Assembly: GCF_021191635.1 (NCBI RefSeq)
Contig: NZ_JAIWPR010000020.1
Coordinates: 1-64,000, forward strand
DNA: 64,000 bases
Reading direction: 5' to 3'
From: Alterluteimonas quercicellularis
GTDB lineage: Bacteria > Pseudomonadota > Gammaproteobacteria > Xanthomonadales > Xanthomonadaceae
Shown: positions 1 to 64,000 of the stretch, in pieces
Layout: each line of letters opens with the position of its first letter
Position numbering within the stretch: the first letter of the stretch is position 1
Notes under the pieces: model-generated
Database searches by the model: none
The model's input: only the letters and a program-made list of their open reading frames with translations
Told to the model about the DNA's origin: nothing
Made by a program: the position numbers and the translations under genes

Positions 1-1136
1 CGCCGCAGGCCGGCGACGCGGCCGCCGACATACTCGTCGTCGACCAGATGCTGCCCGACCCCACCCGCGACTCCGGCTCGGTGCGCCTGCTGGCGGTGCT
101 GCGCATCCTGCAGGACGCCGGCCGGCGGGTCGCCTTCATGGCCGACAACGGCCGCGACGCGCCGGAGGCCTCGGCAAGGCTGCGCGCCATGGGCGTGGCG
201 CTGGTCGGCCTGCCCGGCGCCCCCGCGCTGCCCGCGTGGCTGGACGCCGCGGCCGGGCGGCGGGCGACGGTGCTGCTGTGCCGCTGCGAGGTCGCCCGCC
301 GCCACCTGCCGCTGGTCCGCGCCCGCGCGCCCGACGCGCTGGCGGTCTTCGACACCGTCGACCTCCACCACCTGCGCGAGCGCCGCGCCGCGCGGCGCGC
401 GGGCGACGCCCGGCAGCTCGCCCGCGCGCGCCGCGTCGAGCGCCTGGAACTCGACCTCGTCGCGCGCTGCGACGCCACCCTGGTCGTCAGCGCCGTCGAG
501 CGCGACTACCTTGCCGGGCGCTGCCCGCAGGCGCGCATCGAGGTGCTGAGCAACGTGCACGAAGCGCGCGGGCCGGGCCCGGCGTTCGCGGCGCGGCGCG
601 GCCTGGTCTTCGTCGGCGGCTTCGGCCATCCCCCCAACCGCGAGGCGGTCGCCTGGCTGGCCGGCGAGATCCTGCCGCGCGTGCGCGAGGCGCTGCCGGG
701 CCTGCCGCTGCACCTGGTGGGCGACGTGCCGGCGGAGGACGCCGCCGCCCTGCAGCGCGCGGGCGCGACCGTGCACGGCCGGGTCGCGGACCTGGCGCCG
801 GTGCTCGACGCCGCGCGGGTGAGCGTCGCGCCGCTGCTGTCGGGCGCGGGGGTCAAGGGCAAGATCAACACCGCCATGAGCCACGGCCTGCCCGTGGTCA
901 CCACCTCGATCGGCGCGGAGGGCATGCACCTGGCGCACGGGCGCGACGCGCTGATCGCCGACGACGCATCCGCCTTCGCCGCCGCGGTGGTCGGCCTGCA
1001 CGAGGACGAGGCGCTGTGGGACCGGCTCGCGCGCGGCGGCCTGGAGAACGTGGAGGCGCACTTCTCGCCGGCCGCCGCCGCACGCACGCTGGACGCGCTG
1101 CTGCCGCATCCGGCCGGGACGGCGGCGCCGGTCTGA
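1..1136 (+). CDS. GT4-type glycosyltransferase, 5' end outside the window
   Basis: GT-B fold glycosyltransferase expected to move a sugar from a nucleotide-sugar to a glycan acceptor in the cytoplasm. The frame is already open at the left edge and reads as coding (ADILVVDQMLPDP) before the first ATG at 48, so the true start lies upstream. The C-terminal half shows the family pattern: VFVGGF followed by HPPNREAV (near 610-650), then GAGVKGKINTAMSHGLPVV (near 846-900), the usual donor-binding segment. About 378 residues are visible. It converges on galE 62 bp downstream. The substrate cannot be read from sequence; the neighbouring galE, ugd and rml genes point to surface polysaccharide. Confidence 0.85.
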   Translation, partial: PQAGDAAADILVVDQMLPDPTRDSGSVRLLAVLRILQDAGRRVAFMADNGRDAPEASARLRAMGVALVGLPGAPALPAWLDAAAGRRATVLLCRCEVARRHLPLVRARAPDALAVFDTVDLHHLRERRAARRAGDARQLARARRVERLELDLVARCDATLVVSAVERDYLAGRCPQARIEVLSNVHEARGPGPAFAARRGLVFVGGFGHPPNREAVAWLAGEILPRVREALPGLPLHLVGDVPAEDAAALQRAGATVHGRVADLAPVLDAARVSVAPLLSGAGVKGKINTAMSHGLPVVTTSIGAEGMHLAHGRDALIADDASAFAAAVVGLHEDEALWDRLARGGLENVEAHFSPAAAARTLDALLPHPAGTAAPV

Positions 1137-1198
1137 CGGCGTGCCGGGGTCGCGGCCACCCCACCCATGCAGGAGCGCGCTCGCGCGCGACCGCTGCG

Positions 1199-2173
1199 TC
1201 AATAGCGCGGATTCCGGTGCCAGGCCCAGGCGGTGGCGATGATCGCGCCGATGTCGGTGTAGGCCGGGCGCCAGCCCAGCCGCTCGCGCGCAAGCGCGCT
1301 GGAGGCCACCAGCACCGCCGGATCGCCCGGCCGCCGCGCGTCCACCGTGTAGGGCACCTCGCGCCCGACCACCGCGCGCGCGGCCTCGATCACCTCCAGC
1401 ACGCTGAAGCCGCCGCCGTTGCCGAGGTTGAACGCGTGCGCGCCCGGCACCGAGTCCATGTAGTCCAGGGCCGCCAGGTGCGCGGCGGCGAGATCGTGCA
1501 CGTGCACGTAGTCGCGCACGCAGGTGCCGTCGCGGGTGGGGTAGTCGGCGCCGTAGACCTTCAGCCCGTCGCCCTCGCCGCGCATCGCGCGCAGCACGTT
1601 GGGGATCAGATGGGTCTCGGGATCGTGCGACTCGCCGATCCCGGCCGCGGGGTCGGCGCCGGCGGCGTTGAAGTAGCGCAGCGAGACCGAGCGCAGCCCG
1701 TAGGCGCGCGCGGCGTCGGCGAGCATGCGCTCGACCATGGCCTTGCCGGCGCCGTAGGGATTGATCGGCGCGATCGGGTGCGCCTCGTCGATCTCGGCGC
1801 TGCGCGGCTCGCCGTAGACCGCCGCGGTGGAGGAGAACACCAGCCGCTCGACGCCGGCGCGCCGCATCGCCTGCAGCAGCCGCAGCGTGCCGGCGACGTT
1901 GTGCTCGTAGTAGGCCAGCGGCTCGCGCACCGACTCGGCGACCAGCGAGCGCGCGGCGAAGTGCATCACCGCATCGAAGCGCGCGCCGGCGAAGACCGCG
2001 TCGAGGTCGCCGGGCCGCGACAGGTCGCCCTCGACCAGCGGCGCATCGCCCACCGCTTCGCGGTGGCCGGTGGAGAGATCATCGAAGACCACGGCCTGGT
2101 GGCCGGCGGCGGCCAGGCCCGGCAGCATGTGCGAGCCGATGTAGCCGGCGCCGCCGCAGACCAGGACCCTCAC
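1199..2173 (-). CDS. galE: UDP-glucose 4-epimerase
   Basis: Interconverts UDP-glucose and UDP-galactose with tightly bound NAD; supplies UDP-galactose for surface glycans. The 324-residue product is slightly short for the family but complete. An N-terminal Rossmann motif GGAGYIGSH (residues 7-15) is followed by FSSTAAVYG and NPYGAGK, giving the S/YxxxK catalytic set of extended short-chain dehydrogenases, then RYFNAAGA. The start is GTG, supported by AAGGAG seven bases upstream. It lies 24 bp after ugd on the same strand, so the two are probably one operon. Confidence 0.93.
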   Translation of the reverse strand: MRVLVCGGAGYIGSHMLPGLAAAGHQAVVFDDLSTGHREAVGDAPLVEGDLSRPGDLDAVFAGARFDAVMHFAARSLVAESVREPLAYYEHNVAGTLRLLQAMRRAGVERLVFSSTAAVYGEPRSAEIDEAHPIAPINPYGAGKAMVERMLADAARAYGLRSVSLRYFNAAGADPAAGIGESHDPETHLIPNVLRAMRGEGDGLKVYGADYPTRDGTCVRDYVHVHDLAAAHLAALDYMDSVPGAHAFNLGNGGGFSVLEVIEAARAVVGREVPYTVDARRPGDPAVLVASSALARERLGWRPAYTDIGAIIATAWAWHRNPRY

Positions 2174-2197
2174 CCGCGGCTCCTTCGGAGGCTGCGG

Positions 2198-3538
2198 CTA
2201 CGGAACTGGGACGATCGAGCGGCCGCGGCCGATGCCATAGTAGGCGATTCCGAACGATTCGATTTCCGCCGGATCGTACAGATTCCGCCCGTCGAACACG
2301 ACCTGGTCGGCGAGCGCGCCCAGCAGGCCGCGGTCGGGGCTGCGGAACTCGCGCCACTCGGTGACGATCGCCAGCGCATCGGCGCCGGCGACGGCCTCGG
2401 CGGCGGAACGGCACAGGCGCAGGTCCGGCCGGTCGCCGTACAGCCGCCGGGCCTCGTCGCGGGCCTCGGGGTCGTAGGCCTGCACCGTGGCGCCGGCGGC
2501 CCAGAGCTGCTCGAGCAGGCGGCGGCTGGAGGCCTCGCGCATGTCGTCGGTGTCCGGCTTGAACGCCAGCCCCCACACCGCGAAGGTCTTGCCGGCCGGG
2601 TCCGCGCCGTAGTGGCGCCGGATCAGCGCGTACAGGTGCTCCTTCTGCCGCGCGTTGACCGCCTCCACCGCCTCGAGCAGCTGCGGCGCCACGCCCAGCT
2701 TCTGCGCGGTGCGCACAAGCGCCTGCACGTCCTTGGGAAAGCACGAGCCGCCATAGCCGGCGCCGGGATAGATGAAGTGCCAGCCGATGCGCGGATCGGA
2801 GCCGATCCCCAGGCGCACCATCTCGATGTCGGCGCCCACGCGCTCGGCGATGTTGGCCACCTCGTTCATGAAGCTGATCTTGGTGGCCAGCATGGCGTTG
2901 GCCGCGTACTTGGTCAGCTCGGCGGAGGTCACGTCCATCACCACGAAGCGGTCGTGGTTGCGCACGAACGGCGCGTACAGCCGCTGCAGCGTCTCCGCCG
3001 CGTCCTCGTCGCCGGTGCCGATGACGATGCGGTCCGGATGCATGCAGTCCTTGACCGCCGCGCCCTCCTTCAGGAACTCCGGGTTGGAGACCACCTCGAA
3101 GCGGAGATCGAGCCCGCGGCGTTCGAGCTGGGCCGCCACCTCCCGCCTGACCAGCGCCGCCGTGCCGACCGGCACGGTGGACTTGTTGACGACGACCGCG
3201 GGCGCCGACAGGTGCTCGCCGATGGTCCGCGCCACCGCCAGCACGTGCCGCAGGTCGGCGCTGCCGTCCTCGTCGGGCGGCGTGCCCACGGCGATGAAGA
3301 GCAGTTCGTTGGCCTGGATCGCCGGGCCGGGCTCGGTGGTGAAATGCAGCCGCCCGGCCTCGTGGTTGCTGCGCACGAGGCCTTCCAGGCCGGGCTCGTA
3401 GATCGGCAGCACGCCGTTGCGCAGCCCCTCGATCTTGGCCTTGTCGACGTCGATGCACGTCACGTCGTGGCCGATTTCGGCGAGGCAGGTGCCGGTGACG
3501 AGGCCGACATAGCCCGTTCCGAAAATCGCGACCTTCAT
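2198..3538 (-). CDS. ugd: UDP-glucose 6-dehydrogenase
   Basis: Oxidises UDP-glucose to UDP-glucuronate with two NAD in the cytoplasm, providing uronic acid for polysaccharide. The 446 residues have the usual three parts: an N-terminal NAD domain ([10 protein letters not shown] at 7-16), a central domain carrying the catalytic cysteine in [10 protein letters not shown], and a C-terminal UDP-binding domain with FKPDTDDMR. It starts with ATG and precedes galE by 24 bp. A candidate -10 (TAGACT on the minus strand, 3568-3573) lies about 30 bp upstream of the start, so this is likely the first gene of a ugd-galE unit. Confidence 0.95.
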
Positions 3539-3567
3539 CCGCAGACCCGTATTCAGCGATGATGGAG

Positions 3568-3573
3568 AGTCTA
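3568..3573 (-). promoter_or_regulatory. Candidate -10 element for ugd
   Basis: Minus strand reads GCTAGACT; TAGACT matches the -10 consensus at four of six positions and sits about 30 bp from the ugd ATG. No convincing -35 is visible. It resembles the GCTAGAAT sequences seen before scoA, etfB and metB. Confidence 0.35.
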
Positions 3574-3581
3574 GCGCGTCG

Positions 3582-4208
3582 TCACGCGAACGGCACGCCG
3601 GTCTTCTCCCGCAGCTCCTCCAGGCCCACGCCCTCGGCGGACTCCACCAGCGCCAGCCCGTCGGGGGTGACGTCGAACACCGCCAGGTCGGTGATGATGC
3701 GGTCGACCACGCCGACGCCGGTCAGCGGCAGCGTGCACTCGGGCAGGATCTTGTGGCTGCCGTCCTTCGCCACGTGCTCCATCAGCACGACCACGCGCTT
3801 GACGCCGGCGACCAGGTCCATCGCGCCGCCCATGCCCTTGACCATCTTGCCGGGGACCATCCAGTTGGCGAGGTCGCCGGAACCGGTCACCTGCATCGCG
3901 CCGAGGATCGCCAGGTCGATGTGGCCGCCGCGGATCATCGCGAACGAATCGTGGCTGCCGAAGTAGCTGGCGCCCTTGCGCGCGGTGACGGTCTGCTTGC
4001 CGGCGTTGATCAGGTCGGCGTCGACCTCGTCCTCGGTCGGGAACGGGCCGATGCCGAGCAGGCCGTTCTCCGACTGCAGCCAGACGTCGACGCCGTCGGG
4101 GATGTGGTTGGCCACCAGCGTGGGCAGGCCGATGCCGAGGTTGACGTAGGCGCCGTCGGTGAGTTCGCGCGCGGCGCGCGCCGCCATCTGGTCGCGGGTC
4201 CAGGCCAT
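3582..4208 (-). CDS. scoB: Succinyl-CoA:3-ketoacid CoA-transferase, subunit B
   Basis: Beta subunit of 3-oxoacid CoA-transferase, which moves CoA from succinyl-CoA to acetoacetate. The 208-residue product contains the catalytic glutamate in the signature [11 protein letters not shown] (near residue 51) and the downstream glycine-rich segments GSGDLANWM and GKMVKGMGG. The start is the ATG at 4208, which shares one base with the scoA stop (TGATG), so translation is coupled. The open frame continues upstream but that part is the antisense-like extension into scoA. Both subunits are of normal length. Confidence 0.95.
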
Positions 4209-4954
4209 CAGAGTTCTCCCGTCTTGCGCACGGTGCGCTGTTCGATGCGCTTCTCCGGCGTCGCGTTGACGACGATGCGGTCGACGTAGATCCCGGGCAG
4301 GTGCACCTGGTCCGGGTCGAGGTCGCCGGTCTCCACCAGTTCCTCCACCTCGGCCACGCAGACCTTGCCGGCCATCGCGCAGGCCGGGTTGAAGTTGCGC
4401 GCGGTCTTGCGGAACACCAGGTTGCCGGCGCGGTCGGCCTTCCACGCCTTGACCAGCGCCACGTCGGCCACCAGCGCGGTCTCCAGCACGTAGTGCTTGC
4501 CGTCGAACTCGCGGGTCTCCTTGCCCTCGGCCACGATCGTGCCGTAGCCGGTGGCGGTGAAGAACGCCGGGATGCCCGCGCCGCCGGCGCGCAGGCGCTC
4601 GGCCAGCGTGCCCTGCGGGTTGAACTCCAGCTCCAGTTCGCCGCCCAGGTACTGGCGCTCGAACTCCTTGTTCTCGCCCACGTAGGAGGAGATCATCTTG
4701 CGGATCTGCCGCGTCTCCAGCAGTTGCCCGAGGCCGAAGCCGTCGACGCCGGCGTTGTTGGAGATCGCCGTCAGCCCGGTCGCGCCGGAATCGCGCAGCG
4801 CGGCGATCAGGGCCTCCGGGATGCCGCACAGGCCGAAGCCGCCGACCGCCAGCGTCTGCCCGTCGGCGACGATGCCGTCGAGCGCGGCGCGCGCATCGGG
4901 GAAGAGCTTGCCGGCGCCGTGGGCGGCGCGCTCGGGAGAGATCGTTTCGCTCAT
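4208..4954 (-). CDS. scoA: Succinyl-CoA:3-ketoacid CoA-transferase, subunit A
   Basis: Alpha subunit of the same enzyme, 248 residues. It shows the conserved CoA-transferase family I segment [10 protein letters not shown] (residues 38-47) and [12 protein letters not shown], then [17 protein letters not shown]. The ATG at 4954 is chosen because family members begin about 35 residues before this glycine motif; the frame upstream lacks family similarity. It is followed directly by scoB with a one-base overlap. The pair links ketone-body or branched-chain catabolism to acetyl-CoA and has no obvious tie to the flanking sugar genes. Confidence 0.94.
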
Positions 4955-4988
4955 CGGGCGGTCTCGCGCAGGTAGGAATGGACCCGCC

Positions 4989-4994
4989 ATTCTA
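4989..4994 (-). promoter_or_regulatory. Candidate -10 element for scoAB
   Basis: Minus strand reads GGGCTAGAATGG. TAGAAT lies 35 bp before the scoA ATG. It shares the GCTAGAAT core with the sequences before etfB and metB. The -35 region is GC-rich and unremarkable. Confidence 0.4.
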
Positions 4995-5028
4995 GCCCGA
5001 GCCGCCCGCCGCGCCCTTGGACCTTCGG

Positions 5029-5934
5029 TCAATCCGCCCCGCGCGCCAGGGTGTCCAGCACCCCCGCCAGCCCCTCGCGCCAGTCGGGCAGCGCGACGCC
5101 GAAATCGCGCTGCAGCGACGTCGTGTCCAGGCACGAGTACGCCGGGCGGCTCGCCGGCGTCGGGTAGTCCGCGGTGGCGATGGCCTCGACCCGCGGCGCA
5201 CTCGGCAGCAGGCCGCGCGCCACCGCGCCGGCGAAGATCGCCTCGGCGAAGCCGTGCCAGCTGGTACGCCCCGCGGCCGTCAGGTGCCAGGTGCCGGAGC
5301 GCTCGCCCGCGGCGGCCAGCGCCTGCGCGGTGACGTCGGCGATCAGCGCGGCCGGCGTCGGCGTGCCGACCTGGTCGGCGACCACCCGCAGCGCGTCGCG
5401 CTCGGCGCCCACGCGCAGCATGGTGCGCAGGAAGTTGTGGCCGTGGGCCGCATAGACCCAGGCGGTGCGGAAGATCAGGTGGCGGCCGCCGGCGGCGCGG
5501 ATCGCCTCCTCGCCGGCCAGCTTGCTCGCCCCGTACACGCCCAGCGGGGCGGTCGGCTCGTCGACGCCGTAGGGGCACTCGCCGCGCCCGTCGAAGACGT
5601 AGTCGGTCGAGTAGTGCACCAGCGGCACGCCGTGCGCGGCGCACCAGCCGGCGATCGCCCCCGGCGTGTGCGCATTGGCCGCGTAGGCCGCCTCGGGCTC
5701 GCTCTCGGCGCGGTCCACGGCGGTGTAGGCCGCGGCGTTGACCACTGCGTCCGGGCGCTCGCGCTCCAGCAGCGCCAGCGCCTGATCCGCGTCGGCGAAG
5801 TCGGCCTGCGCGCAGGGGCCGCCGTCGGACAGCGTCCCGCTGCGCGTCGCCGCGACCAGCGGGCCCGTGCCGGCCAGCGCGCGCAGCAGCTCGCGCCCGA
5901 CCTGCCCGTTGGCGCCGAAGACCAGGACCGTCAT
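5029..5934 (-). CDS. rmlD: dTDP-4-dehydrorhamnose reductase
   Basis: Last step of dTDP-L-rhamnose synthesis: NAD(P)H-dependent reduction of dTDP-4-dehydrorhamnose. 301 residues. N-terminal [10 protein letters not shown] is the RmlD nucleotide-binding motif; [13 protein letters not shown] and [10 protein letters not shown] follow, and YGASKLAGE carries the YxxxK catalytic pair. The ATG at 5934 overlaps the rmlC stop as ATGA. It is the final gene of rmlB-rmlA-rmlC-rmlD. The longer open frame upstream of this ATG is a shadow of rmlC. Confidence 0.95.
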
Positions 5935-6488
5935 GGCGCGTACGCCGGCAGCCGGTCCTCGGCCACGTCGGCCAGCAGCGGCGCGGCGGCGTCCTTGTCC
6001 GACAGCACCGGCGAGTCGATCGGCCAGTCGATGCCGATGCCCGGATCGTCCCAGCGCACGCCGGCATCGGCTTCCTTCACGTAGACGTCGGTGCACAGGT
6101 AGCTGAAGACCGCGCGCTCGGACAGCACCGCGAAACCGTGCGCGAAGCCCTCCGGGATCCAGAACTGGCGGCGGTTCTCCGCGCTCAGCACCACGCCCGC
6201 CCAGCGGCCGAAGTGCGGCGAGCCGCGGCGGATGTCGACGGCGACGTCGAAGACCTCGCCCTCCAGCACGCTGACCAGCTTGCCCTGCGGCCGCGGCCAC
6301 TGGTAGTGCAGCCCGCGCAGCACGCCCTTCGCCGAGGAGGACACGTTGCTCTGCACGAAGCGGGTCGGCAGCCCGTGCTCGCCGAAGCGCTCGGCGTTCC
6401 AGGTCTCGAAGAAGAACCCGCGCGCGTCGCCGAACACCGCCGGCTCGATGATCGTGCAGCCCGGCAGTCCGGTGCGTTCGATCTTCAT
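5931..6488 (-). CDS. rmlC: dTDP-4-dehydrorhamnose 3,5-epimerase
   Basis: Epimerises C3 and C5 of dTDP-4-dehydro-6-deoxyglucose, the third step to dTDP-L-rhamnose. 185 residues, normal for this cupin enzyme. Recognised by [13 protein letters not shown] near residue 20, RGLHYQ (catalytic histidine region near 62), [21 protein letters not shown] and [13 protein letters not shown]. The ATG at 6488 overlaps the rmlA stop (ATGA), and its own stop overlaps the rmlD start in the same way, so rmlA-C-D are translationally coupled. Confidence 0.96.
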
Positions 6489-7372
6489 GGCACCACCCCC
6501 CGCTGCGCCAGCGTATGCAGGTACTGGCCGTAGCCGTTCTTGCGCAGCGGCGCGGCCAGCGCCTCCAGCTGCTCCGCGTCGATCCAGCCCTGCCCGAACG
6601 CGATCTCCTCCGGGCAGCAGACCTGCAGGCCCTGCCGGGTCTGGATCGTCTCGATGAAGTTGGCGGCCTCGTGCAGCGACTGGTGGGTGCCGGTGTCGAG
6701 CCAGGCGTAGCCGCGGCCCAGCTGCTCGAGATACAGCGCGCCGTCGTCGAGATACCGGCGGTTGAGGTCGGTGATCTCCAGTTCGCCGCGCGGCGACGGC
6801 TTCAGCTCGGCGGCGTAGTCGCTGGCGCGGCCGTCGTAGAAGTACAGGCCGGTCACCGCGTAGTTCGAGCGCGGATTCTCCGGCTTCTCGGCGATGTCCA
6901 CGACCCGGCCCTGCGCGTCGAACTCGGCCACGCCGTAGCGCTCCGGATCGTTGACCCAGTAGCCGAAGACCGTCGCACCGCTCGCGCGCTCGTCGGCGCG
7001 GCGCAGGATGTCGCGGAAGCCGTGGCCGTGGAAGATGTTGTCGCCCAGCACCAGGCAGCTCGGCCCGCCGGCGACGAAGTCGCGGCCGATCAGGTAGGCC
7101 TGGGCCAGCCCGTCCGGGCTCGGCTGCACCGCGTAGCGGATGTCCATGCCCCACTGCGCGCCGTCGCCCAGCAGCGCCTGGAACAGCGCCTGCTCGTGCG
7201 GGGTGTTGATGATCAGCACCTCGCGGATGCCCGCCAGCATCAGCGCGCTGAGCGGGTAGTAGATCATCGGCTTGTCGTACACCGGCAGCAGCTGCTTGCT
7301 CACGCCCTTGGTGATCGGATACAGCCGGGTGCCGGAACCGCCGGCGAGGATGATGCCCTTGCGTTGCGTCAT
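6485..7372 (-). CDS. rmlA: Glucose-1-phosphate thymidylyltransferase
   Basis: Makes dTDP-glucose from dTTP and glucose-1-phosphate, the committed step to dTDP-L-rhamnose and usually feedback-inhibited by the end product. 295 residues. The nucleotidyltransferase signature [11 protein letters not shown] lies at residues 11-21, followed by [17 protein letters not shown], then VLGDNIFHG and [19 protein letters not shown]. Coupled to rmlC by a 4-bp overlap. The rmlB gene lies 58 bp upstream on the same strand. Confidence 0.97.
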
Positions 7373-7430
7373 GAAGTGCTTCCTTGGGGAGCCCGCACGC
7401 GCAGGCGCGGGGTCTTGCGAGGGACCGGCG

Positions 7431-8486
7431 TTACGCCGCGGTGCCGATGCGTTCGAGCCGGTAGCTGCCGTCGAGGATGCGCTGCACCCAGTCCTGGTGG
7501 GACAGGTACCAGTCGACCGTCTCGGCGATGCCGCTGTCGAAGTCGTGGCGCGGGCGCCAGCCGAGCTCGTCGCGCAGCTTGGAGGCGTCGATGGCGTAGC
7601 GGCGGTCGTGCCCGGGGCGGTCGGCGACGAAGGCGATCTGGCTGCTGCGCGGCTGGCCGTCCTCGCGCGGGCGGCGCTCGTCGAGCAGGCGGCAGATCGT
7701 GCGCACGACCTCGATGTTCTCGCGCTCGGCGTCGCCGCCGACGTTGTAGGTCTCGCCCACCCGCCCCTTCGCCAGCACCATGCGGATCGCCTCGCAGTGG
7801 TCGGTCACGAACAGCCAGTCGCGCACCTGCCGGCCGTCGCCGTAGACGGGCAGCGGCTCGCCGGCCAGCGCCTTGGCGATCACCAGCGGGATGAGCTTCT
7901 CGGGGAAGTGGTACGGCCCGTAGTTGTTGGAGCAGTTGGTGGTGAGCGTGGGCAGGCCGTAGGTGTGGTGGAAGGCGCGCACCAGGTGGTCCGAGGCCGC
8001 CTTGGAGGCCGAGTACGGCGAGTTGGGCGCGTACGGCGTGGTCTCGGAGAACTTGCCGGTCTCGCCGAGCGTGCCGTAGACCTCGTCGGTGGACACGTGC
8101 AGGAAGCGGAAGGCGTCCCTGGCCTCGCCGTCGAGGGTCTTCCAGTGGTCGCGCACCGCCTCCAGCAGGCCCAGGGTGCCGACCACGTTGGTCTGCACGA
8201 ACGCGGCCGGGCCGTCGATCGAGCGGTCGACGTGGCTCTCGGCGGCGAAGTTGAGCACCGCGTCGGGCCGGTGCTCGGCGAGCAGGCTCGCCACCAGCGC
8301 GCGATCTCCGATGTCGCCATGCACGAAGACGTGGTCCGGGTTGCCCTCCAGCGAGGCCAGCGTGTGCAGGTTGCCCGCGTAGGTCAGCGCGTCGAGGTTG
8401 ACCACGCGCACCCCCTGGCGCACCGCCTCGAGCACGAAGTTGCCGCCGATGAAACCGGCACCGCCGGTCACGAGCCAGGTTGGCAC
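7431..8486 (-). CDS. rmlB: dTDP-glucose 4,6-dehydratase
   Basis: Converts dTDP-glucose to dTDP-4-dehydro-6-deoxyglucose with bound NAD. 351 residues. N-terminal [10 protein letters not shown], then [11 protein letters not shown], the catalytic region HVSTDEVYG and YSASKAASD (YxxxK), and [14 protein letters not shown]. The start codon is GTG (8486), supported by AAGGAG eight bases upstream and by family starts at WLVTGGAG. First gene of rmlBACD; a candidate -10 lies about 65 bp upstream. Divergent from etfB. Confidence 0.96.
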
Positions 8487-8549
8487 GGGAAGATCTCCTT
8501 GTGGTGGCGCGGATCGCGCCGGGGAACGGGGGAAAAGCGGCGGAACAGG

Positions 8550-8555
8550 ATATTA
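8550..8555 (-). promoter_or_regulatory. Candidate -10 element for rmlBACD
   Basis: Minus strand TAATAT in a short AT-richer patch of an otherwise GC-rich 215-bp divergent spacer between rmlB and etfB. Placed about 65 bp from the rmlB GTG. No clear -35. Confidence 0.35.
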
Positions 8556-8627
8556 CGTTTCGCGCGTTCGCCGCCCCGCGGAACCTGAACCCGCGCCGCC
8601 CCGTTCGCGTGGCCGCCCCCGTGCCGC

Positions 8628-8633
8628 TAGAAT
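8628..8633 (+). promoter_or_regulatory. Candidate -10 element for etfBA
   Basis: TAGAAT within GCTAGAATCCCG, 68 bp before the etfB ATG. The identical 12-mer occurs before metB (33351-33362 region, minus strand). A GC-rich UUCG hairpin begins immediately after it. Confidence 0.4.
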
Positions 8634-8651
8634 CCCGGGGTTCGCCCCGGG
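8634..8651 (+). promoter_or_regulatory. UUCG-tetraloop hairpin in the etfB leader
   Basis: CCCGGGG (8634-8640), loop TTCG (8641-8644) and CCCCGGG (8645-8651) form a perfect 7-bp G+C stem with the very stable UUCG loop. If transcription starts near 8640 it would lie at the 5' end of the etfB mRNA, where it could protect the transcript; there is no U-tract, so it is not a terminator. Confidence 0.45.
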
Positions 8652-8701
8652 CCGGCCGCCGCGGCCGGGAGACCCGCCAGCCCCCAAGGAACTCCGCTCT
8701 G

Positions 8702-9448
8702 ATGAAGATCCTCGTCGCCTACAAGCGCGTGGTGGACTACAACGTCCGCATCCAGGTCAAGCCGGACGGCTCCGGCGTCGTCACCGACGGCGTCAAGCTC
8801 TCGCCCAACCCCTTCGACGACATCGCGCTGGAAGAGGCCCTGCGCCTGCGCGACCGCGGCGTCGCGGACGAGGTCGTGGTCGCCACCATCGCCCCGGCCG
8901 ATGCCCAGCCGCACCTGCGCAACGGCCTGGCCATGGGCGCCAACCGCGCCATCCACGTGGTCTGCGACCGCGCCGTGCAGCCGCTGACCGCGGCGCGCGC
9001 GTTCCTCAAGCTGATCGAGAAGGAGCAGCCCGGGCTGGTCCTGCTGGGCAAGCAGGCCATCGACGACGACGCCAACCAGACCGGGCAGATGCTGGCCACG
9101 CTGTGGGGCCGCCCGCAGGCGACCTTCGCCGGCAAGCTGGCGGTCGAGGGCGGCAAGGCCACCGTGACCCGCGAGGTGGACGCCGGCCTGGAGACGCTGG
9201 AAGTGGACCTGCCGGCGGTGGTCACCACCGACCTGCGCCTCAACGAGCCGCGCTTCATCAAGCTGCCCGACATCATGAAGGCCAAGAGCAAGCCGCTGGA
9301 AACGGTTCCGTTCGCCGACCTCGGCGTCGAGTCCGGCGACTTCCTCCAGACCACGCACTACGCCGCGCCCGCCGGCCGCAGCCGCGGGGTGATGGTCAAG
9401 GACGCCGCCGAACTGGTCGCCAGGCTCAAGGAAAAGGGCCTGCTGTAA
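8702..9448 (+). CDS. etfB: Electron transfer flavoprotein, beta subunit
   Basis: Small (AMP-binding) subunit of the ETF heterodimer, which takes electrons from acyl-CoA and other dehydrogenases to ETF-ubiquinone oxidoreductase. 248 residues from the ATG at 8702 (MKILVAYKRVVDYN, the normal family start); the longer upstream frame has no family similarity. Diagnostic segments are KLSPNPFDDIALEEALRLR, LLGKQAIDDDANQTGQMLA and the signature near 170-210, VTTDLRLNEPRFIKLPDIMK. Followed 89 bp later by etfA. In Xanthomonas the etfBA pair marks one edge of the LPS locus. Confidence 0.96.
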   Translation: MKILVAYKRVVDYNVRIQVKPDGSGVVTDGVKLSPNPFDDIALEEALRLRDRGVADEVVVATIAPADAQPHLRNGLAMGANRAIHVVCDRAVQPLTAARAFLKLIEKEQPGLVLLGKQAIDDDANQTGQMLATLWGRPQATFAGKLAVEGGKATVTREVDAGLETLEVDLPAVVTTDLRLNEPRFIKLPDIMKAKSKPLETVPFADLGVESGDFLQTTHYAAPAGRSRGVMVKDAAELVARLKEKGLL

Positions 9449-9537
9449 ACCCGTCCACCGCCGCTTCCGCCAGGAAGCGCGGGGCCGGGGCGCGAGGCCG
9501 ATGCCGCCGCGACCCGCCCCATCTCCAGGAGAGACCC

Positions 9538-10476
9538 ATGTCCAAGGTTCTGATCGTCGCCGAGCACCACGAGGGCCGGCTCAACGGCGCCACCGCCAAG
9601 TGCGTCGCCGCCGCCCGCGCGCTGCAGCCGGAGGCCGTCGACATCGTCGTCCTGGCCGCCGACGCCGCGCCCGTGGCGGCCGAGGCCGCGCAGATCGAGG
9701 GCGTGCGCAAGGTGCTGGCGGTCAGCGCCGAGGCCAACGCGCACCCGATCGCGCAGGTGCTGGGGCCGCAGGTCGCCAGGCTCGCCGACGGCTACAGCCA
9801 TGTCTTCGGCCCGTCGACCACCTTCGGCAAGGACCTGATGCCGGTGGTCGCCGCCCTGCTGGGCACCGCGCAGGTCTCCGACGTCATGGCGGTGGAAGGC
9901 GCGCACACCTTCAAGCGCCCGATCTACGCCGGCAACGCGATCGTCACCGTCGAGGCGCCCGCCGACCGGCCGGTCGTGGCCACCGTGCGCACCGCGTCGT
10001 GGCCGGAGGCGGCGCGCGGCGGCGGCGCCGAGGTCGAGGCGGTGACGGTGGAGGCCGAGCTGCCGACGCACACCCGCTTCGTGGGCCTGGCCGCCGGCAG
10101 CAGCGACCGCCCCGACCTGCAGAGCGCGCGCCGGGTGGTCTCCGGCGGCCGCGGCGTGGGCTCGGAGGAGAACTTCCGCATCATCTTCGACTTCGCCGAC
10201 AGGCTCGGCGCCGCGGTGGGCGCCTCGCGCGCGGCGGTGGACGCCGGCTACGTGCCCAACGAACTGCAGGTCGGCCAGACCGGCAAGATCATCGCGCCGG
10301 AGCTCTACGTCGCCATCGGCATCTCCGGCGCGATCCAGCACCTGACCGGCATCAAGGACGCCGGCACCATCGTCGCCATCAACAAGGACGCCGACGCGCC
10401 GATCTTCGAGATCGCCGACATCGGCCTGGTGGGAGACCTGTTCAAGATCCTGCCGGAGCTGGAGGCGGCGCTGTAG
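9538..10476 (+). CDS. etfA: Electron transfer flavoprotein, alpha subunit
   Basis: Large FAD-binding subunit of ETF, 312 residues. The C-terminal FAD domain is clear: [12 protein letters not shown], then [20 protein letters not shown] and [20 protein letters not shown]. The ATG at 9538 has AGGAGA seven bases upstream and matches the family start [13 protein letters not shown]. It is the last core gene before the variable polysaccharide locus; the next gene, a glycosyltransferase, begins 57 bp downstream on the same strand and visibly lower in GC. Confidence 0.96.
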
Positions 10477-10533
10477 TCGAATGGGACCTTATTGCCGCGC
10501 TACGGGCCGCCCTGGAACACAGGGCGCCTGACT

Positions 10534-11661
10534 ATGCAGATTCTTCTCTGGGGCACATACGACACCGGCAAACCCAGGATTCGGATCCTGCGCGATGGAC
10601 TAAATGAGACGCCTGGAATCAGGATCCGGGAGATTCATGCCCCGATCTGGGAGGGCATTGAGGACAAGACGCAGATTCATGGCTTCACCCGGCACCTCCG
10701 CTTGCTCGCCCGTTGGCTGCTCTCATATCCATCCCTCGTCTGGCGGCTACTCCGCACTCCCAAACCGAACCTGCTGTTGGTGAGCTATCCTGGAGTCGTT
10801 GACATGTTGGTCGCGCTGCCGATAGCGCGCGCACGACGTATCCCCATCGCCTGGGACGTCTTCATTTCCCTCTACGACACGATCTGCTTGGACCGCCGCT
10901 TGCTGCATGCCGACGGCGTACCAGGAAGGCTGCTCAGGTGGGTCGAGGGCTTGGCGCTACGAGCCGCGGACATCGCCTTCATGGATACGCAGGCTCACGC
11001 CCGCCACGTGGAGAACCTGTTCGGGCTTGAACCCGGCCACTGCGGCAGCGTTTGGGTCGGGGTAGAAACGGAGCACTTCCAGCGTGTTGCACCGATCGAA
11101 GCGCCTCCCGTTGGCACGCCGATGCGGGTGCTGTTCTACGGTCAATTCATCCCGCTGCACGGCATCGACATCATCGTCCGCGCAGCGCGGCTGCTGAAGC
11201 ACCATCCGATCGAATGGCAGCTGGTGGGACGAGGCCAGGTCATGGGGGACATCCGCCGCCTGCTGGACGAAGAGCCGTTACCGAAGCTGCGGTGGCTGGA
11301 GTGGGTCGAATACGAGCAACTGCAGAAGTTCATCGCTGAAGCCGACCTTTGTCTAGGCATTTTCGGTACGTCTGCGAAGGCTGCAAACGTCATTCCCAAC
11401 AAGGTATTCCAGATCATCGCTGCAGAACGACCACTGGTCACCATGGACTCTCCGGCGATCCGCGAGCTCCTGGCGGACATGCCTCCGCAAGTCCATCTCG
11501 TCCCTCCTGGCGACCCGGATGCGCTCGCCGGCGCGGTTCTCCACCACCTCAGGCATCGTGGGGATACAGGTTCGCGGGAGGATCACGTCCCACCTGAGAT
11601 CGGCAAGGCCGCGGTCGCCCGACAGTTCCTGGCCCTGATGGATGGATCACTTCGGTCATGA
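10534..11661 (+). CDS. GT-B glycosyltransferase
   Basis: Predicted cytoplasmic sugar transferase of 375 residues. The ATG at 10534 (MQILLWGTYDTGKPRIR) is preferred to the one at 10492 because family proteins begin at this beta-strand. The C-terminal half has VLFYGQFIPLHGIDIIVRAA, WQLVGRGQVMGDIR and GTSAKAANVIPNKVFQIIAA, the order seen in GT4-like enzymes; the AANVIPNKVFQ segment occupies the donor-binding position. First gene after etfA on the same strand and first of the O-antigen locus; more A+T and more codon variety than etfA. Substrate unknown. Confidence 0.8.
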   Translation: MQILLWGTYDTGKPRIRILRDGLNETPGIRIREIHAPIWEGIEDKTQIHGFTRHLRLLARWLLSYPSLVWRLLRTPKPNLLLVSYPGVVDMLVALPIARARRIPIAWDVFISLYDTICLDRRLLHADGVPGRLLRWVEGLALRAADIAFMDTQAHARHVENLFGLEPGHCGSVWVGVETEHFQRVAPIEAPPVGTPMRVLFYGQFIPLHGIDIIVRAARLLKHHPIEWQLVGRGQVMGDIRRLLDEEPLPKLRWLEWVEYEQLQKFIAEADLCLGIFGTSAKAANVIPNKVFQIIAAERPLVTMDSPAIRELLADMPPQVHLVPPGDPDALAGAVLHHLRHRGDTGSREDHVPPEIGKAAVARQFLALMDGSLRS

Positions 11662-11757
11662 AGGGTGTCTTCCAGTGCAGGCCGATCGGCCCGGCGCCCC
11701 CCCCGGTCGCACTGACGCGACACCGCCCCCCGTGCCCGGCAAGCCCATCTCGCAGGT

Positions 11758-11787
11758 TTGTTCGCCATGCCCCTCAGGGCGTACATT
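11758..11787 (+). promoter_or_regulatory. Candidate sigma70-type promoter before the methyltransferase gene
   Basis: TTGTTC (11758-11763) and TACATT (11782-11787) are separated by 18 bp and lie about 55 bp before the ATG at 11842. This is one of the few places in the window with both boxes at proper spacing. It would start transcription of the methyltransferase, YbhN-like and GT2 genes. Confidence 0.4.
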
Positions 11788-11841
11788 GCTGAACGCAATC
11801 ATGCGATTCTCGAAAATGGCGCACGCTCAATTGGACATCCG

Positions 11842-12648
11842 ATGAATCACTCAATCGTCTACGATCGCATCCTCGGACCTGCCGCACCCCAACTGGGCTG
11901 GGTCCCCGCCCCGAGATATCTGCTGCGACGCGCGCGCATCCTCAATTCCCTGGAGAACATCGCGCCCTGTCGTGTGCTGGAGATAGGATGCGGCCCGGGA
12001 ATGCTGCTTCACGAAATCGGATTGCGCGGATTCCAATGCACCGCACTCGAATCGTCCGCCGCCGCGCTGTCGATCGCCAAGAAAATCGCCGCTGATACGG
12101 GCAGCAGCACCGAGTTCCTGTCCGATCCCGGCGCGGATTGGGCGGGAAAATTCCAGCTGGTCATGGCGTTTGAAGTACTGGAGCACATCGAAGCCGACGA
12201 AGCCGTCTTGGCGGACTGGACCTCGTGGCTCGCCCCGGGCGGCACCCTGCTGCTTTCAGTACCCGCGCATCAAGACAGATGGAACGCCCGAGACGTATGG
12301 GCCGGTCACGTACGCCGCTACGAACGCGCCGACCTGGTGTCGAAGGTTCGGCAGGCAGGTTTGGAACTGGAGTCGATCGAATGCTATGGCTTCCCGCTGG
12401 CCAATTTCCTGGAGCGCGCCGGAGATCGTCGCTACAAGGTAGATGCCGATGGAGTGGCCGATGCCGCCGCTCGGGACATCAACACCGCCAACAGTGGCAT
12501 CGACCGTAGCCGGGATGCAGGTTGGTTCCCCCTGCTGCGAAGCTTGCCCGGAAAGACTGCGATGCAGCTGGCAATCCTCCTGCAGGCTCCTTTCCTGCGC
12601 ACGGAGTGGGGCAACGGCTACATCGTCCGCGCCCGAAAGCCCGCATGA
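11842..12648 (+). CDS. Class I SAM-dependent methyltransferase
   Basis: 268-residue methyltransferase of the UbiE/type-11 fold. SAM-binding motif I is RVLEIGCGPGMLLHEIG, the acidic loop follows, and the post-motif LVMAFEVLEHIEADE with LAPGGTLLLSVPAH completes the Rossmann set. WAGHVRRYERADL is typical of methyltransferases in polysaccharide loci. The ATG at 11842 is chosen over 11758 because the earlier stretch overlaps the candidate promoter and has no family similarity. Its stop overlaps the next gene (ATGA). Acceptor unknown; a sugar or lipid-linked glycan is likely from context. Confidence 0.82.
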   Translation: MNHSIVYDRILGPAAPQLGWVPAPRYLLRRARILNSLENIAPCRVLEIGCGPGMLLHEIGLRGFQCTALESSAAALSIAKKIAADTGSSTEFLSDPGADWAGKFQLVMAFEVLEHIEADEAVLADWTSWLAPGGTLLLSVPAHQDRWNARDVWAGHVRRYERADLVSKVRQAGLELESIECYGFPLANFLERAGDRRYKVDADGVADAAARDINTANSGIDRSRDAGWFPLLRSLPGKTAMQLAILLQAPFLRTEWGNGYIVRARKPA

Positions 12649-13595
12649 ACCGCTGGTTGAAGCTGCTTGGCGCTCTCGTTGGAGTAGCGGCCGGGGCGTT
12701 TTTCGTGAGCTATGCGTATCGAGCCCTGCAAGGCCACGATCTCAGCGCACTGGCCGAGCCGCAAGTCAGCCTCTCACTGGGCCTGCTGACACTCTTGTAC
12801 ATGGCGCTGATCCCCGTCAGCGCCTTGGCGTGGACGCTCCTGCTGGGCGGCCTGGAACGGCGCGTTCCGATCTCGATCACCGCCCCCATCCTTGCGACCA
12901 GCCAGTTCGGCAAGTATCTGCCTGGAAATGTCGCCCATCACATCGGGCGAGTAGTCATGATCAAGTCCGCAGGCGTCGGACTGGGCGTGGGCGTACTTTC
13001 CATCGCCTACGAATCGATTCTGGCCATACTCGCATGCGCCCATGTGAGCGCACTCACCTTCCTCTGGGAAACGCCAGCAGCATTCGCCGACTCCGCCATC
13101 ACGGATAACCGCGCGCTGCTGGTGGCTCTGGTGACCGCAGGCGCCATCGCAACCATCTCCGCCGCACCCTTCCTCGCCACGTTCGTCTGGCGCCTACGCA
13201 ACAGGAATCTTGGCCCCGCCCAGCCTCCGGTCCTCTATCCCGGCCTCTACCCCCTGGCCTTCAGTTATCTGTGCTTTGCGTTGAACTTCGTACTTATCGG
13301 CCTCGGATTGTGGATCATGGCGTCCGCGCTCGGAGGAGTTGGTGCCGGGATCAGCCCCGTTCTGCTGACAGGCGCCTTCGCTTCCAGCTGGCTGATCGGC
13401 TTCATCACCCCCGGCGCACCCGCCGGGCTGGGCGTTCGCGAAGCCGCGCTTGCGTTGTGGCTCAACGAATCGCTGCCTTCCAGTTCAGTGGTCTTGTTGG
13501 TTCTGGCGCTGCGTATCGCGACAACCCTGGGGGATCTGCTCAACCTGGCCTGGGGTAGTGTTCTCATGCGGTCGCGCCGCAGGGCAGAGGCCTGA
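12645..13595 (+). CDS. YbhN/UPF0104-type polytopic membrane protein
   Basis: 316-residue inner-membrane protein with about eight hydrophobic segments starting at residue 5. It belongs to the lysylphosphatidylglycerol-synthase transmembrane-region family (YbhN, AglD-like): the hallmark near the C-terminus is PAGLGVREAALALWL, following GFITPGA. It lacks the soluble aminoacyl-transfer domain of MprF. The ATG at 12645 overlaps the preceding stop, so it is translated together with the methyltransferase. Family members occur beside GtrB/DPM-like glycosyltransferases, as here (13699), and are thought to act in lipid-linked sugar movement or transfer; that role is inference. Confidence 0.78.
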   Translation: MNRWLKLLGALVGVAAGAFFVSYAYRALQGHDLSALAEPQVSLSLGLLTLLYMALIPVSALAWTLLLGGLERRVPISITAPILATSQFGKYLPGNVAHHIGRVVMIKSAGVGLGVGVLSIAYESILAILACAHVSALTFLWETPAAFADSAITDNRALLVALVTAGAIATISAAPFLATFVWRLRNRNLGPAQPPVLYPGLYPLAFSYLCFALNFVLIGLGLWIMASALGGVGAGISPVLLTGAFASSWLIGFITPGAPAGLGVREAALALWLNESLPSSSVVLLVLALRIATTLGDLLNLAWGSVLMRSRRRAEA

Positions 13596-13698
13596 AATGT
13601 GGATCTGCATTGTCCTGATGCATTTCGTGTAGCCTCCGCCTCCCGCCGCAGCTCCAGGCATGAGGGAGCGCTTTTTTCCTCTCACGATTACTTCAATC

Positions 13699-14718
13699 AT
13701 GAAACTGATCATCCAAGTTCCTTGTCTCAATGAAGCTTCCACATTGGCCATCGCCATCAATGCGCTCCCTCGTTCCGTTCCCGGTTTCGACGAGGTCGAA
13801 TGGCTGGTCGTGGACGATGGTTCAACGGACAACACGGCCCAGTTGGCCAAGGAACTCGGCGTCGACCATGTCGTACGGCACCCCGTAAACAGGGGGCTGG
13901 CAGCCGCCTTCATGACGGGACTCCATACGTGCCTGCGCCTGGGCGCGGACGTCATCGTCAATACCGACGCGGACAATCAGTATCAGGCGCTCGATATTCC
14001 TCTGCTGACCGCGCCGGTGCTGGACGGCAGCGCCGACATGGTGATCGGGGCCCGGCCGATCGACGACACCGCGCACTTCTCCTGGATCAAGAAGAAGCTG
14101 CAGCGAATCGGCAGCTGGGCGGTTCGCGCCGCAAGCAAGACTTCCGTTACGGACGCACCCAGCGGTTTTCGCGCGATCTCGCGCGAGACCGCCATGCGCT
14201 TGAACGTGTTCAACGCCTACACCTACACCCTGGAGACGATCATCCAAGCCGGCCTGAGCAACCTTCGGGTGATCTCGGTGGCAGTGCGCACGAATGACGA
14301 CCTGCGCCCGTCGCGTCTGGTGAAGAGCATTTCGAGCTATGTCCGACGCTCCCTGGTCACGATCCTGCGAGTGTTCCTCATCTACCGCCCGGTCGTCGTG
14401 CTGTTCTGGCCCGGCCTGCTGTTCAGCCTCATCGGCGTCGCATCGCTGCTCAGGTTCCTGTACTTCTACGCCTTCGGTGATGGCGGCGGGGGGCACGTGC
14501 AGTCGCTCGTGCTCGGCGCGCTCTGCGTGACGCTCGGCGCGCTCATGTTCGCGCTCGCGATCCTCGCCGAGATCCTCAGCGTGAACCGCAAACTGCTTGA
14601 ACAGGTCGCCTACCGTGTGCAGACGCTGGAGCATCGGATACGACCGGAGCCGGTCGCGTCTCGTCAGGGCTCCAACGCTGCGCCAACGGCGGAAAGCGGG
14701 GCGCCGCCAGCGTCCTGA
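13699..14718 (+). CDS. GT2 glycosyltransferase with C-terminal membrane anchor (DPM/GtrB-like)
   Basis: 339 residues from ATG 13699 (MKLIIQVPCLNEASTLAIA). GT-A fold signs: WLVVDDGSTDNTA near residue 37 and NTDADNQYQ supplying the metal-binding acidic motif near 92. After a soluble domain of about 230 residues come two strongly hydrophobic helices (VVLFWPGLLFSLIGVASLL and a second near 275-300), as in enzymes that charge polyprenyl phosphate with a sugar. It follows the YbhN-like gene by 103 bp. Together they look like a polyprenyl-phosphosugar module. The next 400 bp hold only an IS30-like relic. Confidence 0.85.
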   Translation: MKLIIQVPCLNEASTLAIAINALPRSVPGFDEVEWLVVDDGSTDNTAQLAKELGVDHVVRHPVNRGLAAAFMTGLHTCLRLGADVIVNTDADNQYQALDIPLLTAPVLDGSADMVIGARPIDDTAHFSWIKKKLQRIGSWAVRAASKTSVTDAPSGFRAISRETAMRLNVFNAYTYTLETIIQAGLSNLRVISVAVRTNDDLRPSRLVKSISSYVRRSLVTILRVFLIYRPVVVLFWPGLLFSLIGVASLLRFLYFYAFGDGGGGHVQSLVLGALCVTLGALMFALAILAEILSVNRKLLEQVAYRVQTLEHRIRPEPVASRQGSNAAPTAESGAPPAS

Positions 14719-15133
14719 GGCGCGCGTGCCGGCACCTTCGCGCGTTCTTCCACCCGGTTAACGACACCCCGGCAGACACGTCCCGGCGAGTCTTCGGTAC
14801 CGGCGTCGGCGAAGTGGACATCCGCCTGCAGTGCTGCGGCGACGGTCGGGTGTTCGGCGAATTCATGGGCCGTTGTCGGCCGCCAGCGTGAGCATGCCTC
14901 GGTGCGGCGGCCAAGCCTGCCGGCGGTTGCACGCGTCGCGCTCTTGGCCGTGCGGCCGGGCGACTTGGCCAGCTGGCGGAACGGAAGCGACGCTCGGTCA
15001 TGGTCACGACTACCGTCTTGCCGCCTGACCGCGGCAGGCCGTTCGCGCTAGCCTTCGTGCCGCTCGGGAGGCCCTCGGCCAGGGGCCACTCCTTGGCGGT
15101 GAAGCCGTGCGCGCCGAACCACGGCGAGCCATA
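14719..15133. other. 415-bp intergenic stretch between converging arms of the locus
   Basis: No intact gene on either strand. The plus-strand arm ends at 14718 and the minus-strand arm ends at 15134. The central 250 bp carry a recognisable but frameshifted piece of an IS30-like transposase (separate entry). No terminator with a U-tract is obvious. Confidence 0.7.
14760..15015 (-). pseudogene. Decayed IS30-family transposase fragment
   Basis: On the minus strand three reading frames in succession give pieces in the order of an IS30 DDE transposase: VVVTMTERR (near 15005-14980), then PHRGMLTLAADNGP (near 14910-14868), then EFAEHPTVAAALQADVHFAD (14864-14805). The second and third pieces are joined by a one-base frameshift, reconstructing the family signature around the second catalytic Asp (ADNG-x-EFAEH). 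After HFAD the similarity stops and the third DDE residue is missing, so the fragment is truncated and inactive. Terminal inverted repeats are not visible. Identification rests on memory of the family pattern, not on a search. Confidence 0.55.
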
Positions 15134-17620
15134 TCACGCCAGCGCACGCCTCCGGAGCACCCGCAGCAATACCGCCACTGCGCAGAAAAGCGCAAGAGCC
15201 CCCGCACTGATCGCGGCCCCCAGCCTCCAACGCGGAGGCGCATATCGCATCTCTACGGTGGATTCGCCGCGGTTCACGCGCAGGGCCGGCATCACTCCGT
15301 ACACCAAATCGAAGTTTCTTTGCTCGCCGTTCACCCAGCCCCTCCAGCCAGGCTGATAGTTCATGGGGATGACCACATAGCCATCCGCCGGTGCGTCGAC
15401 CGACAGCTCGAAGCTATGAGGCGAGTATCGCGCCACCTCGACCACGCGATCGTCCATCGTCATGGCGGGCTCGCCGACGTTGGCGGTCCAGTAAGGACCG
15501 GCGGGGCAGCCTTCGTTCTTCGCGATGGCGGTCACCCCGCTATCGGCAACGACCTCGAAGCTCCTGTGCGCGGACGAGTCGACCCCTTGTCCGTGGACGG
15601 CATAATCGGCGGAAGCCCCCGCAACCGCCTGCCCCCCCTGAGCGAGGCCATCGCCCGTTCGAAACGCCCATATCGTCAAATCCTTGGCGGCCGGGCCCGG
15701 CCGGTACGCGACGACGAAGGAGTATCGCCCCTCTTCCAGGACGGGGGTGTCCGCGAAGCGGAACTTGGACACTTCGTTATCGGCCACCGCCGCTGCCGGC
15801 AGAACCGATTCCGCGACTCGCTCTCCATCGGAAAGCCTGTAGACCTGGACCTCGATCTCGCCGTCCAGATCCACCTGATGGTAGGTCGCGAATCGCATCG
15901 AGAATCCCAGCAACTCTATGGACTTGGAGATGCCGACTTCTTGGGCGACAAGCGCCTGGTTGATGGGCGGGAGCGCGAAGCGCTCGCCCTCCTTCGGTTT
16001 GGCGACGACGTCCAGCTGGCTTCCCACGCTCGGATAGATGAAATAGCAGCTGGCGGTCACATCCATTCGGGGGCTTCCCAGCCTGAATGTGTCGATCAAG
16101 ACGGAGGTCGAAGTCGGAGAGGAAAAGGGCTTTTCGGCCAGTTGCGCCAGCAACCAGCGCTGCCGCGGCGAACGGAGGCTGTGGCCGAACCAGTCACCGA
16201 GCCCGACCGCCGCCAGCGTTCCCGATATCTGGAAATGCCGGCCGTCCTGCAGAACGTACTGGAACGGGCCGATCGAATCGCTCAGCGCAGCCACGTGATC
16301 TTCGACGCGATAGTAATACCTGGCGGGCGTCGGACCGTTGAATTTCCGAAACACTTGCAGCAAGTCGCCGTATTGCACGACGACGAAGATCAACCCCAGC
16401 GTCAACGATAGCTTGCCCGGCCCGACCCGAGCCAGCAGTCGATCCAGCCCGGCGGCCGCCAGGATGATGATCCCGATGTCCAGCAAGAGAATGGATCTAT
16501 GCCAGGGATTGCCGGAAAGAATGGGCAGCTTGGCGCCCACCTCCTGCGGCAGGATGCCGAACACCAGGACGAAGCCCACCACGACGTAGACGAACGCGCT
16601 GACGGCGATCGCTCGCAGCCTTCCGGTGAAGAGAAATGGAAGGGCGAACAACGAGAACGCCAGCGCCAGCATTCCCACGTACATGTTGCTCTCGACCCTC
16701 GGCGCCGCCGCCGCCCAGGGCCGCGAAAGCAACTTCACGTGCTCCATATTGAATGGCGTGAAGCCCGCGCGATAGCTGACGTCCATATGCTGCAGCATCG
16801 CCACCAGGCCGAGAATGGGGATGGCGCACAATGCCAATCCGAGCCCGATTCCAGAAAGCGCGGGAACGGCCAGCCTGGGGAAATGCCACCCGGGACGCGC
16901 GGCCAGGACCGACACCGAGAGATGGACGATGGCGGCACCCAGGCCTATGGCCACGACGAAGGGGAATCCCCCCAAGAACATCATCGCAGTGGCCGCCGCG
17001 ACGCCTGAGACGGCCCCCCATGTCGGCTTGGCGACGCAACGGTCGACCGCCAGCAGCAGCCAGGGAATCCAGATCCCGGACAGCGTATGCGGCCAGAACA
17101 GCCAGGCCGCGAAGAAGCCGCACATCATGTAGCTGATGCCGGCGAAGAACGACGGAATCCTCCCACAGTGACGCGATACCAGAAAATGCATCCCCGCGCC
17201 GCCGATGGCCAAGCTCGACAGCACTCCGAAATAGAAGCCGAGCACGGGCGACGGGCAGAGCAGGAACAGCAGGAAGGCGACGGAGAACAGGCTCCTGGTC
17301 GGATCGAACAGCGCTCCCTGGCCAGCCGCTTGCAATGGATTCCACAAGGGCACGATACCGCTGCGAATCTGCTCCCGGGCCTGCGTCCAATTCGGGAGCA
17401 ACGAATCGATGATATCGGATCGTTCGCGGCTGCGGACCTGCTCCACCTGCTCATCGACGCTCCAGCCTCCATGCCACGCGAGAAGGTCGAAAGGACCGAC
17501 GACCTCGCCCTTGAACGGATTCGCACCTAGCGCCAGAGCTGCCAGCGCAATGTAGGCCACGACGACCAGTACGGGCCGCATGGCGTGAGAACCCAGTGCA
17601 AGTTTGATCCGACGAACCAT
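15134..17620 (-). CDS. YfhO-like polytopic membrane protein (putative GT-C glycosyltransferase)
   Basis: 828 residues. A first membrane helix (residues 15-35) is followed by a long loop with SLLPNWTQAREQIRSGIVPLWNP, the YfhO hallmark also resembling the catalytic loop of GT-C enzymes, then about ten hydrophobic segments to residue 440 and a periplasmic beta-rich C-terminal domain ending in a last helix (AAISAGALALFCAVAVLL). YfhO proteins use polyprenyl-phosphate sugars to decorate envelope glycans outside the membrane in Gram-positives; that role is inferred here. ATG at 17620. Last gene of the minus-strand arm and 128 bp after a lipoprotein gene. Confidence 0.8.
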   Translation of the reverse strand: MVRRIKLALGSHAMRPVLVVVAYIALAALALGANPFKGEVVGPFDLLAWHGGWSVDEQVEQVRSRERSDIIDSLLPNWTQAREQIRSGIVPLWNPLQAAGQGALFDPTRSLFSVAFLLFLLCPSPVLGFYFGVLSSLAIGGAGMHFLVSRHCGRIPSFFAGISYMMCGFFAAWLFWPHTLSGIWIPWLLLAVDRCVAKPTWGAVSGVAAATAMMFLGGFPFVVAIGLGAAIVHLSVSVLAARPGWHFPRLAVPALSGIGLGLALCAIPILGLVAMLQHMDVSYRAGFTPFNMEHVKLLSRPWAAAAPRVESNMYVGMLALAFSLFALPFLFTGRLRAIAVSAFVYVVVGFVLVFGILPQEVGAKLPILSGNPWHRSILLLDIGIIILAAAGLDRLLARVGPGKLSLTLGLIFVVVQYGDLLQVFRKFNGPTPARYYYRVEDHVAALSDSIGPFQYVLQDGRHFQISGTLAAVGLGDWFGHSLRSPRQRWLLAQLAEKPFSSPTSTSVLIDTFRLGSPRMDVTASCYFIYPSVGSQLDVVAKPKEGERFALPPINQALVAQEVGISKSIELLGFSMRFATYHQVDLDGEIEVQVYRLSDGERVAESVLPAAAVADNEVSKFRFADTPVLEEGRYSFVVAYRPGPAAKDLTIWAFRTGDGLAQGGQAVAGASADYAVHGQGVDSSAHRSFEVVADSGVTAIAKNEGCPAGPYWTANVGEPAMTMDDRVVEVARYSPHSFELSVDAPADGYVVIPMNYQPGWRGWVNGEQRNFDLVYGVMPALRVNRGESTVEMRYAPPRWRLGAAISAGALALFCAVAVLLRVLRRRALA

Positions 17621-17748
17621 GCAAACGCCACCTGTGTTTTAACCAATAGAAAAGCGGCGCACGACCGCTGATCGGCCTCCGCCTCGGGCCATCGCATCCT
17701 GCGCAAAAGATTCCCTCTGTGCACCGGCCAACCCGCCGGCCGGGTGCC

Positions 17749-18369
17749 CTAGCCGCTTACTTCCACGCGCCACCTGGTCGGGCAGAGGGTGATGCTCCCG
17801 TGGGTATCCTGAGCAATCCGAACCACGTACTCGCCGGGCTCCAGGTTGCCGAGCCTCGCATCCGCCCTGAATCCTGCGTACGCTGCTGTCCCGGCGTTGA
17901 CCGCACGAGCGACGTCCTGCCTCTGGATCCCGGTCGTCGCCTTGACCAGATAGGAATTCTCTTCCCCGACCAAGACGAGCGCGAATTCCCGCGGCGCCTC
18001 CATGCGAGCGTTGAGCACCCATCCCCCCGCCTGCAGCGAATCAGCCCTCGTCAGCTTCAGAGGTTCGTCCGGCGACCGCGCCGCGTTGAGCGAATCCAGC
18101 GCACATGGAGCCCTGGCCGGAGTAGAGAGCCATTGCTGATGATCGTCGTTGAGCCTGGAGAATTGATCCGAGGCAAGCGGGATCATTCCGCTCCGCCCCG
18201 CGGGCACGGAGCCCGGCATCGCTGCCGTGGCCGGGGCGTCCGGGCGCGGCGGATCGGGCTCCGGAGCGCAACCCGAAACGACGAACGCGAGAACGGGCGC
18301 AAGGCATGGCAGGCGTCTACGGGCGCTTCCGCGCAGCCCCCCGTCAAAGCGCAGACGCACGCCTGCCAT
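17749..18369 (-). CDS. Putative lipoprotein of unknown function, paralogue 1
   Basis: 206 residues from ATG 18369, chosen because GGGAG lies nine bases upstream; ATGs at 18393 and 18480 are alternatives. The N-terminus has arginines, a hydrophobic stretch and lipobox VSGC, so it is probably lipid-anchored. The C-terminal 120 residues are clearly related to the next gene: CALDSLNAAR, GGWVLNARMEAPREFALVLV, ENSYLVKATTG, then a region ending in LCPTRWRVEVSG. The APREFAL core and paired cysteines suggest a small beta domain. I do not recognise the family. Its place between YfhO and GtrB-like genes suggests an envelope-glycan role. Confidence 0.75.
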   Translation of the reverse strand: MAGVRLRFDGGLRGSARRRLPCLAPVLAFVVSGCAPEPDPPRPDAPATAAMPGSVPAGRSGMIPLASDQFSRLNDDHQQWLSTPARAPCALDSLNAARSPDEPLKLTRADSLQAGGWVLNARMEAPREFALVLVGEENSYLVKATTGIQRQDVARAVNAGTAAYAGFRADARLGNLEPGEYVVRIAQDTHGSITLCPTRWRVEVSG

Positions 18370-18688
18370 TCGTCTTCTCCCGTCCACTCGCATCTTCTCG
18401 CCCCTGCCGCCTCGTATGAGGAAAACCGTTCCGATTGCGCCGGCCGCTCCGATCCTGGAGCGCACGTCCTCGCTGGCCACGTCAGCCCAACTTCCCCAAT
18501 GGGCGGCGCACGAGCGTGAAGGCTAACATGCCTGCCGTGCCGCTACGACTCGGATCCCAGGCGACGCTCCGCGACCGGTCTCGGAAGAACAGTCGCACTT
18601 CATCTTCTACGGTGCCACGGTCCAGGATTCCTGATCGTGAGCGGCCAAGCGAGGACGGAAAGGTTCGAGCGCGACCGGCCCGCCGGGC
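18370..18688 (-). other. 319-bp spacer between the two lipoprotein genes
   Basis: Holds upstream sequence of paralogue 1 (possibly its N-terminal extension to 18480 if an earlier start is used). No other open frame here has coding character, and no RNA or repeat is recognised. Confidence 0.5.
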
Positions 18689-19297
18689 TCATGGGGCCAC
18701 GTTGATCCTCCAGCCTGGCCTGCACATCGTAAGAACGTTGTAAGTGTCCTGTACCAGCGCCACCTCGTACTCGCCCGCGCCGACGCCGGCCAGCGCGGCC
18801 TTGACTCCGAATCCCGAAGACCCAGCTGCGGCAGTCGCGAGCGCTTTCGCCACATCCGGCCTCGGGCCGCCAGCGAATCCCTTCGTCAAGTAGCTCGAGG
18901 ATTCTCCTAGGAGCGCGAGCGCGAACTCGCGGGGCGCCTCCTTACGGGAGTTCACCAGCCAACCCACCACGTGGACGCTGCCGGAGCCCTCGACGGTACT
19001 CACGTTCCCGGGCTCGCGGCTCGCGTTCAACACGTCCACCGAGCAGAGGGCTTTGCCCGCCGCCTGAAGGTCGCGCCTCTGCTGCTCCGTTGTCAATGAG
19101 AACTCGCCCACCGCGGCGGGAACGAATCCGGATGCGCCGGGGGCCACCGTGGTGGGTCGATCGTCGGGTGCTTCCGGCCCTGTGCGCTCCGCAACCTTTC
19201 CGGCGTCGTCCTGGGTCGCGCCTGGCTGTTCCCCACAGGCGACCAGGAGCAAACCCGCAAACATGACAAATGGAGGCAGCAATCGATACGTCTTCAT
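18689..19297 (-). CDS. Putative lipoprotein of unknown function, paralogue 2
   Basis: 202 residues from ATG 19297 (MKTYRLLPPFVMFAGLL), giving a proper signal peptide with lipobox LVAC; the frame open to 19381 adds an unlikely extension. The mature part starts with a Pro/Ala/Glu-rich linker, then CSVDVLNASREPG, VVGWLVNSRKEAPREFALAL, SSSYLTKGFAGG and MCRPGWRINVAP. Every one of these blocks has a counterpart in the gene at 17749, so the two arose by duplication. Overall identity is modest while the core is kept. Spacing between them is 319 bp. Function unknown. Confidence 0.75.
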   Translation of the reverse strand: MKTYRLLPPFVMFAGLLLVACGEQPGATQDDAGKVAERTGPEAPDDRPTTVAPGASGFVPAAVGEFSLTTEQQRRDLQAAGKALCSVDVLNASREPGNVSTVEGSGSVHVVGWLVNSRKEAPREFALALLGESSSYLTKGFAGGPRPDVAKALATAAAGSSGFGVKAALAGVGAGEYEVALVQDTYNVLTMCRPGWRINVAP

Positions 19298-19414
19298 CTT
19301 CGATGATCCTGAGGTGTCTACCATGACTAGGATGATGGTTATCTGGGCCGCCATAGTTCCGGCCCTTCGTTTCTCAAACATGGAGCGGCGACGCGGGGAT
19401 AGCCTAGAGCGTCT

Positions 19415-20413
19415 CTACCTCAACAGGCGATGAATTGCCCGACGCGGCACTGATGCGATGTCGAAAGCGATAAAGCCGAGCAACAGTTGCAATCCCAGAA
19501 TCAGGGGAAGCGCCGCCAACATGACCCGCCCCGGAGAAGCGGTGACGCCGGCACTCGCGGCGTCCGCCCAGAAGTGGACGCCGGCCAGCAGGCCCAGCCC
19601 GACCATCAGCACGCCGCCGACGAGCTCGACGCTCGCCAGCGACATGTCGCGCAGGAAATAGTTGTAGAAGATCCGCTTGCCGGTGTTGCGGACGTGCTTG
19701 TACATGAAGTCGAACAGGATGCGCCGGACGTTGAGGCCGCTGACCTCGTCCCCGTAGCGCGCGTCCATCGGCACGTCCACCACCACGGCACGCAGCGTGT
19801 TGAGCCTGAACAGGATGTCGGTCTCGAAGAAATAGCGCCGGCTGATCTTGTGCATCGGCAGCTTGGGCACCACCCGCGCATGGATCGCGGTGTAGCCGTT
19901 GGTAGGGTCGAACAGGTCCCAGTAACCGGACGAGATCTTGGTCATGAACGAGAGCACGGCGTTGCCGAAGATCCGCACGGCAGGCATCCGTCCGATCTGC
20001 GCCAGATCGTAGAAGCGGTTCCCCTTCGTATAGTCCGCCTCGCCCGCCACGATCGGCGCGATCAGCGCCGGGATCAGCGCGGGCTCCATCTGCCCGTCGC
20101 CGTCCATCTTGACGATGACGTCGCAGCCGTCGCGCTCGGCGCGCGCATAACCGGCCATCACCGCGCCGCCGACGCCGAGGTTGGTCTCGTTGAAGACCAC
20201 GGCGACGCGCGCGTCCGCGCAGTGCTCCTCCACCAGCCGGCCGCTGCCGTCGGGGCAGCGGTCGTCGACGACGTAGATGCGGTCCACCCACTCAGGAACG
20301 CCGGCGATGACCCCGAGGATGTGGCGCGTCACCCGGTAGGAGGGGATGACGACGGCAACGGAACATGCGGTCGGCGCGCCCTCGGGGTGCTGCTGCGGGA
20401 CCGGAAATGCCAT
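19415..20413 (-). CDS. GT2 glycosyltransferase with two C-terminal membrane helices (GtrB/DPM-like)
   Basis: 332 residues. The ATG at 20413 has AGGAGG eight bases upstream, so it is preferred to 20434 or 20542. GT-A features: AVVIPSYR, YVVDDRCPDGSG, GGAVMAGYARA and VKMDGDGQM (the DxD metal site), then GNRFYD and FDPTNGYTAI, which are typical of polyprenyl-phosphate glucosyl or mannosyl transferases. Two hydrophobic helices near 265-325 anchor it. The stop of the preceding GT2 gene is two bases from this ATG, so the genes are coupled. Likely makes a lipid-linked sugar for a membrane GT-C partner. Confidence 0.88.
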   Translation of the reverse strand: MAFPVPQQHPEGAPTACSVAVVIPSYRVTRHILGVIAGVPEWVDRIYVVDDRCPDGSGRLVEEHCADARVAVVFNETNLGVGGAVMAGYARAERDGCDVIVKMDGDGQMEPALIPALIAPIVAGEADYTKGNRFYDLAQIGRMPAVRIFGNAVLSFMTKISSGYWDLFDPTNGYTAIHARVVPKLPMHKISRRYFFETDILFRLNTLRAVVVDVPMDARYGDEVSGLNVRRILFDFMYKHVRNTGKRIFYNYFLRDMSLASVELVGGVLMVGLGLLAGVHFWADAASAGVTASPGRVMLAALPLILGLQLLLGFIAFDIASVPRRAIHRLLR

Positions 20414-20414
20414 G

Positions 20415-21212
20415 TCAGTCGCCTCCTGCTTCATAGGAGTGCGCGTAGGCCCGCGCGAGCAGCGCGGCGATCGGCGCAGGCCACAGCGACGCGAACATCG
20501 CGGCGTCCTCTCTCTCGCGCGCTCCGTCGCGCACGCCCGCACTGGTCTCGCTTTCCTCGTGGATGCGGTGGGCCATCAGGCGGGCGCGGACGAAGCAGAA
20601 TGCGCCCGGCCGGCGTGCGAGCCGGATCCAGGCCTCCCAGTCGAGATCCACCTTGAGGTCCTCGCGAAAGGCGATGCCGGCTGCGCCGGGCCCGAGGGTG
20701 ACCGAGGGACAGGCGATCGGGCAGCCGAAGCGTAGCAGCCTCAGTTTGTCGGCCTCGCGACGGATGTTCTGCCGCCCCAGGAACCCCAGCTCCAGCAGCA
20801 GCCGCTTGATCCTCAGCATCGCGGTGCGCGGCCGCTCGTCGTCGCCTAGCAGCTCGACGTAGTCGGTCAGCACCAGCGAGGCGTCCGGGGCGGCCTCCAC
20901 CGCCCGCATCGTCTCGGCCAAGAAGCCCGGAAGGTAGACGTCGTCCTGGTGCGCGACGGTGACCCAGCGCCGGCTCGCTTGTCCCCGCGCCATGTTCCAG
21001 TCCCGGCCGATGCCGGCGTTGGGCGCATGTGCGAAGTAACGCGCGCCGAACCGCGACGCCAGCGCTTCCAGTTCGTCGGACGGGGTCGACGTGGACACGA
21101 CGATCTCCGAGCCAGCAAGCGTCTGCGCCGCCAGCGACGCCAGGCAGTCGGCAAGATGCGGCGAGCGCCCGTAGGCGGGCACGACGAAGCTGTGGTCGGG
21201 AGCGCGTTCCAT
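20415..21212 (-). CDS. GT2 family glycosyltransferase
   Basis: 265 residues from ATG 21212 (MERAPDHSFVVPAYGRSPHL). GT-A signs: VVPAYGRS at the start, EIVVSTSTPSDELEAL for the nucleotide region, and VTVAHQDDVYLPGFL giving a QDD in the place of the DxD motif. The C-terminal part contains DLDWEAWIRLARRPGAFCFV and HRIHEES, typical of cytoplasmic GT2 enzymes of O-antigen loci. There is no membrane anchor. The gene begins 2 bp after the EamA-like gene and ends 1 bp before the GtrB-like gene. The open frame upstream of 21212 is antisense shadow. Confidence 0.85.
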   Translation of the reverse strand: MERAPDHSFVVPAYGRSPHLADCLASLAAQTLAGSEIVVSTSTPSDELEALASRFGARYFAHAPNAGIGRDWNMARGQASRRWVTVAHQDDVYLPGFLAETMRAVEAAPDASLVLTDYVELLGDDERPRTAMLRIKRLLLELGFLGRQNIRREADKLRLLRFGCPIACPSVTLGPGAAGIAFREDLKVDLDWEAWIRLARRPGAFCFVRARLMAHRIHEESETSAGVRDGAREREDAAMFASLWPAPIAALLARAYAHSYEAGGD

Positions 21213-21214
21213 GC

Positions 21215-21595
21215 TCAGGCGGGCTTGCCGGTCAGCGTCATCATCAGCACCCCCGACGACACCAGCACCAGGCCGGCCCACTGCAGGGGCGCCAGGCGCT
21301 CGCCGTACAGCAGCCAGCTGGAGAGCGCGATGAGGATGTAGAAGAAGGATCCCGAGATCGCGAAGGCGACCCCCAGCTTGACCCGGCTCACCACCACTAC
21401 CCAGGTGATGAAGCCGATCCCCTGGATCGCCACCGCCGCGATGACCTCCGGCGACAGGCAGGCCGCGATCAGCCACTGCAGGCCCTGCGGCACCGGGTCG
21501 CGCTGCGCGATCTGGGTCACCGCCCGCTTGACCAGCAGCTGGCTGCCCAGCGTGGAGCAGGTGACGAACACGATCATCAGGATTTCGCGAATCAT
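21215..21595 (-). CDS. Small EamA/SMR-type membrane protein (ArnE/ArnF-like)
   Basis: 126 residues with four hydrophobic helices: residues 5-20, 43-65, 72-93 and 100-120. It resembles half-size EamA/SMR proteins such as the ArnE/ArnF subunits that flip undecaprenyl-phosphate-aminoarabinose: SQLLVKRAV in helix 1, SRVKLGVAFAISGSFFYILI and the closing motif GLVLVSSGVLMM. Translation is coupled to its neighbours (7 bp from DUF2142, 2 bp to GT2). Placed next to a GtrB-like transferase and GT-C-like proteins, it is a good candidate for a lipid-linked sugar flippase, the job GtrA does in serotype conversion; this is inference. Confidence 0.75.
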   Translation of the reverse strand: MIREILMIVFVTCSTLGSQLLVKRAVTQIAQRDPVPQGLQWLIAACLSPEVIAAVAIQGIGFITWVVVVSRVKLGVAFAISGSFFYILIALSSWLLYGERLAPLQWAGLVLVSSGVLMMTLTGKPA

Positions 21596-21602
21596 GGCGG
21601 CC

Positions 21603-23552
21603 TCAAGGGTAGTACCGCGCGAGCAGCGCGAGGAGCCCGTCGGCGAGCGCGATCATGACGATGGCGGGCACCAGGACCGCCAGGCCGCGGTGGATCGCGG
21701 CGGCGTACCGGCCGGCTCGCAACGGGCCGGCCGAGAAGCACAGCGCGAACGCCAGGCAGGGAATGAAGTAGCGTCCCTGCAGGCCCATGATGATCGTGGA
21801 TTCGGGACTGGTCCAGAACAGGTACAGCGGAAAACTGAGCATCACCACCGCGCCTGCGGCGAAGATCCATCCAGCCGCCATCGTGGCGACCGGCGGCCTG
21901 GGCACGGGCCGGCCCATCACCAACGCCGCCGCCAGGCAGAACAGCAGGCCGAGATAGCTGGCTTTCGTCAGCGACACGTCCAGCCAGCCCAGTGCCGCCA
22001 GCATCGACTTGAGAATCCAGAGGCCGTACGTACTCATGAAAGTGCTGAAGAAAAGTCCGGCCACTTCCAGGGGACTGCCGATGATCCGGGTCAGATTCGC
22101 GCCTGGATCCACCCCCGCCAAGGGTGTCGCGGACGAGGCGCCGTACAGCACCCAGGCGATGTGGATCGCGAAGGGAATCGCCATGAACTTCAGGACCGCG
22201 GGAGCGAAGCTCGCCGCTTGCCGCACGTATGCCGGACGTGCGAAAAGGATCGCCGACAGAACCCAAGCCGCGCCCGGCTTGGATAGCGCGAGGAACAGCG
22301 CGAGCGGGCCGAGAAGCCACCCCGCCCTGCGCACCGGGATTCGCCCCTCTATCATGCCGCATATGGCGCCGAGCCAGGCCAAGGAACTCGCGATATGGAG
22401 CGCGTCCGCGGAGACGGAAGCAATCTGGTAGAGCGACATGGGCATCAACGCGCATACGAACAGTACCCAACGGGCCCTGAGCGTGGCCCAGATGCCGAAT
22501 GCGATCAGCCCCGTCGCTGCCAGCAGGTTGCCCAAGCGTGCGAGCAGAAGGAAATCGCCGAGGTCTCCGCCAGTAGCGCAGCCGATGGCGTAAGCCGCGG
22601 CGGGGACGAGATAAAGCGTGGGCGAATAGCTGTCTGCGCCTCTGGGAAGATCCGCGGTAACCGGCCTGCAGGGTACGGGTGCGGAGAGCTGGTTGAGAAG
22701 CTGTAGCCTGGTGAAACGTACATTTGGATCCAGATAGCCATTGAATCGGCCGTACATCTCGTAAACATTGGGAAAGTAGCGGTCGCCTGTCTCGCCGAGG
22801 AAGGCCCCGTTGGCCATCTTGGCGGCCTTGGTGACGTGTGCGTACTCGTCCGTGACGGCCCCCGGTGGCGTCACCAGCGCGTAGAGAGTGCCGAAGACGA
22901 GCGATATCGCGACATATGCCGGCACGAGTCTCGAGACGCCCGCCCGCGCGGGCGCGCCGGGGAGAGTCCCATCGACAGCAGTGCGTCCGACCCGTCCGCG
23001 CAACCACCAGGCGCTCAGGCCCAGCGCGGCGCAGAACAACGCGACCGCCAACGCCAGCCAGTACAGCACGTCGGCATCCCATGCATTGCCGGGCTGCAGG
23101 CCCAGGGTCACGTGGGGATTCGTGGCCCCCGGCAACGGGGCCACCGAAACGCACCCGGCGCGCGAGGACGCTGTCGCGACCTCGCGACGATCGATGATCC
23201 GATAATCGGCCAGACTCAGTGGCTCGCGCCCCGCCGCCGCCTCCAAGGAGCAGAGCGACACGGTGCTGCCGGCCAGCGGAACCATCCGGATACGTTCGTG
23301 CAGCCCCACCGGCACGAAGACGGACACATCGCCCTCGGCGTCGGCTGGTAGCGGCAGCGAATCCTCGGCGGCGAAGTCGTTTTCGCCGGAGAAGAGCACC
23401 CGGGTTCCCTCGGGCACTCCACCAAGGAAGCCGAAGCGCACTTCCACCAAGTTCCGCGACCAGGCCTGCGTCAGCGAGACGACACCCAGTGCGAAGCAAA
23501 GCAACGCCAACAGGAGCGGGAGGTGGCGCCTGAAGACTGGCATGGCATCCAT
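21603..23552 (-). CDS. DUF2142 polytopic membrane protein
   Basis: 649 residues. Helix 1 (residues 11-30) is followed by a periplasmic beta-rich segment to about 165, then roughly eleven helices. The DUF2142 signature is TPPGAVTDEYAHVTKAAKMANG (quoted in part), an acidic loop after helix 3 as in GT-C enzymes, with FPNVYEMY further on. DUF2142 proteins commonly sit in O-antigen and capsule loci and are assumed to act on lipid-linked sugars outside the membrane. ATG at 23552; a second in-frame ATG lies three codons later. Four bases after the stop of the large GT gene. Substrate unknown. Confidence 0.8.
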   Translation of the reverse strand: MDAMPVFRRHLPLLLALLCFALGVVSLTQAWSRNLVEVRFGFLGGVPEGTRVLFSGENDFAAEDSLPLPADAEGDVSVFVPVGLHERIRMVPLAGSTVSLCSLEAAAGREPLSLADYRIIDRREVATASSRAGCVSVAPLPGATNPHVTLGLQPGNAWDADVLYWLALAVALFCAALGLSAWWLRGRVGRTAVDGTLPGAPARAGVSRLVPAYVAISLVFGTLYALVTPPGAVTDEYAHVTKAAKMANGAFLGETGDRYFPNVYEMYGRFNGYLDPNVRFTRLQLLNQLSAPVPCRPVTADLPRGADSYSPTLYLVPAAAYAIGCATGGDLGDFLLLARLGNLLAATGLIAFGIWATLRARWVLFVCALMPMSLYQIASVSADALHIASSLAWLGAICGMIEGRIPVRRAGWLLGPLALFLALSKPGAAWVLSAILFARPAYVRQAASFAPAVLKFMAIPFAIHIAWVLYGASSATPLAGVDPGANLTRIIGSPLEVAGLFFSTFMSTYGLWILKSMLAALGWLDVSLTKASYLGLLFCLAAALVMGRPVPRPPVATMAAGWIFAAGAVVMLSFPLYLFWTSPESTIIMGLQGRYFIPCLAFALCFSAGPLRAGRYAAAIHRGLAVLVPAIVMIALADGLLALLARYYP

Positions 23553-23556
23553 GTGC

Positions 23557-25881
23557 TCAGAATCCTTTGGGCGAGGCCGCGGCCCACGACACCTCCCGTG
23601 GCGGATACGCCAGGGTGAACGGCGCGTTGGTGAGACTGAAGTTCAGGTTGTAATACGGATCTGTTTCGAGCGCCCGGCCCCAACGCTTCTGCATGAAACG
23701 TTCCTCGCGCTTGAAGCGCTCGATCTTCTCCGGTGTGTTCTCGTAGCCGCGTGAAGCCGACTCGTGATGGTAGAGCTCGGCGAACGGCGTCCACAGGTTG
23801 CGGTAGCCGGCCTCTCGGACGCGCAGGCAGAAATCGACGTCGTTGAAGGCCACGACCAGATCTTCGTCGAGCCCGCCGACCTGCTCGAAGACCTCGCGGC
23901 GGACCACCGCGCACGCCGCGGTCACCGCGCTCAGGGTCTGCGCCAGGCCGGCGCGGTGCTTGTCGCCCGGGTAGCCGCGCGGCATGCCGACGTAGGCGTG
24001 GCCGGCCACACCGCCGATGCCGAGGATGGTACCGGCGTGCTGGATGGTGTCGTTGGGGTAGTAGAGCATGCAACCGACCACGCCGATCTCCGGCCTGAGC
24101 GCATGCGCGACCATCTCCGACAGCCACTCGGGGTGGATCGCCTCGATGTCGTTGTTGAGCAGCGCAAGCACCTCGCCCCGGGCCTCCCGCGCGCCGCGGT
24201 TGTTGATCGCCGAGTAGTTGAACGGGCTGTCGTCGCGCAGGACGCGGACGTTGCCCAGTTCCTCCAGCGAGGCGAAGTAGTCGAAGGTCGCGCGCTCGCG
24301 CGAACCGTTGTCGATCACCACGATCTCGAAGGCGGGGTAGTCAGTCAGCTTCAGGATCGAGTCGATGCACTGCTTCAGCAGGTCGGCCCGGTCGCGCGTC
24401 GGGATCAGGATGCTGACCAGGGGCGCGGGATCGGGGATCTCGTGCACGATGTGGTAGTAGCCGCTGTAGCCCGGCATCTCCTTCACCTCCGCCCGCGTCC
24501 CGGTGCGGTCGAAGTGGTCCTGGATCGCGCGCAGCGCGGCGAGGTGGGCGTAGTTCTTCTCGCCCGGCGCGAGCGCCGTCGAGCCCTCGATCATGCGCCA
24601 GTGGTAGAGCACCCGCGGCACGTGGCCGATCTCGTCGGCGCGCAGCCGCTCGACCGCGCGCAGCGCGAGGTCCCAGTCCTGCGCGCCGTCGTAGCCCTGC
24701 CGGAACCCGCCGATCTCGGTCACCAGGTCCCGCGCATAGACGCCGAGGTGGCAGACGCAGTTCTGCGACAGGAACAGGTCGGGGTTCCAGTCGGACTTGA
24801 AGTACGGGTCGGAGCGGCGGCCCGCCTCGTCGACCTTGTCCTCGTCGGTGAACAGCATCCGCCACGACGGGTTCTGCTGCAGCGCGACCGCGCAATGCTG
24901 CAGCGCCAGCGGGTGGAGCGCGTCGTCGTGGTCGAGCAGCGCCACGTAGTCGCCTGTGGCCAGCGCCAGCGCGCTGTTGGAGGCGGCGGCGATATGGCCG
25001 TTGGTCTCGCGCCTGACCGCGCGGATGCGGCTGTCCGCCGCCACGTACTGCTCGATCGTGCGCCAGACCGCCGGATTGGGCGAGGCGTCGTCGGCGATGC
25101 ACAGTTCCCAATGCGGATACGACTGCGCGATCACGCTGTCGATGCAGGCGCGCAGCCAGCGCTCGTCGGTGTTGTAGGTGGGCACGACGATGGAGAACGT
25201 GGGCGTCCGTTCCAGCGGCGGCAGGGCCGCCAGCGCCTGCGCGATCCCCTCGGGCGAGCAGTCGTCGTAGAAGTCCACCCAGACCTCGTAGTCGGACACG
25301 TCGTTGCCGCCGGTGTGGGCGGCGTACTTGTGGTAGAGCCGCTCGGCCATCCGCCTCGGCCCGCCGCGGAGCAGGTCGACGAAGGTCGCCGCGGCGAAGC
25401 GCAGCTTGCCCAGCCCCTGCCGCGATTCCAGCACCTGGCCGAACATGTAGCGCGCGGCCTCGGCGCGGCCGAGACGCCGCAGCGTGAACGCCTCGATCTC
25501 GAACTCGCAGGGGATCACGCTGGGGTCGAAGCGCAGGCGGGTGACGTCGGCGGTCAGCCGCACCAGCCGCGAGACGGCGTGGGCGCCCTGGCGCGCGTCC
25601 GACAGTGGCAGCAACTGCCGCTCCGCCTCGATCACGTAGCCGCGGGCGTAGTCGGGGTACAGCGACGGCGCATGGACGCGGCCGCGGAACACCCTGAGCC
25701 GCAGTTCGGCCTCGTACCAGCCGCCGGCCAGCGGGCCGTTCGCCAGCTCGACGTCGAAAGCGGGATCGTTGCCGGTGGCGCGCCAGCGCTGCGGGCCCGC
25801 TCCGGCGGCCCCGATGGGTTCGAGCTGGTTGAACGGTCGCAGTGCGAAAGACATCGGCTCGCTCGACATGGGGTCGCTCAT
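23557..25881 (-). CDS. Double-domain GT2 glycosyltransferase, paralogue B
   Basis: 774 residues from ATG 25881, which overlaps the preceding stop (ATGA). An N-terminal beta-rich domain (to about 140) precedes two complete GT-A domains. Domain 1 (228-430) has SIVVPTYNTDERWL, ELCIADDASPN, ALLDHDDALHP at 314-324 and TDEDK. Domain 2 (488-740) has SILIPTRDRADLL, VVIDNGS, ALLNNDIEAI and [17 protein letters not shown]. This layout matches O-antigen polymerising or elongating enzymes that add two linkages. It is a paralogue of the gene at 25878. The 1187-residue frame reaching to 27120 is a shadow beyond this start. Confidence 0.9.
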   Translation of the reverse strand: MSDPMSSEPMSFALRPFNQLEPIGAAGAGPQRWRATGNDPAFDVELANGPLAGGWYEAELRLRVFRGRVHAPSLYPDYARGYVIEAERQLLPLSDARQGAHAVSRLVRLTADVTRLRFDPSVIPCEFEIEAFTLRRLGRAEAARYMFGQVLESRQGLGKLRFAAATFVDLLRGGPRRMAERLYHKYAAHTGGNDVSDYEVWVDFYDDCSPEGIAQALAALPPLERTPTFSIVVPTYNTDERWLRACIDSVIAQSYPHWELCIADDASPNPAVWRTIEQYVAADSRIRAVRRETNGHIAAASNSALALATGDYVALLDHDDALHPLALQHCAVALQQNPSWRMLFTDEDKVDEAGRRSDPYFKSDWNPDLFLSQNCVCHLGVYARDLVTEIGGFRQGYDGAQDWDLALRAVERLRADEIGHVPRVLYHWRMIEGSTALAPGEKNYAHLAALRAIQDHFDRTGTRAEVKEMPGYSGYYHIVHEIPDPAPLVSILIPTRDRADLLKQCIDSILKLTDYPAFEIVVIDNGSRERATFDYFASLEELGNVRVLRDDSPFNYSAINNRGAREARGEVLALLNNDIEAIHPEWLSEMVAHALRPEIGVVGCMLYYPNDTIQHAGTILGIGGVAGHAYVGMPRGYPGDKHRAGLAQTLSAVTAACAVVRREVFEQVGGLDEDLVVAFNDVDFCLRVREAGYRNLWTPFAELYHHESASRGYENTPEKIERFKREERFMQKRWGRALETDPYYNLNFSLTNAPFTLAYPPREVSWAAASPKGF

Positions 25882-28142
25882 GATTCGTCCTTGAAGCTCG
25901 GCATCGGGAGCGCCGCGGTTCTGGGCCTGAAATCCGCTTCCCGCAGCGGATCGATGGTGAACGCCCGACCGCTCAGCGAGAGGTTCGGGCTGTATGCGGG
26001 GTCCCGCTCCAGCGCCCCGCCCCAGCGCCGCTGCATGGTCTCGACTTCGGAGGCGAACCGGGCCTGCTTCACCGGATCGTCCTCGTATCCGCGGCTCGCC
26101 GATTCGTGGTGCAGCAGTTCCGCGTAGGGCGTCCAGAGGTTGCGATGGCCCGCGCGCACGATGCGCAGGCAGAAGTCCACGTCGTTGAACGCCACCGCGA
26201 GCGACTCGTCGAGCCCGCCGACCTCGTCGAAGACGCTGCGGCGCACCGCCAGGCAGGCCGCGGTGACCGCCGACATCGACTGCACCGCCAGCGCGCGCCC
26301 GAACTGGCCCGGATAGCCGCGGCCGCGTCGCGTGTACGGGTGCGCGGCGACGCCCTTCACGCCGAGGATCACCCCCGCGTGCTGCAGCGTCCGGTCCGGA
26401 TACAGCAGCCTGGCGCCCACCGCGCCGACGCCCGGCCGGACGGCCTGCGAAGCCAGCTCGCGCAGCCAGCCGCCGTCGACGACTTCGATGTCGTTGTTGA
26501 GCAGCACGACGATGTCGCCGTCGCAGCGCGCCACCGCGAAGTTGTTGATCGCCGAGTAGTTGAACGGCGCGTCGTAGGTCAGCACCCGCACGCGCGCATC
26601 CTTCTGCACGCGCTCGAAATAGGCGTGGGTCGCGGGCTCCACCGAGCCGTTGTCGACGATCGCGACCCGGTAGTCGACGCCCTCGGTGCGCGCCAGGATG
26701 CTGTCGACGCAGACCGACAGCAGGTCCACCCGGTCGCGGGTCGGAATGACGATGTCGCAGCGCACGCCTTCCGGCAGCGGATGGCGCACGCGCACCGGCC
26801 GCCCCGCGCCCGCGGCGACGGCCTCGGCGCCCGGCGCCGTGCGCGCGAGATGCGCCGCCAGCGCCCGGTCCATGTCCCCGAAGGCGCCCTGGGCGTCCAG
26901 CGGCGCCGCCGGCTCGCCCGGCGGATCGAGGTGGTGGCGGGCGACTGCCGGCAGGTGCAGCACGCCCTCCGGCCCCGCCTCGGCGCCGGCGGCCAGGGTG
27001 GCGGCGTAGCGCCAGGCGCGCGACGGCGGCGCCGAGTCGATCCAGCGCGACAGCCACTCTCGCGACAGGAACGACGACGGCCCCACGTAGTCGTGCTGCG
27101 CCTGCAGTTCCGCGTCCCACGCAGGCTTGAAGTACGGCCGGCGGCGGGTGCCGTCGGCGGCCAGGAAATCCTCGTCGGTGTAGAGCAGCGTCGCGCCGGG
27201 ATGGGCCTCGATCGCCCGCGCCACGCAGGCCAGGGCATGCCCGGGCATCCGCTCGGCGCCGGCGATCCAGGTCAGGTAGCGGCCCCGCGCCTGCCGCACG
27301 CCGGGACAGGCGGTCTCGGCGTCGTCGAGCTCGCGCACGCTCGGCGCACCGGCCTCGACGGGCCGGGCCATGCCTCTGGGCACCAGGATCTCGAAATGCG
27401 GATAGGACTGCGCGAGCAGCGCGTCGAGGCAGGCCTCGCGCATCGCGCGGCCGTCCTGCGGGAGCAGCACGACGGTGAACAGCGGCGCGTCGCCGGCCGG
27501 CGCCGAGGGCGCGCTGCGCGCCAGCGCCGGCCGCTCCTGCGCCTGGATCCAGTCCAGGTAGGCCGCATCGTCCTGCGCCTCGCCATCCCCGCGGTACTCG
27601 GACCAGGCCAGTTCCAGCGCCGCAGCCGCCTCACCGTCGCGCTGCGACGACCGCAGGTTCTCGCACAGGCGCGCGGCGTCGCGGGCGTCGCGCGCACCGC
27701 CGCGCACCAGCGCGCGGGCCATCAGCCAGGTCGCCTCCGCCTCGCCGAGGCGGTCGCAGCGCAGGCCGTCGAAGACGAAGCGGCAGACCGTGGTGGTGGG
27801 ATCGAAGCGCAGGACGCGCGCATCGCCGTCGAAGCGCACGATCGCGTCGAGGCGGCCGCTCCTCGGGTCGTAGCGCAGCGGCATGCGCAGGTCCTCGCCG
27901 AAGCCCTGACCCAGGTCGACGTACAGACAGGGGTCGACCACCTGGCCGCGGGTGGCGCGCAGCGTGGCGCGCAGCCGGTACCAGCCGGCCGGCAGCGGTG
28001 GCTCCAGGCCGTAGAGGAACTGCGGGTCCTCGCCCAGGCTGTCCCACTCGTCCGCGTCGCGGCGGTCGAGCTGGACCGTGCCGTCGGGCGTGCGCGCGTC
28101 CGGCGTCGCTGTCGCGCCCGGCTCGGAATCGGACAGGGTCAC
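25878..28142 (-). CDS. Double-domain GT2 glycosyltransferase with a degenerate first domain, paralogue A
   Basis: 754 residues. The start is GTG 28142: it overlaps the upstream stop as GTGA, repeating the coupling seen down the operon, and the upstream frame is shadow. Layout equals that of paralogue B: N-terminal domain, GT-A domain 1 (221-405) and GT-A domain 2 (462-720). Domain 2 is intact ([34 protein letters not shown]). Domain 1 keeps [24 protein letters not shown] and YFKPAWD but has IAGAE at 293-297 where paralogue B has LDHDD, so the metal site is lost and it is probably not catalytic. Confidence 0.88.
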
Positions 28143-29962
28143 CGCACCTTCCACCAGCGCCGCTCCTGCAGCGCCTGGACGCGCGCCAGCGCGTCCTGCG
28201 CTGCCTGCTGCAGCGCCTGCAGGCGCGCGGCGGTCTCGGCGGCGAGCGCCTCGTCGCGTCCGGCGCGGTCCAGGGCATGCTGGGCGGCGCCGTTGGCCGC
28301 GTGCTGCAGCGACGCGATGGCGTCGTGCAGCCCGGGCAGCGCGCCGGCGACGCGGGCGGCATCGTCCGCGGCCTGCCGCAGCAGGGTCGGCACGTCGACG
28401 AGCCCGTGCACCCCCCCGGCGACCTGCGAGACCTCGCGCGCGGTGTCCGACAGGCGCTCGTGGAAGGCGTCCATCGCGATCAGCGACTCGTCCTGCCCGG
28501 CGCGCAGCGCGGCCAGCGTCGCCGAATCGGCCCGGGCCGCGGCGGCCGTCTCCCGCAGCTCGGACAGCACGGTCGCCGCCAGTTGCTCCAGCTTCGCCGA
28601 ACCGGCGTGGTGCCCGGCCGCGGCCTCGCGCGTCTCCGACAGCACGGTCGCGACGTGCTGCTCCAGCGTCGCGGCGCCGGCGCGGGCGCCCGCCGCGGCC
28701 TCGCGCATCTCCGCCAGCACGGTGCTGAGCAGGTTCTCGATGTGTTGCAGGTGCTGCCTGCGCTGCAGGCCTTCCGACAGCGAGTCGTGGATCACCTCCA
28801 GCACGCGGGCGCCGCCGCCGTCGGTCACGATCGCCTCGTAGTCGAGCGCCAGCTCCAGCGCCGCGGGCGGTCGCGGCAGGCCGGCCAGCGCGTCGGCCAG
28901 GTCCAGCTCGACGAAGGGGTCGGCGTCCAGCGAGCCCCAGCGCACCCAGTTCGGCGCGGCCGGCGGCAGCGAGACCCCGCCCACCGACAGGACGCGCCGC
29001 TCCAGGCCGTCGACCTCGCGCAGCACCGCGCCGTCCTCGGCCAGCAGCGCGCAGCGCGAGATCCCGAAGATGCCGGGGCGCTCGGCGGGGTCGATGCGGA
29101 CCCGGGAGAACGTGCCGGCGCGGTCCAGCGGCAGGCGCACGACCGCCGGACCGGCGGCGAGGTCGCGGCTCGCACAGCTCTGCCGGGTCTCGGCGTAGTC
29201 GGTGCCGTTCTCGCCGAAATAGACGCGCACGTCCTCGAACGTCTCCTCGACCGCGCCTGCGTCCGCGGCCGCGCCGGGCTGCGGGGCCAGGGCGGCCAGG
29301 AACGCGCCGAGCCGCGGGTCGGCCTCCAGCGCGTCGGCGAACGCCACCAGGCGCTCCGGCCTGCGCCCGCCCACGAAGACCACGCCCAGGCCGTTGCTGT
29401 GCCCGAACTCGAAGGTCCGGTAGCGCGCCGACAGCTCCTGCAGGAACCGTCCGACGCCGAAGCCGCGCTCGGCCACCGCGCTGTCGTGGAGCAGCACCAC
29501 CGCGCGATCGCTCAGCTTCGGCAACCAGGTCTCGAAATCGTGCTTCACCGCTTCGTAGGTATGCAGCCCGTCGATGTGCAGCAGATCGATGGCGCCGTCG
29601 GCGAAGTCCTCGACCGCCTCGTCGAAGAACTTCCGGCTCAGGGCCGAGAAGCGGCCGTAGCGAGGATCGTGGTAGGCGCTGAGCGTCGCGTACACGCCCT
29701 CGCCGTAACGCTGCGCATGGTCGTCGCCCTGCCACGAGTCCACCGCGACGCAGCGCGTGGCCAGGCCGAGGTGGTCCACCGCCTGGCAGAACGCCAGGTA
29801 GGAATTGCCCGTGTGCGTGCCCAGCTCGACCAGCGTGCCGGGCCGCACCAGGTCGACCGCCAGGTAGGCGAAGGGGATGTGCCCCACCCAGGAATGGGGC
29901 TGCGCGATACGAGGCTTCAGCAGCACCACCGGGTGCGCTTCGAGCCGGAACTCCCCGCTCAT
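28139..29962 (-). CDS. Methyltransferase with a C-terminal coiled coil (candidate O-antigen chain terminator/ruler)
   Basis: 607 residues from ATG 29962, which overlaps the wzt stop (ATGA). Residues 1-225 form a class I methyltransferase: [15 protein letters not shown] (44-58), [11 protein letters not shown], then [16 protein letters not shown] and VVLLHDSAV, as in the Methyltransf_24 group of LPS loci. Residues 240-385 look like a beta-rich domain. From about 395 to 600 the chain is Ala/Glu/Leu-rich and coiled-coil-like, with three 25-residue tandem repeats at 414-488. The combination beside an ABC O-antigen exporter recalls WbdD, though no kinase domain is seen. Chain capping and length control are inferences. 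Confidence 0.78.
28499..28723 (-). repeat. Three 75-bp in-frame tandem repeats in the coiled-coil region
   Basis: Codes for residues 414-438, 439-463 and 464-488 of the methyltransferase/coiled-coil protein. Each unit begins TVL(A/S)E(x)RE(A/T)AA and ends with TLEQ-like or KLEQ-like residues. The period of 25 fits one hendecad plus two heptads. Confidence 0.8.
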
Positions 29963-31314
29963 GGAATTTTCTCCAGGGCAATGCGCGACATCGGCAGGCC
30001 GAGGATGCCGATCGACCAGGACTGGCAGTTGGACTTCAGCGCGATGGCCTCGTGCACCCAGTGCTGGACCGCGTGGTCGTCCCTGCCGCCGTCGGCCACG
30101 CCGATGGTGATGAAGTAGTCGCCGGCCTTCAGGCGCGGCATCTCGAATTCGAAGGTCGCCTGCAGGCGCTCGCCGGCGGCGGCGTCGACGCCGTCGCCCA
30201 GCGTGGTGAGGTAGGTGTTGTCGCCGAACAGCAGCTGGCCCAGCCGGTCCTTGAGGTAGAAGCCGACGATGGGCCGGGTCACCGACGCCTCGGCGACCAC
30301 CTCGACCTCCAGCCGCACCGACTCGCCGCCGACGCACCAGGCGAGCTCGCGGCCGGTCTCGTCGCGCAGCGCGACGTCGCCGATGCGCGCGCGCATCTCG
30401 CCGAAGCCCGCCGTCCCGGGATCGAACGGCAGCACCTCGATGTCGTTGCGCAGGTTGGTCCGGTTGATCCAGTCGCGGCGCATGTCGTGGCGCTCGCGCT
30501 CGGCCGCCTCGCCGGCGCCGCCGGCGGTGCGCACGCCCGCTTCGCCCTGGCGGGCGGCGATGACCGATTCCAGGTACATCTGCACCACGTCGCGCGAGGG
30601 GCCGTAAGCGCGCGGCGCGCCGCCGTCCAGCCACAGCGCGCGGTCGCACAGCCCGCTCACCGAGGCGTCGTCGTGGCTGACGAACAGCAGCGTCCCGCGT
30701 TCCTTGAACTCGCGCAGGAAGCGCATGCACTTCTGGGTGAAGAAGGCGTCGCCCACCGCCAGCGCCTCGTCGATGATCAGCACGTCGGCGTCGACGTGCG
30801 CCATCACCGAGAACGCCAGCCGCATCACCATGCCGCTGGAGTAGTTGCGGATCGGCTGGTCGATGAATTCGCCGATGTCGGCGAAGGCCAGGATCGCCTC
30901 CATCCGCGCCTGGATCTCCTCGGCCGTCAGACCCAGGATCGAAGCGTTGAGGTAGACGTTCTCGCGCCCGGTGAAGTCCGGGTTGAAGCCGCTGCCCAGT
31001 TCCAGCAGCGCCGCGATGCGGCCGCCGACCCGGATCGAGCCCTCGGTCGGTGCCAGGGTCCCCGCGATGAGCTGCAGCAGCGTGGACTTGCCCGAGCCGT
31101 TGCGCCCGATGATGCCCAGCGTCTCGCCGCGGCGCACCTGCAGGTCCACCCCGCGCAGCGCCCAGAACTCGCGGTAGTAGCGCCTGCTGTCGCCGAACAG
31201 GCCCTGCAGCAGCCGGTGCGAGGGGCGGTCGTAGACGTGGTAGCACTTGCCCAGGCCGCGGGCGTCGATGATCAGGTCCTCGCCCGCGGCCGCGGCGGCC
31301 AGCTCAGAGGACAT
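29959..31314 (-). CDS. wzt: O-antigen ABC transporter ATP-binding protein
   Basis: 451-residue ATPase of the polysaccharide ABC exporter. The nucleotide-binding domain has Walker [10 protein letters not shown] (70-78), signature YSSGMVMRL and Walker [15 protein letters not shown]. After about residue 260 comes a linker and then a C-terminal beta domain (300-451) as in Wzt proteins that bind the modified non-reducing end of the O-antigen; [12 protein letters not shown]-like and [17 protein letters not shown] segments lie there. It overlaps wzm by 11 bp. The long C-terminal domain suggests export depends on a terminal modification, consistent with the adjoining methyltransferase. Confidence 0.92.
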
Positions 31315-32137
31315 CGGCGAACCCCCGGCGCGTCTTCTGGAACACCGCGAAGCCGGCGTAGGCGAACGCGATCGCCCCCAGCAGGTACAGGCCCAGCCCC
31401 TGCCAGTCCGGCAGCCGGCCCCAGAACGCCACCTCGCGCGCCTGGTCGATGATGAAGGTCAGCGGGTTCAGGCGGAAGATCGCCTGGTAGTGCGCCGGCA
31501 GCGTCTCCACCGGCACGATCGCCGAGGACAGGAACAGCATCGCCGTCGACAGCACGCCGGTGATCTGGCCGATGTCGCGCAGGAACACGCTCAGCGAGGA
31601 CACCAGCCAGATCACGCCCAGCGCCACCAGGGCCAGCGGCAGCATCACCAGCGGCCACAGCAGCACGGTGGCGTGGATCTCGCCGCGCAGCAGGAGGTTC
31701 AGCAGCACGAACACCATCAGGTTGGTCACGGCGTGGAACAGCGCCGAGAGCATCGCCGTCCACGGCAGCACGTCGAGCGGGAAGACGATCTTCTTGACCA
31801 GGTTGGCGTTGCCCACGATCACCGACGGCGCGCGGGTCAGGCATTCGGCGAAGAAGCCGTGCACGATCAGGCCCATGAACAGCAGCATCGCGAAATCGGC
31901 GGTGTTGCCGCTGGTGCCGGGCCATCGCGCGCGCAGGATGTAGCCGAACGCGACGGTGTAGACCACCAGCATGAAGAACGGGCTGATCAGCGACCACAGC
32001 AGGCCGAAGCTGGCGCCCCGGTAGCGGCCGAGCACGTCGCGCCGGGCCAGCTCGATGGTGAGCGAGCGGTGCTTCAGCCAGGCGTTGAACGGCCCCGTCA
32101 GCGTGAGGACCGGCGGGTGGATCGAGCTCGAATGCAT
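31304..32137 (-). CDS. wzm: O-antigen ABC transporter permease
   Basis: 277-residue inner-membrane permease with six hydrophobic segments. Family marks are RDVLGRYRGASFGLLWSLISP at the first membrane entry (quoted in part), NANLVKKIVFPLDVLP in the central loop, and NPLTFIIDQAREVAFWG near the C-terminus. It works with Wzt to move undecaprenyl-linked glycan across the membrane. The ATG at 32137 lies 2 bp after the metB stop, so it is likely expressed from the metB promoter; the stop overlaps wzt. Confidence 0.93.
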   Translation of the reverse strand: MHSSSIHPPVLTLTGPFNAWLKHRSLTIELARRDVLGRYRGASFGLLWSLISPFFMLVVYTVAFGYILRARWPGTSGNTADFAMLLFMGLIVHGFFAECLTRAPSVIVGNANLVKKIVFPLDVLPWTAMLSALFHAVTNLMVFVLLNLLLRGEIHATVLLWPLVMLPLALVALGVIWLVSSLSVFLRDIGQITGVLSTAMLFLSSAIVPVETLPAHYQAIFRLNPLTFIIDQAREVAFWGRLPDWQGLGLYLLGAIAFAYAGFAVFQKTRRGFADVL

Positions 32138-32139
32138 GG

Positions 32140-33327
32140 TCAGCCCGCCAGTGCGCGATCGAGGTCGGCGACGAGGTCGTCCACGGCCTCGATGCCCACG
32201 CTCAGCCGCACCAGGTCGTCGGTGATGCCCAGCCGGGCGCGCCGCGCCTCGGGCACCGAGGCGTGCGTCATCACCGCAGGGTGGTTGAGCAGGCTCTCCA
32301 CGCCGCCGAGCGACTCGGCGAGCGTGAACAGCTCGGTGCGCTCGCAGAAGCGCTTCGCGGCGTCGAAGCCGCCCTTCAGGCGCACCGAGACGATGCCGCC
32401 GAAGCCGGACATCTGCCGCTTCGCCAGCGCGTGCTGGGGGTGCGAGGCCAGGCCCGGGTAGATGACCTGCTGCACCGCCGGGTGCGCGGCCAGGTGCTCG
32501 GCCACCGCCTGCGCGTTCTCGCAGTGCGCGCGCATGCGCAGCGGCAGCGTCTTCAGCCCGCGCAGGGCCAGGAAGCTGTCGAACGGCCCCTGCACGGCGC
32601 CGGCGGAGTTCTGCAGGAAGGCCAGCTGCTCGCCGAGCTCGGCGTCGTCGCCGACCACGATCATCCCGCCCACCATGTCGGAATGGCCGTTGAGGTACTT
32701 GGTGGCCGAGTGCAGGACCAGGTCGGCGCCCAGCGCCAGCGGCCGCTGCAGGACCGGCGAGGCGAAGGTGTTGTCGACCACCACCCGCAGGCCGCGCCGG
32801 CGGGCGATCGCCGCGATGGCCTCGATGTCGACCAGCTTCAGCATCGGGTTGGTCGGCGTCTCGATCCAGACCAGGCGGGTCTCCGGGCGGATCGCCGCCT
32901 CGAAGGCGGCGGTGTCGCTCAGGTCCGTCCAGCTCACCTCGAGCCCGGCGCTGCGCCCGCGCACCCGCTCGAACAGGCGGTAGGTGCCGCCGTAGACGTC
33001 GTCCATCGCCACCACGTGGCTGCCGGCGTCCAGCAGCTCCAGCAGGGTCGCGGTGGCCGCCATCCCCGACGCGAACGCGAAGCCGCGGCTGCCGCCTTCC
33101 AGCGCCGCCGCGCAGCGCTCGTAGGCGAACCGGGTCGGGTTGTGGGTGCGCGAGTACTCGAAGCCCTGGTGCTCGCCGGGGCTGCTCTGGGCGTAGGTCG
33201 AGGTGGCGTAGATCGGCGGCATGACCGCCCCGGTCGAGGGGTCGGGCCGCTGCCCGCCGTGGATCGCCAGCGTGGCCGGCGAAAGCTCGCTCGAGCGGTC
33301 CGCGCGCCGTGGCTCGTGGTCTGACAT
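32140..33327 (-). CDS. metB: Cystathionine gamma-synthase/lyase
   Basis: 395-residue PLP enzyme of the Cys/Met metabolism family. The PLP lysine lies in LVLHSATKYLNGHSDMVGG; other marks are YSRTHNPTRFAYERC, FASGMAATATLLELL, ETPTNPMLKLVDIEAIA and the C-terminal SLGGVESLLNHPA. Sequence alone does not separate synthase from lyase; pairing with cystathionine beta-synthase favours the reverse transsulfuration direction. ATG 33327. This gene is the conserved right border of the Xanthomonas LPS locus. A GCTAGAAT -10 and an inverted repeat precede it, and wzm follows after 2 bp. Confidence 0.93.
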   Translation of the reverse strand: MSDHEPRRADRSSELSPATLAIHGGQRPDPSTGAVMPPIYATSTYAQSSPGEHQGFEYSRTHNPTRFAYERCAAALEGGSRGFAFASGMAATATLLELLDAGSHVVAMDDVYGGTYRLFERVRGRSAGLEVSWTDLSDTAAFEAAIRPETRLVWIETPTNPMLKLVDIEAIAAIARRRGLRVVVDNTFASPVLQRPLALGADLVLHSATKYLNGHSDMVGGMIVVGDDAELGEQLAFLQNSAGAVQGPFDSFLALRGLKTLPLRMRAHCENAQAVAEHLAAHPAVQQVIYPGLASHPQHALAKRQMSGFGGIVSVRLKGGFDAAKRFCERTELFTLAESLGGVESLLNHPAVMTHASVPEARRARLGITDDLVRLSVGIEAVDDLVADLDRALAG

Positions 33328-33356
33328 TCGGATGGGGATTCCGGTGAAGTGGCGGG

Positions 33357-33362
33357 ATTCTA
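33357..33362 (-). promoter_or_regulatory. Candidate -10 element for metB
   Basis: Minus strand TAGAAT in GCTAGAATCCCG, 30 bp from the metB ATG and identical over 12 bp to the sequence before etfB. A 6-bp inverted repeat lies just upstream at the expected -35 position. Confidence 0.45.
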
Positions 33363-33372
33363 GCAGCGGAGA

Positions 33373-33389
33373 CTGAACCCTCCGTTCAG
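33373..33389. promoter_or_regulatory. Inverted repeat over the -35 region of metB (possible operator)
   Basis: CTGAAC (33373-33378), spacer CCTCC, GTTCAG (33384-33389): a perfect 6-bp dyad between cbs and metB, centred about 20 bp upstream of the -10. Read as TGAA-N7-TTCA it resembles the MetR half-sites, but MetR uses a 5-bp spacer, so the binder is uncertain. Confidence 0.4.
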
Positions 33390-33402
33390 CGCGCGGGCGG
33401 CC

Positions 33403-34779
33403 TCACTGCACCCGCCGGCGCAGGTAGTTCAGCAGGTCGATGCGGGTGATCAGGCCGAGGAAACGCTCGCCGTCGACCACGATCGCCACCTGCCCGCGGT
33501 CGAACACCGGCAGCAGCGCCTCGATCGGGGACTGCACGTCCAGGCGGTCGAGCTTGCTGACCATGGCGGTGGACACCGGGTCGCGGAAGCGGGCCTCGTC
33601 GCCGTACACGTGCAGCAGCACGTCGCTCTCGTCGACGATGCCGGCCAGCGTCTCGCCGTCCATCACCGGCAGCTGCGAGACGTCGTACAGCTTCATGCGC
33701 TGGTAGGCGGTCATCAGCAGGTCGCCCGGGGCCACCACCACGGTGTCGCGGCGGCTGTAGGGGCGCAGGATGAGGTCGCGCAGGTCGCCGTGCTGCTCGC
33801 GCTCGACGAAGCCGTTGTCGAGCAGCCAATAGTCGTTGTACATCTTGGAGAGATACTTGTTGCCGGTGTCGCACACGAACACCAGCACCTTCTTCGGCTC
33901 GGTCTGCTCGCGGCAGTACTTCAGCGCCGCCGCCAGCAGGGTGCCGGTCGAGGACCCGCCCAGGATGCCCTCGGCGCGCAGCAGCTCGCGCGCGGCCAGG
34001 AAGCTCTCCTTGTCGCTGATCGCGTAGGCCTTGCGCACCCGGGAGAAATCGGAGATCGAGGGCAGGAAGTCCTCGCCGATCCCCTCGACCATCCAGCTGC
34101 CGGACTTCTCGCTGAGCGTGCCCTCGTTGATGTACTCGGCGAGGATCGAGCCGACCGGGTCGGCCAGGACCAGCTCCACGTCGGGCGCGTGCGCGGCGAA
34201 GTGCCGCGACAGCCCGGTCATGGTGCCGGAGCTGCCGCAGCCGAACACGATCGCGTCCAGCCCGCCGGCCTCGGCCATCTGCCGCAGGATCTCGGGCCCG
34301 GTGCCGTGCTCGTGCGCGGCCGGGTTGTCGGGGTTGCCGAACTGGTTGACGAAGTAGGCCCCCGGCGTCTCGGCGGCGATCCGGGCGGCGAGGTCCTGGT
34401 AGTACTCGGGATGCCCCTTGGCCACGTCCGAACGGGTCAGCACCACCTCGGCGCCCATCGCCTTGAGGTTGAAGATCTTCTCGCGGCTCATCTTGTCCGG
34501 CACCACCAGGACCAGCCGGTAGCCCTTCTGCTGGGCCACCAGCGCCAGGCCGATGCCGGTGTTGCCGGCGGTGCCCTCGACCAGGGTGTCGCCCGGCCGG
34601 ATGTCGCCGCGCCGCTCCGCGGCCTCGATCATCGACAGGCCGATGCGGTCCTTGATCGAGCCGCCGGGGTTCTGGCTCTCGAGCTTGAAGTAGAGCTCGC
34701 ACACGCCGGCGTCCAGGCGCTGCGCCTTGACGATCGGGGTGTCGGCGATGAGGTCGAGGACGGAGGCGTGGATCGGCAT
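33403..34779 (-). CDS. cbs: Cystathionine beta-synthase
   Basis: 458-residue PLP enzyme condensing homocysteine with serine to cystathionine. The PLP lysine lies in NPGGSIKDRIGLSMIE (residues about 34-49), followed by EGTAGNTGIGLALVA and FGCGSSGTMTGLSRH. The last 120 residues are a pair of CBS modules (MTAYQRMKLYDVSQLPVM and ALLPVFDRGQVAIVVD), which in some homologues bind adenosyl ligands. ATG 34779. A GATAAT -10 lies 29 bp upstream. metB follows after 75 bp; the two make a reverse transsulfuration pair. Confidence 0.94.
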   Translation of the reverse strand: MPIHASVLDLIADTPIVKAQRLDAGVCELYFKLESQNPGGSIKDRIGLSMIEAAERRGDIRPGDTLVEGTAGNTGIGLALVAQQKGYRLVLVVPDKMSREKIFNLKAMGAEVVLTRSDVAKGHPEYYQDLAARIAAETPGAYFVNQFGNPDNPAAHEHGTGPEILRQMAEAGGLDAIVFGCGSSGTMTGLSRHFAAHAPDVELVLADPVGSILAEYINEGTLSEKSGSWMVEGIGEDFLPSISDFSRVRKAYAISDKESFLAARELLRAEGILGGSSTGTLLAAALKYCREQTEPKKVLVFVCDTGNKYLSKMYNDYWLLDNGFVEREQHGDLRDLILRPYSRRDTVVVAPGDLLMTAYQRMKLYDVSQLPVMDGETLAGIVDESDVLLHVYGDEARFRDPVSTAMVSKLDRLDVQSPIEALLPVFDRGQVAIVVDGERFLGLITRIDLLNYLRRRVQ

Positions 34780-34807
34780 GGCGCTCGCGGCGGGAGGGCG
34801 GGCCGCG

Positions 34808-34813
34808 ATTATC
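34808..34813 (-). promoter_or_regulatory. Candidate -10 element for cbs
   Basis: Minus strand GATAAT, five of six matches to TATAAT, inside GCGATAATCGC and 29 bp before the ATG. The -35 region is GC-rich with no clear match. Confidence 0.4.
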
Positions 34814-34945
34814 GCATCGCCGCGGATTCCCCGCGGGCGGCGCCGGCCGACGAGGAGGCCGGCGTCGCCCGCGGAAGAACGGGGTCCGAGCCGCCCGGCG
34901 CGGGCCGGGCGCGGCGGGCCGCCGGCGGGCGGCCCGCCGACGGGC

Positions 34946-35167
34946 TCAATGCCGCTGGAGGGCGTCGTACATCCGCGTCAGGCGGTCCTTGGCGTGGAGC
35001 TTCTCGCGCTTCATCTGCGCCAGGGTGGTTTCGTCGATCGGCAGCACGCCGAGTTCGGCATCCATGACCTTCTTGTCGAGCTCCTGGTGGTGGTGGTACA
35101 GGCGCCGGAACTCCGGATTGGCCTGGAACACCGCTTCGATTTCCGCCTGGGGTTGCCCTTCGAACAT
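34946..35167 (-). CDS. DUF465 (YdcH-type) small protein
   Basis: 73 residues, all in one predicted alpha-helical hairpin: FRRLYHHHQELDKKVMDAE, then LAQMKREKLHAKDRLTRMY, the standard DUF465 pattern. Cytoplasmic; function unknown in the family. The ATG at 35167 has AGGAGG four to nine bases upstream, whereas the longer frame to 35641 reads as non-coding. Monocistronic by position. Confidence 0.88.
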   Translation of the reverse strand: MFEGQPQAEIEAVFQANPEFRRLYHHHQELDKKVMDAELGVLPIDETTLAQMKREKLHAKDRLTRMYDALQRH

Positions 35168-35570
35168 GGAAGCCTCCTCTCTGCTCGCTTGGAGTTCGCT
35201 CGCTTGGAGCGGAAACGACGACGCCCCGGCCGGGGCCGGGGCGCGATCGGGGGGAACGGGCCGCGAGCGGACGTCCGCCTCCGCCACCACTGCCGCGCCG
35301 CGGGCCGGACGGCCGTGGGCGGGGATCGGAGCTGGGGGCGGGAAAGTCGTCGTCATCGGCCTGGACGGAGGGGGACGGCACGTCCCGCATCCGGCTTCGA
35401 CCCTACTCCCAGAGCGGGGAACCGACAAGGGCCGCCGGCACGCCCGGACCGTGACCCCGGACGCCGCCCGGCCACGGCACGGACGCCATCGCGCGGCCCG
35501 CGACGCGGGCACGCCCCATTCACCCAAGCCGTTGATTTCGTTGAACGCAGCCCGAACGGGCCGCGACCGC
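35168..35570. other. 403-bp intergenic stretch before the DUF465 gene
   Basis: No coding sequence recognised. It holds the leader of the DUF465 gene with a near-perfect tandem 15-bp repeat (35184-35213) and a GC hairpin, CGCCCCGG/CCGGGGCG, at 35222-35243. The remainder is very GC-rich without recognisable motifs. Confidence 0.6.
35184..35213. repeat. Two tandem 15-bp units
   Basis: CTCGCTTGGAGTTCG followed by CTCGCTTGGAGCGGA; the first 11 bases of each are identical. Located in the leader of the DUF465 gene. Confidence 0.6.
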
Positions 35571-36155
35571 TCAGTCCACGTCCTGCTCGGCCTGGCGCAA
35601 CAGCTCGGCTTCCTGCCGGGCCAGCTCGGCCTCGCGGGCACGCGCGGCCCGCAGCCGCGCCGCCTGGTCGCTGGCCACGCCCTCGAGCACGCTCTCGGCC
35701 TCCTGCCGCGCGCTCAGCTCGGCGTTCGCCGCCTCGCGCAGGCGCGCCGCCTCCTCGGCCTGGATCTGCGCCTGCACGCGCATCCGCTCGGCCTCGGCGC
35801 GGGCGCGGTCGGCCTCGCGCCGGCTCGCCTCCACCAGCAGTTCGGCGCGGGTGCGCTCCAGCCGGTCGATCTCGCGCCGGCGCACCTCGGTGCGCGCGGC
35901 GATCTCCGCGGTCTCGACCCGCCACCCGGCCACCCGGCGCAGGGCGTCGCGCTGGCGGGAGTTCGCGCCCAGGTAGGCGTCGATGGCCTGGCGGGCCTGG
36001 AGCCGCTCCAGCGCCGCGAAGCCGCTGGTCGCCGGGTCGGCCTCCAGCGCCTGCAGCCGCTGGCCCATCAGCGCGGCGTCGCCGTCGTCGGCCAGGGCGG
36101 ACGGCGCCGCGGACGCGAGGGCGGCGGCGAGGAGGATCGGCAGGAGGGTCTTCAT
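35571..36155 (-). CDS. Exported coiled-coil protein of unknown function
   Basis: 194 residues. A clear signal peptide (MKTLLPILLAAALASAAPSALA) of 22 residues (quoted here only as hydrophobic core LLPILLAAALASA) is followed by a long, highly charged Arg/Glu/Ala helix from about 60 to the end, with repeated RAEAERMR and AELARQEAEL blocks. Periplasmic by prediction. It begins 3 bp after the stop of the DUF4398 lipoprotein gene, so the two form an operon. Similar pairs occur in other gammaproteobacteria beside OmpA-like proteins, but none is present here. Function unknown. Confidence 0.75.
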   Translation of the reverse strand: MKTLLPILLAAALASAAPSALADDGDAALMGQRLQALEADPATSGFAALERLQARQAIDAYLGANSRQRDALRRVAGWRVETAEIAARTEVRRREIDRLERTRAELLVEASRREADRARAEAERMRVQAQIQAEEAARLREAANAELSARQEAESVLEGVASDQAARLRAARAREAELARQEAELLRQAEQDVD

Positions 36156-36158
36156 CGT

Positions 36159-36539
36159 TCAGTCCTCGAGCCGCAGCTGGCGGCGCAGGTCGTCGATCTG
36201 CGCGCTGTGCTGGGCGAACTCGTTGTTGGCGATCGCCTCGCGGCTGCGGGCGTGGGCGAGGTCGGCCAGCGCCGCGGCCGACAGCGCGGCGTCGCGCGCC
36301 TCGTTGTCGCGCCCCGCGGCCATGGACGACTGCGCCTGGGCGAGCAGCGACCGGGCGCGCTCGATCTCGTCGCGCGCGTACTGGTCGGCGTCCGCGGTGC
36401 CGGCGCGGGCCACCGCCTGCTGCGCGGCGGACAGCTCCGCGGTCGGCGGCGGCAGGCTGGCGCAAGCTGTGAGCGCCAGCACGCTTGCGAGCGCGCACAC
36501 CTGCAGGAGCCGCGGGATTTGTGCGAAAGTGGTGGGCAT
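36159..36539 (-). CDS. DUF4398-type lipoprotein
   Basis: 126 residues from ATG 36539, giving a lipoprotein signal ending in LALTACASLPPP. The mature chain is helical, with ELSAAQQAVARAGTADADQYA and EIERARSLLAQAQSSMAAG, matching the DUF4398 pattern of a short helical envelope lipoprotein. The open frame to 36638 adds an unrelated N-terminus and is not used. Divergent from pilU with a 91-bp spacer. Role unknown; homologues are cell-envelope proteins. Confidence 0.8.
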   Translation of the reverse strand: MPTTFAQIPRLLQVCALASVLALTACASLPPPTAELSAAQQAVARAGTADADQYARDEIERARSLLAQAQSSMAAGRDNEARDAALSAAALADLAHARSREAIANNEFAQHSAQIDDLRRQLRLED

Positions 36540-36630
36540 CGGACCGCGCCGGAAGGGGAACACGCGGCCAATTGTCGATAGCATCCGCCCGCCGCGCAAC
36601 GGGCGGACGGGCCTGCCAGGGGGATCATTC

Positions 36631-37764
36631 ATGGACATCGGCTACTTCCTGAAGCTGATGACGGAAAAGAACGCGTCGGACATGTTCCTGACCACCGGCG
36701 CCCCGGTCTATATCAAGGTCGAAGGCAGACTGTACCCCCTGGGCCATACCAGCCTGCCGCCGGGCATGGTGAAGAAGATCGCCTACTCGCTGATGGACGA
36801 GGGCCAGGTCCCGGTGTTCGAGCGCGAGCTGGAGCTGAACATGGCGCTGTCGCTGCGCGATTCGGGCCGCTTCCGCGTCAACGTGTTCAAGCAGCGCGGC
36901 GAGATCGGCATGGTGATCCGCGCCATCCGCAGCGCGATCCCGAGCATCGAGGAACTGCAGCTGCCGCAGGTGCTCAAGCAGATCATCATGGCGCCGCGCG
37001 GGCTGGTGCTGATCGTCGGCTCCACCGGTTCCGGCAAGTCGACCACGCTGGCCTCGATGATCGACCACCGCAACGCCAGCACCTCGGGCCACATCCTCAC
37101 CATCGAGGACCCGATCGAGTACCTGCACCGGCACAAGAAGTCGATCGTCAACCAGCGCGAGGTCGGGCTGGACACCCACAGCTTCCACAACGCGCTCAAG
37201 AACGCGATGCGCGAGGCGCCGGACGTGATCCTGATCGGCGAGATCCTCGACGCCACCACCATGGAGGCGGCGATCGCCTTCGCCGAGACCGGGCACCTGT
37301 GCCTGGCCACGCTGCACTCCAACAACGCCGACCAGACCATCGAGCGCATCCTCAACTTCTTCAACGAGTCCGCGCACAAGAACGTGCTGATGAACCTGGC
37401 GCTCAACCTGCGCGCGGTGGTCAGCCAGCGGCTGGTGACCGGCGTCGACGGGCGCCGCCTGCCGGCGGCGGAGGTGCTGATCAACACCCCGATGATCCGC
37501 GACCTGCTGCGCCGCGGCCAGGTGCACGAGATCAAGCAGGCGATGGAGGAATCGCTGGAGGAAGGCATGGAGAGCTTCGACCAGTGCCTGTTCCGGCTGT
37601 ACAAGGACGGCCGCATCGACCTCGAGGAGGCGCTGAAGGCGGCCGACTCCCGCGACGGGCTGGCGCTGAAGTTCCGCCTCTCCGAAGGCGGCGACGTGCA
37701 CGACCCCTACGCGGACGTGTTCTCGCCCGAAGACGAGTTCCGCGGCGGCCCGGCCGCGGCCTGA
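36631..37764 (+). CDS. pilU: Type IV pilus retraction ATPase PilU
   Basis: 377-residue hexameric ATPase of the PilT/PilU group, which powers pilus retraction and twitching at the inner membrane. Walker A is GSTGSGKSTT (near residue 131), the Asp box LTIEDPIEYLH, Walker B DVILIGEILD and the His box LATLHSNNADQ. The C-terminal extension past 340 and AIRSAIPSIEELQLP favour PilU over PilT. ATG 36631 has GGGG nine bases upstream. The arginine usual in GEIRD is leucine here. No pilT lies next to it in this window. Confidence 0.9.
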   Translation: MDIGYFLKLMTEKNASDMFLTTGAPVYIKVEGRLYPLGHTSLPPGMVKKIAYSLMDEGQVPVFERELELNMALSLRDSGRFRVNVFKQRGEIGMVIRAIRSAIPSIEELQLPQVLKQIIMAPRGLVLIVGSTGSGKSTTLASMIDHRNASTSGHILTIEDPIEYLHRHKKSIVNQREVGLDTHSFHNALKNAMREAPDVILIGEILDATTMEAAIAFAETGHLCLATLHSNNADQTIERILNFFNESAHKNVLMNLALNLRAVVSQRLVTGVDGRRLPAAEVLINTPMIRDLLRRGQVHEIKQAMEESLEEGMESFDQCLFRLYKDGRIDLEEALKAADSRDGLALKFRLSEGGDVHDPYADVFSPEDEFRGGPAAA

Positions 37765-37790
37765 CGCTCGCGCGAGAGGCGATAAGTCCC

Positions 37791-37833
37791 GCGGCCCGCG
37801 CCACGCGGGGCCGGCCGCGGCCGCGCGGGCCGC
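37791..37833. terminator. Possible bidirectional terminator between pilU and maiA
   Basis: GCGGCCCGCG (37791-37800) pairs with CGCGGGCCGC (37824-37833) over 10 bp in the 71-bp gap between converging genes. There is no U-tract on either side, so function is uncertain. Confidence 0.3.
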
Positions 37834-37835
37834 CG

Positions 37836-38492
37836 CTACGGCGCGTCGGGCTGCCGCTCGGGGCGCGCCGCGTCGAAGGCCGGCAGCGCGAGGCAGGCGC
37901 GCTCGATCGCGGCCAGGACCGGGAACGCGTCCGGCGACACGCCGAAGCGGCGGGCGTTGTAGAGCTGCGGCACCAGGCAGCAGTCGGCCAGGCCCGGCTG
38001 GTCGCCGTCGCAGAAGGTGCCGGTCGAGGGGTGGTCGCGCAGCAGCGCCTCGAAGGCGCCCAGCCCTTCCACCATCCAGTGCTTCATCCACTCGTCGCGC
38101 TCGGGCTGCGGCACGTGCCACTCGTGCTCGAAGAAGCGCAGCACCCGCAGGTTGTTGAGCGGGTGGATGTCGCAGGCGATCAGCTGCGCCAGCTCGCGCA
38201 CGCGCTGCCGGCCGCGGGCGGTCGCCGGCAGCAGCGGCGGCTCCGGCCACGTCTCGTCGAGGTACTCCAGGATCGACAGCGACTGCCGCATGCGGCGCTG
38301 GCCGTGCGCCAGCACCGGCACCAGCTTCTGCGGGTTCTGCGCGACGTACTCCGGGCGGAACTGCTCGCCGCCGTCGCGCACCAGGTGCACGGGCAGGACC
38401 TCGTAGGGCAGGCCCTTGAGGTTCAGGCCGATGCGTACGCGATAGGCGGCGCTCGACCGCCAGTAGGAGTACAGCGCCAGGCGCTCCGTCAT
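37836..38492 (-). CDS. maiA: Maleylacetoacetate isomerase
   Basis: 218-residue glutathione-dependent zeta-class GST that isomerises maleylacetoacetate to fumarylacetoacetate in tyrosine breakdown. The N-terminal thioredoxin-like domain has YSYWRSSAAYRVRIGLNLKG and VLAHGQRRMRQSLSILEYLD; the helical C-terminal domain contains ACDIHPLNNLRVLRFFEHEW and GDQPGLADCCLVPQLYNARR, a zeta-class mark. The serine motif reads RSSAAYR, as in other bacterial MaiA. It sits 102 bp downstream of the fumarylacetoacetase gene on the same strand. Confidence 0.92.
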   Translation of the reverse strand: MTERLALYSYWRSSAAYRVRIGLNLKGLPYEVLPVHLVRDGGEQFRPEYVAQNPQKLVPVLAHGQRRMRQSLSILEYLDETWPEPPLLPATARGRQRVRELAQLIACDIHPLNNLRVLRFFEHEWHVPQPERDEWMKHWMVEGLGAFEALLRDHPSTGTFCDGDQPGLADCCLVPQLYNARRFGVSPDAFPVLAAIERACLALPAFDAARPERQPDAP

Positions 38493-38594
38493 GTCCTTCC
38501 CCTGCCCCGCCCCGGCGGCATGCCGGACCGACAGGCACGTTAACCCGCTCCCGCGCGCGCGGAACGCCGTCCGTCCCGCGCAGGACGCGGTTCG

Positions 38595-39581
38595 TCAGTC
38601 CGCCTGGCGCTCGATGCGCTGCTCGATCGCGCCGAAGACCGAACGCCCCTGCGCATCGAGCATCTCGATGCGCACCACGTCGCCGAAGGCGAGGAACGGC
38701 GTGCGCGGCGCGCCGTGCTCCAGCGTCTCGACGGTGCGCTTCTCGGCGAAGCACGAGGCGCCCTTCGACGTGTCCTGGTTGGCGATCGTGCCCGAGCCGA
38801 CGAGGGTGCCGGCCGACAGCGGGCGCGTCCGCGCCGCATGCGCGATCAGCTGCGCGAAGTCGAACTGCATGTCCACGCCGGCGTCGGGCGCGCCGAACCA
38901 CTCGCCGTTGACGTGGGTCGTGAGCGGCAGGTGGACCTTGCTGTCGCGCCAGGCCTCGCCCAGCTCGTCGGGGGTGACGAGCACCGGCGACAGCGCCGAG
39001 CGCGGCTTGGACTGCAGGAAGCCGAAGCCCTTGGCGAGCTCGGCGGGGATCAGGTTGCGCAGCGAGACGTCGTTGACCAGCCCGACCAGCTTCACGTGGC
39101 CGGCGGCCTGCGCGGGGCCGGCGGCCATCGGCACGTCGTCGGTGACCACGACGATCTCGGCCTCCAGGTCGATGCCGTAGTCCTCGCTCGTCACCCGCAC
39201 CGGTTCCCTGGGGGCCAGGAAGCCGGCGCTGGTGGCCTGGTACATCAGCGGGTCGGTGTAGAAGCTCTCCGGCACCTCGGCGCCGCGGGCGCGGCGCACG
39301 CGCTCCACGTGCGGCAGGTAGGCGCTGCCGTCGACGAACTCGTAGGCGCGCGGCAGCGGCGAAGCCAGCGCCTCGACGTCGAGGGCGAAGGCGCCGTCGG
39401 CCTCGCCCCGCTCCAGCCGCTCGGCCAGCGCCTGCAGCGCCGGCGCCGACTCCGCCCAGTCCTCGAGCGCGCGCTGCAGCGTCGGCGCGATCGCGCCGGC
39501 GCGCACCGCGCGGCCGAGATCGCGCGAGACCACTACCAGGGTGCCGTCGCGGCCGCCCTCCTTCAGGGAACCGAGCTTCAT
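38595..39581 (-). CDS. Fumarylacetoacetate hydrolase family protein
   Basis: 328 residues from ATG 39581 (MKLGSLKEGGRDGTLVVVSR); the extra residues to 39635 are unlikely. Cleaves fumarylacetoacetate to fumarate and acetoacetate, the last step of tyrosine degradation. Marks of the FAH fold are EIVVVTDDVP with the metal-binding acidic residues, KLVGLVNDVSLRN, and LSAGTLVGSGTIANQDTSKG. The adjacent maiA and the long N-terminal domain support true fumarylacetoacetase over 2-oxo-hepta-diene hydrolases. The product acetoacetate could be used by ScoAB encoded at 3.6-5 kb. Confidence 0.9.
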   Translation of the reverse strand: MKLGSLKEGGRDGTLVVVSRDLGRAVRAGAIAPTLQRALEDWAESAPALQALAERLERGEADGAFALDVEALASPLPRAYEFVDGSAYLPHVERVRRARGAEVPESFYTDPLMYQATSAGFLAPREPVRVTSEDYGIDLEAEIVVVTDDVPMAAGPAQAAGHVKLVGLVNDVSLRNLIPAELAKGFGFLQSKPRSALSPVLVTPDELGEAWRDSKVHLPLTTHVNGEWFGAPDAGVDMQFDFAQLIAHAARTRPLSAGTLVGSGTIANQDTSKGASCFAEKRTVETLEHGAPRTPFLAFGDVVRIEMLDAQGRSVFGAIEQRIERQAD

Positions 39582-39690
39582 GGGCGCCTCATCTCCGGGG
39601 ACAATCGATTTCAATTGTAACCATTGCCGGGACACCTGGAGCGTGGGCGAACGGCCCGGACGGCTTCCGCCGCCCGCGCTCCGGCACCAC

Positions 39691-40428
39691 TCACTCGTCG
39701 CCCTGGAATGCGTCCGCGCGCAGGGTGATCACCAGGGTGTCGCGGTGGCCGTGCCCGGCCAGCGGCTGGATCGGGGTGGACTCGTGGATCACCCGGGCGT
39801 CGTCGAGCAGCAGCAGCGACCAGGGCGCGGACAGCGTGAACCGCTGCCCGTGGGGGCCCTCGGCCTCGAACACCCGGGTCTCGCCGCCCTTGATGCCCGA
39901 TCGCGCCACCAGCGCCACCGCGACCAGGTCCACGCCGTCGCGATGCGCGCCCTCGGGCGTGGGCCGGCCGATGCCGTCGCTGGTGTCGATGCGGAACTGG
40001 TGCGCCTCGACGTGCCACGCCCGCTCGCCGCGCAGCGCGTCGGCCAGACCCGCCAGCCCGCGCAGCAGGCCCTGCCAGGCCGGCCGGCCGGCGATGCCGG
40101 GCTCCACCGGCTCGAACCAGCGGCGCATGCCGCCGTGCAGGGCGTTGTAGTCGCGCGGCTGCCAGTGCGCGCGATGCGGCGCCTGCACGACCGTGCCGGC
40201 CTGCACCACGAAGCAGGAGTGCCGGCGCCGGCGGTAGCGGCCGCCGTCCATCAGGTAGGTGTCGGGCGGCAGCCGGTCCCAGCTCTCGCGCATCGCCTCG
40301 AAGGCCGCGAGGGAGGCGCCGGCCAGGCCGGCCACGTCGGCGGGCGCCAGCACCGCGAAGCCGCGCTCGCGCATCGCCCCGGCCACGGCGGCCAGCGGCG
40401 TCGACGGCGGGGAGAGCGTTGCGGTCAT
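39691..40428 (-). CDS. 2OG-Fe(II) dioxygenase (2OG-Fe_Oxy_2 family)
   Basis: 245 residues from ATG 40428. Double-stranded beta-helix oxygenase using 2-oxoglutarate and Fe(II). The iron ligands are seen as HRD in GAHRDGVDLVAVALVAR and the distal His in DDARVIHESTPI, with an Arg near HRDTLVITLR for 2-oxoglutarate. The family includes free amino-acid hydroxylases (such as isoleucine dioxygenase), so an amino acid may be the substrate; this is inference. The gene begins just past the terminator that follows tRNA-Gln. Confidence 0.85.
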   Translation of the reverse strand: MTATLSPPSTPLAAVAGAMRERGFAVLAPADVAGLAGASLAAFEAMRESWDRLPPDTYLMDGGRYRRRRHSCFVVQAGTVVQAPHRAHWQPRDYNALHGGMRRWFEPVEPGIAGRPAWQGLLRGLAGLADALRGERAWHVEAHQFRIDTSDGIGRPTPEGAHRDGVDLVAVALVARSGIKGGETRVFEAEGPHGQRFTLSAPWSLLLLDDARVIHESTPIQPLAGHGHRDTLVITLRADAFQGDE

Positions 40429-40440
40429 GCGCGATCCTGA

Positions 40441-40475
40441 AAAGAAGAAACCCGCCGGAGGGCGGGTTCTTCGTG
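40441..40475 (-). terminator. Intrinsic terminator after tRNA-Gln
   Basis: On the minus strand AACCCGCC-CTCC-GGCGGGTT (stem arms 40461-40468 and 40449-40456) is followed by TTTCTTCTTTT. An 8-bp stem, 4-base loop and pyrimidine-rich tail make this the best rho-independent terminator in the window. It would end the rplM-rpsI-tRNA transcript. Confidence 0.8.
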
Positions 40476-40491
40476 CCCTGCCGAGGCAGGG
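40476..40491. repeat. Short perfect hairpin between tRNA-Gln and its terminator
   Basis: CCCTGCC (40476-40482), GA, GGCAGGG (40485-40491). Lies in the tRNA 3' trailer and may guide processing; no further evidence. Confidence 0.5.
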
Positions 40492-40497
40492 TGGAAC

Positions 40498-40572
40498 TGG
40501 CAGCCCCGGATGGATTCGAACCACCGAATGCCTGAGTCAGAGTCAGGTGCCTTACCGCTTGGCGACGGGGCT
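40498..40572 (-). tRNA. tRNA-Gln (anticodon CTG)
   Basis: The minus strand folds as a tRNA of 75 nt. The 7-bp acceptor stem is AGCCCCG/CGGGGCT. The D-arm region contains CGCCAAGCGGTAAGGC. The anticodon stem CCTGA/TCAGG closes loop CTCTGAC, with CTG at positions 34-36. The T-arm carries GGTTCGAATCC. An encoded CCA follows discriminator G. It lies 69 bp downstream of rpsI. Confidence 0.95.
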
Positions 40573-40641
40573 GTGGATGCCGATTGTAGCGCCGATCCGC
40601 CGGGGCCGCACCCGTGGGGCGCGGCGCCGGAGCGGCCGGGA

Positions 40642-41034
40642 TTAACGCTTCGAGAACTGGGTCGCGCGACGGGCCTTGTGCAGGCCGACCTTCTTGCGCT
40701 CGACCTCGCGGGCGTCGCGGGTCATGAAGCCGGCCTTGCGCAGTTCGGGCTTCAGCGACTCGTCGTACTCCACCAGCGCGCGGGCGATCCCCAGGCGGAT
40801 CGCGCCGGCCTGGCCGGTCGTGCCGCCGCCGACGGCGGTGACGACGATGTCGAACTTGTCGGTGTTGCTGGTCAGTTCCAGCGGCTGGCGCACGATCATG
40901 CGCGCGGTCTCGCGGCCGAAGAACTCGTCCAGCGGACGGTCGTTGACGGTGATGTTGCCCGAGCCCTTGCGCAGGAACACGCGGGCGACGGAGGACTTGC
41001 GACGGCCGGTGCCGTAATTCTGGGAGATAGCCAT
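40642..41034 (-). CDS. rpsI: 30S ribosomal protein S9
   Basis: 130 residues. Typical S9: [18 protein letters not shown] at the start, [20 protein letters not shown] in the middle and the basic end [17 protein letters not shown], whose tail reaches the P-site tRNA. It follows rplM with 61 bp between, the conserved L13-S9 operon. tRNA-Gln and a strong terminator lie downstream. Confidence 0.98.
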
Positions 41035-41095
41035 GAGTGCGCTCTACTTTGAAAGTCCGCACATGGAAGTGCGGGCTCTTGCGAAGGGATTCGCG

Positions 41096-41524
41096 TCAGA
41101 TTTCCAGGGGCTGCGGCTGCTGGGCGACGTGCGGATGCTCGGCGCCCTTGTAGACCTTGAGCTTGCGGTACATTGCGCGGCCGAGCGGGTTCTTCGGCAG
41201 CATGCCCTTGACCGCGATCTCGATCACCCGCTCGGGGTGGCGCTCCAGCGCCTGGCCCAGCGACTCGGTCTTGAGGTTGCCGATGTAGCCGGTGAAGCGG
41301 TGGTAGTACTTGTCGGTCAGCTTCTTGCCGGTCACCGCGACCTTCTCGGCGTTGACCACGATGATGTAGTCGCCGGTGTCGACGTGCGGGGTGTAGACGG
41401 GCTTGTGCTTGCCGCGCAGGCGGCGCGCGATCTCGCTGCTGAGGCGGCCGAGGGTCTTGCCGGTGGCATCGACCACGTACCAGTCTCGCTGGACGGTCTC
41501 GGACTTGGCGCTGAAAGTCTTCAT
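41096..41524 (-). CDS. rplM: 50S ribosomal protein L13
   Basis: 142 residues from ATG 41524 ([20 protein letters not shown]). Family marks are [39 protein letters not shown] and [19 protein letters not shown]. First gene of the L13-S9 operon. The frame continues upstream to 41704 but the coding pattern ends at this start. A candidate -10 (TATCAT, 41632-41637) implies a leader of about 100 nt, which may serve autoregulation. Confidence 0.98.
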
Positions 41525-41631
41525 GACGGGATTTCCGGTACTCGGCTCGGTCGCTGGTCGGGCTGGTTCCGGGCGGCCGTCGGCCGGGCGCGGAAGGTCG
41601 CCTCGCGATGTGGGCGGAACAAAGAGGCGGA

Positions 41632-41637
41632 ATGATA
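41632..41637 (-). promoter_or_regulatory. Candidate -10 element for rplM-rpsI
   Basis: Minus strand TATCAT in GCTATCATTCC, 108 bp before the rplM start. No clear -35. Confidence 0.3.
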
Positions 41638-41719
41638 GCGGTCCGGTCCCGCCGCCGCAAGCGGCCGGGGTCCACGCGATCAGGGGCCGGCCGGCGGCCG
41701 GCAACGGGACGGTACGCCC

Positions 41720-42352
41720 TCAGCCGGCGTGGGAGACGTCGTGGCCGCCGTGGCCGGCACCGGCCGCGGGACGGATCATGCGCCGCGACAGGCCGCGCAC
41801 CACCGCCTGGGCGGCGCGCCGCGCGGCGCTGCGGCGGGGGACCCGGAACACGCCGACGGTGTCGCCCCAGGCCGCGCTGTCCGGATCGGCGTCGGGCTCC
41901 CAGTCGGTGGTGATCTCCACGCTCTCCACCCCGGCCCAGCGCGCCAGGGCGTCGAAGCCGTCCGGGTAGAAGCGCCAGCAGTCGACCGGATAGCGATGCT
42001 CCGGGCCGCGCGAGGGCGCGATCAGGAACACCAGCCCGCCGGGAGCGACGGTGCGCACCATCTCCAGCCAGCTCAGCCAGAAGAAGTCCATGTGCTCGAT
42101 CGCCTGGCCGGAGATCAGCACGTCGATGGAGCCGCTGGCGAACGGCAGCCGGTAGGGCGACTCCAGCACCACGTCCACGTTCGGGCCCGGCTCGAGGTCG
42201 GCGCCGATGTAGGTCCACGCCGGGTCGTCGAACACCTGTTTGTAGCTGCCGTTGACGTCGTAGCTGCCGATGTCGAGCACGCGCCTGGGCTGCGACCGCG
42301 GCAGGTAGCGGGAGACCAAGTCCCCCATGTGCCTCATGGAACTCGAATGCAC
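41720..42352 (-). CDS. SAM-dependent methyltransferase, type-11 like
   Basis: 210 residues. The start is GTG 42352, supported by GGGGGAG six bases upstream; ATGs at 42337 and 42328 are alternatives. SAM motif I is RRVLDIGSYDVNGSY (glycine-poor but recognisable), then YIGADLEPGPNVDVVL and IDVLISGQAIEHMDFFW, with VAPGGLVFLIAPSRGPEHRYP. Proteins of this type occur in LPS and capsule loci and carry the phrase VDCWRFYPDGFDALARWAG. The C-terminal 40 residues are Ala/Arg/Gly-rich. It stands alone between rplM and a secreted-protein gene. Acceptor unknown. Confidence 0.78.
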   Translation of the reverse strand: MHSSSMRHMGDLVSRYLPRSQPRRVLDIGSYDVNGSYKQVFDDPAWTYIGADLEPGPNVDVVLESPYRLPFASGSIDVLISGQAIEHMDFFWLSWLEMVRTVAPGGLVFLIAPSRGPEHRYPVDCWRFYPDGFDALARWAGVESVEITTDWEPDADPDSAAWGDTVGVFRVPRRSAARRAAQAVVRGLSRRMIRPAAGAGHGGHDVSHAG

Positions 42353-42413
42353 GCGGTTCTCCCCCGTGGGTGGGAGCGCGGGGCCCTCCCCGCGCTCCGC
42401 GTTGCACCTTCGA

Positions 42414-43442
42414 TCAGCGGCCGGGGATCCGGCAGCAGGTCGCGTCCACTTCGTACCCCAGGAGCCCGCCGATGATCGACGTCGTCAGGCCGCAGGTCCA
42501 TCCGGTCGGGGTGCCGTTGGCGTCCACGGCGGGGCCGGACGAGGCCACCGTGAGGCCGATCGGGCCGCCGCAGCCGCCGCCGGTCGCGGTATAGCCGGTC
42601 GGGCAGGTCGACGTCACGTTGATCAGGTTGAGGTTGAGCAGGTTGCCGGTCTGGGTGTTCACCACGCAGTCCAGCGGCGTGGCCACCGGTTCCATGTAGT
42701 AGCCATAGATGTCGACCACCAGGTGCGTGTTCGAGGTCGAGAACGCGGTGAACTGGTTGGCGCAGCCGGGACGACAGAGCTTGAGCGCGATGTGGTTGGC
42801 GATGTCGGAGCCGACGAAGTTGATCGTCGCCGCATTGGGGCGATTGGTATTGGTGGGATACAGGGTGAGATAGCCGACAGGATTCGCCGTGTTGACCGCG
42901 ACCACGTTGGCGAGCAGCACCGAGGCGTTCTCGGGGATGCCGCAGTTGGTGGCCGAGCCGCCCTGCGAGATGAAGTCGGTGGTGGTCCAGCCGCGGAAGC
43001 TGCGGGTGGTGTTGCCGGTCAGGATGCCGCCCGCGACGCGGGTGTCGACGATGCGGCACGGCGGCAGCGGCGTCATCACCAGGTCGTTCTCGGTGTCGCC
43101 GATCTGCATCGGGCGTATGTCCGGCAGGTTGGCGGCGGAGCTGCCGCCGAACAGCGCGCCGGTCATCTCGTCGAAGGTGCCTGCACGGGCGGCCCGGCGC
43201 AGGTTGCCCACGTCCGAGGCGCCGAAGGTGCCGATCATCTGGTCGGTCCATTCGCCGGGCGCCATGCCGTAGCGGCGTTCGATCTGCGGGCCCCATCGCT
43301 TGACGATCTGGCTCGCGTACTGGGCGCGCTGCGCGTCGTCCTGCGCCACGGCCCGCCTTTCGTTCGCGTACGCCAGCGTGATCAACGCGGCGACGCCCAG
43401 TGTGACGCTGACAGCCAATACCTTGCGGTGCTTCGCTTTCAT
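42414..43442 (-). CDS. Secreted beta-rich protein with PCR-x-DTR / CGIP / GYY motifs
   Basis: 342 residues from ATG 43442. A signal peptide with hydrophobic core VLAVSVTLGVAALITLAYA precedes a helical segment (35-110) and a domain with LPPCRIVDTRVAGG, CGIPENASVLLANVVAVN, YLTLYPTNTNRPNAATINFV and THLVVDIYGYYMEP. These motifs recur in secreted beta-propeller or sandwich proteins of myxobacteria, actinomycetes and others; no activity is established. The C-terminal part holds six cysteines and ends TCCRIPGR. Probably extracellular and disulfide-bonded. Monocistronic, between a methyltransferase gene and speD. Confidence 0.75.
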   Translation of the reverse strand: MKAKHRKVLAVSVTLGVAALITLAYANERRAVAQDDAQRAQYASQIVKRWGPQIERRYGMAPGEWTDQMIGTFGASDVGNLRRAARAGTFDEMTGALFGGSSAANLPDIRPMQIGDTENDLVMTPLPPCRIVDTRVAGGILTGNTTRSFRGWTTTDFISQGGSATNCGIPENASVLLANVVAVNTANPVGYLTLYPTNTNRPNAATINFVGSDIANHIALKLCRPGCANQFTAFSTSNTHLVVDIYGYYMEPVATPLDCVVNTQTGNLLNLNLINVTSTCPTGYTATGGGCGGPIGLTVASSGPAVDANGTPTGWTCGLTTSIIGGLLGYEVDATCCRIPGR

Positions 43443-43778
43443 GTCGTTCCCCTCGGTCCTTTTCGGGTGGTCCTTGCTTGGTCGCTGCCTTGGAAAGCAG
43501 CGATTCAGGATTCGCCAGGAGACGGTGAAGGGATCGTGATACGGAACGCACGGTTTCCAATTCATTTTTTCACGGGCGCGCGCACGTCCCGCCCCGGTGG
43601 CAGGCATCGGCCATTCAGCCGGAAACGAGCGCCGGCGACGGCATCGAAGACCGGCCGGGCGACGGCCGCGACCATGATCCGTGGCGGCGGCGGCGCGATC
43701 GTCTTCGAGCCGGCCGGCGCGGCGGCGGGCGCGGCGGGACGGGCGCGGGACGACCCGCGCGAAGCCGCGGAGGGGCCG
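43443..43778. other. 336-bp intergenic stretch upstream of the secreted-protein gene
   Basis: The first 150 bp are AT-richer (an ATTCATTTTTTCACG run near 43560) and likely hold the promoter of the secreted-protein gene. The rest is GC-rich 3' flank of speD without a recognisable gene or terminator. Confidence 0.5.
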
Positions 43779-44570
43779 TCAGTCGGCCAGGTTGCGCCCG
43801 TGGTAGAGCTCTTCGATCTCGCGCTTCAGGCGCGCCTCGATCTTCATCCGCTCCTTGAACGACAGGTTGCGCGCCTTCTCCTCGAACAGGTACTGGTCGA
43901 GGTCGAACTCCTTCAGGTGCATCTTCGTGTGGAAGATGTTCTCCTGGTAGACGTTGACGTCCAGCATCTCGTAGCGCGCCTTGATGTTCTTGGCGAGGAA
44001 GTCCTGGATCGAGTTGATGCGGTGGTCGATGTAGTGCTTCTTGCCCTTGATGTCGCGGGTGAAGCCGCGCACGCGGTAGTCCATCACCACGATGTCGGAC
44101 TCGAGGCTCTCGATCAGGTAGTTCAGCGCCTTCAGCGGCGAGATCACCCCGCAGGTGGCCACGTCGATGTCGGCGCGGAAGGTGGCGATGCCGTTGTCCG
44201 GGTGGGTCTCCGGATAGGTGTGCACCGTGATGTGCGACTTGTCCAGGTGCGCGACCACCGCGTCGGAGATCACGCCCTTGGCGTCCTTGCGGTCGATCAC
44301 CGGCTCCTCGGAGATCAGGATCGTCACCGAGGCGCCCTGGGGATCGTAGTCCTGGCGGGCGATGTTGAGGATGTTGGCGCCGATGATCTCGGCCACGTCG
44401 GTGAGGATCTGGGTCAGCCGGTCCGCGTTGTAGGCCTCGTCGATGTACTCGATGTAGCGCCTGCGCTCGTCCTCCGACGCGGCGTAGCACACGTCGTAGA
44501 TGTTGAAGGACAGGGCCTTCGTCAGGTTGTTGAAGCCCTGGAGCTTCAGTCGGGGCAACGGCTTGACCAC
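43779..44570 (-). CDS. speD: S-adenosylmethionine decarboxylase proenzyme
   Basis: 263 residues of the E. coli SpeD class; makes decarboxylated SAM for spermidine synthesis after self-cleavage to a pyruvoyl enzyme. The cleavage site is the KS in [17 protein letters not shown], and other family blocks are [32 protein letters not shown] and [20 protein letters not shown]. The start is GTG 44570 ([13 protein letters not shown]), where close relatives begin, with GAGGG eight bases upstream; an ATG-less extension upstream is rejected. Divergent from clp with 130 bp between. Confidence 0.95.
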
Positions 44571-44607
44571 GTGGTCGACCCTCACTGCTGGACCGGCGAA
44601 AGGGCGA

Positions 44608-44613
44608 ATTATG
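44608..44613 (-). promoter_or_regulatory. Candidate -10 element for speD
   Basis: Minus strand CATAAT, five of six matches, 38 bp before the speD GTG in the speD-clp spacer. It could be subject to Clp binding, but no TGTGA-N6-TCACA site is seen here. Confidence 0.35.
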
Positions 44614-44667
44614 AGGCAATCGCCCCGAGTTCGCCGCCCCGGGTTTGCCCGCCGGCCCACAACCGCC

Positions 44668-44673
44668 TACTCT
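44668..44673 (+). promoter_or_regulatory. Candidate -10 element for clp
   Basis: TACTCT in GCCTACTCTCGC, 28 bp before the clp ATG. No clear -35. Confidence 0.3.
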
Positions 44674-44700
44674 CGCAAGATTCCCATCTCTGTTCAGGCA

Positions 44701-45390
44701 ATGAGCGCGACCACTGTGGCCGTCATTCCTCCGATCCAGCGACCGGTGCACCCCCTCATGCCCACGCCGGCGACCATCGAACGTTTCCTGGTCCACTGCC
44801 ACCGCCGCCGGTACCCTCCGCGCACGGACATCTTCCGTCCGGGCGACCCCGCCGGCACCCTCTACTACGTCGTCAGCGGCTCGGTGAGCATCATCGCCGA
44901 GGAGGACGACGGGCGGGAGCTGGTGCTGGGCTACTTCGGCGCGGGCGAGTTCGTGGGCGAAATGGGGCTGTTCATCGACTCCGACAGCCGCGAGGTGATC
45001 CTGCGCACCCGCATCCAGTGCGAGCTGGCGGAGATCAGCTACGAGCGCCTGCAGCAGCTGCTCGAAGGCCCCCTGTCCCACGACGCCACCCGCATCCTCT
45101 ACGCGATCGGCGCCCAGCTGTCGCGGCGGCTGATCGACACCAGCCGCAAGGCCGGCCGGCTGGCGTTCCTGGACGTCACCGACCGCATCGTCCGCACCCT
45201 CCACGACCTGACCCGGGAGCCCGAGGCCATGAGCCACCCCGACGGCACCCAGCTGCGGATCTCGCGGCAGGAGCTGGCGCGGCTGGTCGGCTGCTCGCGC
45301 GAGATGGCCGGACGGGTGCTGAAGAAGCTCCAGGTCGACGGCAAGCTGCACGCCCGGGGCAAGACCATCGTCCTGTACGGGACCCGCTGA
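44701..45390 (+). CDS. clp: Clp-type CRP/FNR global regulator
   Basis: 229 residues from ATG 44701. It closely matches Xanthomonas Clp, the CRP homologue that binds c-di-GMP and controls virulence enzymes and polysaccharide in cell-cell signalling. An N-terminal cyclic-nucleotide fold (FRPGDPAGTLYYVVSGSVSI, GEFVGEMGLFI) precedes the dimer helix and an HTH: LRISRQELARLVGCSREMAG with recognition helix SREMAGRVLKKL. The usual C-terminal LYGTR is present. In-frame sequence before 44701 belongs to the speD-side spacer. A GNAT gene starts 6 bp after the stop. Confidence 0.96.
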   Translation: MSATTVAVIPPIQRPVHPLMPTPATIERFLVHCHRRRYPPRTDIFRPGDPAGTLYYVVSGSVSIIAEEDDGRELVLGYFGAGEFVGEMGLFIDSDSREVILRTRIQCELAEISYERLQQLLEGPLSHDATRILYAIGAQLSRRLIDTSRKAGRLAFLDVTDRIVRTLHDLTREPEAMSHPDGTQLRISRQELARLVGCSREMAGRVLKKLQVDGKLHARGKTIVLYGTR

Positions 45391-45395
45391 CCGCC

Positions 45396-45860
45396 ATGGG
45401 CCACGCCGATCCGGCCGCGCTGCCCGAGGCCGACCTGCGCAGCGCGTCCCTGGTCGACGCCGACGACGTCGCCGCGCTGCTGTCGGAGATGGGCTACCCC
45501 TGCGACGTCCACGATGCCGCCCAGCGCATCCGCGCGATCATCGACAACGACCGCCAGGCCCTGGTGGTGGCGCGCTGCGGCGGCGAGGTCTGCGGCCTGC
45601 TCGCGCTGGACTTCATGTACTACCTGCCGCTGGGCACCACCACCTGCCGGATCACCGCGCTGGTGGTGCGCAACGACGCCCAGGGCCGCGGCCTGGGCCG
45701 CCAGCTGCTGCGCGAGGCCGAGCGCCGGGCCCGCTTCGGCGGCGCGGCGCGGCTGGAGATCACCAGCGGCTCGCAGCGCACCGACGCCCACGCCTTCTAC
45801 AAGGCCTGCGGCTACAGCGACGGCACCCTGCGCTTCATCAAGCGGCTCGGCGACGCCTGA
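45396..45860 (+). CDS. GNAT family N-acetyltransferase
   Basis: 154 residues from ATG 45396. GCN5 fold with the acetyl-CoA loop RNDAQGRGLGRQLLREAE (motif A, Q/RxxGxG/A) near 92-109, preceded by CRITALVV and followed by LEITSGSQRTDAHAFYKACGY. The acceptor is unknown; aminoglycoside-like or metabolite N-acetylation is possible. It starts 6 bp after clp, so it is probably cotranscribed with it. Convergent with the HAD gene, 192 bp away. Confidence 0.9.
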   Translation: MGHADPAALPEADLRSASLVDADDVAALLSEMGYPCDVHDAAQRIRAIIDNDRQALVVARCGGEVCGLLALDFMYYLPLGTTTCRITALVVRNDAQGRGLGRQLLREAERRARFGGAARLEITSGSQRTDAHAFYKACGYSDGTLRFIKRLGDA

Positions 45861-45890
45861 GCCGCCCGCCGCGACCGCCCGGTCCCGGGC

Positions 45891-45907
45891 GCGCCGGCCA
45901 CCGGCGC
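45891..45907. repeat. Perfect hairpin downstream of the GNAT gene
   Basis: GCGCCGG, loop CCA, CCGGCGC (7-bp stem). A run of six T lies about 35 bp further on, too far for a standard terminator. Confidence 0.4.
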
Positions 45908-45993
45908 CGCCGCGCACGCACGGCGCTTCCGGAGCACGGTCATTTTTTCGCCACACGAGCGCGGAGCGCTTTCCGCTCAGGGACTTGGCGGGG

Positions 45994-46039
45994 TTGTCCA
46001 CAGCTTTGTACCGCCGCCATCCACATCGCGTGTGGATAG
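45994..46039. promoter_or_regulatory. Cluster of three DnaA-box-like 9-mers
   Basis: TTGTCCACA (45994-46002, plus), CCATCCACA (46017-46025, plus) and CTATCCACA (46039-46031, minus), against consensus TTATCCACA (8, 7 and 8 of 9). The last two also form a hairpin, ATCCACA/TGTGGAT with a 5-base loop. In the gap between convergent genes. No origin genes (dnaA, dnaN) are nearby, so a titration or regulatory site would be the more likely role, if any. Confidence 0.35.
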
Positions 46040-46052
46040 CGGGCGCCGCCGC

Positions 46053-46793
46053 TCAGCGCCGCTCGGGGCCCACCGGCTCGCCGCCGCGGTCGCGGCAGCC
46101 CCAGTTGAGGATCGGCGTGCCCGCCGGCAGCAGGCGGCGGAAGCGCTCCACCGCGCCGTGCTTGGGATTGACCACCACCGGGGCTTGCGCCGCGGCGAGC
46201 AGCGGCAGGTCGGCGGTGCTGTCGGTATAGGCGACCGCGACCGCGTGGTAGCCGGCCTCGCGCAGCATCCGCATCTTCTCTTCGGCATGGCAGTGCCGGG
46301 TGACCAGCACCGCGCCCGCGCGCGGACCGGTCTGGCTGCCGATGACCGGCACCGTCTCGTGGGCCACGAAGGCCAGGATCGCGCGCGCCAGTTCCGGCGG
46401 CGCGCCGGTGGCGACCACCACGCGGTCGCCGGCCATCCGGTGCCGGTGCAGGACCTCCAGCGCCGTCGGCAGCAGGCGCGCGCGGATCGCCTCGGCGTCG
46501 GCGGCGACGTAGCGGTCGATCAGCGCGTCCAGCGTGCGCGCGCCGCGCAGGCCGATCGTGCCGATCCAGACGAAGCCGGAGATGCCGCGGCGGCGCGTCG
46601 GCAGGCAGGCGATCATCGGCCCGAGCACCGGCGCGGCCAGCAGCGCCAGCGCGGTGCGCCAGGCGTGGCGCCGGATCAGCCAGGCGAAGAGATGGCTGCC
46701 GGAATCGCCGTCGTAGAGGGTGTGGTCGAAGTCGAAGACCACCGTCGGCGCGCCCTCGCGCTCGGCCGGGAAGGCCTGCGCCGGCGCGCTCAC
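46053..46793 (-). CDS. HAD-IB family phosphatase
   Basis: 246 residues. The start is GTG 46793 overlapping the trpC stop (GTGA), so it is coupled to trpGDC. Haloacid dehalogenase fold of the SerB-like IB group: motif [16 protein letters not shown] (nucleophile Asp in DFDHT), motif [14 protein letters not shown], motif III region [11 protein letters not shown] and motif [14 protein letters not shown]. The insert with [15 protein letters not shown] is hydrophobic and typical of the group acting on phospho-amino acids or glycerophosphates. Substrate not determinable. Coupling with trp genes may simply be for expression. Confidence 0.85.
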
Positions 46794-47608
46794 GGCGCGG
46801 CGTCCGCGCGAAACAGCGCGCGCAGGGCCGCCCCGGGGTCATCGGCGCGCATGAAGGCCTCGCCCACCAGGAAGGCGTGCACGCCGGCCGCGCGCAGGCG
46901 GGCGACGTCCTCGCGCGCGTGGATCCCGCTCTCGGTCACCAGCAGGCGCCCGGCCGGCACCCGGCCGCGCAGCGACAGCGTGGTGTCCAGCGAGACCTCG
47001 AAGCTGCGCAGGCTGCGGTTGTTGACGCCCAGCAGCGGCGCCCGCCCGCCCGCGGCGGGCAGGCGCAGGGCGCGCGCCAGCTCGTCGGCGTCGTGGACCT
47101 CCACCAGCACGTCCATGCCCAGCTCGCCGGCCAGCGCGGCCAGGTCGGCGAGGCGGGCGTCGTCGAGCGCGGCCACGATCAGCAGGATGCAGTCGGCCCC
47201 CAGCGCCCGCGCCTCGTGGACCTGGTAGGGATCGATGGTGAAGTCCTTGCGCAGCGCCGGCAGCGCGCAGGCGGCGCGGGCGGCGACGAGGTAGGCGTCG
47301 GCGCCCTGGAAGAAGTCGCGGTCGGTGAGCACCGACAGGCAGGCCGCGCCGCCCGCCTCGTAGCTGCGCGCGATGGCCTCCGGGTCGAAGTCGGCGCGGA
47401 TCACCCCCTTCGAGGGGCTGGCCTTCTTCACCTCGGCGATCACCGCCGCCCGGCCCTGCGCGACCGCCGCTTGCAGCGCCCGCGCGAAGCCCCGCGCCGG
47501 CGGCGCGTCGGCGGCGCGGGCGCGCAGCTCGGCCAGCGGCGTCGCCGCGGCGCGCTCGGACAGTTCGGCGCGCTTGCGCTCGAGGATGCGTTGCAGGATG
47601 TCGGACAT
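46790..47608 (-). CDS. trpC: Indole-3-glycerol phosphate synthase
   Basis: 272 residues; closes the ring of CdRP to give indole-glycerol phosphate. TIM-barrel marks are [19 protein letters not shown] (catalytic Lys), [38 protein letters not shown] and [17 protein letters not shown]. The PRAI domain (trpF) is absent, so this is the monofunctional form. ATG 47608. Follows trpD by 60 bp; overlaps the HAD gene by 4 bp. Confidence 0.97.
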
Positions 47609-47668
47609 GGCGCGGGAGCGGGCTGCGAGGGGGGACGGTACCTTACCGTCCGCGGGGCGCGCGCGGGG

Positions 47669-48718
47669 TCATCGGCCCGCGGCGGACGCCGCGGCGAGTG
47701 CGCGCGTGGTCTCGACGAAGGCGTCGAGGCGGCGCCGCGCGCCGCCGTCGGCGATCGCCGCGCGGGCGCGCTCGATGCCCTCGGCCAGCGACGCCGCCAC
47801 CCCGGCCACGTACAGCGCCGCGCCGGCGTTGAGGACGACGATCTCCCGGGCCGGCCCCTCGCGGTCGGCCAGCACCTCGTGGACGATCGCCTTCGAGGCG
47901 GCCGCGTCGGCGACCCGCAGGTTGCGGCTGGCCGACATCGCGATGCCGAAGTCCTCCGGGTGCACCTCGTACTCCCGCACCTCGCCGTCGCGCAGCTCGC
48001 CGACCAGGGTGCCGGCGCCCAGCGAGATCTCGTCCATGCCGTCGCGGCCCCAGACCACCAGCGCGCGCTCGGCGCCCAGTTCCTGCAGCACGCGGGTCTG
48101 GATGCCGACCAGGTCGGGGTGGAACACCCCCATCAGGATCGCCGGCGCGCCGGCCGGGTTGGTCAGCGGGCCCAGGATGTTGAAGATCGTGCGCACGCCC
48201 ATCTCGCGGCGCACCGGCGCCACCGCCTTCATCGCCGGGTGGTGGACCGGCGCGAACATGAAGCCGATGCCGGTGCGGGCGATGGATTCGGCCACCTGCT
48301 CGGGCTGCAGCTCGATCGCCGCGCCCAGCGCCTCCAGCACGTCGGCGCTGCCCGACTTCGAGGACACGCTGCGGTTGCCGTGCTTGGCGACCTTGGCCCC
48401 GGCCGCGGCCGCGACGAACATCGAGCAGGTCGAGATGTTGAAGGTATGGGAACCGTCGCCGCCGGTGCCGACGATGTCGACCAGGCCGCTGCGGTCGGGC
48501 AGCGACACCGGCCGCGCCAGTTCGCGCATCACCGTGGCCGCGCCGGCGATCTCGCCCACCGTCTCCTTCTTCACCCGCAGGCCGGTGAGGATCGCCGCGC
48601 TCATCGTCGGCGAGACCTCCCCGCGCATGATCTGCCGCATCAGGTCGACCATCTCGTCGTGGAAGATCTCGCGATGCTCGATGGTGCGCTGCAGGGCTTC
48701 TTGCGGGGTGATGGGCAT
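47669..48718 (-). CDS. trpD: Anthranilate phosphoribosyltransferase
   Basis: 349 residues; joins anthranilate to PRPP. Family marks are [20 protein letters not shown] (PRPP loop), [38 protein letters not shown] and [17 protein letters not shown] 48718. It starts 57 bp after trpG; that spacer contains a short heptamer repeat. Monofunctional, not fused to trpG. Confidence 0.97.
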
Positions 48719-48723
48719 TGTTC

Positions 48724-48751
48724 GGGATTGGGGATTGGGGATTGGGGATAG
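48724..48751. repeat. Tandem GGGATTG heptamers between trpG and trpD
   Basis: Three perfect copies (48724-48730, 48731-48737, 48738-48744) and an imperfect fourth, GGGATAG. It lies in the 57-bp trpG-trpD spacer. Similar heptamer runs are scattered in Xanthomonad genomes as far as I recall. Confidence 0.8.
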
Positions 48752-48775
48752 GCCACGCGGGGCGGGGTCGCGCGG

Positions 48776-49354
48776 TCAGCGGTCGAGGAAGTTCTTCAGC
48801 AGGGCGTGGCCGTGTTCGGTGAGGATCGACTCGGGGTGGAACTGCACGCCCTCCACCGGGTGCTCGCGGTGGCGCAGCCCCATGATCTCCTCGATCCCGC
48901 CGTCGTCGTGCTCGGTCCAGGCGGTGACTTCCAGGCAGTCGGGCAGGCTCTCGCGCTCGACCACCAGCGAGTGGTAGCGGGTGGCCTCGTAGCGGTCGGG
49001 CAGCGCGGCGAACACGCCCCGTCCCTCGTGCCGGATCGCCGAGGTCTTGCCGTGCATGATGCGGCCCGCGCGCACCACCTTGCCGCCGTAGGCCTGGCCG
49101 ATGGCCTGGTGGCCCAGGCATACGCCGAGGATCGGCGTGCTCGCCCCGAGCCGCTCGATGACCTCCAGCGACACCCCGGCCTCGTTCGGCGTGCACGGGC
49201 CCGGCGAGATCACGATGCGCTCCGGCCGCAGGCGCTCGATGGCGTCCACGTCGAGGGCGTCGTTGCGCTCCACCCGCACCTCGGCGCCCAGCGCCTGCAG
49301 GTACTGCACGAGGTTCCAGGTGAAGCTGTCGTAGTTGTCGAGCATCAACAGCAT
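48776..49354 (-). CDS. trpG: Anthranilate synthase component II (glutamine amidotransferase)
   Basis: 192 residues from ATG 49354 ([19 protein letters not shown]). Supplies ammonia from glutamine to TrpE. The class I amidotransferase triad is complete: the nucleophile Cys in [16 protein letters not shown], His and Glu in [14 protein letters not shown]; the oxyanion segment [12 protein letters not shown] is present. The open frame upstream to 49507 is not used. trpE is on the same strand but 1.3 kb upstream, beyond an opposite-strand oxidase gene. Confidence 0.97.
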
Positions 49355-49530
49355 GGGTCGTTCCGCGATCGGGAAGGCGGCGTGGCGGCGCCGGCCGGCG
49401 GCTCGCCGGAGTCGCGGGCGTACCGGGCGGTCCACGCGGGGGCGCCAGCTTATCAGCCGCCGCGCGCCCGGCGCGGCGCGATGGGCTACCCTCGGCCGCG
49501 AATCCACCGCGCTCCGCCCCTGCCCGCCCC

Positions 49531-50676
49531 ATGCGCGCGACCGCCTTGCCCGACACGCCGTCCTCGCCGCCGCGCCGCCGCCTGCTCGGCGGCGCGCTCG
49601 CCGGCGGCGCGCTGCTGACGCTGGGCGGCTGCGCCACGCGCGCGGCCGGCCCCGCGCCGGCTACCGGCCGCCTCGCGCTGCCGATGCCGGACCTGGACCC
49701 GAGCCTGCTGATCCGCGAGGTCGCCGGGCTGCGCCCGTTCCGGCCGGCCGGCTTCCGGGTGGAGCCGGAGCGCTTCGGCGACACCCTGGTGATCCACCAC
49801 TACGGCCACGGCGGCTGCGGGGTGACGCTGTCCTGGGGCACCGCGGACCTCGCCCTGCGCCACGCGCTGGCGCAGCCCGAGCGCCGCGCGGCGGTGCTCG
49901 GCTGCGGCGCGGTCGGGCTGGCCACCGCGCGGCTGCTGCAGGACCACGGCTTCGAGGTCGCGATCTACGCCCGCGAGCTGCCGCCCGACACCGTGTCCAA
50001 CATCGCCGGCGCGCAGTTCGGGCCCAGCGGGCTGCTCGACGCCGAGCACCGCACCGATGCCTTCGGCGCCCGGCTCGCGCACGCCGCGCGCTTCGCCCAC
50101 CGCCGCTTCCAGCTGCTGCCGGGCGAGCGCTACGGCGTGCGCTGGATGCCGCTGTACTTCGTGTCGCGGCGTCCGGCGTGGTCGCCGGGCTGGGAATGGG
50201 CGCTGACGCCGGAGCTGTTCCGCGCGCGCACCCACGCGCCGGGCACGCACCCGCTCGGCGACCGCTACCTGCACGAAGTGCAGACCATGATCATCGAGCC
50301 GACGATCTACCTGCCGGCGATGACCGACGCCTTCCGCCTGGCCGGCGGCCGCATCGAGGTGCGCGAACTGAAGAGCCTCGACGACGTGCGCGCGCTGCCG
50401 GAGCGGCTGGTGGTCAACTGCACCGGCCTGGGCGCGCGCGCGCTGTTCGGCGATGCCGGCCTGCAGCCGGTGCGCGGCCAGCTGGCGGTGATCGTGCCGC
50501 AGCCGCAGATCGACTACGCGGTCATCGGCGCCGGCGGCACCTATCTGTTCCCGCGCCGCGACGGCCTGCAGCTGGGCGGCACCCACGAGCGCGGCGCGTG
50601 GTCCACCGTGCCGGATCCGGCCACCACCGCGGACCTCCTGGCGCGCCACCGGCGGCTGTTCGGCGGCCAGGACTGA
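49531..50676 (+). CDS. D-amino-acid-oxidase-like FAD oxidoreductase, exported, apparently circularly permuted
   Basis: 381 residues from ATG 49531. The N-terminus has twin arginines ([16 protein letters not shown]) and Cys in LGGCA, suggesting Tat export and lipid attachment. Residues 66-72 GLRPFRP and 91-103 [13 protein letters not shown] are motifs that close ordinary D-amino-acid oxidases, yet here they precede the FAD Rossmann motif [13 protein letters not shown] (124-136). The rest follows in normal order: [46 protein letters not shown] and GGTHERGAW, then the chain ends without a second copy. Likely oxidises a D-amino acid or similar amine in the periplasm. Opposite in strand to the trp genes. 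Confidence 0.82.
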
Positions 50677-50698
50677 AGCCGGGCCGGCGACGGTTCCG

Positions 50699-52198
50699 CT
50701 ACAGCCCCTGCGCCGCCTGCGCCACCGCGCGGAACAGCGCGCGGCCCTTGTTCATGGTCTCGTCCCACTCCCTGCCGGGATCGGAGTCGTAGACGATGCC
50801 GGCGCCGGCCTGCACGTACAGGCGGCCGTCCTGGATCACCGCGGTGCGGATCGCGATCGCGGTATCGGCGTCGCCGTGCCAGCCGATGTAGCCGACCGCG
50901 CCGGAGTACACGTTGCGCTTGACCGGTTCGAGGCTGCGGATGATCTCCAGCGCGCGCACCTTCGGCGCGCCGCTGACGGTGCCGGCGGGGAAGGTCGCGC
51001 GCAGCACGTCGGCGTAGCTCAGGCCGGGCTTCAGCCGCCCCACCACCTCGCTGACGATGTGCATGACATGGCTGTAGCGCTCGATGACGAAGCGCTCGCC
51101 CAGCGCCACGCTGCCCGGCTCGGAGACGTGGCCGACGTCGTTGCGGCCGAGGTCGATCAGCATCAGGTGCTCGGCGCGCTCCTTCGGGTCGGCCAGCAGC
51201 TCCGCCTCCAGCGCCTGGTCCTCCTCCGGCGTCGCGCCGCGCGGGCGGGTGCCGGCGATCGGGCGCACGGTGACCTCGCTCCCGCCGCCATCGGTGCGCT
51301 GCAGCCGCACCAGGATCTCCGGCGAGCTGCCGACCACCTGGGTGCCGCCGACGTCGAGGAAGTACATGTACGGCGACGGGTTCAGCGCGCGCAGGGCGCG
51401 GTACACGTCCACCGGCCTCGCGTTGAACGGCACCGACATCCGCTGCGAGAGCACCACCTGGAACGCGTCGCCCGAGGCGATGTACTCCTTGGTCTTCTCC
51501 ACCGCGGCGATGAAGCCCTCGCGGGTGAAGCCGGACACGAAGTCGGCCTCGTCCAGCGCCGCCGGCTGCAGCGTCTCCGGGTAGCCGGCGCCGCCCTGCC
51601 GCAGGCGGTGGGTCAGCGCGTCGAGACGGCGGCCGGCGCGCGCCCAGGCCTGCGGCTCGCGCGGGTCGGCGTGCACGATCAGGTACAGCCGGCCCTTGAG
51701 GTTGTCGAACACCGCGACCTCCTCGCTGCGCATCAGCAGGATGTCCGGCGTGCCCAGCTCGTCGCGCACGTCCTCGCGGACCCCGCGCGCCAGGCGCGGC
51801 TCGATGTACTCGATGCACTCGAAGCCGAACCAGCCGACCAGGCCGCCGGCGAACCCGGGCAGGCCCGGCAGCCGCGGCACCCGGTGCTCGGCGCGCAGGC
51901 GCTCGACCTCGGCGAACGGGTCCTCGACCTCGCGCGTCTCGATCGTCTCGCCGTACTCGCCGACCGTCAGCGTGCGGCCGCGGAAGGCGTACACCCGCGA
52001 GGCGGGCAGGCCGATGATCGAGTAGCGGCCGAAGCGCTCGCCGCCCTCGACCGACTCGAACAGGTAGGTGTACGGGCCGTCGGCGAGCTTGAGATAGACC
52101 GACAGCGGGGTGTCGAGGTCGGAGAGCACCTCGCGCACCACCGGGATGCGGGTATGGCCTTCGGCGGCGAAGCGGTCGAACTGCTGCTGGGTGATCAA
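50699..52198 (-). CDS. trpE: Anthranilate synthase component I
   Basis: 499 residues; converts chorismate with ammonia from TrpG to anthranilate. The N-terminal regulatory part has [33 protein letters not shown] (quoted in part: [16 protein letters not shown]), where tryptophan binds; the catalytic part has [34 protein letters not shown] and [18 protein letters not shown]. The start is TTG 52198 ([19 protein letters not shown]), matching close relatives; no ATG or GTG fits. A 16-codon ORF ending in Trp lies 50 bp upstream. Confidence 0.96.
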
Positions 52199-52247
52199 GT
52201 GCGGGCTCCACGATGGACGGACGGGCGGCGGTGAGGGCCTGTCAGCG

Positions 52248-52298
52248 TCACCATCGCGCGTGGGCGGCGTGCATCGGGAGCGGGCAGCGTCGGGACAT
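52248..52298 (-). CDS. Possible 16-codon leader ORF upstream of trpE
   Basis: Minus strand ATG to TGA coding MSRRCPLPMHAAHARW, with one Trp codon directly before the stop. It begins about 8 bp after a candidate -10 (TACAGT, 52306-52311), so it would be leaderless. No convincing pair of alternative hairpins follows, and a single Trp is weak evidence for attenuation. Could be chance. Confidence 0.2.
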   Translation of the reverse strand: MSRRCPLPMHAAHARW

Positions 52299-52305
52299 GG
52301 GGCGC

Positions 52306-52311
52306 TACTGT
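52306..52311 (-). promoter_or_regulatory. Candidate -10 element for trpE
   Basis: Minus strand TACAGT in CGCTACAGTAGCG, a small dyad, 108 bp before the TTG start. Four of six matches. Confidence 0.3.
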
Positions 52312-52358
52312 AGCGGCTGTGCGCGGGGCGCGCATGCGCGCGAGCGGTCGCGCGGCGG

Positions 52359-53294
52359 CTAGCGCGCCCGCGCCAGCAGCGGCGAATCCGCCGGCAGCGC
52401 CATCCGCAGCCGGCCGCGCACGCAGTCGATGCGGAAGCGTCGCGCCTCGACCGGCTCGCCGTCGAGATTGAGCGCCAGCGGCTGCTCCGATTCGATCTCG
52501 AGCCACGGCAGGCGCGCGCGTTCGGCCACCTGCTCCAGGGCCGCCGCCTTGCCTTCGCTGACGACCGCGCCGATGGTCGCGGCCACCTCGCCCGACAGCT
52601 CCGGCACCACGGTCACGTCCAGCAGCCCGTCGTCGACCAGCGCCTCCGGGCACAGCGCCTGCCCGCCGCCCGCCTGGCGGCCGTTACCCACGCCCAGCGC
52701 GATGAAGTCGCCCGCCCACTCGAAGCCCGGGCCGCGCAGCCGCGCCGGCGTCGGCTCGATGCGTCCCAGCCGCGCGATGCCGGTCAGGAAGTAGGCCAGC
52801 CCACCCAGCATCTTCTTCAGGCCCTCGCTGGTCTCCAGCGTGATCCGGGTGCCGAAGCCGCCGCTGGCGAGGTTGGCGCACCAGTGCACCGCGCCGTCGG
52901 CCTGCAGGCGCATCAGGTCGACCGGGACCGGCACGGCCGCGGCGATCAGCGCCAGCGCGTCGGCGGGCGCCTCGGGGATGCCGGCCGCAGTGGCGAAATC
53001 GTTGGCGGTGCCCAGCGGCAGCACCCCGAGCGCGGGCAGCGCCTCGGCGTCGTGGCCGGTGCCGGCGAGCGCGCCGGCCACCTCGCGCAGCGTCCCGTCT
53101 CCGCCGCCGGCGACCACGTGCGTGGCCCCGGCGGCGATGGCCTCGCGCACGTGGCGGTCGGCATCGCCGCCCTCCCAGGTCACCCGCACCGCCAGCCGCC
53201 GGCCGGCCTCGCGCTGCGCGGACACGGCCTCGCGCACGGCGTCGTCGCCCGCCGCCTTGCCGTTGAGGATCAGGAACCAGGAGGTGGCGGGCAT
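52359..53294 (-). CDS. YegS-type lipid kinase
   Basis: 311 residues; predicted to phosphorylate a lipid such as diacylglycerol or phosphatidylglycerol at the inner membrane. The DAGK catalytic fold shows [13 protein letters not shown] (first strand), [15 protein letters not shown] (the GGDGT nucleotide motif) and [15 protein letters not shown]; the C-terminal sandwich has [15 protein letters not shown] and [16 protein letters not shown] with the conserved DGE. All motifs are intact. ATG 53294. It sits alone on the minus strand, 160 bp before trpE and 212 bp after rraA. Confidence 0.92.
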
Positions 53295-53470
53295 GGGGCG
53301 TTCGCGGGGGAGGCGGGGGAGCGGACGCAGGGTCCGGCGCGGCAGTGTAGGCGCAGCGGCGCACCCGCCGCGAGCGCGCCGCCGTCATCGCGCCGTCACG
53401 AAAGACCCGGAACATGGGAGGCCATATCAGGGACGACGGGCGGAGGCGGGATTGCCTCCAATTTCTTCCG

Positions 53471-53503
53471 GCAACGGGCGCGCTCATCGGGCGCGCCCGT
53501 TGC
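53471..53503. terminator. 12-bp inverted repeat downstream of rraA
   Basis: GCAACGGGCGCG (53471-53482) pairs with CGCGCCCGTTGC (53492-53503) across a 9-base loop, starting 4 bp after the rraA stop. Very stable but with no U-tract on the minus strand, so termination efficiency is uncertain. Confidence 0.45.
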
Positions 53504-53506
53504 GCT

Positions 53507-53989
53507 TCAGGCGGTCTCCAGCGCCTCGGCGGCGACCACGATGCCGTCGGCATCGGCCCACAGCCGGTCGCCGGGTACGATCGCCGCGCCGCCGATCTCC
53601 AGCGCCACGTCGCGCAGGCCCTGCCCGCGCTTGTCGGTCCGGCGCGGGCAGACGCCCAGCGCGCGCACGCCCAGGTCCAGCCGCGCCAGGGCCGCGACGT
53701 CGCGCACCGCGCCGGCGACGACCACGCCGGCCCAGCCGTTCGCCACCGCCGCTTCGGCGAGCTGGTCGCCCAGCATCGAGCGGCGCAGCGAGCCGCCGCC
53801 GTCCACCACCAGCACCCGCCCCTCGCCCGGCGCGCTGACCGCCTCGCGCACGCGCGAGTTGTCCTCGAACGCCAGCACCGTGCTCACCGGCCCGGAGAAC
53901 GCGGCGCGGCCACCGTAGTCGCGCCAGGGCAGCGCGAGCACGCGCACGCGGTCGCCGTGGCGGTCGCACAGGTCGCAGGTGGAGAACAC
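53507..53989 (-). CDS. rraA: RraA-family regulator of RNase E / aldolase-like protein
   Basis: 160 residues. RraA fold: TCDLCDRHGD near the start, VSTVLAFEDNSRVREAV, LVVDGGGSLRRSMLGDQLAE and GVVVAGAVRDVAALARLDLG, with DRLWADADGIVV at the end. In E. coli RraA inhibits RNase E; other family members are oxaloacetate decarboxylase or HMG aldolases, and the G-x20-RD arrangement (VRD) would allow that too. The start is GTG 53989, 6 bp after the rpe stop (GAGGGG 12 bases upstream). Last gene of the J-protein/rpe/rraA group. Confidence 0.88.
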   Translation of the reverse strand: MFSTCDLCDRHGDRVRVLALPWRDYGGRAAFSGPVSTVLAFEDNSRVREAVSAPGEGRVLVVDGGGSLRRSMLGDQLAEAAVANGWAGVVVAGAVRDVAALARLDLGVRALGVCPRRTDKRGQGLRDVALEIGGAAIVPGDRLWADADGIVVAAEALETA

Positions 53990-53995
53990 GACCGT

Positions 53996-54670
53996 CTAAC
54001 CCCTCGTCGCGTCGGCTGCGGCGCGCAGGCGGCCGACCACGTCGGCGTAGTCGGCCTGGCCGAAGATCGCCGAGCCGGCGACGAAGGTGTCGGCTCCGGC
54101 GGCCGCGATCTCGGCGATGTTGTCCGGCTTCACGCCGCCGTCGATCTCCAGCCGGATCGGCTTGCCGGTGGCGTCGATGCGCTCGCGCACGCGGCGCAGC
54201 TTGTCCAGCGCCGAAGGAATGAAGGCCTGCCCGCCGAAACCGGGATTGACCGACATCAGCAGCACCAGGTCCAGGTCCTCCAGCACGTAGTCCAGCGCCT
54301 CCACCGGCGTCGCCGGGTTGAGCACCAGCCCCGCCCGGCAGCCCTCGCCCTTGATCAGCTGGATCGTGCGGTGCACGTGGCGGCTGGCCTCGGGGTGGAA
54401 GCTGATCAGCGTCGCTCCGGCCTTGGCGAAGTCCGGCACCAGGCGGTCGACCGGCTCCACCATCAGGTGGACGTCGATCGGCGCGGTCACGCCGTGCCGG
54501 CGCAGCGCCTCGCAGACCAGCGGCCCGATGGTCAGGTTCGGCACGTAGTGGTTGTCCATGACGTCGAAATGCACCCAGTCGGCACCGGCGGCGAGCACGG
54601 CGTCGACTTCCTCGCCCAGGCGGGCGAAGTCGGCGGAGAGGATGGACGGCGCGATGATCGTGGGCTGCAT
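53996..54670 (-). CDS. rpe: Ribulose-phosphate 3-epimerase
   Basis: 224 residues; interconverts ribulose-5-P and xylulose-5-P in the pentose phosphate pathway. TIM-barrel marks are [37 protein letters not shown] (metal His and Asp), [12 protein letters not shown] and [21 protein letters not shown] (second Asp). ATG 54670. rraA starts 6 bp downstream, and a J-domain gene ends 73 bp upstream. Confidence 0.97.
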
Positions 54671-54743
54671 GGTGTCGTGTGGCCTGGAGGGTGGCGGTCG
54701 GAGGCGGCGGATCGGACCCGGGGGCGCGGCGCGAGCGCCGGCG

Positions 54744-55070
54744 TCACCGCCGGCGACGGCGGCGGATGCGGCTGTAGGCGGCGTTGATCTCCGCCGCGCG
54801 GCGCTCGGCCTGTTCGCGCAGCTCCGGCGCGGCGTTGGCGACCCGGTCCGGGTGGTACTGCGAGATCAGCCGGCGGTAGGTCTGGTCGATCTCGGCGTCG
54901 CTGGCGCCGCGGGTCAGGCCGAGGACCTTGTACGGCGCAGCGCGCTGCGGCAGCAGCCAGTCGGCGTCGAAGGCATGGCCGATCAGCAGGCCGATCAGCC
55001 CGCCGGCCGGGTGGCGCAGCAGCAGCCAGCCGGCGACGAAGCCGAGGAGTTTTCCGTACCAGCGTTTCAT
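54744..55070 (-). CDS. Small membrane-anchored J-domain protein (DjlA-like ends only)
   Basis: 108 residues. An N-terminal hydrophobic helix with small residues ([29 protein letters not shown]) resembles the DjlA membrane anchor, including the GLLIGHAFD phrase. The C-terminal J domain (47-105) reads [20 protein letters not shown] and YHPDRVANA, so the HPD tripeptide that stimulates DnaK is intact. The TerB-like middle domain of DjlA, about 150 residues, is missing. ATG 55070. Probably recruits DnaK to the inner membrane. Confidence 0.85.
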
Positions 55071-55179
55071 GGGGGCAGTGTAGCGGGGCGGGGGCGGCGG
55101 GGAGGTGGACCTCCGGTTCCCGGCCGGACGCCCCGGCGCCGAGCGCCCTGCGCCCCTGGCCCCCTCACCCCCTGCGCAC

Positions 55180-55185
55180 TACACT
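55180..55185 (+). promoter_or_regulatory. Candidate -10 element for purC
   Basis: TACACT in GCACTACACTGG, 33 bp before the purC TTG start. Four of six matches; no clear -35. Confidence 0.35.
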
Positions 55186-55217
55186 GGCCGGCCCTCCAGC
55201 GCGCGGGGCCTACGCCC

Positions 55218-56147
55218 TTGTCCACCACGCTCATCCAAGCCGACCTGCCCGAGCTGCCGCTGCGTCACCGCGGCAAGGTGCGCGACGTGTTCGACCTGCC
55301 CGAGCGCCGCCTGCCGCCGGGCGCGCGGGGGACCGGCGACCATCTGCTGATCGTCGCCACCGACCGCCTGTCCGCCTTCGACGTGGTGCTGCCCGACCCG
55401 ATCCCCGGCAAGGGCGAGATGCTGTGCCGGATCAGCAACTTCTGGTTCGAGAAGACCGCGCACCTGATGCCCAACCACCTGACCGGCATCGCGGTGGCCG
55501 ACGTGCTGCCCGAAGGCGTCGACCCGGCGCCCTACGCGCAGCGCTCGGTGGTGACGCGGCGGCTGCGGCCGGTGCCGGTGGAGGCGATCGCGCGCGGCTA
55601 TCTCATCGGCAGCGGGTGGAAGGACTACCAGCGCACCGGGCGCGTCTCCGGGATCGCCCTGCCCGACGGCCTGCGCCAGGCGGAACGGCTCGCCGAGCCG
55701 ATCTTCACCCCATCGACCAAGGCGGCCGTCGGCGAGCACGACGAGAACATCGACTTCGACACCATGGTCCGCCGCATCGGCGCGGAACTCGCCGAGCAGA
55801 TCCGCGACGCCACCCTGCGCCTGTACCGCTACGCCGCCGAGTACGCGGCCGCGCGCGGCATCCTGCTGGCCGACACCAAGTTCGAGTTCGGCACCGACGC
55901 CGACGGCCGCCTCTACGTGATGGACGAGATGCTCACGCCGGACTCCTCGCGCTACTGGCCGGCCGACGAGTACGCGGTGGGCAGCAGCCCGCCGAGCTAC
56001 GACAAGCAGATCGTGCGCGACTGGCTGGAGACCCTGGACTGGGACAAGACCGCGCCAGGCCCGCGCCTGCCGGCCGAGGTGATCGAGCGCACCCGCGCGC
56101 GCTACGCGGAAGCGTTGCAGCGCCTGGCCGGGATCGAGGTCGGCTAG
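55218..56147 (+). CDS. purC: Phosphoribosylaminoimidazole-succinocarboxamide synthase
   Basis: 309 residues; joins CAIR with aspartate in purine synthesis. Family blocks are [63 protein letters not shown] and [14 protein letters not shown]. The start is TTG 55218 ([18 protein letters not shown]), matching where relatives begin; in-frame ATGs upstream belong to antisense sequence. GGGG lies about ten bases upstream. Monocistronic by spacing. Confidence 0.95.
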
Positions 56148-56218
56148 GACGCCGCCGCACCGCGCGGCGGCTCCGGTATGCTCCGGTCGAGGCCCACGGG
56201 CCGCCCGGGGAGATGCCG

Positions 56219-56692
56219 ATGGCGTGGAACATGGCCCTGCGGATCGCGCTGGCGTGCGCGCCGGCCGCGGCCTGCGCGATCCCGATCGCGATGGCGGCGG
56301 AGCCCGCGTCGCACGCCTGCGCCGAGCGGGCGCGCCCCGCCGAGCGGCTGGCCTGCTACGACCGCGCCTTCCCGCCCAGCGAGGCGACGCGGCGCGCGGC
56401 CGCGGAACTGGCCCGCGAGGACTTCGGCCTGTCCGACCGCCCCGCGCTGCCCGCGGCCGGCGCCGAACCCGCGCCCGACCGCATCGAGGCCCGGGTGACG
56501 CGGGTGGCCTACGCCGACGGCGGCCGCCGCGTGCTGACGCTCGACAACGGCCAGGCCTGGGCGTCGACCGAGGGCGGCAGCCGCGGCCACGTCGCCGAAG
56601 GCGACACGGTGAGCGTGCGCGCCGGCGCGCTCGGCAGCTACCTGCTGCGCACGCCGGCCGGCGTCTCGCTGCGCGTGCGCCGGGTGCGCTGA
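56219..56692 (+). CDS. Periplasmic protein with an RLACYD motif
   Basis: 157 residues from ATG 56219, with GGGGAG seven bases upstream (an ATG 6 bp earlier touches that RBS). A signal peptide precedes HACAERARPAERLACYDRAF, a two-cysteine motif (C-x10-RLACYD) found in small exported proteins of unknown function and in some T6SS accessory proteins. The remainder is a small beta domain, RVLTLDNGQAWASTEGGSRG and GDTVSVRAGALGSYLLRTP, ending in RLRVRRVR-like basic residues. No function known. It ends 5 bp before the TPR/2OG-oxygenase gene, so the two are likely cotranscribed. Confidence 0.8.
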   Translation: MAWNMALRIALACAPAAACAIPIAMAAEPASHACAERARPAERLACYDRAFPPSEATRRAAAELAREDFGLSDRPALPAAGAEPAPDRIEARVTRVAYADGGRRVLTLDNGQAWASTEGGSRGHVAEGDTVSVRAGALGSYLLRTPAGVSLRVRRVR

Positions 56693-56697
56693 CCGCG

Positions 56698-58530
56698 ATG
56701 CCGGCGCCCGCGCGGCCGCAGCCGCTGACGGCGTCGCAGGCCGCGCGGTTCTCGCGCACGCTGGCCCGGCTGCGGAACGGCGAGCCGCTCCAGGCCGAAC
56801 ACGAAGCGCGGCGCCTGCTGCAGGAAGCGCCCGAAGCCGCCGACGCCTGGCAGCTGCTCGGCATGTGCCTGGCCGACGCCGGGCGCCTGCCCGAGGCCCT
56901 GGCTGCCTTCGAGCAGGCGCTGCAACGGGCGCCCGGCAGCGTGCCCGTGCTCTCGAACGCCGCCGCCTGCCTGCGCCGGGCCGGCCGCCTGGAAGAGGCG
57001 TACGCGCTGCTCGGCCGCGCCGCCGGCAGCGCCGAGGCGGCGCTGCAGCAGGGCCGGCTGGCGCTGCAGCTGCGCGACCCCGCGCGCGCCGTCGAGGCCT
57101 GCCGGCGCGCGCTGGCGCTGGCGCCGGATTCGGCCGCGGCCTGGCTCGGCCTCGGCCGTGCGCTGCGTGCGCGGGGCGACTGGGATGCCGCCGCACAGGC
57201 GCTGGAGGAGGCGGTCCGGCGCGCACCCGCGCATGCACCGGCCTGGGCGGCGCTGGGCGCCGTCCACCGGCTGACCGGGCGCGTCGACGAGGCGCTGCGC
57301 TGCCTGCGCCGCGCCGAGGCCCTCGGCGACGACGGCCCCGAGCTGCTCGATGCGCTCAGCGGGACGCTGGTGGACGCCGGCGAACCGCAGGCGGCGCTCG
57401 ACAACGCGCGGCGCCTGGTGGCCCGCCACCCCGCGCATGCGGGCGGCCACGACACCCTGGCCCGGTTGCTGTGGGAGCACGGCGACGAGGATCCGCTGGC
57501 GGGTTTCCGCGCCGCCGCGCGCGCCCAGCCCGGCAACCGGCCGCTCTGGCAGGCGTTCGCCCGCCTGCTGCTGAGCGCGCGACGGCCGGAGGACGCCCTG
57601 GACGCGACCGACGCGTTGCGCCAGCGCCACGGCGACGATCCCACGCTGCGCTGGCTGCGCGCCGAGGCGCTGGACCGCCTGGGCAGGATGGAGGAGGCCG
57701 CGGCCGCGTTCTCCGCGGCGCATCGCGCGCTCGGCGGCGACAACGTGGCCTTCCTCAACGCCCATGCGCGGCACCTGTTCCGCCGGGGCGACTGGCGGCG
57801 GGCCCGGGACCACGCGGAGGCCGCGACCCGGCTCGCCCCCGACGACCAGGAGGCCTGGAGCCACCTCGGCACGGCCTGGCGGCTGGCCGGCGACGCGCGC
57901 GAGTTCTGGCTGTGCGACTACGAGCGCCTGGTCGGCGACGTCGAGATACGGCCGCCGCCGGGCTACCGCGATCTCGCGGCCTTTCTCGTCGCCCTCGCCG
58001 ATCGGCTCGAGGCCCTGCACCGCGCCGTGCGCGAGCCGGTGGACCAGAGCGTGCGCAACGGATCGCAGACGCCCGGCCGCCTGTTCGGTCGCGGCGATCC
58101 GGTGCTCGACGCGGCGCAGGCCGCATTGCAGGGCGCCGTCCGCGGTTGGCTGGACGCCCTGCCGCACGACGACCGCCACCCCTTCCTGGGCCGCCGGCGG
58201 CGCGACGTGCGCATGCTCGGCTCGTGGTCGGTGCGGCTGCGCGCGTCGGGCCGGCACGCCAACCACATCCATCCGCAGGGCTGGCTCAGCTCCGCGTTCT
58301 ACGTCGCCCTGCCGGACGACGTGCGGCGCGATGGCGCGCATCCAGCGGGCTGCCTGCAGCTGGGCCAGCCGCTGGAAGACCTGGGCCTGGCGTTGCCGCC
58401 ACGGCGCATCGTCCGCCCGGCGCCCGGCCGCCTGGCGCTGTTCCCCTCGTACGTCTGGCACGGCACGGTGCCCTTCTCCAGCCCCGTGCCGCGGCTCACC
58501 ATCGCCGTCGACATGCTGCCCGCCCCTTGA
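56698..58530 (+). CDS. TPR protein with C-terminal 2OG-Fe(II) oxygenase domain
   Basis: 610 residues from ATG 56698. Residues 15-420 hold about eleven tetratricopeptide repeats, for example DAWQLLGMCLADAGRLPEAL and AAWLGLGRALRARGDWDAAA. Residues 430-608 form a double-stranded beta-helix oxygenase: GSWSVRLRASGRHANHIHPQ with iron His residues, GWLSSAFYVALPDDV, then LFPSYVWHGTVPFSSP with the distal His, and RLTIAVDM with the 2-oxoglutarate Arg. Such fusions occur beside TonB receptors and tryptophan halogenases in Xanthomonads and Caulobacter. A TonB receptor converges here (58752). Substrate unknown. Confidence 0.87.
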   Translation: MPAPARPQPLTASQAARFSRTLARLRNGEPLQAEHEARRLLQEAPEAADAWQLLGMCLADAGRLPEALAAFEQALQRAPGSVPVLSNAAACLRRAGRLEEAYALLGRAAGSAEAALQQGRLALQLRDPARAVEACRRALALAPDSAAAWLGLGRALRARGDWDAAAQALEEAVRRAPAHAPAWAALGAVHRLTGRVDEALRCLRRAEALGDDGPELLDALSGTLVDAGEPQAALDNARRLVARHPAHAGGHDTLARLLWEHGDEDPLAGFRAAARAQPGNRPLWQAFARLLLSARRPEDALDATDALRQRHGDDPTLRWLRAEALDRLGRMEEAAAAFSAAHRALGGDNVAFLNAHARHLFRRGDWRRARDHAEAATRLAPDDQEAWSHLGTAWRLAGDAREFWLCDYERLVGDVEIRPPPGYRDLAAFLVALADRLEALHRAVREPVDQSVRNGSQTPGRLFGRGDPVLDAAQAALQGAVRGWLDALPHDDRHPFLGRRRRDVRMLGSWSVRLRASGRHANHIHPQGWLSSAFYVALPDDVRRDGAHPAGCLQLGQPLEDLGLALPPRRIVRPAPGRLALFPSYVWHGTVPFSSPVPRLTIAVDMLPAP

Positions 58531-58751
58531 GTGGCGTCAGCCCGGCGGCCACGGCTTCGCCGTGCCGCGGGGCGCCGCCGGCCGCCGCTTCCGGGCAGTC
58601 GCCGGCAGTCCGGGGAAACGCGCCCCGAGGTCCTGCTGCTGGCCGCGATGGCCATGGCCGGAGGCGTCTTGGCCGTGCGCCGGAGCCGCCCGCGGCCGGG
58701 GGGACGCCCCGGGCGGACGGCGACGCCGCGCCGCCGTCCGCCCGGCGCCGG

Positions 58752-61631
58752 TCAGAACTGGAAGCTCAGCGTACTGAAGATATAGCGCCCCGCCTGGTCG
58801 TAGCCGCCCAGCGAGTTGCCGTTGAGCACCAGCGTGCCACCCACCAGCGGCGGCTCCTTGTCGGCGATGTTGTTCACGCCCACCGTCCAGGTGGCCACGT
58901 CCCACAGGTCCATCGAGGCGGACAGGTCGAAGTAGTTGTAGCTGCCGAGGCGGTGACCGTTGCCGATCAGCAGCTCGTCGTCCGTGCCGGGCTCGCCATC
59001 GATGCCCTCGTAGTCCAGGGCGCCCACATAGCGCCAGCGCAGGCCGATGCTGTAGCGGTCGAAGCCGTAGCGCAGGCTGGCGATGTGACGCCACTCCGGC
59101 GTGTTGCAGGCCTCGTTGATCAGCCCCGCGCAGTCGTACTCCGTGGACGGATCGTCGGCGATGGGCTGGAAGGTCTGATCCAACACGTGCGTGCCGACGA
59201 TCGAGGCGGTCAGCCGCCCGGGGCCGAGCGCCCAGGCATAGGAGGCGGACAGGTCGATGCCGCTGAAATCGAAGCTGCCGAAGTTGCCGAGGGTGTTGAC
59301 GACCAGGCCCGAGGAATCCGGGTTGCTGCCCAGCCAGAGGTCGCCGGTCAGCGGATTGCGCCGGATCAGCGAGCACATCGCGCTCTGCCCGCTGGCACAC
59401 AGGTCGATGATGACTCTCGAACCGACGGTCGTGATCGCGTCCTCGACCTCGATGCGGTAGTAGTCGACCGCCAGGTTGAGATCTTCGATCGGGTTGGCGG
59501 CGAAGCCGATCGTCCAGGTGTCGGCAGTCTCCGGATCGAGATCGAGGTTGCCGCCGCTGAGCTGGTTGTACTGGCCGGCCGGATTGACCGGCACGAAACC
59601 GTACTGGGAAGGCGCGACGCCCGTCAGGGCGCACTGCTCGACGGTGAACGAAGGCGTCGCGCCGGCGCAGGGATCGGAGCCGCCCCACAGGGCGATGGAC
59701 TGGTTGCTGAACAGCTCGATGATGCCGGGCGCGCGGATGGCGCGGTTCCAACCGGCCCGCAGCAGGTAGCGGCCGTCGTCGAAGCTGGCGCCGAGGCCGG
59801 CCTTGTAGGTGTTCACGCCGCCGGAGTTGCTGTAGTCGGAGTAGCGGTAGCCCAGCTCCAGGTCGAGCCCGCTCAGCGCGCCCGCGTCCGCGATCAGCGG
59901 CACCGCGCTCTCCAGGAAGAACTCGTGCACGTACAGCTCGCCCGCCACGCCCGTCGTCGGGCCGCCGAGGCCGGTGAAGTTGCCGGTCTGCATGTTGGTG
60001 TCGGGCGTGCGCTCGTAGGTCTCCTCGCGCCACTCGTAGCCCAGCGCCAGGCTGATCGGGCGGTCCGCCGCCCACGGCAGGCCGACGCCCAGGTCGCCGG
60101 AGGCGTAGGCGTTGAGGGTCTTCATCGAGGTCACGTAGTTGACGATGCCCACGCCCTGCAGCGCCTGCGCGGCCTCCGCGGTCACCGCGTCCTGCCAGAC
60201 GTTGTAGAACTGGCAGCCGTCGAAGGAACCGGCTGGGCAACCGAGCAGCGCCGAGCGTACGCGGTCGGTGACAAAGTCGTTGATGCTCTCGTCCTTGACC
60301 GAGCTGCGGTTGTAGGTGAACGATGCGTCGTAGTTCCAGCGCTCGTTGATCTCGCCGCCCAGGCCGGCGGTAATGCGGTAGTTGGTGGCTTCCTGCTTGG
60401 ACACGCGCGGGCCGCCTTCGACATTGCGCTTGTTGACCAGCACCGTGATCTCGTCGTCGGTGATGCCCAGGTCGCTGCACAGGGTGCCGATGATGGCATC
60501 GTCGCAGGCCACGTCGACGTCGGTGTTGAAGGTGCCGGTGGGCGCGATCTGGGTGGAGCTGCGGCGGTTGACGAACATCGCCTCCACGTAGGGCACGAAG
60601 TGCGGGGTGATCTCGTACTTGATCCGGGTGCCGGCGGTGTAGCGGGTGTCCGGGCGCTGGTAGTAGTTGACCGGGGCGTAGTTGTAGAGCGAGCCCACGC
60701 CGGTCTGCCAGGTGCCGTCCGCACCGAGGTGGGCGGCGGTGTTGCCGCCGGTCAGCGACGGCGCCAACACGGTGAAGTTGGCCGGATCGGAGCCGCCGGA
60801 GCCTCCGCAGAAGGTGCCGGAGTCGTCCAGTGCACACGAAGAGTAGTCTCGCTGGCCCTGCAGCATCGCCTCGTTCTTGCGCCAGGTCGCCCAGGCCACG
60901 GCATGGCCGCCGTCGCCGAAGCTGCCGCCGATGGACACGTCGATGTTGCGCGAGATGCCGTCGAAGCCGGAGTTGCCGGTGGGATAGTCGTAGCCGGCCT
61001 CGTCCATCAGGCCCTGCATGTAGCGGTTGTCGTTGTCGTGCTGGTAGGCCGAGTAGCCCAGGTTGACGTTGACCCCCTCGAACTCGTCGTCGAGGATGAA
61101 GTTGACCACGCCCGCGACGGCGTCGGAGCCGTAGACCGCGGAGGCGCCGCCGGTCAGCACGTCCACGCGCTGCACCAGCGCGGCCGGAATGATGCTGAGG
61201 TCGGGCGTCTCGCCCAGGCCCTTGGGGATGCGACGGCCGTTGACCAGGGTGAGCGTGCGCTGGGGGCCGAGGTCGCGCAGGTCGACGGTGGCGTAGCCCT
61301 GCGACGGGTTGTTCATGAAATTGTCGAAGCCGTTCTGAAAACCCAGCTGCGGATACTGGTTCACCAGATCCTCGACCTTGCTGGCGCCCGAGTACTGGAA
61401 CTCCTCCTTCTGGATCTCGGCTACCGGGCTGGCGGCGGTCATGGTCTGGCTGCGCAGTCGGGTGCCGGTGACGGTCACCGTATCGAGGGTGGCGGCGGGA
61501 TCCTCCGACGGCGGCGGGGACTGGGCGGCCTCCTGCGCCATGACCCCGAAACTCCCGGTACAACACAGCGCCCCGGCGAGGGCGACGGACAGGCGATTGC
61601 GGCGAGCGGCGATTCTGCGGACGTGCGTCAT
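58752..61631 (-). CDS. TonB-dependent outer-membrane receptor
   Basis: 959 residues from ATG 61631. A signal peptide (to about residue 32) is followed by the TonB-box/plug start LDTVTVTGTRLRSQTM, plug features LRDLGPQRTLTLVNGRRIP and VDVLTGGASAVYGSDAVAGV, and a long 22-strand barrel ending in SLSF-like FSTLSFQF, the C-terminal Phe needed by BAM. The plug phrases belong to the large LRxLGxxRTLVLVNGRR subgroup associated with import of plant- or peptide-derived compounds; the ligand is unknown. Monocistronic, convergent with the TPR/oxygenase gene. Confidence 0.93.
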   Translation of the reverse strand: MTHVRRIAARRNRLSVALAGALCCTGSFGVMAQEAAQSPPPSEDPAATLDTVTVTGTRLRSQTMTAASPVAEIQKEEFQYSGASKVEDLVNQYPQLGFQNGFDNFMNNPSQGYATVDLRDLGPQRTLTLVNGRRIPKGLGETPDLSIIPAALVQRVDVLTGGASAVYGSDAVAGVVNFILDDEFEGVNVNLGYSAYQHDNDNRYMQGLMDEAGYDYPTGNSGFDGISRNIDVSIGGSFGDGGHAVAWATWRKNEAMLQGQRDYSSCALDDSGTFCGGSGGSDPANFTVLAPSLTGGNTAAHLGADGTWQTGVGSLYNYAPVNYYQRPDTRYTAGTRIKYEITPHFVPYVEAMFVNRRSSTQIAPTGTFNTDVDVACDDAIIGTLCSDLGITDDEITVLVNKRNVEGGPRVSKQEATNYRITAGLGGEINERWNYDASFTYNRSSVKDESINDFVTDRVRSALLGCPAGSFDGCQFYNVWQDAVTAEAAQALQGVGIVNYVTSMKTLNAYASGDLGVGLPWAADRPISLALGYEWREETYERTPDTNMQTGNFTGLGGPTTGVAGELYVHEFFLESAVPLIADAGALSGLDLELGYRYSDYSNSGGVNTYKAGLGASFDDGRYLLRAGWNRAIRAPGIIELFSNQSIALWGGSDPCAGATPSFTVEQCALTGVAPSQYGFVPVNPAGQYNQLSGGNLDLDPETADTWTIGFAANPIEDLNLAVDYYRIEVEDAITTVGSRVIIDLCASGQSAMCSLIRRNPLTGDLWLGSNPDSSGLVVNTLGNFGSFDFSGIDLSASYAWALGPGRLTASIVGTHVLDQTFQPIADDPSTEYDCAGLINEACNTPEWRHIASLRYGFDRYSIGLRWRYVGALDYEGIDGEPGTDDELLIGNGHRLGSYNYFDLSASMDLWDVATWTVGVNNIADKEPPLVGGTLVLNGNSLGGYDQAGRYIFSTLSFQF

Positions 61632-61880
61632 GATTCTCCCCTTGCATGAAAAGGCTTGGTGTTTTTGTTTTGCGAAACCTGCCCTCCCCCCCGCTCCCTG
61701 GGCATTGGATCCACGGACGCACCGCTCCCTGGCGCAAAATCGAACGTAACACGATTTTTGCGCCGTCAATACGAAATGTTTACAAACGTGTCGGGGGTCT
61801 CAAACCGGCGCAGAATGCCGGGAGTCGGGCCCGCCGGGGGCGGGATAAACGTTTCATCAGAAACTTTCCGGGAGGGGACT
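61632..61880. other. Divergent spacer between the TonB receptor and the Mpo1-like gene
   Basis: 249 bp, AT-richer in the middle (61740-61790). On the minus strand TTGACG (61766-61771) may be a -35 for the receptor gene, with a weak -10 (TACGTT) 15 bp on. The Mpo1-like gene has GGGAGGGG just before its ATG. No further gene. Confidence 0.4.
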
Positions 61881-62363
61881 ATGGCCGCGCACGCACCCGA
61901 GCGCTCGATCGACCGCTGGTTCTCGAGTTACTCAGACGACCACCGCAACGAGACCAACCAGCGCATCCACGTGGTCGCCGTGCCGCTGATCCTGTGGAGC
62001 GTCATCGCGCTGCTGTGGTGCATCCCCGCCGCCGGCGGCCTGCTCCGGCCCGGGGCCTGGGCGGGCCTGGCGATGTTCGCCGCCTGGCTGTTCTACTTCC
62101 GCGCCTCGCGCCGGCTGGGTCTGGGCATGGCGGCGATGTTCGTCGCGATGGGCGCGCTCACCCATGCCCTCCATGTCGCGCTCGGCGCGCGCGGGCTGCT
62201 CGTCCTGGCGCTGGCGGTGTTCGTCGTGGCCTGGATCGCGCAGTTCGTCGGCCACAAGCTCGAGGGGCGCAAGCCGAGCTTCCTGACCGACCTGGTCTAC
62301 CTGCTGATCGGCCCGGCCTGGGTGCTGGCCAAGGGCTATCGCCGGCTCGGCCTGCGCTGGTGA
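61881..62363 (+). CDS. Mpo1-like (DUF962) membrane protein
   Basis: 160 residues from ATG 61881, with GGGAGGGG five bases upstream. Four hydrophobic helices. The DUF962 marks are WFSSYSDDHRNETNQRIHVV (His near residue 20 and His 30) and QFVGHKLEGRKPSFLTDLVY (His near 131), the histidines that bind iron in yeast Mpo1, a 2-hydroxy-fatty-acid dioxygenase. The bacterial role is not established; lipid oxidation is inference. Alone on the plus strand. Confidence 0.88.
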   Translation: MAAHAPERSIDRWFSSYSDDHRNETNQRIHVVAVPLILWSVIALLWCIPAAGGLLRPGAWAGLAMFAAWLFYFRASRRLGLGMAAMFVAMGALTHALHVALGARGLLVLALAVFVVAWIAQFVGHKLEGRKPSFLTDLVYLLIGPAWVLAKGYRRLGLRW

Positions 62364-62370
62364 GCCGCAG

Positions 62371-63267
62371 TCAAGGTGGCGCCGGACCGGCGTCGGCGAG
62401 CAGCATCCGCGCCGTGGGGCGGAACGGCCGAGGCGCGTAGCCGAGGTCGGCCCGGGCGGGACCGGCGTCGAAGACCAGGTCCTCGCGCAGCCGCGCCACC
62501 GCGCCGGCGGGTAGGCCGCGCAGGCGGCCGGCGGCGTGCGCGGCGGCCAGCGCGGTCCGGAACAGCGGCGCCGGCACCCGCCACAGCCGCGGCCGCCGGG
62601 GCAGCGCCGCCAGCACCCGCTCGACCATCTGGTCGTAGGGCAGCGTCTCGCCGCCGGGCAGCGCGTAGGCACGGCCGCCGGCGGCCGGCGCCTGCGCCGC
62701 GGCCAGCGCCGCCTGCGCCAGGTCGTCGACGTGCACCGGCTGGCGCAGCCCGGTGGCGTCGCGCGGCAGGACGAAGCCGCCGCTGCGCTGGGCGATGGCG
62801 GCGATGCGGCTCAGGTTGGCATCGCGCGCGGCCCCGTAGACCAGCGTCGGCCGCAGCAGCGTGGCCTGCGCGCCGCGCTCGCGCGCGGCCTCGAACACGC
62901 GCGCCTCCGCTTCGCGCAGGGTGGCGGCCAGGGCGCGCTCACCGGCGTCCTCGGCGCCCGCCTTGGTGGCGAGGCTGGTCGAGCCGAACGCGACCGCCCG
63001 CGGCGCCTGCAGCCGCGCGGCGGCGTACCAGAGCGAGAAGCGGTCGAGCGGGCCGCAGCTGAAGACCGCATCGCAGTCGGGCGACGGCGGTTCGACGTCC
63101 GGGAAGCCCCCGCGGTGCCAGCGCAGCCCGGGCTCGCCGCCATCGCCAGGCGGCGTGCGCGACACCGCATCGACCTGCCAGCCCGCCGCGCGCAGCCGCG
63201 CCAGCAGGGCGGCGCCGATCTGCCCGCTGGCGCCGAACACCAGCGCGCGGCGCGCGCGATCGCTCAT
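62371..63267 (-). CDS. NAD(P)-dependent epimerase/reductase-like protein
   Basis: 298 residues from ATG 63267. An atypical extended short-chain dehydrogenase: Rossmann motif VFGASGQIGAALLARLRAAG (10-29), then FSCGPLDRFSLWY, FGSTSLATKAGAEDAGERAL and LLRPTLVYGAARDANLSRIA. The YxxxK pair is not evident (TSLATK in the usual place), so it may be a non-catalytic or modified member. The C-terminal half has PVHVDDLAQAALAA and GGETLPYDQMVERVL, as in NDUFA9-like or sugar-epimerase proteins. Divergent from the universal stress gene by 129 bp. Confidence 0.8.
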   Translation of the reverse strand: MSDRARRALVFGASGQIGAALLARLRAAGWQVDAVSRTPPGDGGEPGLRWHRGGFPDVEPPSPDCDAVFSCGPLDRFSLWYAAARLQAPRAVAFGSTSLATKAGAEDAGERALAATLREAEARVFEAARERGAQATLLRPTLVYGAARDANLSRIAAIAQRSGGFVLPRDATGLRQPVHVDDLAQAALAAAQAPAAGGRAYALPGGETLPYDQMVERVLAALPRRPRLWRVPAPLFRTALAAAHAAGRLRGLPAGAVARLREDLVFDAGPARADLGYAPRPFRPTARMLLADAGPAPP

Positions 63268-63356
63268 GCGCGGATCGCGCGGCGCGCGCTGCGGGCAGGT
63301 CGGCGGAGGCGTCGCGTCATCGCCACAGCATAGCCGCGCCGCGCGACGCGGGCGGG

Positions 63357-63362
63357 TAGACT
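63357..63362 (+). promoter_or_regulatory. Candidate -10 element for the universal stress gene
   Basis: TAGACT in GGGTAGACTCGC, 34 bp before the ATG. Same TAGACT as before ugd. No clear -35. Confidence 0.35.
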
Positions 63363-63396
63363 CGCAACGGCCCATCGCTCTTTCCCGGACCAGGAC

Positions 63397-64000
63397 ATGC
63401 ACGTTCCGCCCTCGGCCCTCCTGCTCGCCACCGACCTCAGCGCGCGCTGCGACCGCGCGCTCGATCGCGCCGCGCAACTGGCCGCGCAGTGGGGCGCGCG
63501 CGTGGTCGCGGCCACGGTGGCGCCCGACGAGCGCGCGCAGGAGATCCGCGACGACGTGCTGCCGCTGCCCGCGTGGGCGCGCCGGGAGCCGCCCGCCGAG
63601 GCCGCGCGCCGCCGGCTGCGCCGCGACCTGGACGATGCCGGGCTGGCCGGGGCCGAGGCCGTGGTCGCCCACGGCGCCTCCGGCCCCGCGCTGCTCGAGA
63701 CCGCCCGGGCCCGCGACTGCGGGCTGATCGTTGTCGGCATCGCGCGCAACGAGGCCTTCCAGCGGCCGGTGGTGGGCTCGACGATCGCCTGGCTCGCGCG
63801 GCACTCCCCGCTGCCGGTGCTGGTGGTCCACGACCGCGTCCGCGGCCCCTACCGCAACCTCGCCGCGGCCAGCGACTTCTCCGCGACCGCGGGCCGCGCG
63901 CTCGAGGTGGCCGCCCGCCTGTTCCCCGACGCGCTGCGCTACGCGCTGGTCCACGGCGCCGACGCGCCGCGGCTGGGCCTGATCGACAACGACCGCAGCC
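63397..64000 (+). CDS. Universal stress protein, 3' end outside the window
   Basis: 201 residues visible from ATG 63397 (MHVPPSALLLATDLSARCDR); the frame is open at the right edge. Residues 1-145 are a complete UspA domain: LLLATDLSARCDRALDRA, LIVVGIARNEAFQRPVVGST and LARHSPLPVLVVHDR, with the G-2x-G-9x-G(S/T) ATP loop altered to GIARNEAFQRPVVGST. A second UspA domain begins at about 148 (YRNLAAASDFSATAGRALEV). The tandem arrangement is typical of 270-300 residue stress proteins. Function in stress survival is inferred from the family. Confidence 0.88.
   Translation, partial: MHVPPSALLLATDLSARCDRALDRAAQLAAQWGARVVAATVAPDERAQEIRDDVLPLPAWARREPPAEAARRRLRRDLDDAGLAGAEAVVAHGASGPALLETARARDCGLIVVGIARNEAFQRPVVGSTIAWLARHSPLPVLVVHDRVRGPYRNLAAASDFSATAGRALEVAARLFPDALRYALVHGADAPRLGLIDNDRS

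Follow-up and report, generated by a model that had tools for sequence, protein, structure and literature searches.

The window, by which we mean the whole 64,000-nucleotide stretch of DNA analysed here, carries on its forward strand an open reading frame of 381 codons (49531-50676) whose product probably belongs to the D-amino-acid oxidase (DAAO) and D-aspartate oxidase (DASPO) family as a natural circular permutant, exported by the Tat pathway, lipidated, and oxidising D-amino acids or close amines. The assignment of the whole gene as a permuted DAAO-like flavoprotein, probably exported, draws on the open reading frame, its motifs, its matches in the PDB and a predicted structure.

All parts of the chain are encoded on the + strand. 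A leader (residues 1-34, 49531-49632), recognised from the sequence and from the conservation of R15 and R16, comprises three arginines at 15-17, a hydrophobic stretch and the lipobox LGGC at 31-34 with Cys34. Residues 35-51 (49633-49683) are a likely tether, the mean pLDDT of the AlphaFold model being 55 for residues 31-40, 70 for 41-50 and 97 for 51-60. Sequence matches, profiles and the model equate residues 52-113 (49684-49869) with the C-terminal part of a conventional DAAO; the model gives this part strands 60-70, 76-82 and 85-91 and helix 101-113, and its sequence includes GLRPFRP (residues 66-72, 49726-49746), with R68 aligned to pig DAAO R283, and the 13-residue C-terminal signature of DAAO (residues 91-103, 49801-49839). 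The old C- and N-termini would be joined at residues 114-118 (49870-49884), where model and motif spacing indicate no net linker. Sequence matches, fold and profile then equate residues 119-381 (49885-50673) with the N-terminal part of a conventional DAAO. Here lie the FAD-binding motif GCGAVG (residues 124-129, 49900-49917; sequence and alignment), Y338 (50542-50544), aligned to pig DAAO Y228, and GGTHERGAW (residues 349-357, 50575-50601; sequence and model). After GGTHERGAW and a helix at 363-378 the window chain stops, whereas conventional chains continue to GLRP. An earlier sequence-only reading of this DNA had placed GLRPFRP, the C-terminal signature and GCGAVG at the same residues, with GGTHERGAW near the end of the chain.

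Swapped order of the two parts

The Pfam model of the DAO superfamily (PF01266) matches the window protein in two stretches at 102.2 bits, against a gathering cut-off of 27.9, and matches 56 of 56 members at E up to 0.01. When the PDB is searched with the window protein by phmmer, 17 DAAO or DASPO sequences are found, 16 of them in two stretches and one (1c0i) in a single stretch, and in all three alignments printed the parts are swapped. Specifically, residues 112-372 align to residues 7-266 of human DASPO (6rkf), and residues 52-110 to residues 271-332 of the same chain. A profile of the window protein and 55 relatives (A2) recovers these 17, with E values from 2.4e-50 to 1e-34; 16 of them once more match in two stretches, and both alignments printed show the swapped order. 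The small N-terminal part also stands on its own: a profile of residues 50-118 alone (A3, 53 rows) picks out, with an E limit of 0.1, 17 distinct PDB sequences, every one of them a DAAO or DASPO (17/17), and always at chain residues 270 to 374, which is the C-terminal part.

Conventional bacterial enzymes give the same picture. Against a profile built from 14 conventional bacterial DAAOs, 112 of 112 permuted proteins align in two swapped pieces and none in normal order. This set consists of 76 proteins from a scan of genome_contigs, 12 from genomes of the window's order, and the window together with loci already inspected for motif order; 88 of the 112 were chosen by similarity alone, without sorting on motif order. 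The pieces of the window protein fall at profile positions 254-305 and then 4-252, so the two pieces nearly meet: the break would lie at a single point to within two positions, and little would be lost.

The motifs can also be followed by pattern. Each of the 80 loci kept as the best of at least 551 relatives in genome_contigs has a single early YGHGG in its open frame (80/80, L044 and L092 being cut by contig ends), and the FAD motif follows it by pattern in 77; the three others (L094, L102 and L103) show the swapped order by the conventional-DAAO profile. Four ambiguous or cut loci (L040, L044, L048 and L092) are excluded from the 112-protein set and from the active-site, spacing and strict-leader counts. 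A hidden second copy of the C-terminal motifs is absent from the window: YGHGG occurs once, and the 24 residues past GGTHERGAW hold no copy, in agreement with the sequence-only reading. The median distance in conventional enzymes is 28 residues between YGHGG and the C-terminus and 8 between the nearest upstream Met and GxGxxG, while in permuted chains the median distance from YGHGG to the FAD motif is 34 residues (types A and B of the tree described below) or 38 (type C). Because these spacings agree (28 + 8 against 34 or 38), the old ends appear to have been joined without a net linker.

The AlphaFold model of the window protein has a pLDDT of 90.6, and its residues 115-379 take up the DAAO fold; the structural aligner left residues 1-114 unaligned, and the fold match covers residues 115-379. 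The model runs from helix 101-113 into strand 119-123, just where the sequence-only reading had expected the old termini to meet, between residues 103 and 119. By sequence and fold comparison the window protein comes closest, among solved structures, to DAAO and DASPO. Two features of that family, the fold and the residues Arg283 and Tyr228 (R68 and Y338 in the window protein), are present, and the order of a third, the FAD motif at the N-terminus with GxRPxRP and NYGHGG at the C-terminus, is reversed. The circular permutation that had been proposed for this protein is thus supported by sequence and model: of the 17 solved DAAO or DASPO sequences, 16 match in two stretches, swapped in all five alignments printed, and the A3 fragment profile, the conventional profile (112/112 swapped) and the DAAO-fold model agree with these matches.

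Set beside solved enzymes (human D-aspartate oxidase 6rkf and the mammalian and fungal DAAOs 1kif, 7ct4 and 1c0k), the window protein has the two parts in the opposite order, a leader with lipobox, and a shorter loop at pig residue 223. The conventional bacterial DAAOs (L131-L133, L151-L153, L155-L159 and L161-L163) share the same two parts with it, piece by piece; unlike the window protein, these 14 fall outside the permuted clade and have no leader. Among the NCBIfam matches listed (25 of 41), no family passes its cut-off for the window protein, which scores 45.7 of 250.8 bits against glycine oxidase ThiO (TIGR02352), below the equivalog cut-off, and 19.7 of 383 bits against D-amino acid dehydrogenase DadA (NF001933, PRK00711); ThiO and DadA are both of conventional order.

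A tandem-duplication intermediate between the two orders did not appear when the 14 conventional proteins were compared by blastp with the 2380 neighbouring ORFs of at least 100 aa in the 80 loci (best 80 of at least 551 relatives), no match being found at E 1e-5. One candidate intermediate, a partial match in the Gemmatimonadota genome G772, is actually a permuted gene in which the match ends just past the join. That gene (L188) runs on into sequence that we take to be nuclease- or transposase-like.

Spread and phylogeny

The genome_contigs scan gave at least 551 confirmed relatives, which may include conventional enzymes, from 591 stretches. The record titles of the 80 retained (best of at least 551) name Acidobacteriota, Gemmatimonadota, alpha- and gammaproteobacteria and Verrucomicrobiota, and further Bacteroidota (Ekhidna), Myxococcota and a few MAGs labelled otherwise; altogether, permuted relatives bear the labels of at least seven phyla. 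Within the window's order a relative was found, with E no higher than 1e-10, in 13 of 200 genomes, the window's own included, and the other 12 relatives are all permuted. A sample of the window's phylum has a match in 15 of 299 genomes, 15 of 15 permuted, plus a weak partial match (L124), with six candidates scored per genome, a scheme in which conventional DAAOs may be missed. The remaining samples, whose phylum names come from the titles of their centre loci, are mixed: Acidobacteriota have a match in 11 of 99 genomes (8 permuted, 3 conventional), Gemmatimonadota in 18 of 81 (14 permuted, 2 conventional, 2 partial) and Bacteroidota in 21 of 148 (2 permuted, the rest of conventional two-part order or partial). 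Permuted and conventional forms are thus both recovered by the same searches, and the order is a stable trait. The sequence-only reading had spoken of similar proteins in Xanthomonads, which is too narrow for a large family that spans several phyla and is in part leaderless. One acidobacterial genome (G540; L146, L154) has four paralogues of permuted order, including a pair about 14 kb from each other.

Matches also occur in 13 plasmid records. Among the nine examined, six are permuted (in Rhizobium, Mesorhizobium, Bradyrhizobium, Niveispirillum, Kozakia and the actinomycete Nonomuraea) and three conventional; four of the six permuted genes have no label beyond 'FAD-dependent oxidoreductase', and for the other two the gene table has no entry. 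The Mesorhizobium gene (L126, 3971-5034) is a copy annotated as two CDS meeting at the FAD motif. A phage search returned no match.

For the trees, the parts of the permuted chains were rearranged into conventional order and type A was thinned at random, giving 70 rows in a first tree and 68 in a second without the long-branch L160. In the unrooted 68-row tree, 51 permuted rows split from 14 conventional bacterial and 3 eukaryotic rows with support of 100/99, and this one clade makes a single origin of the permuted order likely. Among the permuted rows are type B, with 15 rows at 100/100, type C, with 5 rows at 100/99, and type A, to which the window belongs, with 31 rows at a weak 88/54; neither the conventional bacterial rows nor the three eukaryotic rows form one group. 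The 70-row tree also holds a type D, represented by the highly divergent Bacteroidota protein L160, which is likewise permuted. The rows nearest to the window by path are two alphaproteobacterial proteins (1.32), the set of three being supported by 98/85, and the best identity of the window protein to any row of the 70-row set is 53%.

Leaders and gene neighbourhoods

R15 and R16 are invariant across the 56 rows of A2, and the window protein has the RR motif, hydrophobic stretch and lipobox Cys of a Tat lipoprotein. RRR at 15-17 with LGGC at 31-34 resembles a Tat-type leader with a lipobox, as the sequence-only reading had named it, and from this we infer Tat export and lipidation at Cys34. 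The Pfam TAT_signal model matches 2 of 56 and is absent from the families listed for the window. In the 80 loci (best 80 of at least 551) an Arg pair with a hydrophobic stretch is found in 79 and a lipobox by pattern in 63, counts that lean upward because the starts were picked with the Arg pair in mind, each chosen as the closest one upstream of an [RK]R pair, a rule that favours leaders. A stricter rule applied to the tree set finds a leader in 82 of 84 type A, 21 of 22 type B and the single type D protein (1/1), in 1 of 5 of type C and in 0 of 14 conventional proteins; the type A proteins L031 and L032 fail it despite a plain RR. With four of its five members leaderless, type C shows that permutation need not go together with export. 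The member that has a leader (L122) branches outside the other four with weak support (90/34).

Conventional bacterial DAAOs have no leader in 14 of 14 cases, and in 13 of the 14 the FAD motif lies 5-13 residues past the nearest upstream Met, under a rule that starts the chain at the Met nearest the FAD motif and favours absence. Seven of the eight Bacteroidota conventional frames (L155-L159, L161-L163) leave little or no room for a leader, L156 and L159 being judged by length (322-324 aa). A permuted chain starts with a flexible tether and a conventional one with the first FAD strand, a difference that may explain why the permuted form is exported. Elsewhere in the superfamily, however, export or membrane anchoring occurs without permutation: 3dme is titled an exported protein, and the L-amino-acid deaminase of Proteus is another such case.

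Around the permuted genes of the 80 loci (best of at least 551), no conserved operon or constant D-amino-acid pathway was found. The only strongly repeated neighbourhood, read by eye, is hslV with hslU (clusters of 11 and 10 loci). An hslU-like gene lies next downstream in L054, L056, L059, L062, L065, L073, L083, L090 and L105 (at about 7020-8480), and hslV-like genes lie upstream in most of the nine sphingomonad-type loci, a fixed place in that group; this neighbourhood says nothing about the function of the permuted gene. An M19 dipeptidase (L102), an S58 peptidase (L080), a beta-lactamase-like hydrolase (L069) and amino-acid permeases (adjacent in L051, 3.8 kb away in L074) are leads only, because the ten neighbours concerned were hand-picked by eye.

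Three further arrangements deserve mention. On the Kozakia plasmid (L130, 2914-4574) a c-type cytochrome gene begins 5 bases after the permuted gene, which is of type B, and the surroundings encode a beta-lactamase-family protein, S9 and S15 peptidases and a TonB receptor. A 450-residue CxxCH protein is encoded downstream in three gammaproteobacterial or related MAG loci (L029, 7541-8929; L053, 7933-9294; L055, 2895-4250). On Rhizobium and Bradyrhizobium plasmids (L125, 2482-6708; L127, 2411-6738) a leaderless type C gene is flanked by genes for a berberine-bridge-type (BBE) FAD enzyme and a thiamine-diphosphate (ThDP) enzyme, a setting that suggests a cluster working in the cytosol, perhaps in biosynthesis.

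Active site, alternatives and meaning

Arg283 and Tyr228 of pig DAAO are its substrate-binding residues, the arginine holding the substrate carboxylate. The position of R283, R68 in the window protein, is Arg in all 84 type A, 22 type B, 5 type C and 14 conventional rows. That of Y228, Y338 in the window protein, is more variable: in the 84 type A rows it is Tyr in 59, His in 20 and another residue in 5, it is Tyr in 5 of 5 type C and 13 of 14 conventional rows, and it is not Tyr in any printed type B row (20 of 22). Most rows of types A and C and of the conventional set retain the GGT of residues 349-351 of the window protein as G-G-T/S; type B has lost it. In every A and C row the loop that precedes pig Y224 is gapped at residue 223, and hence at least one residue shorter. 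The replacements of Tyr228 in type A and the loss of Tyr and GGT in type B suggest that the chemistry may have drifted.

With the permuted order, the fold over 115-379, the FAD motif, the substrate Arg and Tyr, the conservation across several phyla and the single permuted clade all computed, the window protein is most likely a lipid-anchored periplasmic FAD enzyme acting on D-amino acids or similar amines. A conventional chain would have been opened past the helix behind the GGTxxxGxW motif, so that the old C-terminal helix runs directly into the first FAD-binding strand. The protein would fold with FAD in the cytoplasm, be exported by Tat, be lipidated at Cys34 and come to lie on the periplasmic side of a membrane. 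There hydride transfer to FAD would oxidise its substrates, D-amino acids or close amines; the reduced flavin would in turn be reoxidised by O2, yielding H2O2, or by a respiratory carrier. The D-amino acids could come from peptidoglycan or from the surroundings.

The last step is where the strongest alternative departs: the permuted fold would be right, but the enzyme a periplasmic dehydrogenase for another amine, an imino acid or a peptide-derived substrate, with electrons going to a c-type cytochrome or quinone. Type B speaks for this, lacking GGT and, in the printed rows, Tyr228, as do the cytochrome gene 5 bases beyond the Kozakia type B gene, with peptidase genes around it, and the CxxCH proteins 70 to 950 bases downstream in the type A loci L055, L029 and L053. 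However, the CxxCH count follows a loose rule (13 of 92 loci, some of these ORFs distant from the permuted gene), and the window protein itself retains Arg, Tyr and GGT and has DAAO and DASPO as its closest solved relatives. For the window gene we regard such a dehydrogenase as rather unlikely.

The genomic setting raises a second doubt. The window gene lies antisense between trpE (50699-52198, -) and trpG (48776-49507, -), names that reflect our reading of the sequences. It is the single match in its own genome; in none of the 12 congeners in which trpG was located was the gene found closer than 1.5 kb to it, and 8 of these show the end of trpE without the gene; in the congener G126 a genome-wide search gave no match to the window gene. 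The window copy is an insertion between trpE and trpG, or else the copy was lost or moved in the congeners. A lone copy so placed, with 53% identity at most among the tree rows and so without a close relative, might be a decayed or non-catalytic copy with another role, or a pseudogene. Yet the frame is uninterrupted, catalytic and FAD residues are retained, and its codon-position GC (0.777, 0.556, 0.976) resembles at the third position that of the neighbouring trpE (0.726, 0.46, 0.982). A GC3 of 0.976 is as for a real gene in this genome and does not mark the copy as recent, and we consider decay very improbable. That there is no permutation at all, the motifs being chance or convergent or two genes having been fused by an assembly or gene-prediction artefact, has the unusual order as its sole point and a negligible probability: both halves match DAAO chains separately, significantly and swapped, which is not chance, the model is confident across the join, L090 sits on a chromosome titled complete genome, and the fragment profile (17/17 DAAO or DASPO) and conventional profile (112/112 relatives swapped) rule it out.

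Returning to the permuted, exported oxidase as the preferred reading, a broader history can be sketched, which we put forward tentatively and with somewhat less than even confidence. One ancient permutation would have made a cytosolic DAAO into an envelope family of seven or more phyla, freeing the N-terminus for a Tat/lipoprotein tether. The family would then have split into an oxidase-like type A, a type B with a remade active site that perhaps feeds c-type cytochromes, and a mostly leaderless, cytosolic and perhaps biosynthetic type C.

DAAO is a textbook flavoenzyme, and a natural permutant is apparently without earlier description in the literature searched: within the collection covered by a full-text search, no description of a natural circularly permuted DAAO was found. 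The nearest parallel, in PMC11334425, is the circularly permuted FMN-bind1 domain of multi-flavinylated proteins, which is likewise permuted and in an extracytosolic flavoprotein but is another, FMN-binding domain; and PMC12502724 includes a 'D-amino acid oxidase' (A0A060QKK3) in a release catalogue of Asaia bogorensis. The permuted plasmid genes, generically labelled or missing from the gene table, expose an annotation gap. So old and widespread a permutant offers a natural experiment in how the DAAO fold forms, is loaded with FAD and gives access to substrate, and the permuted family suggests that D-amino acids are oxidised in the envelope of bacteria.
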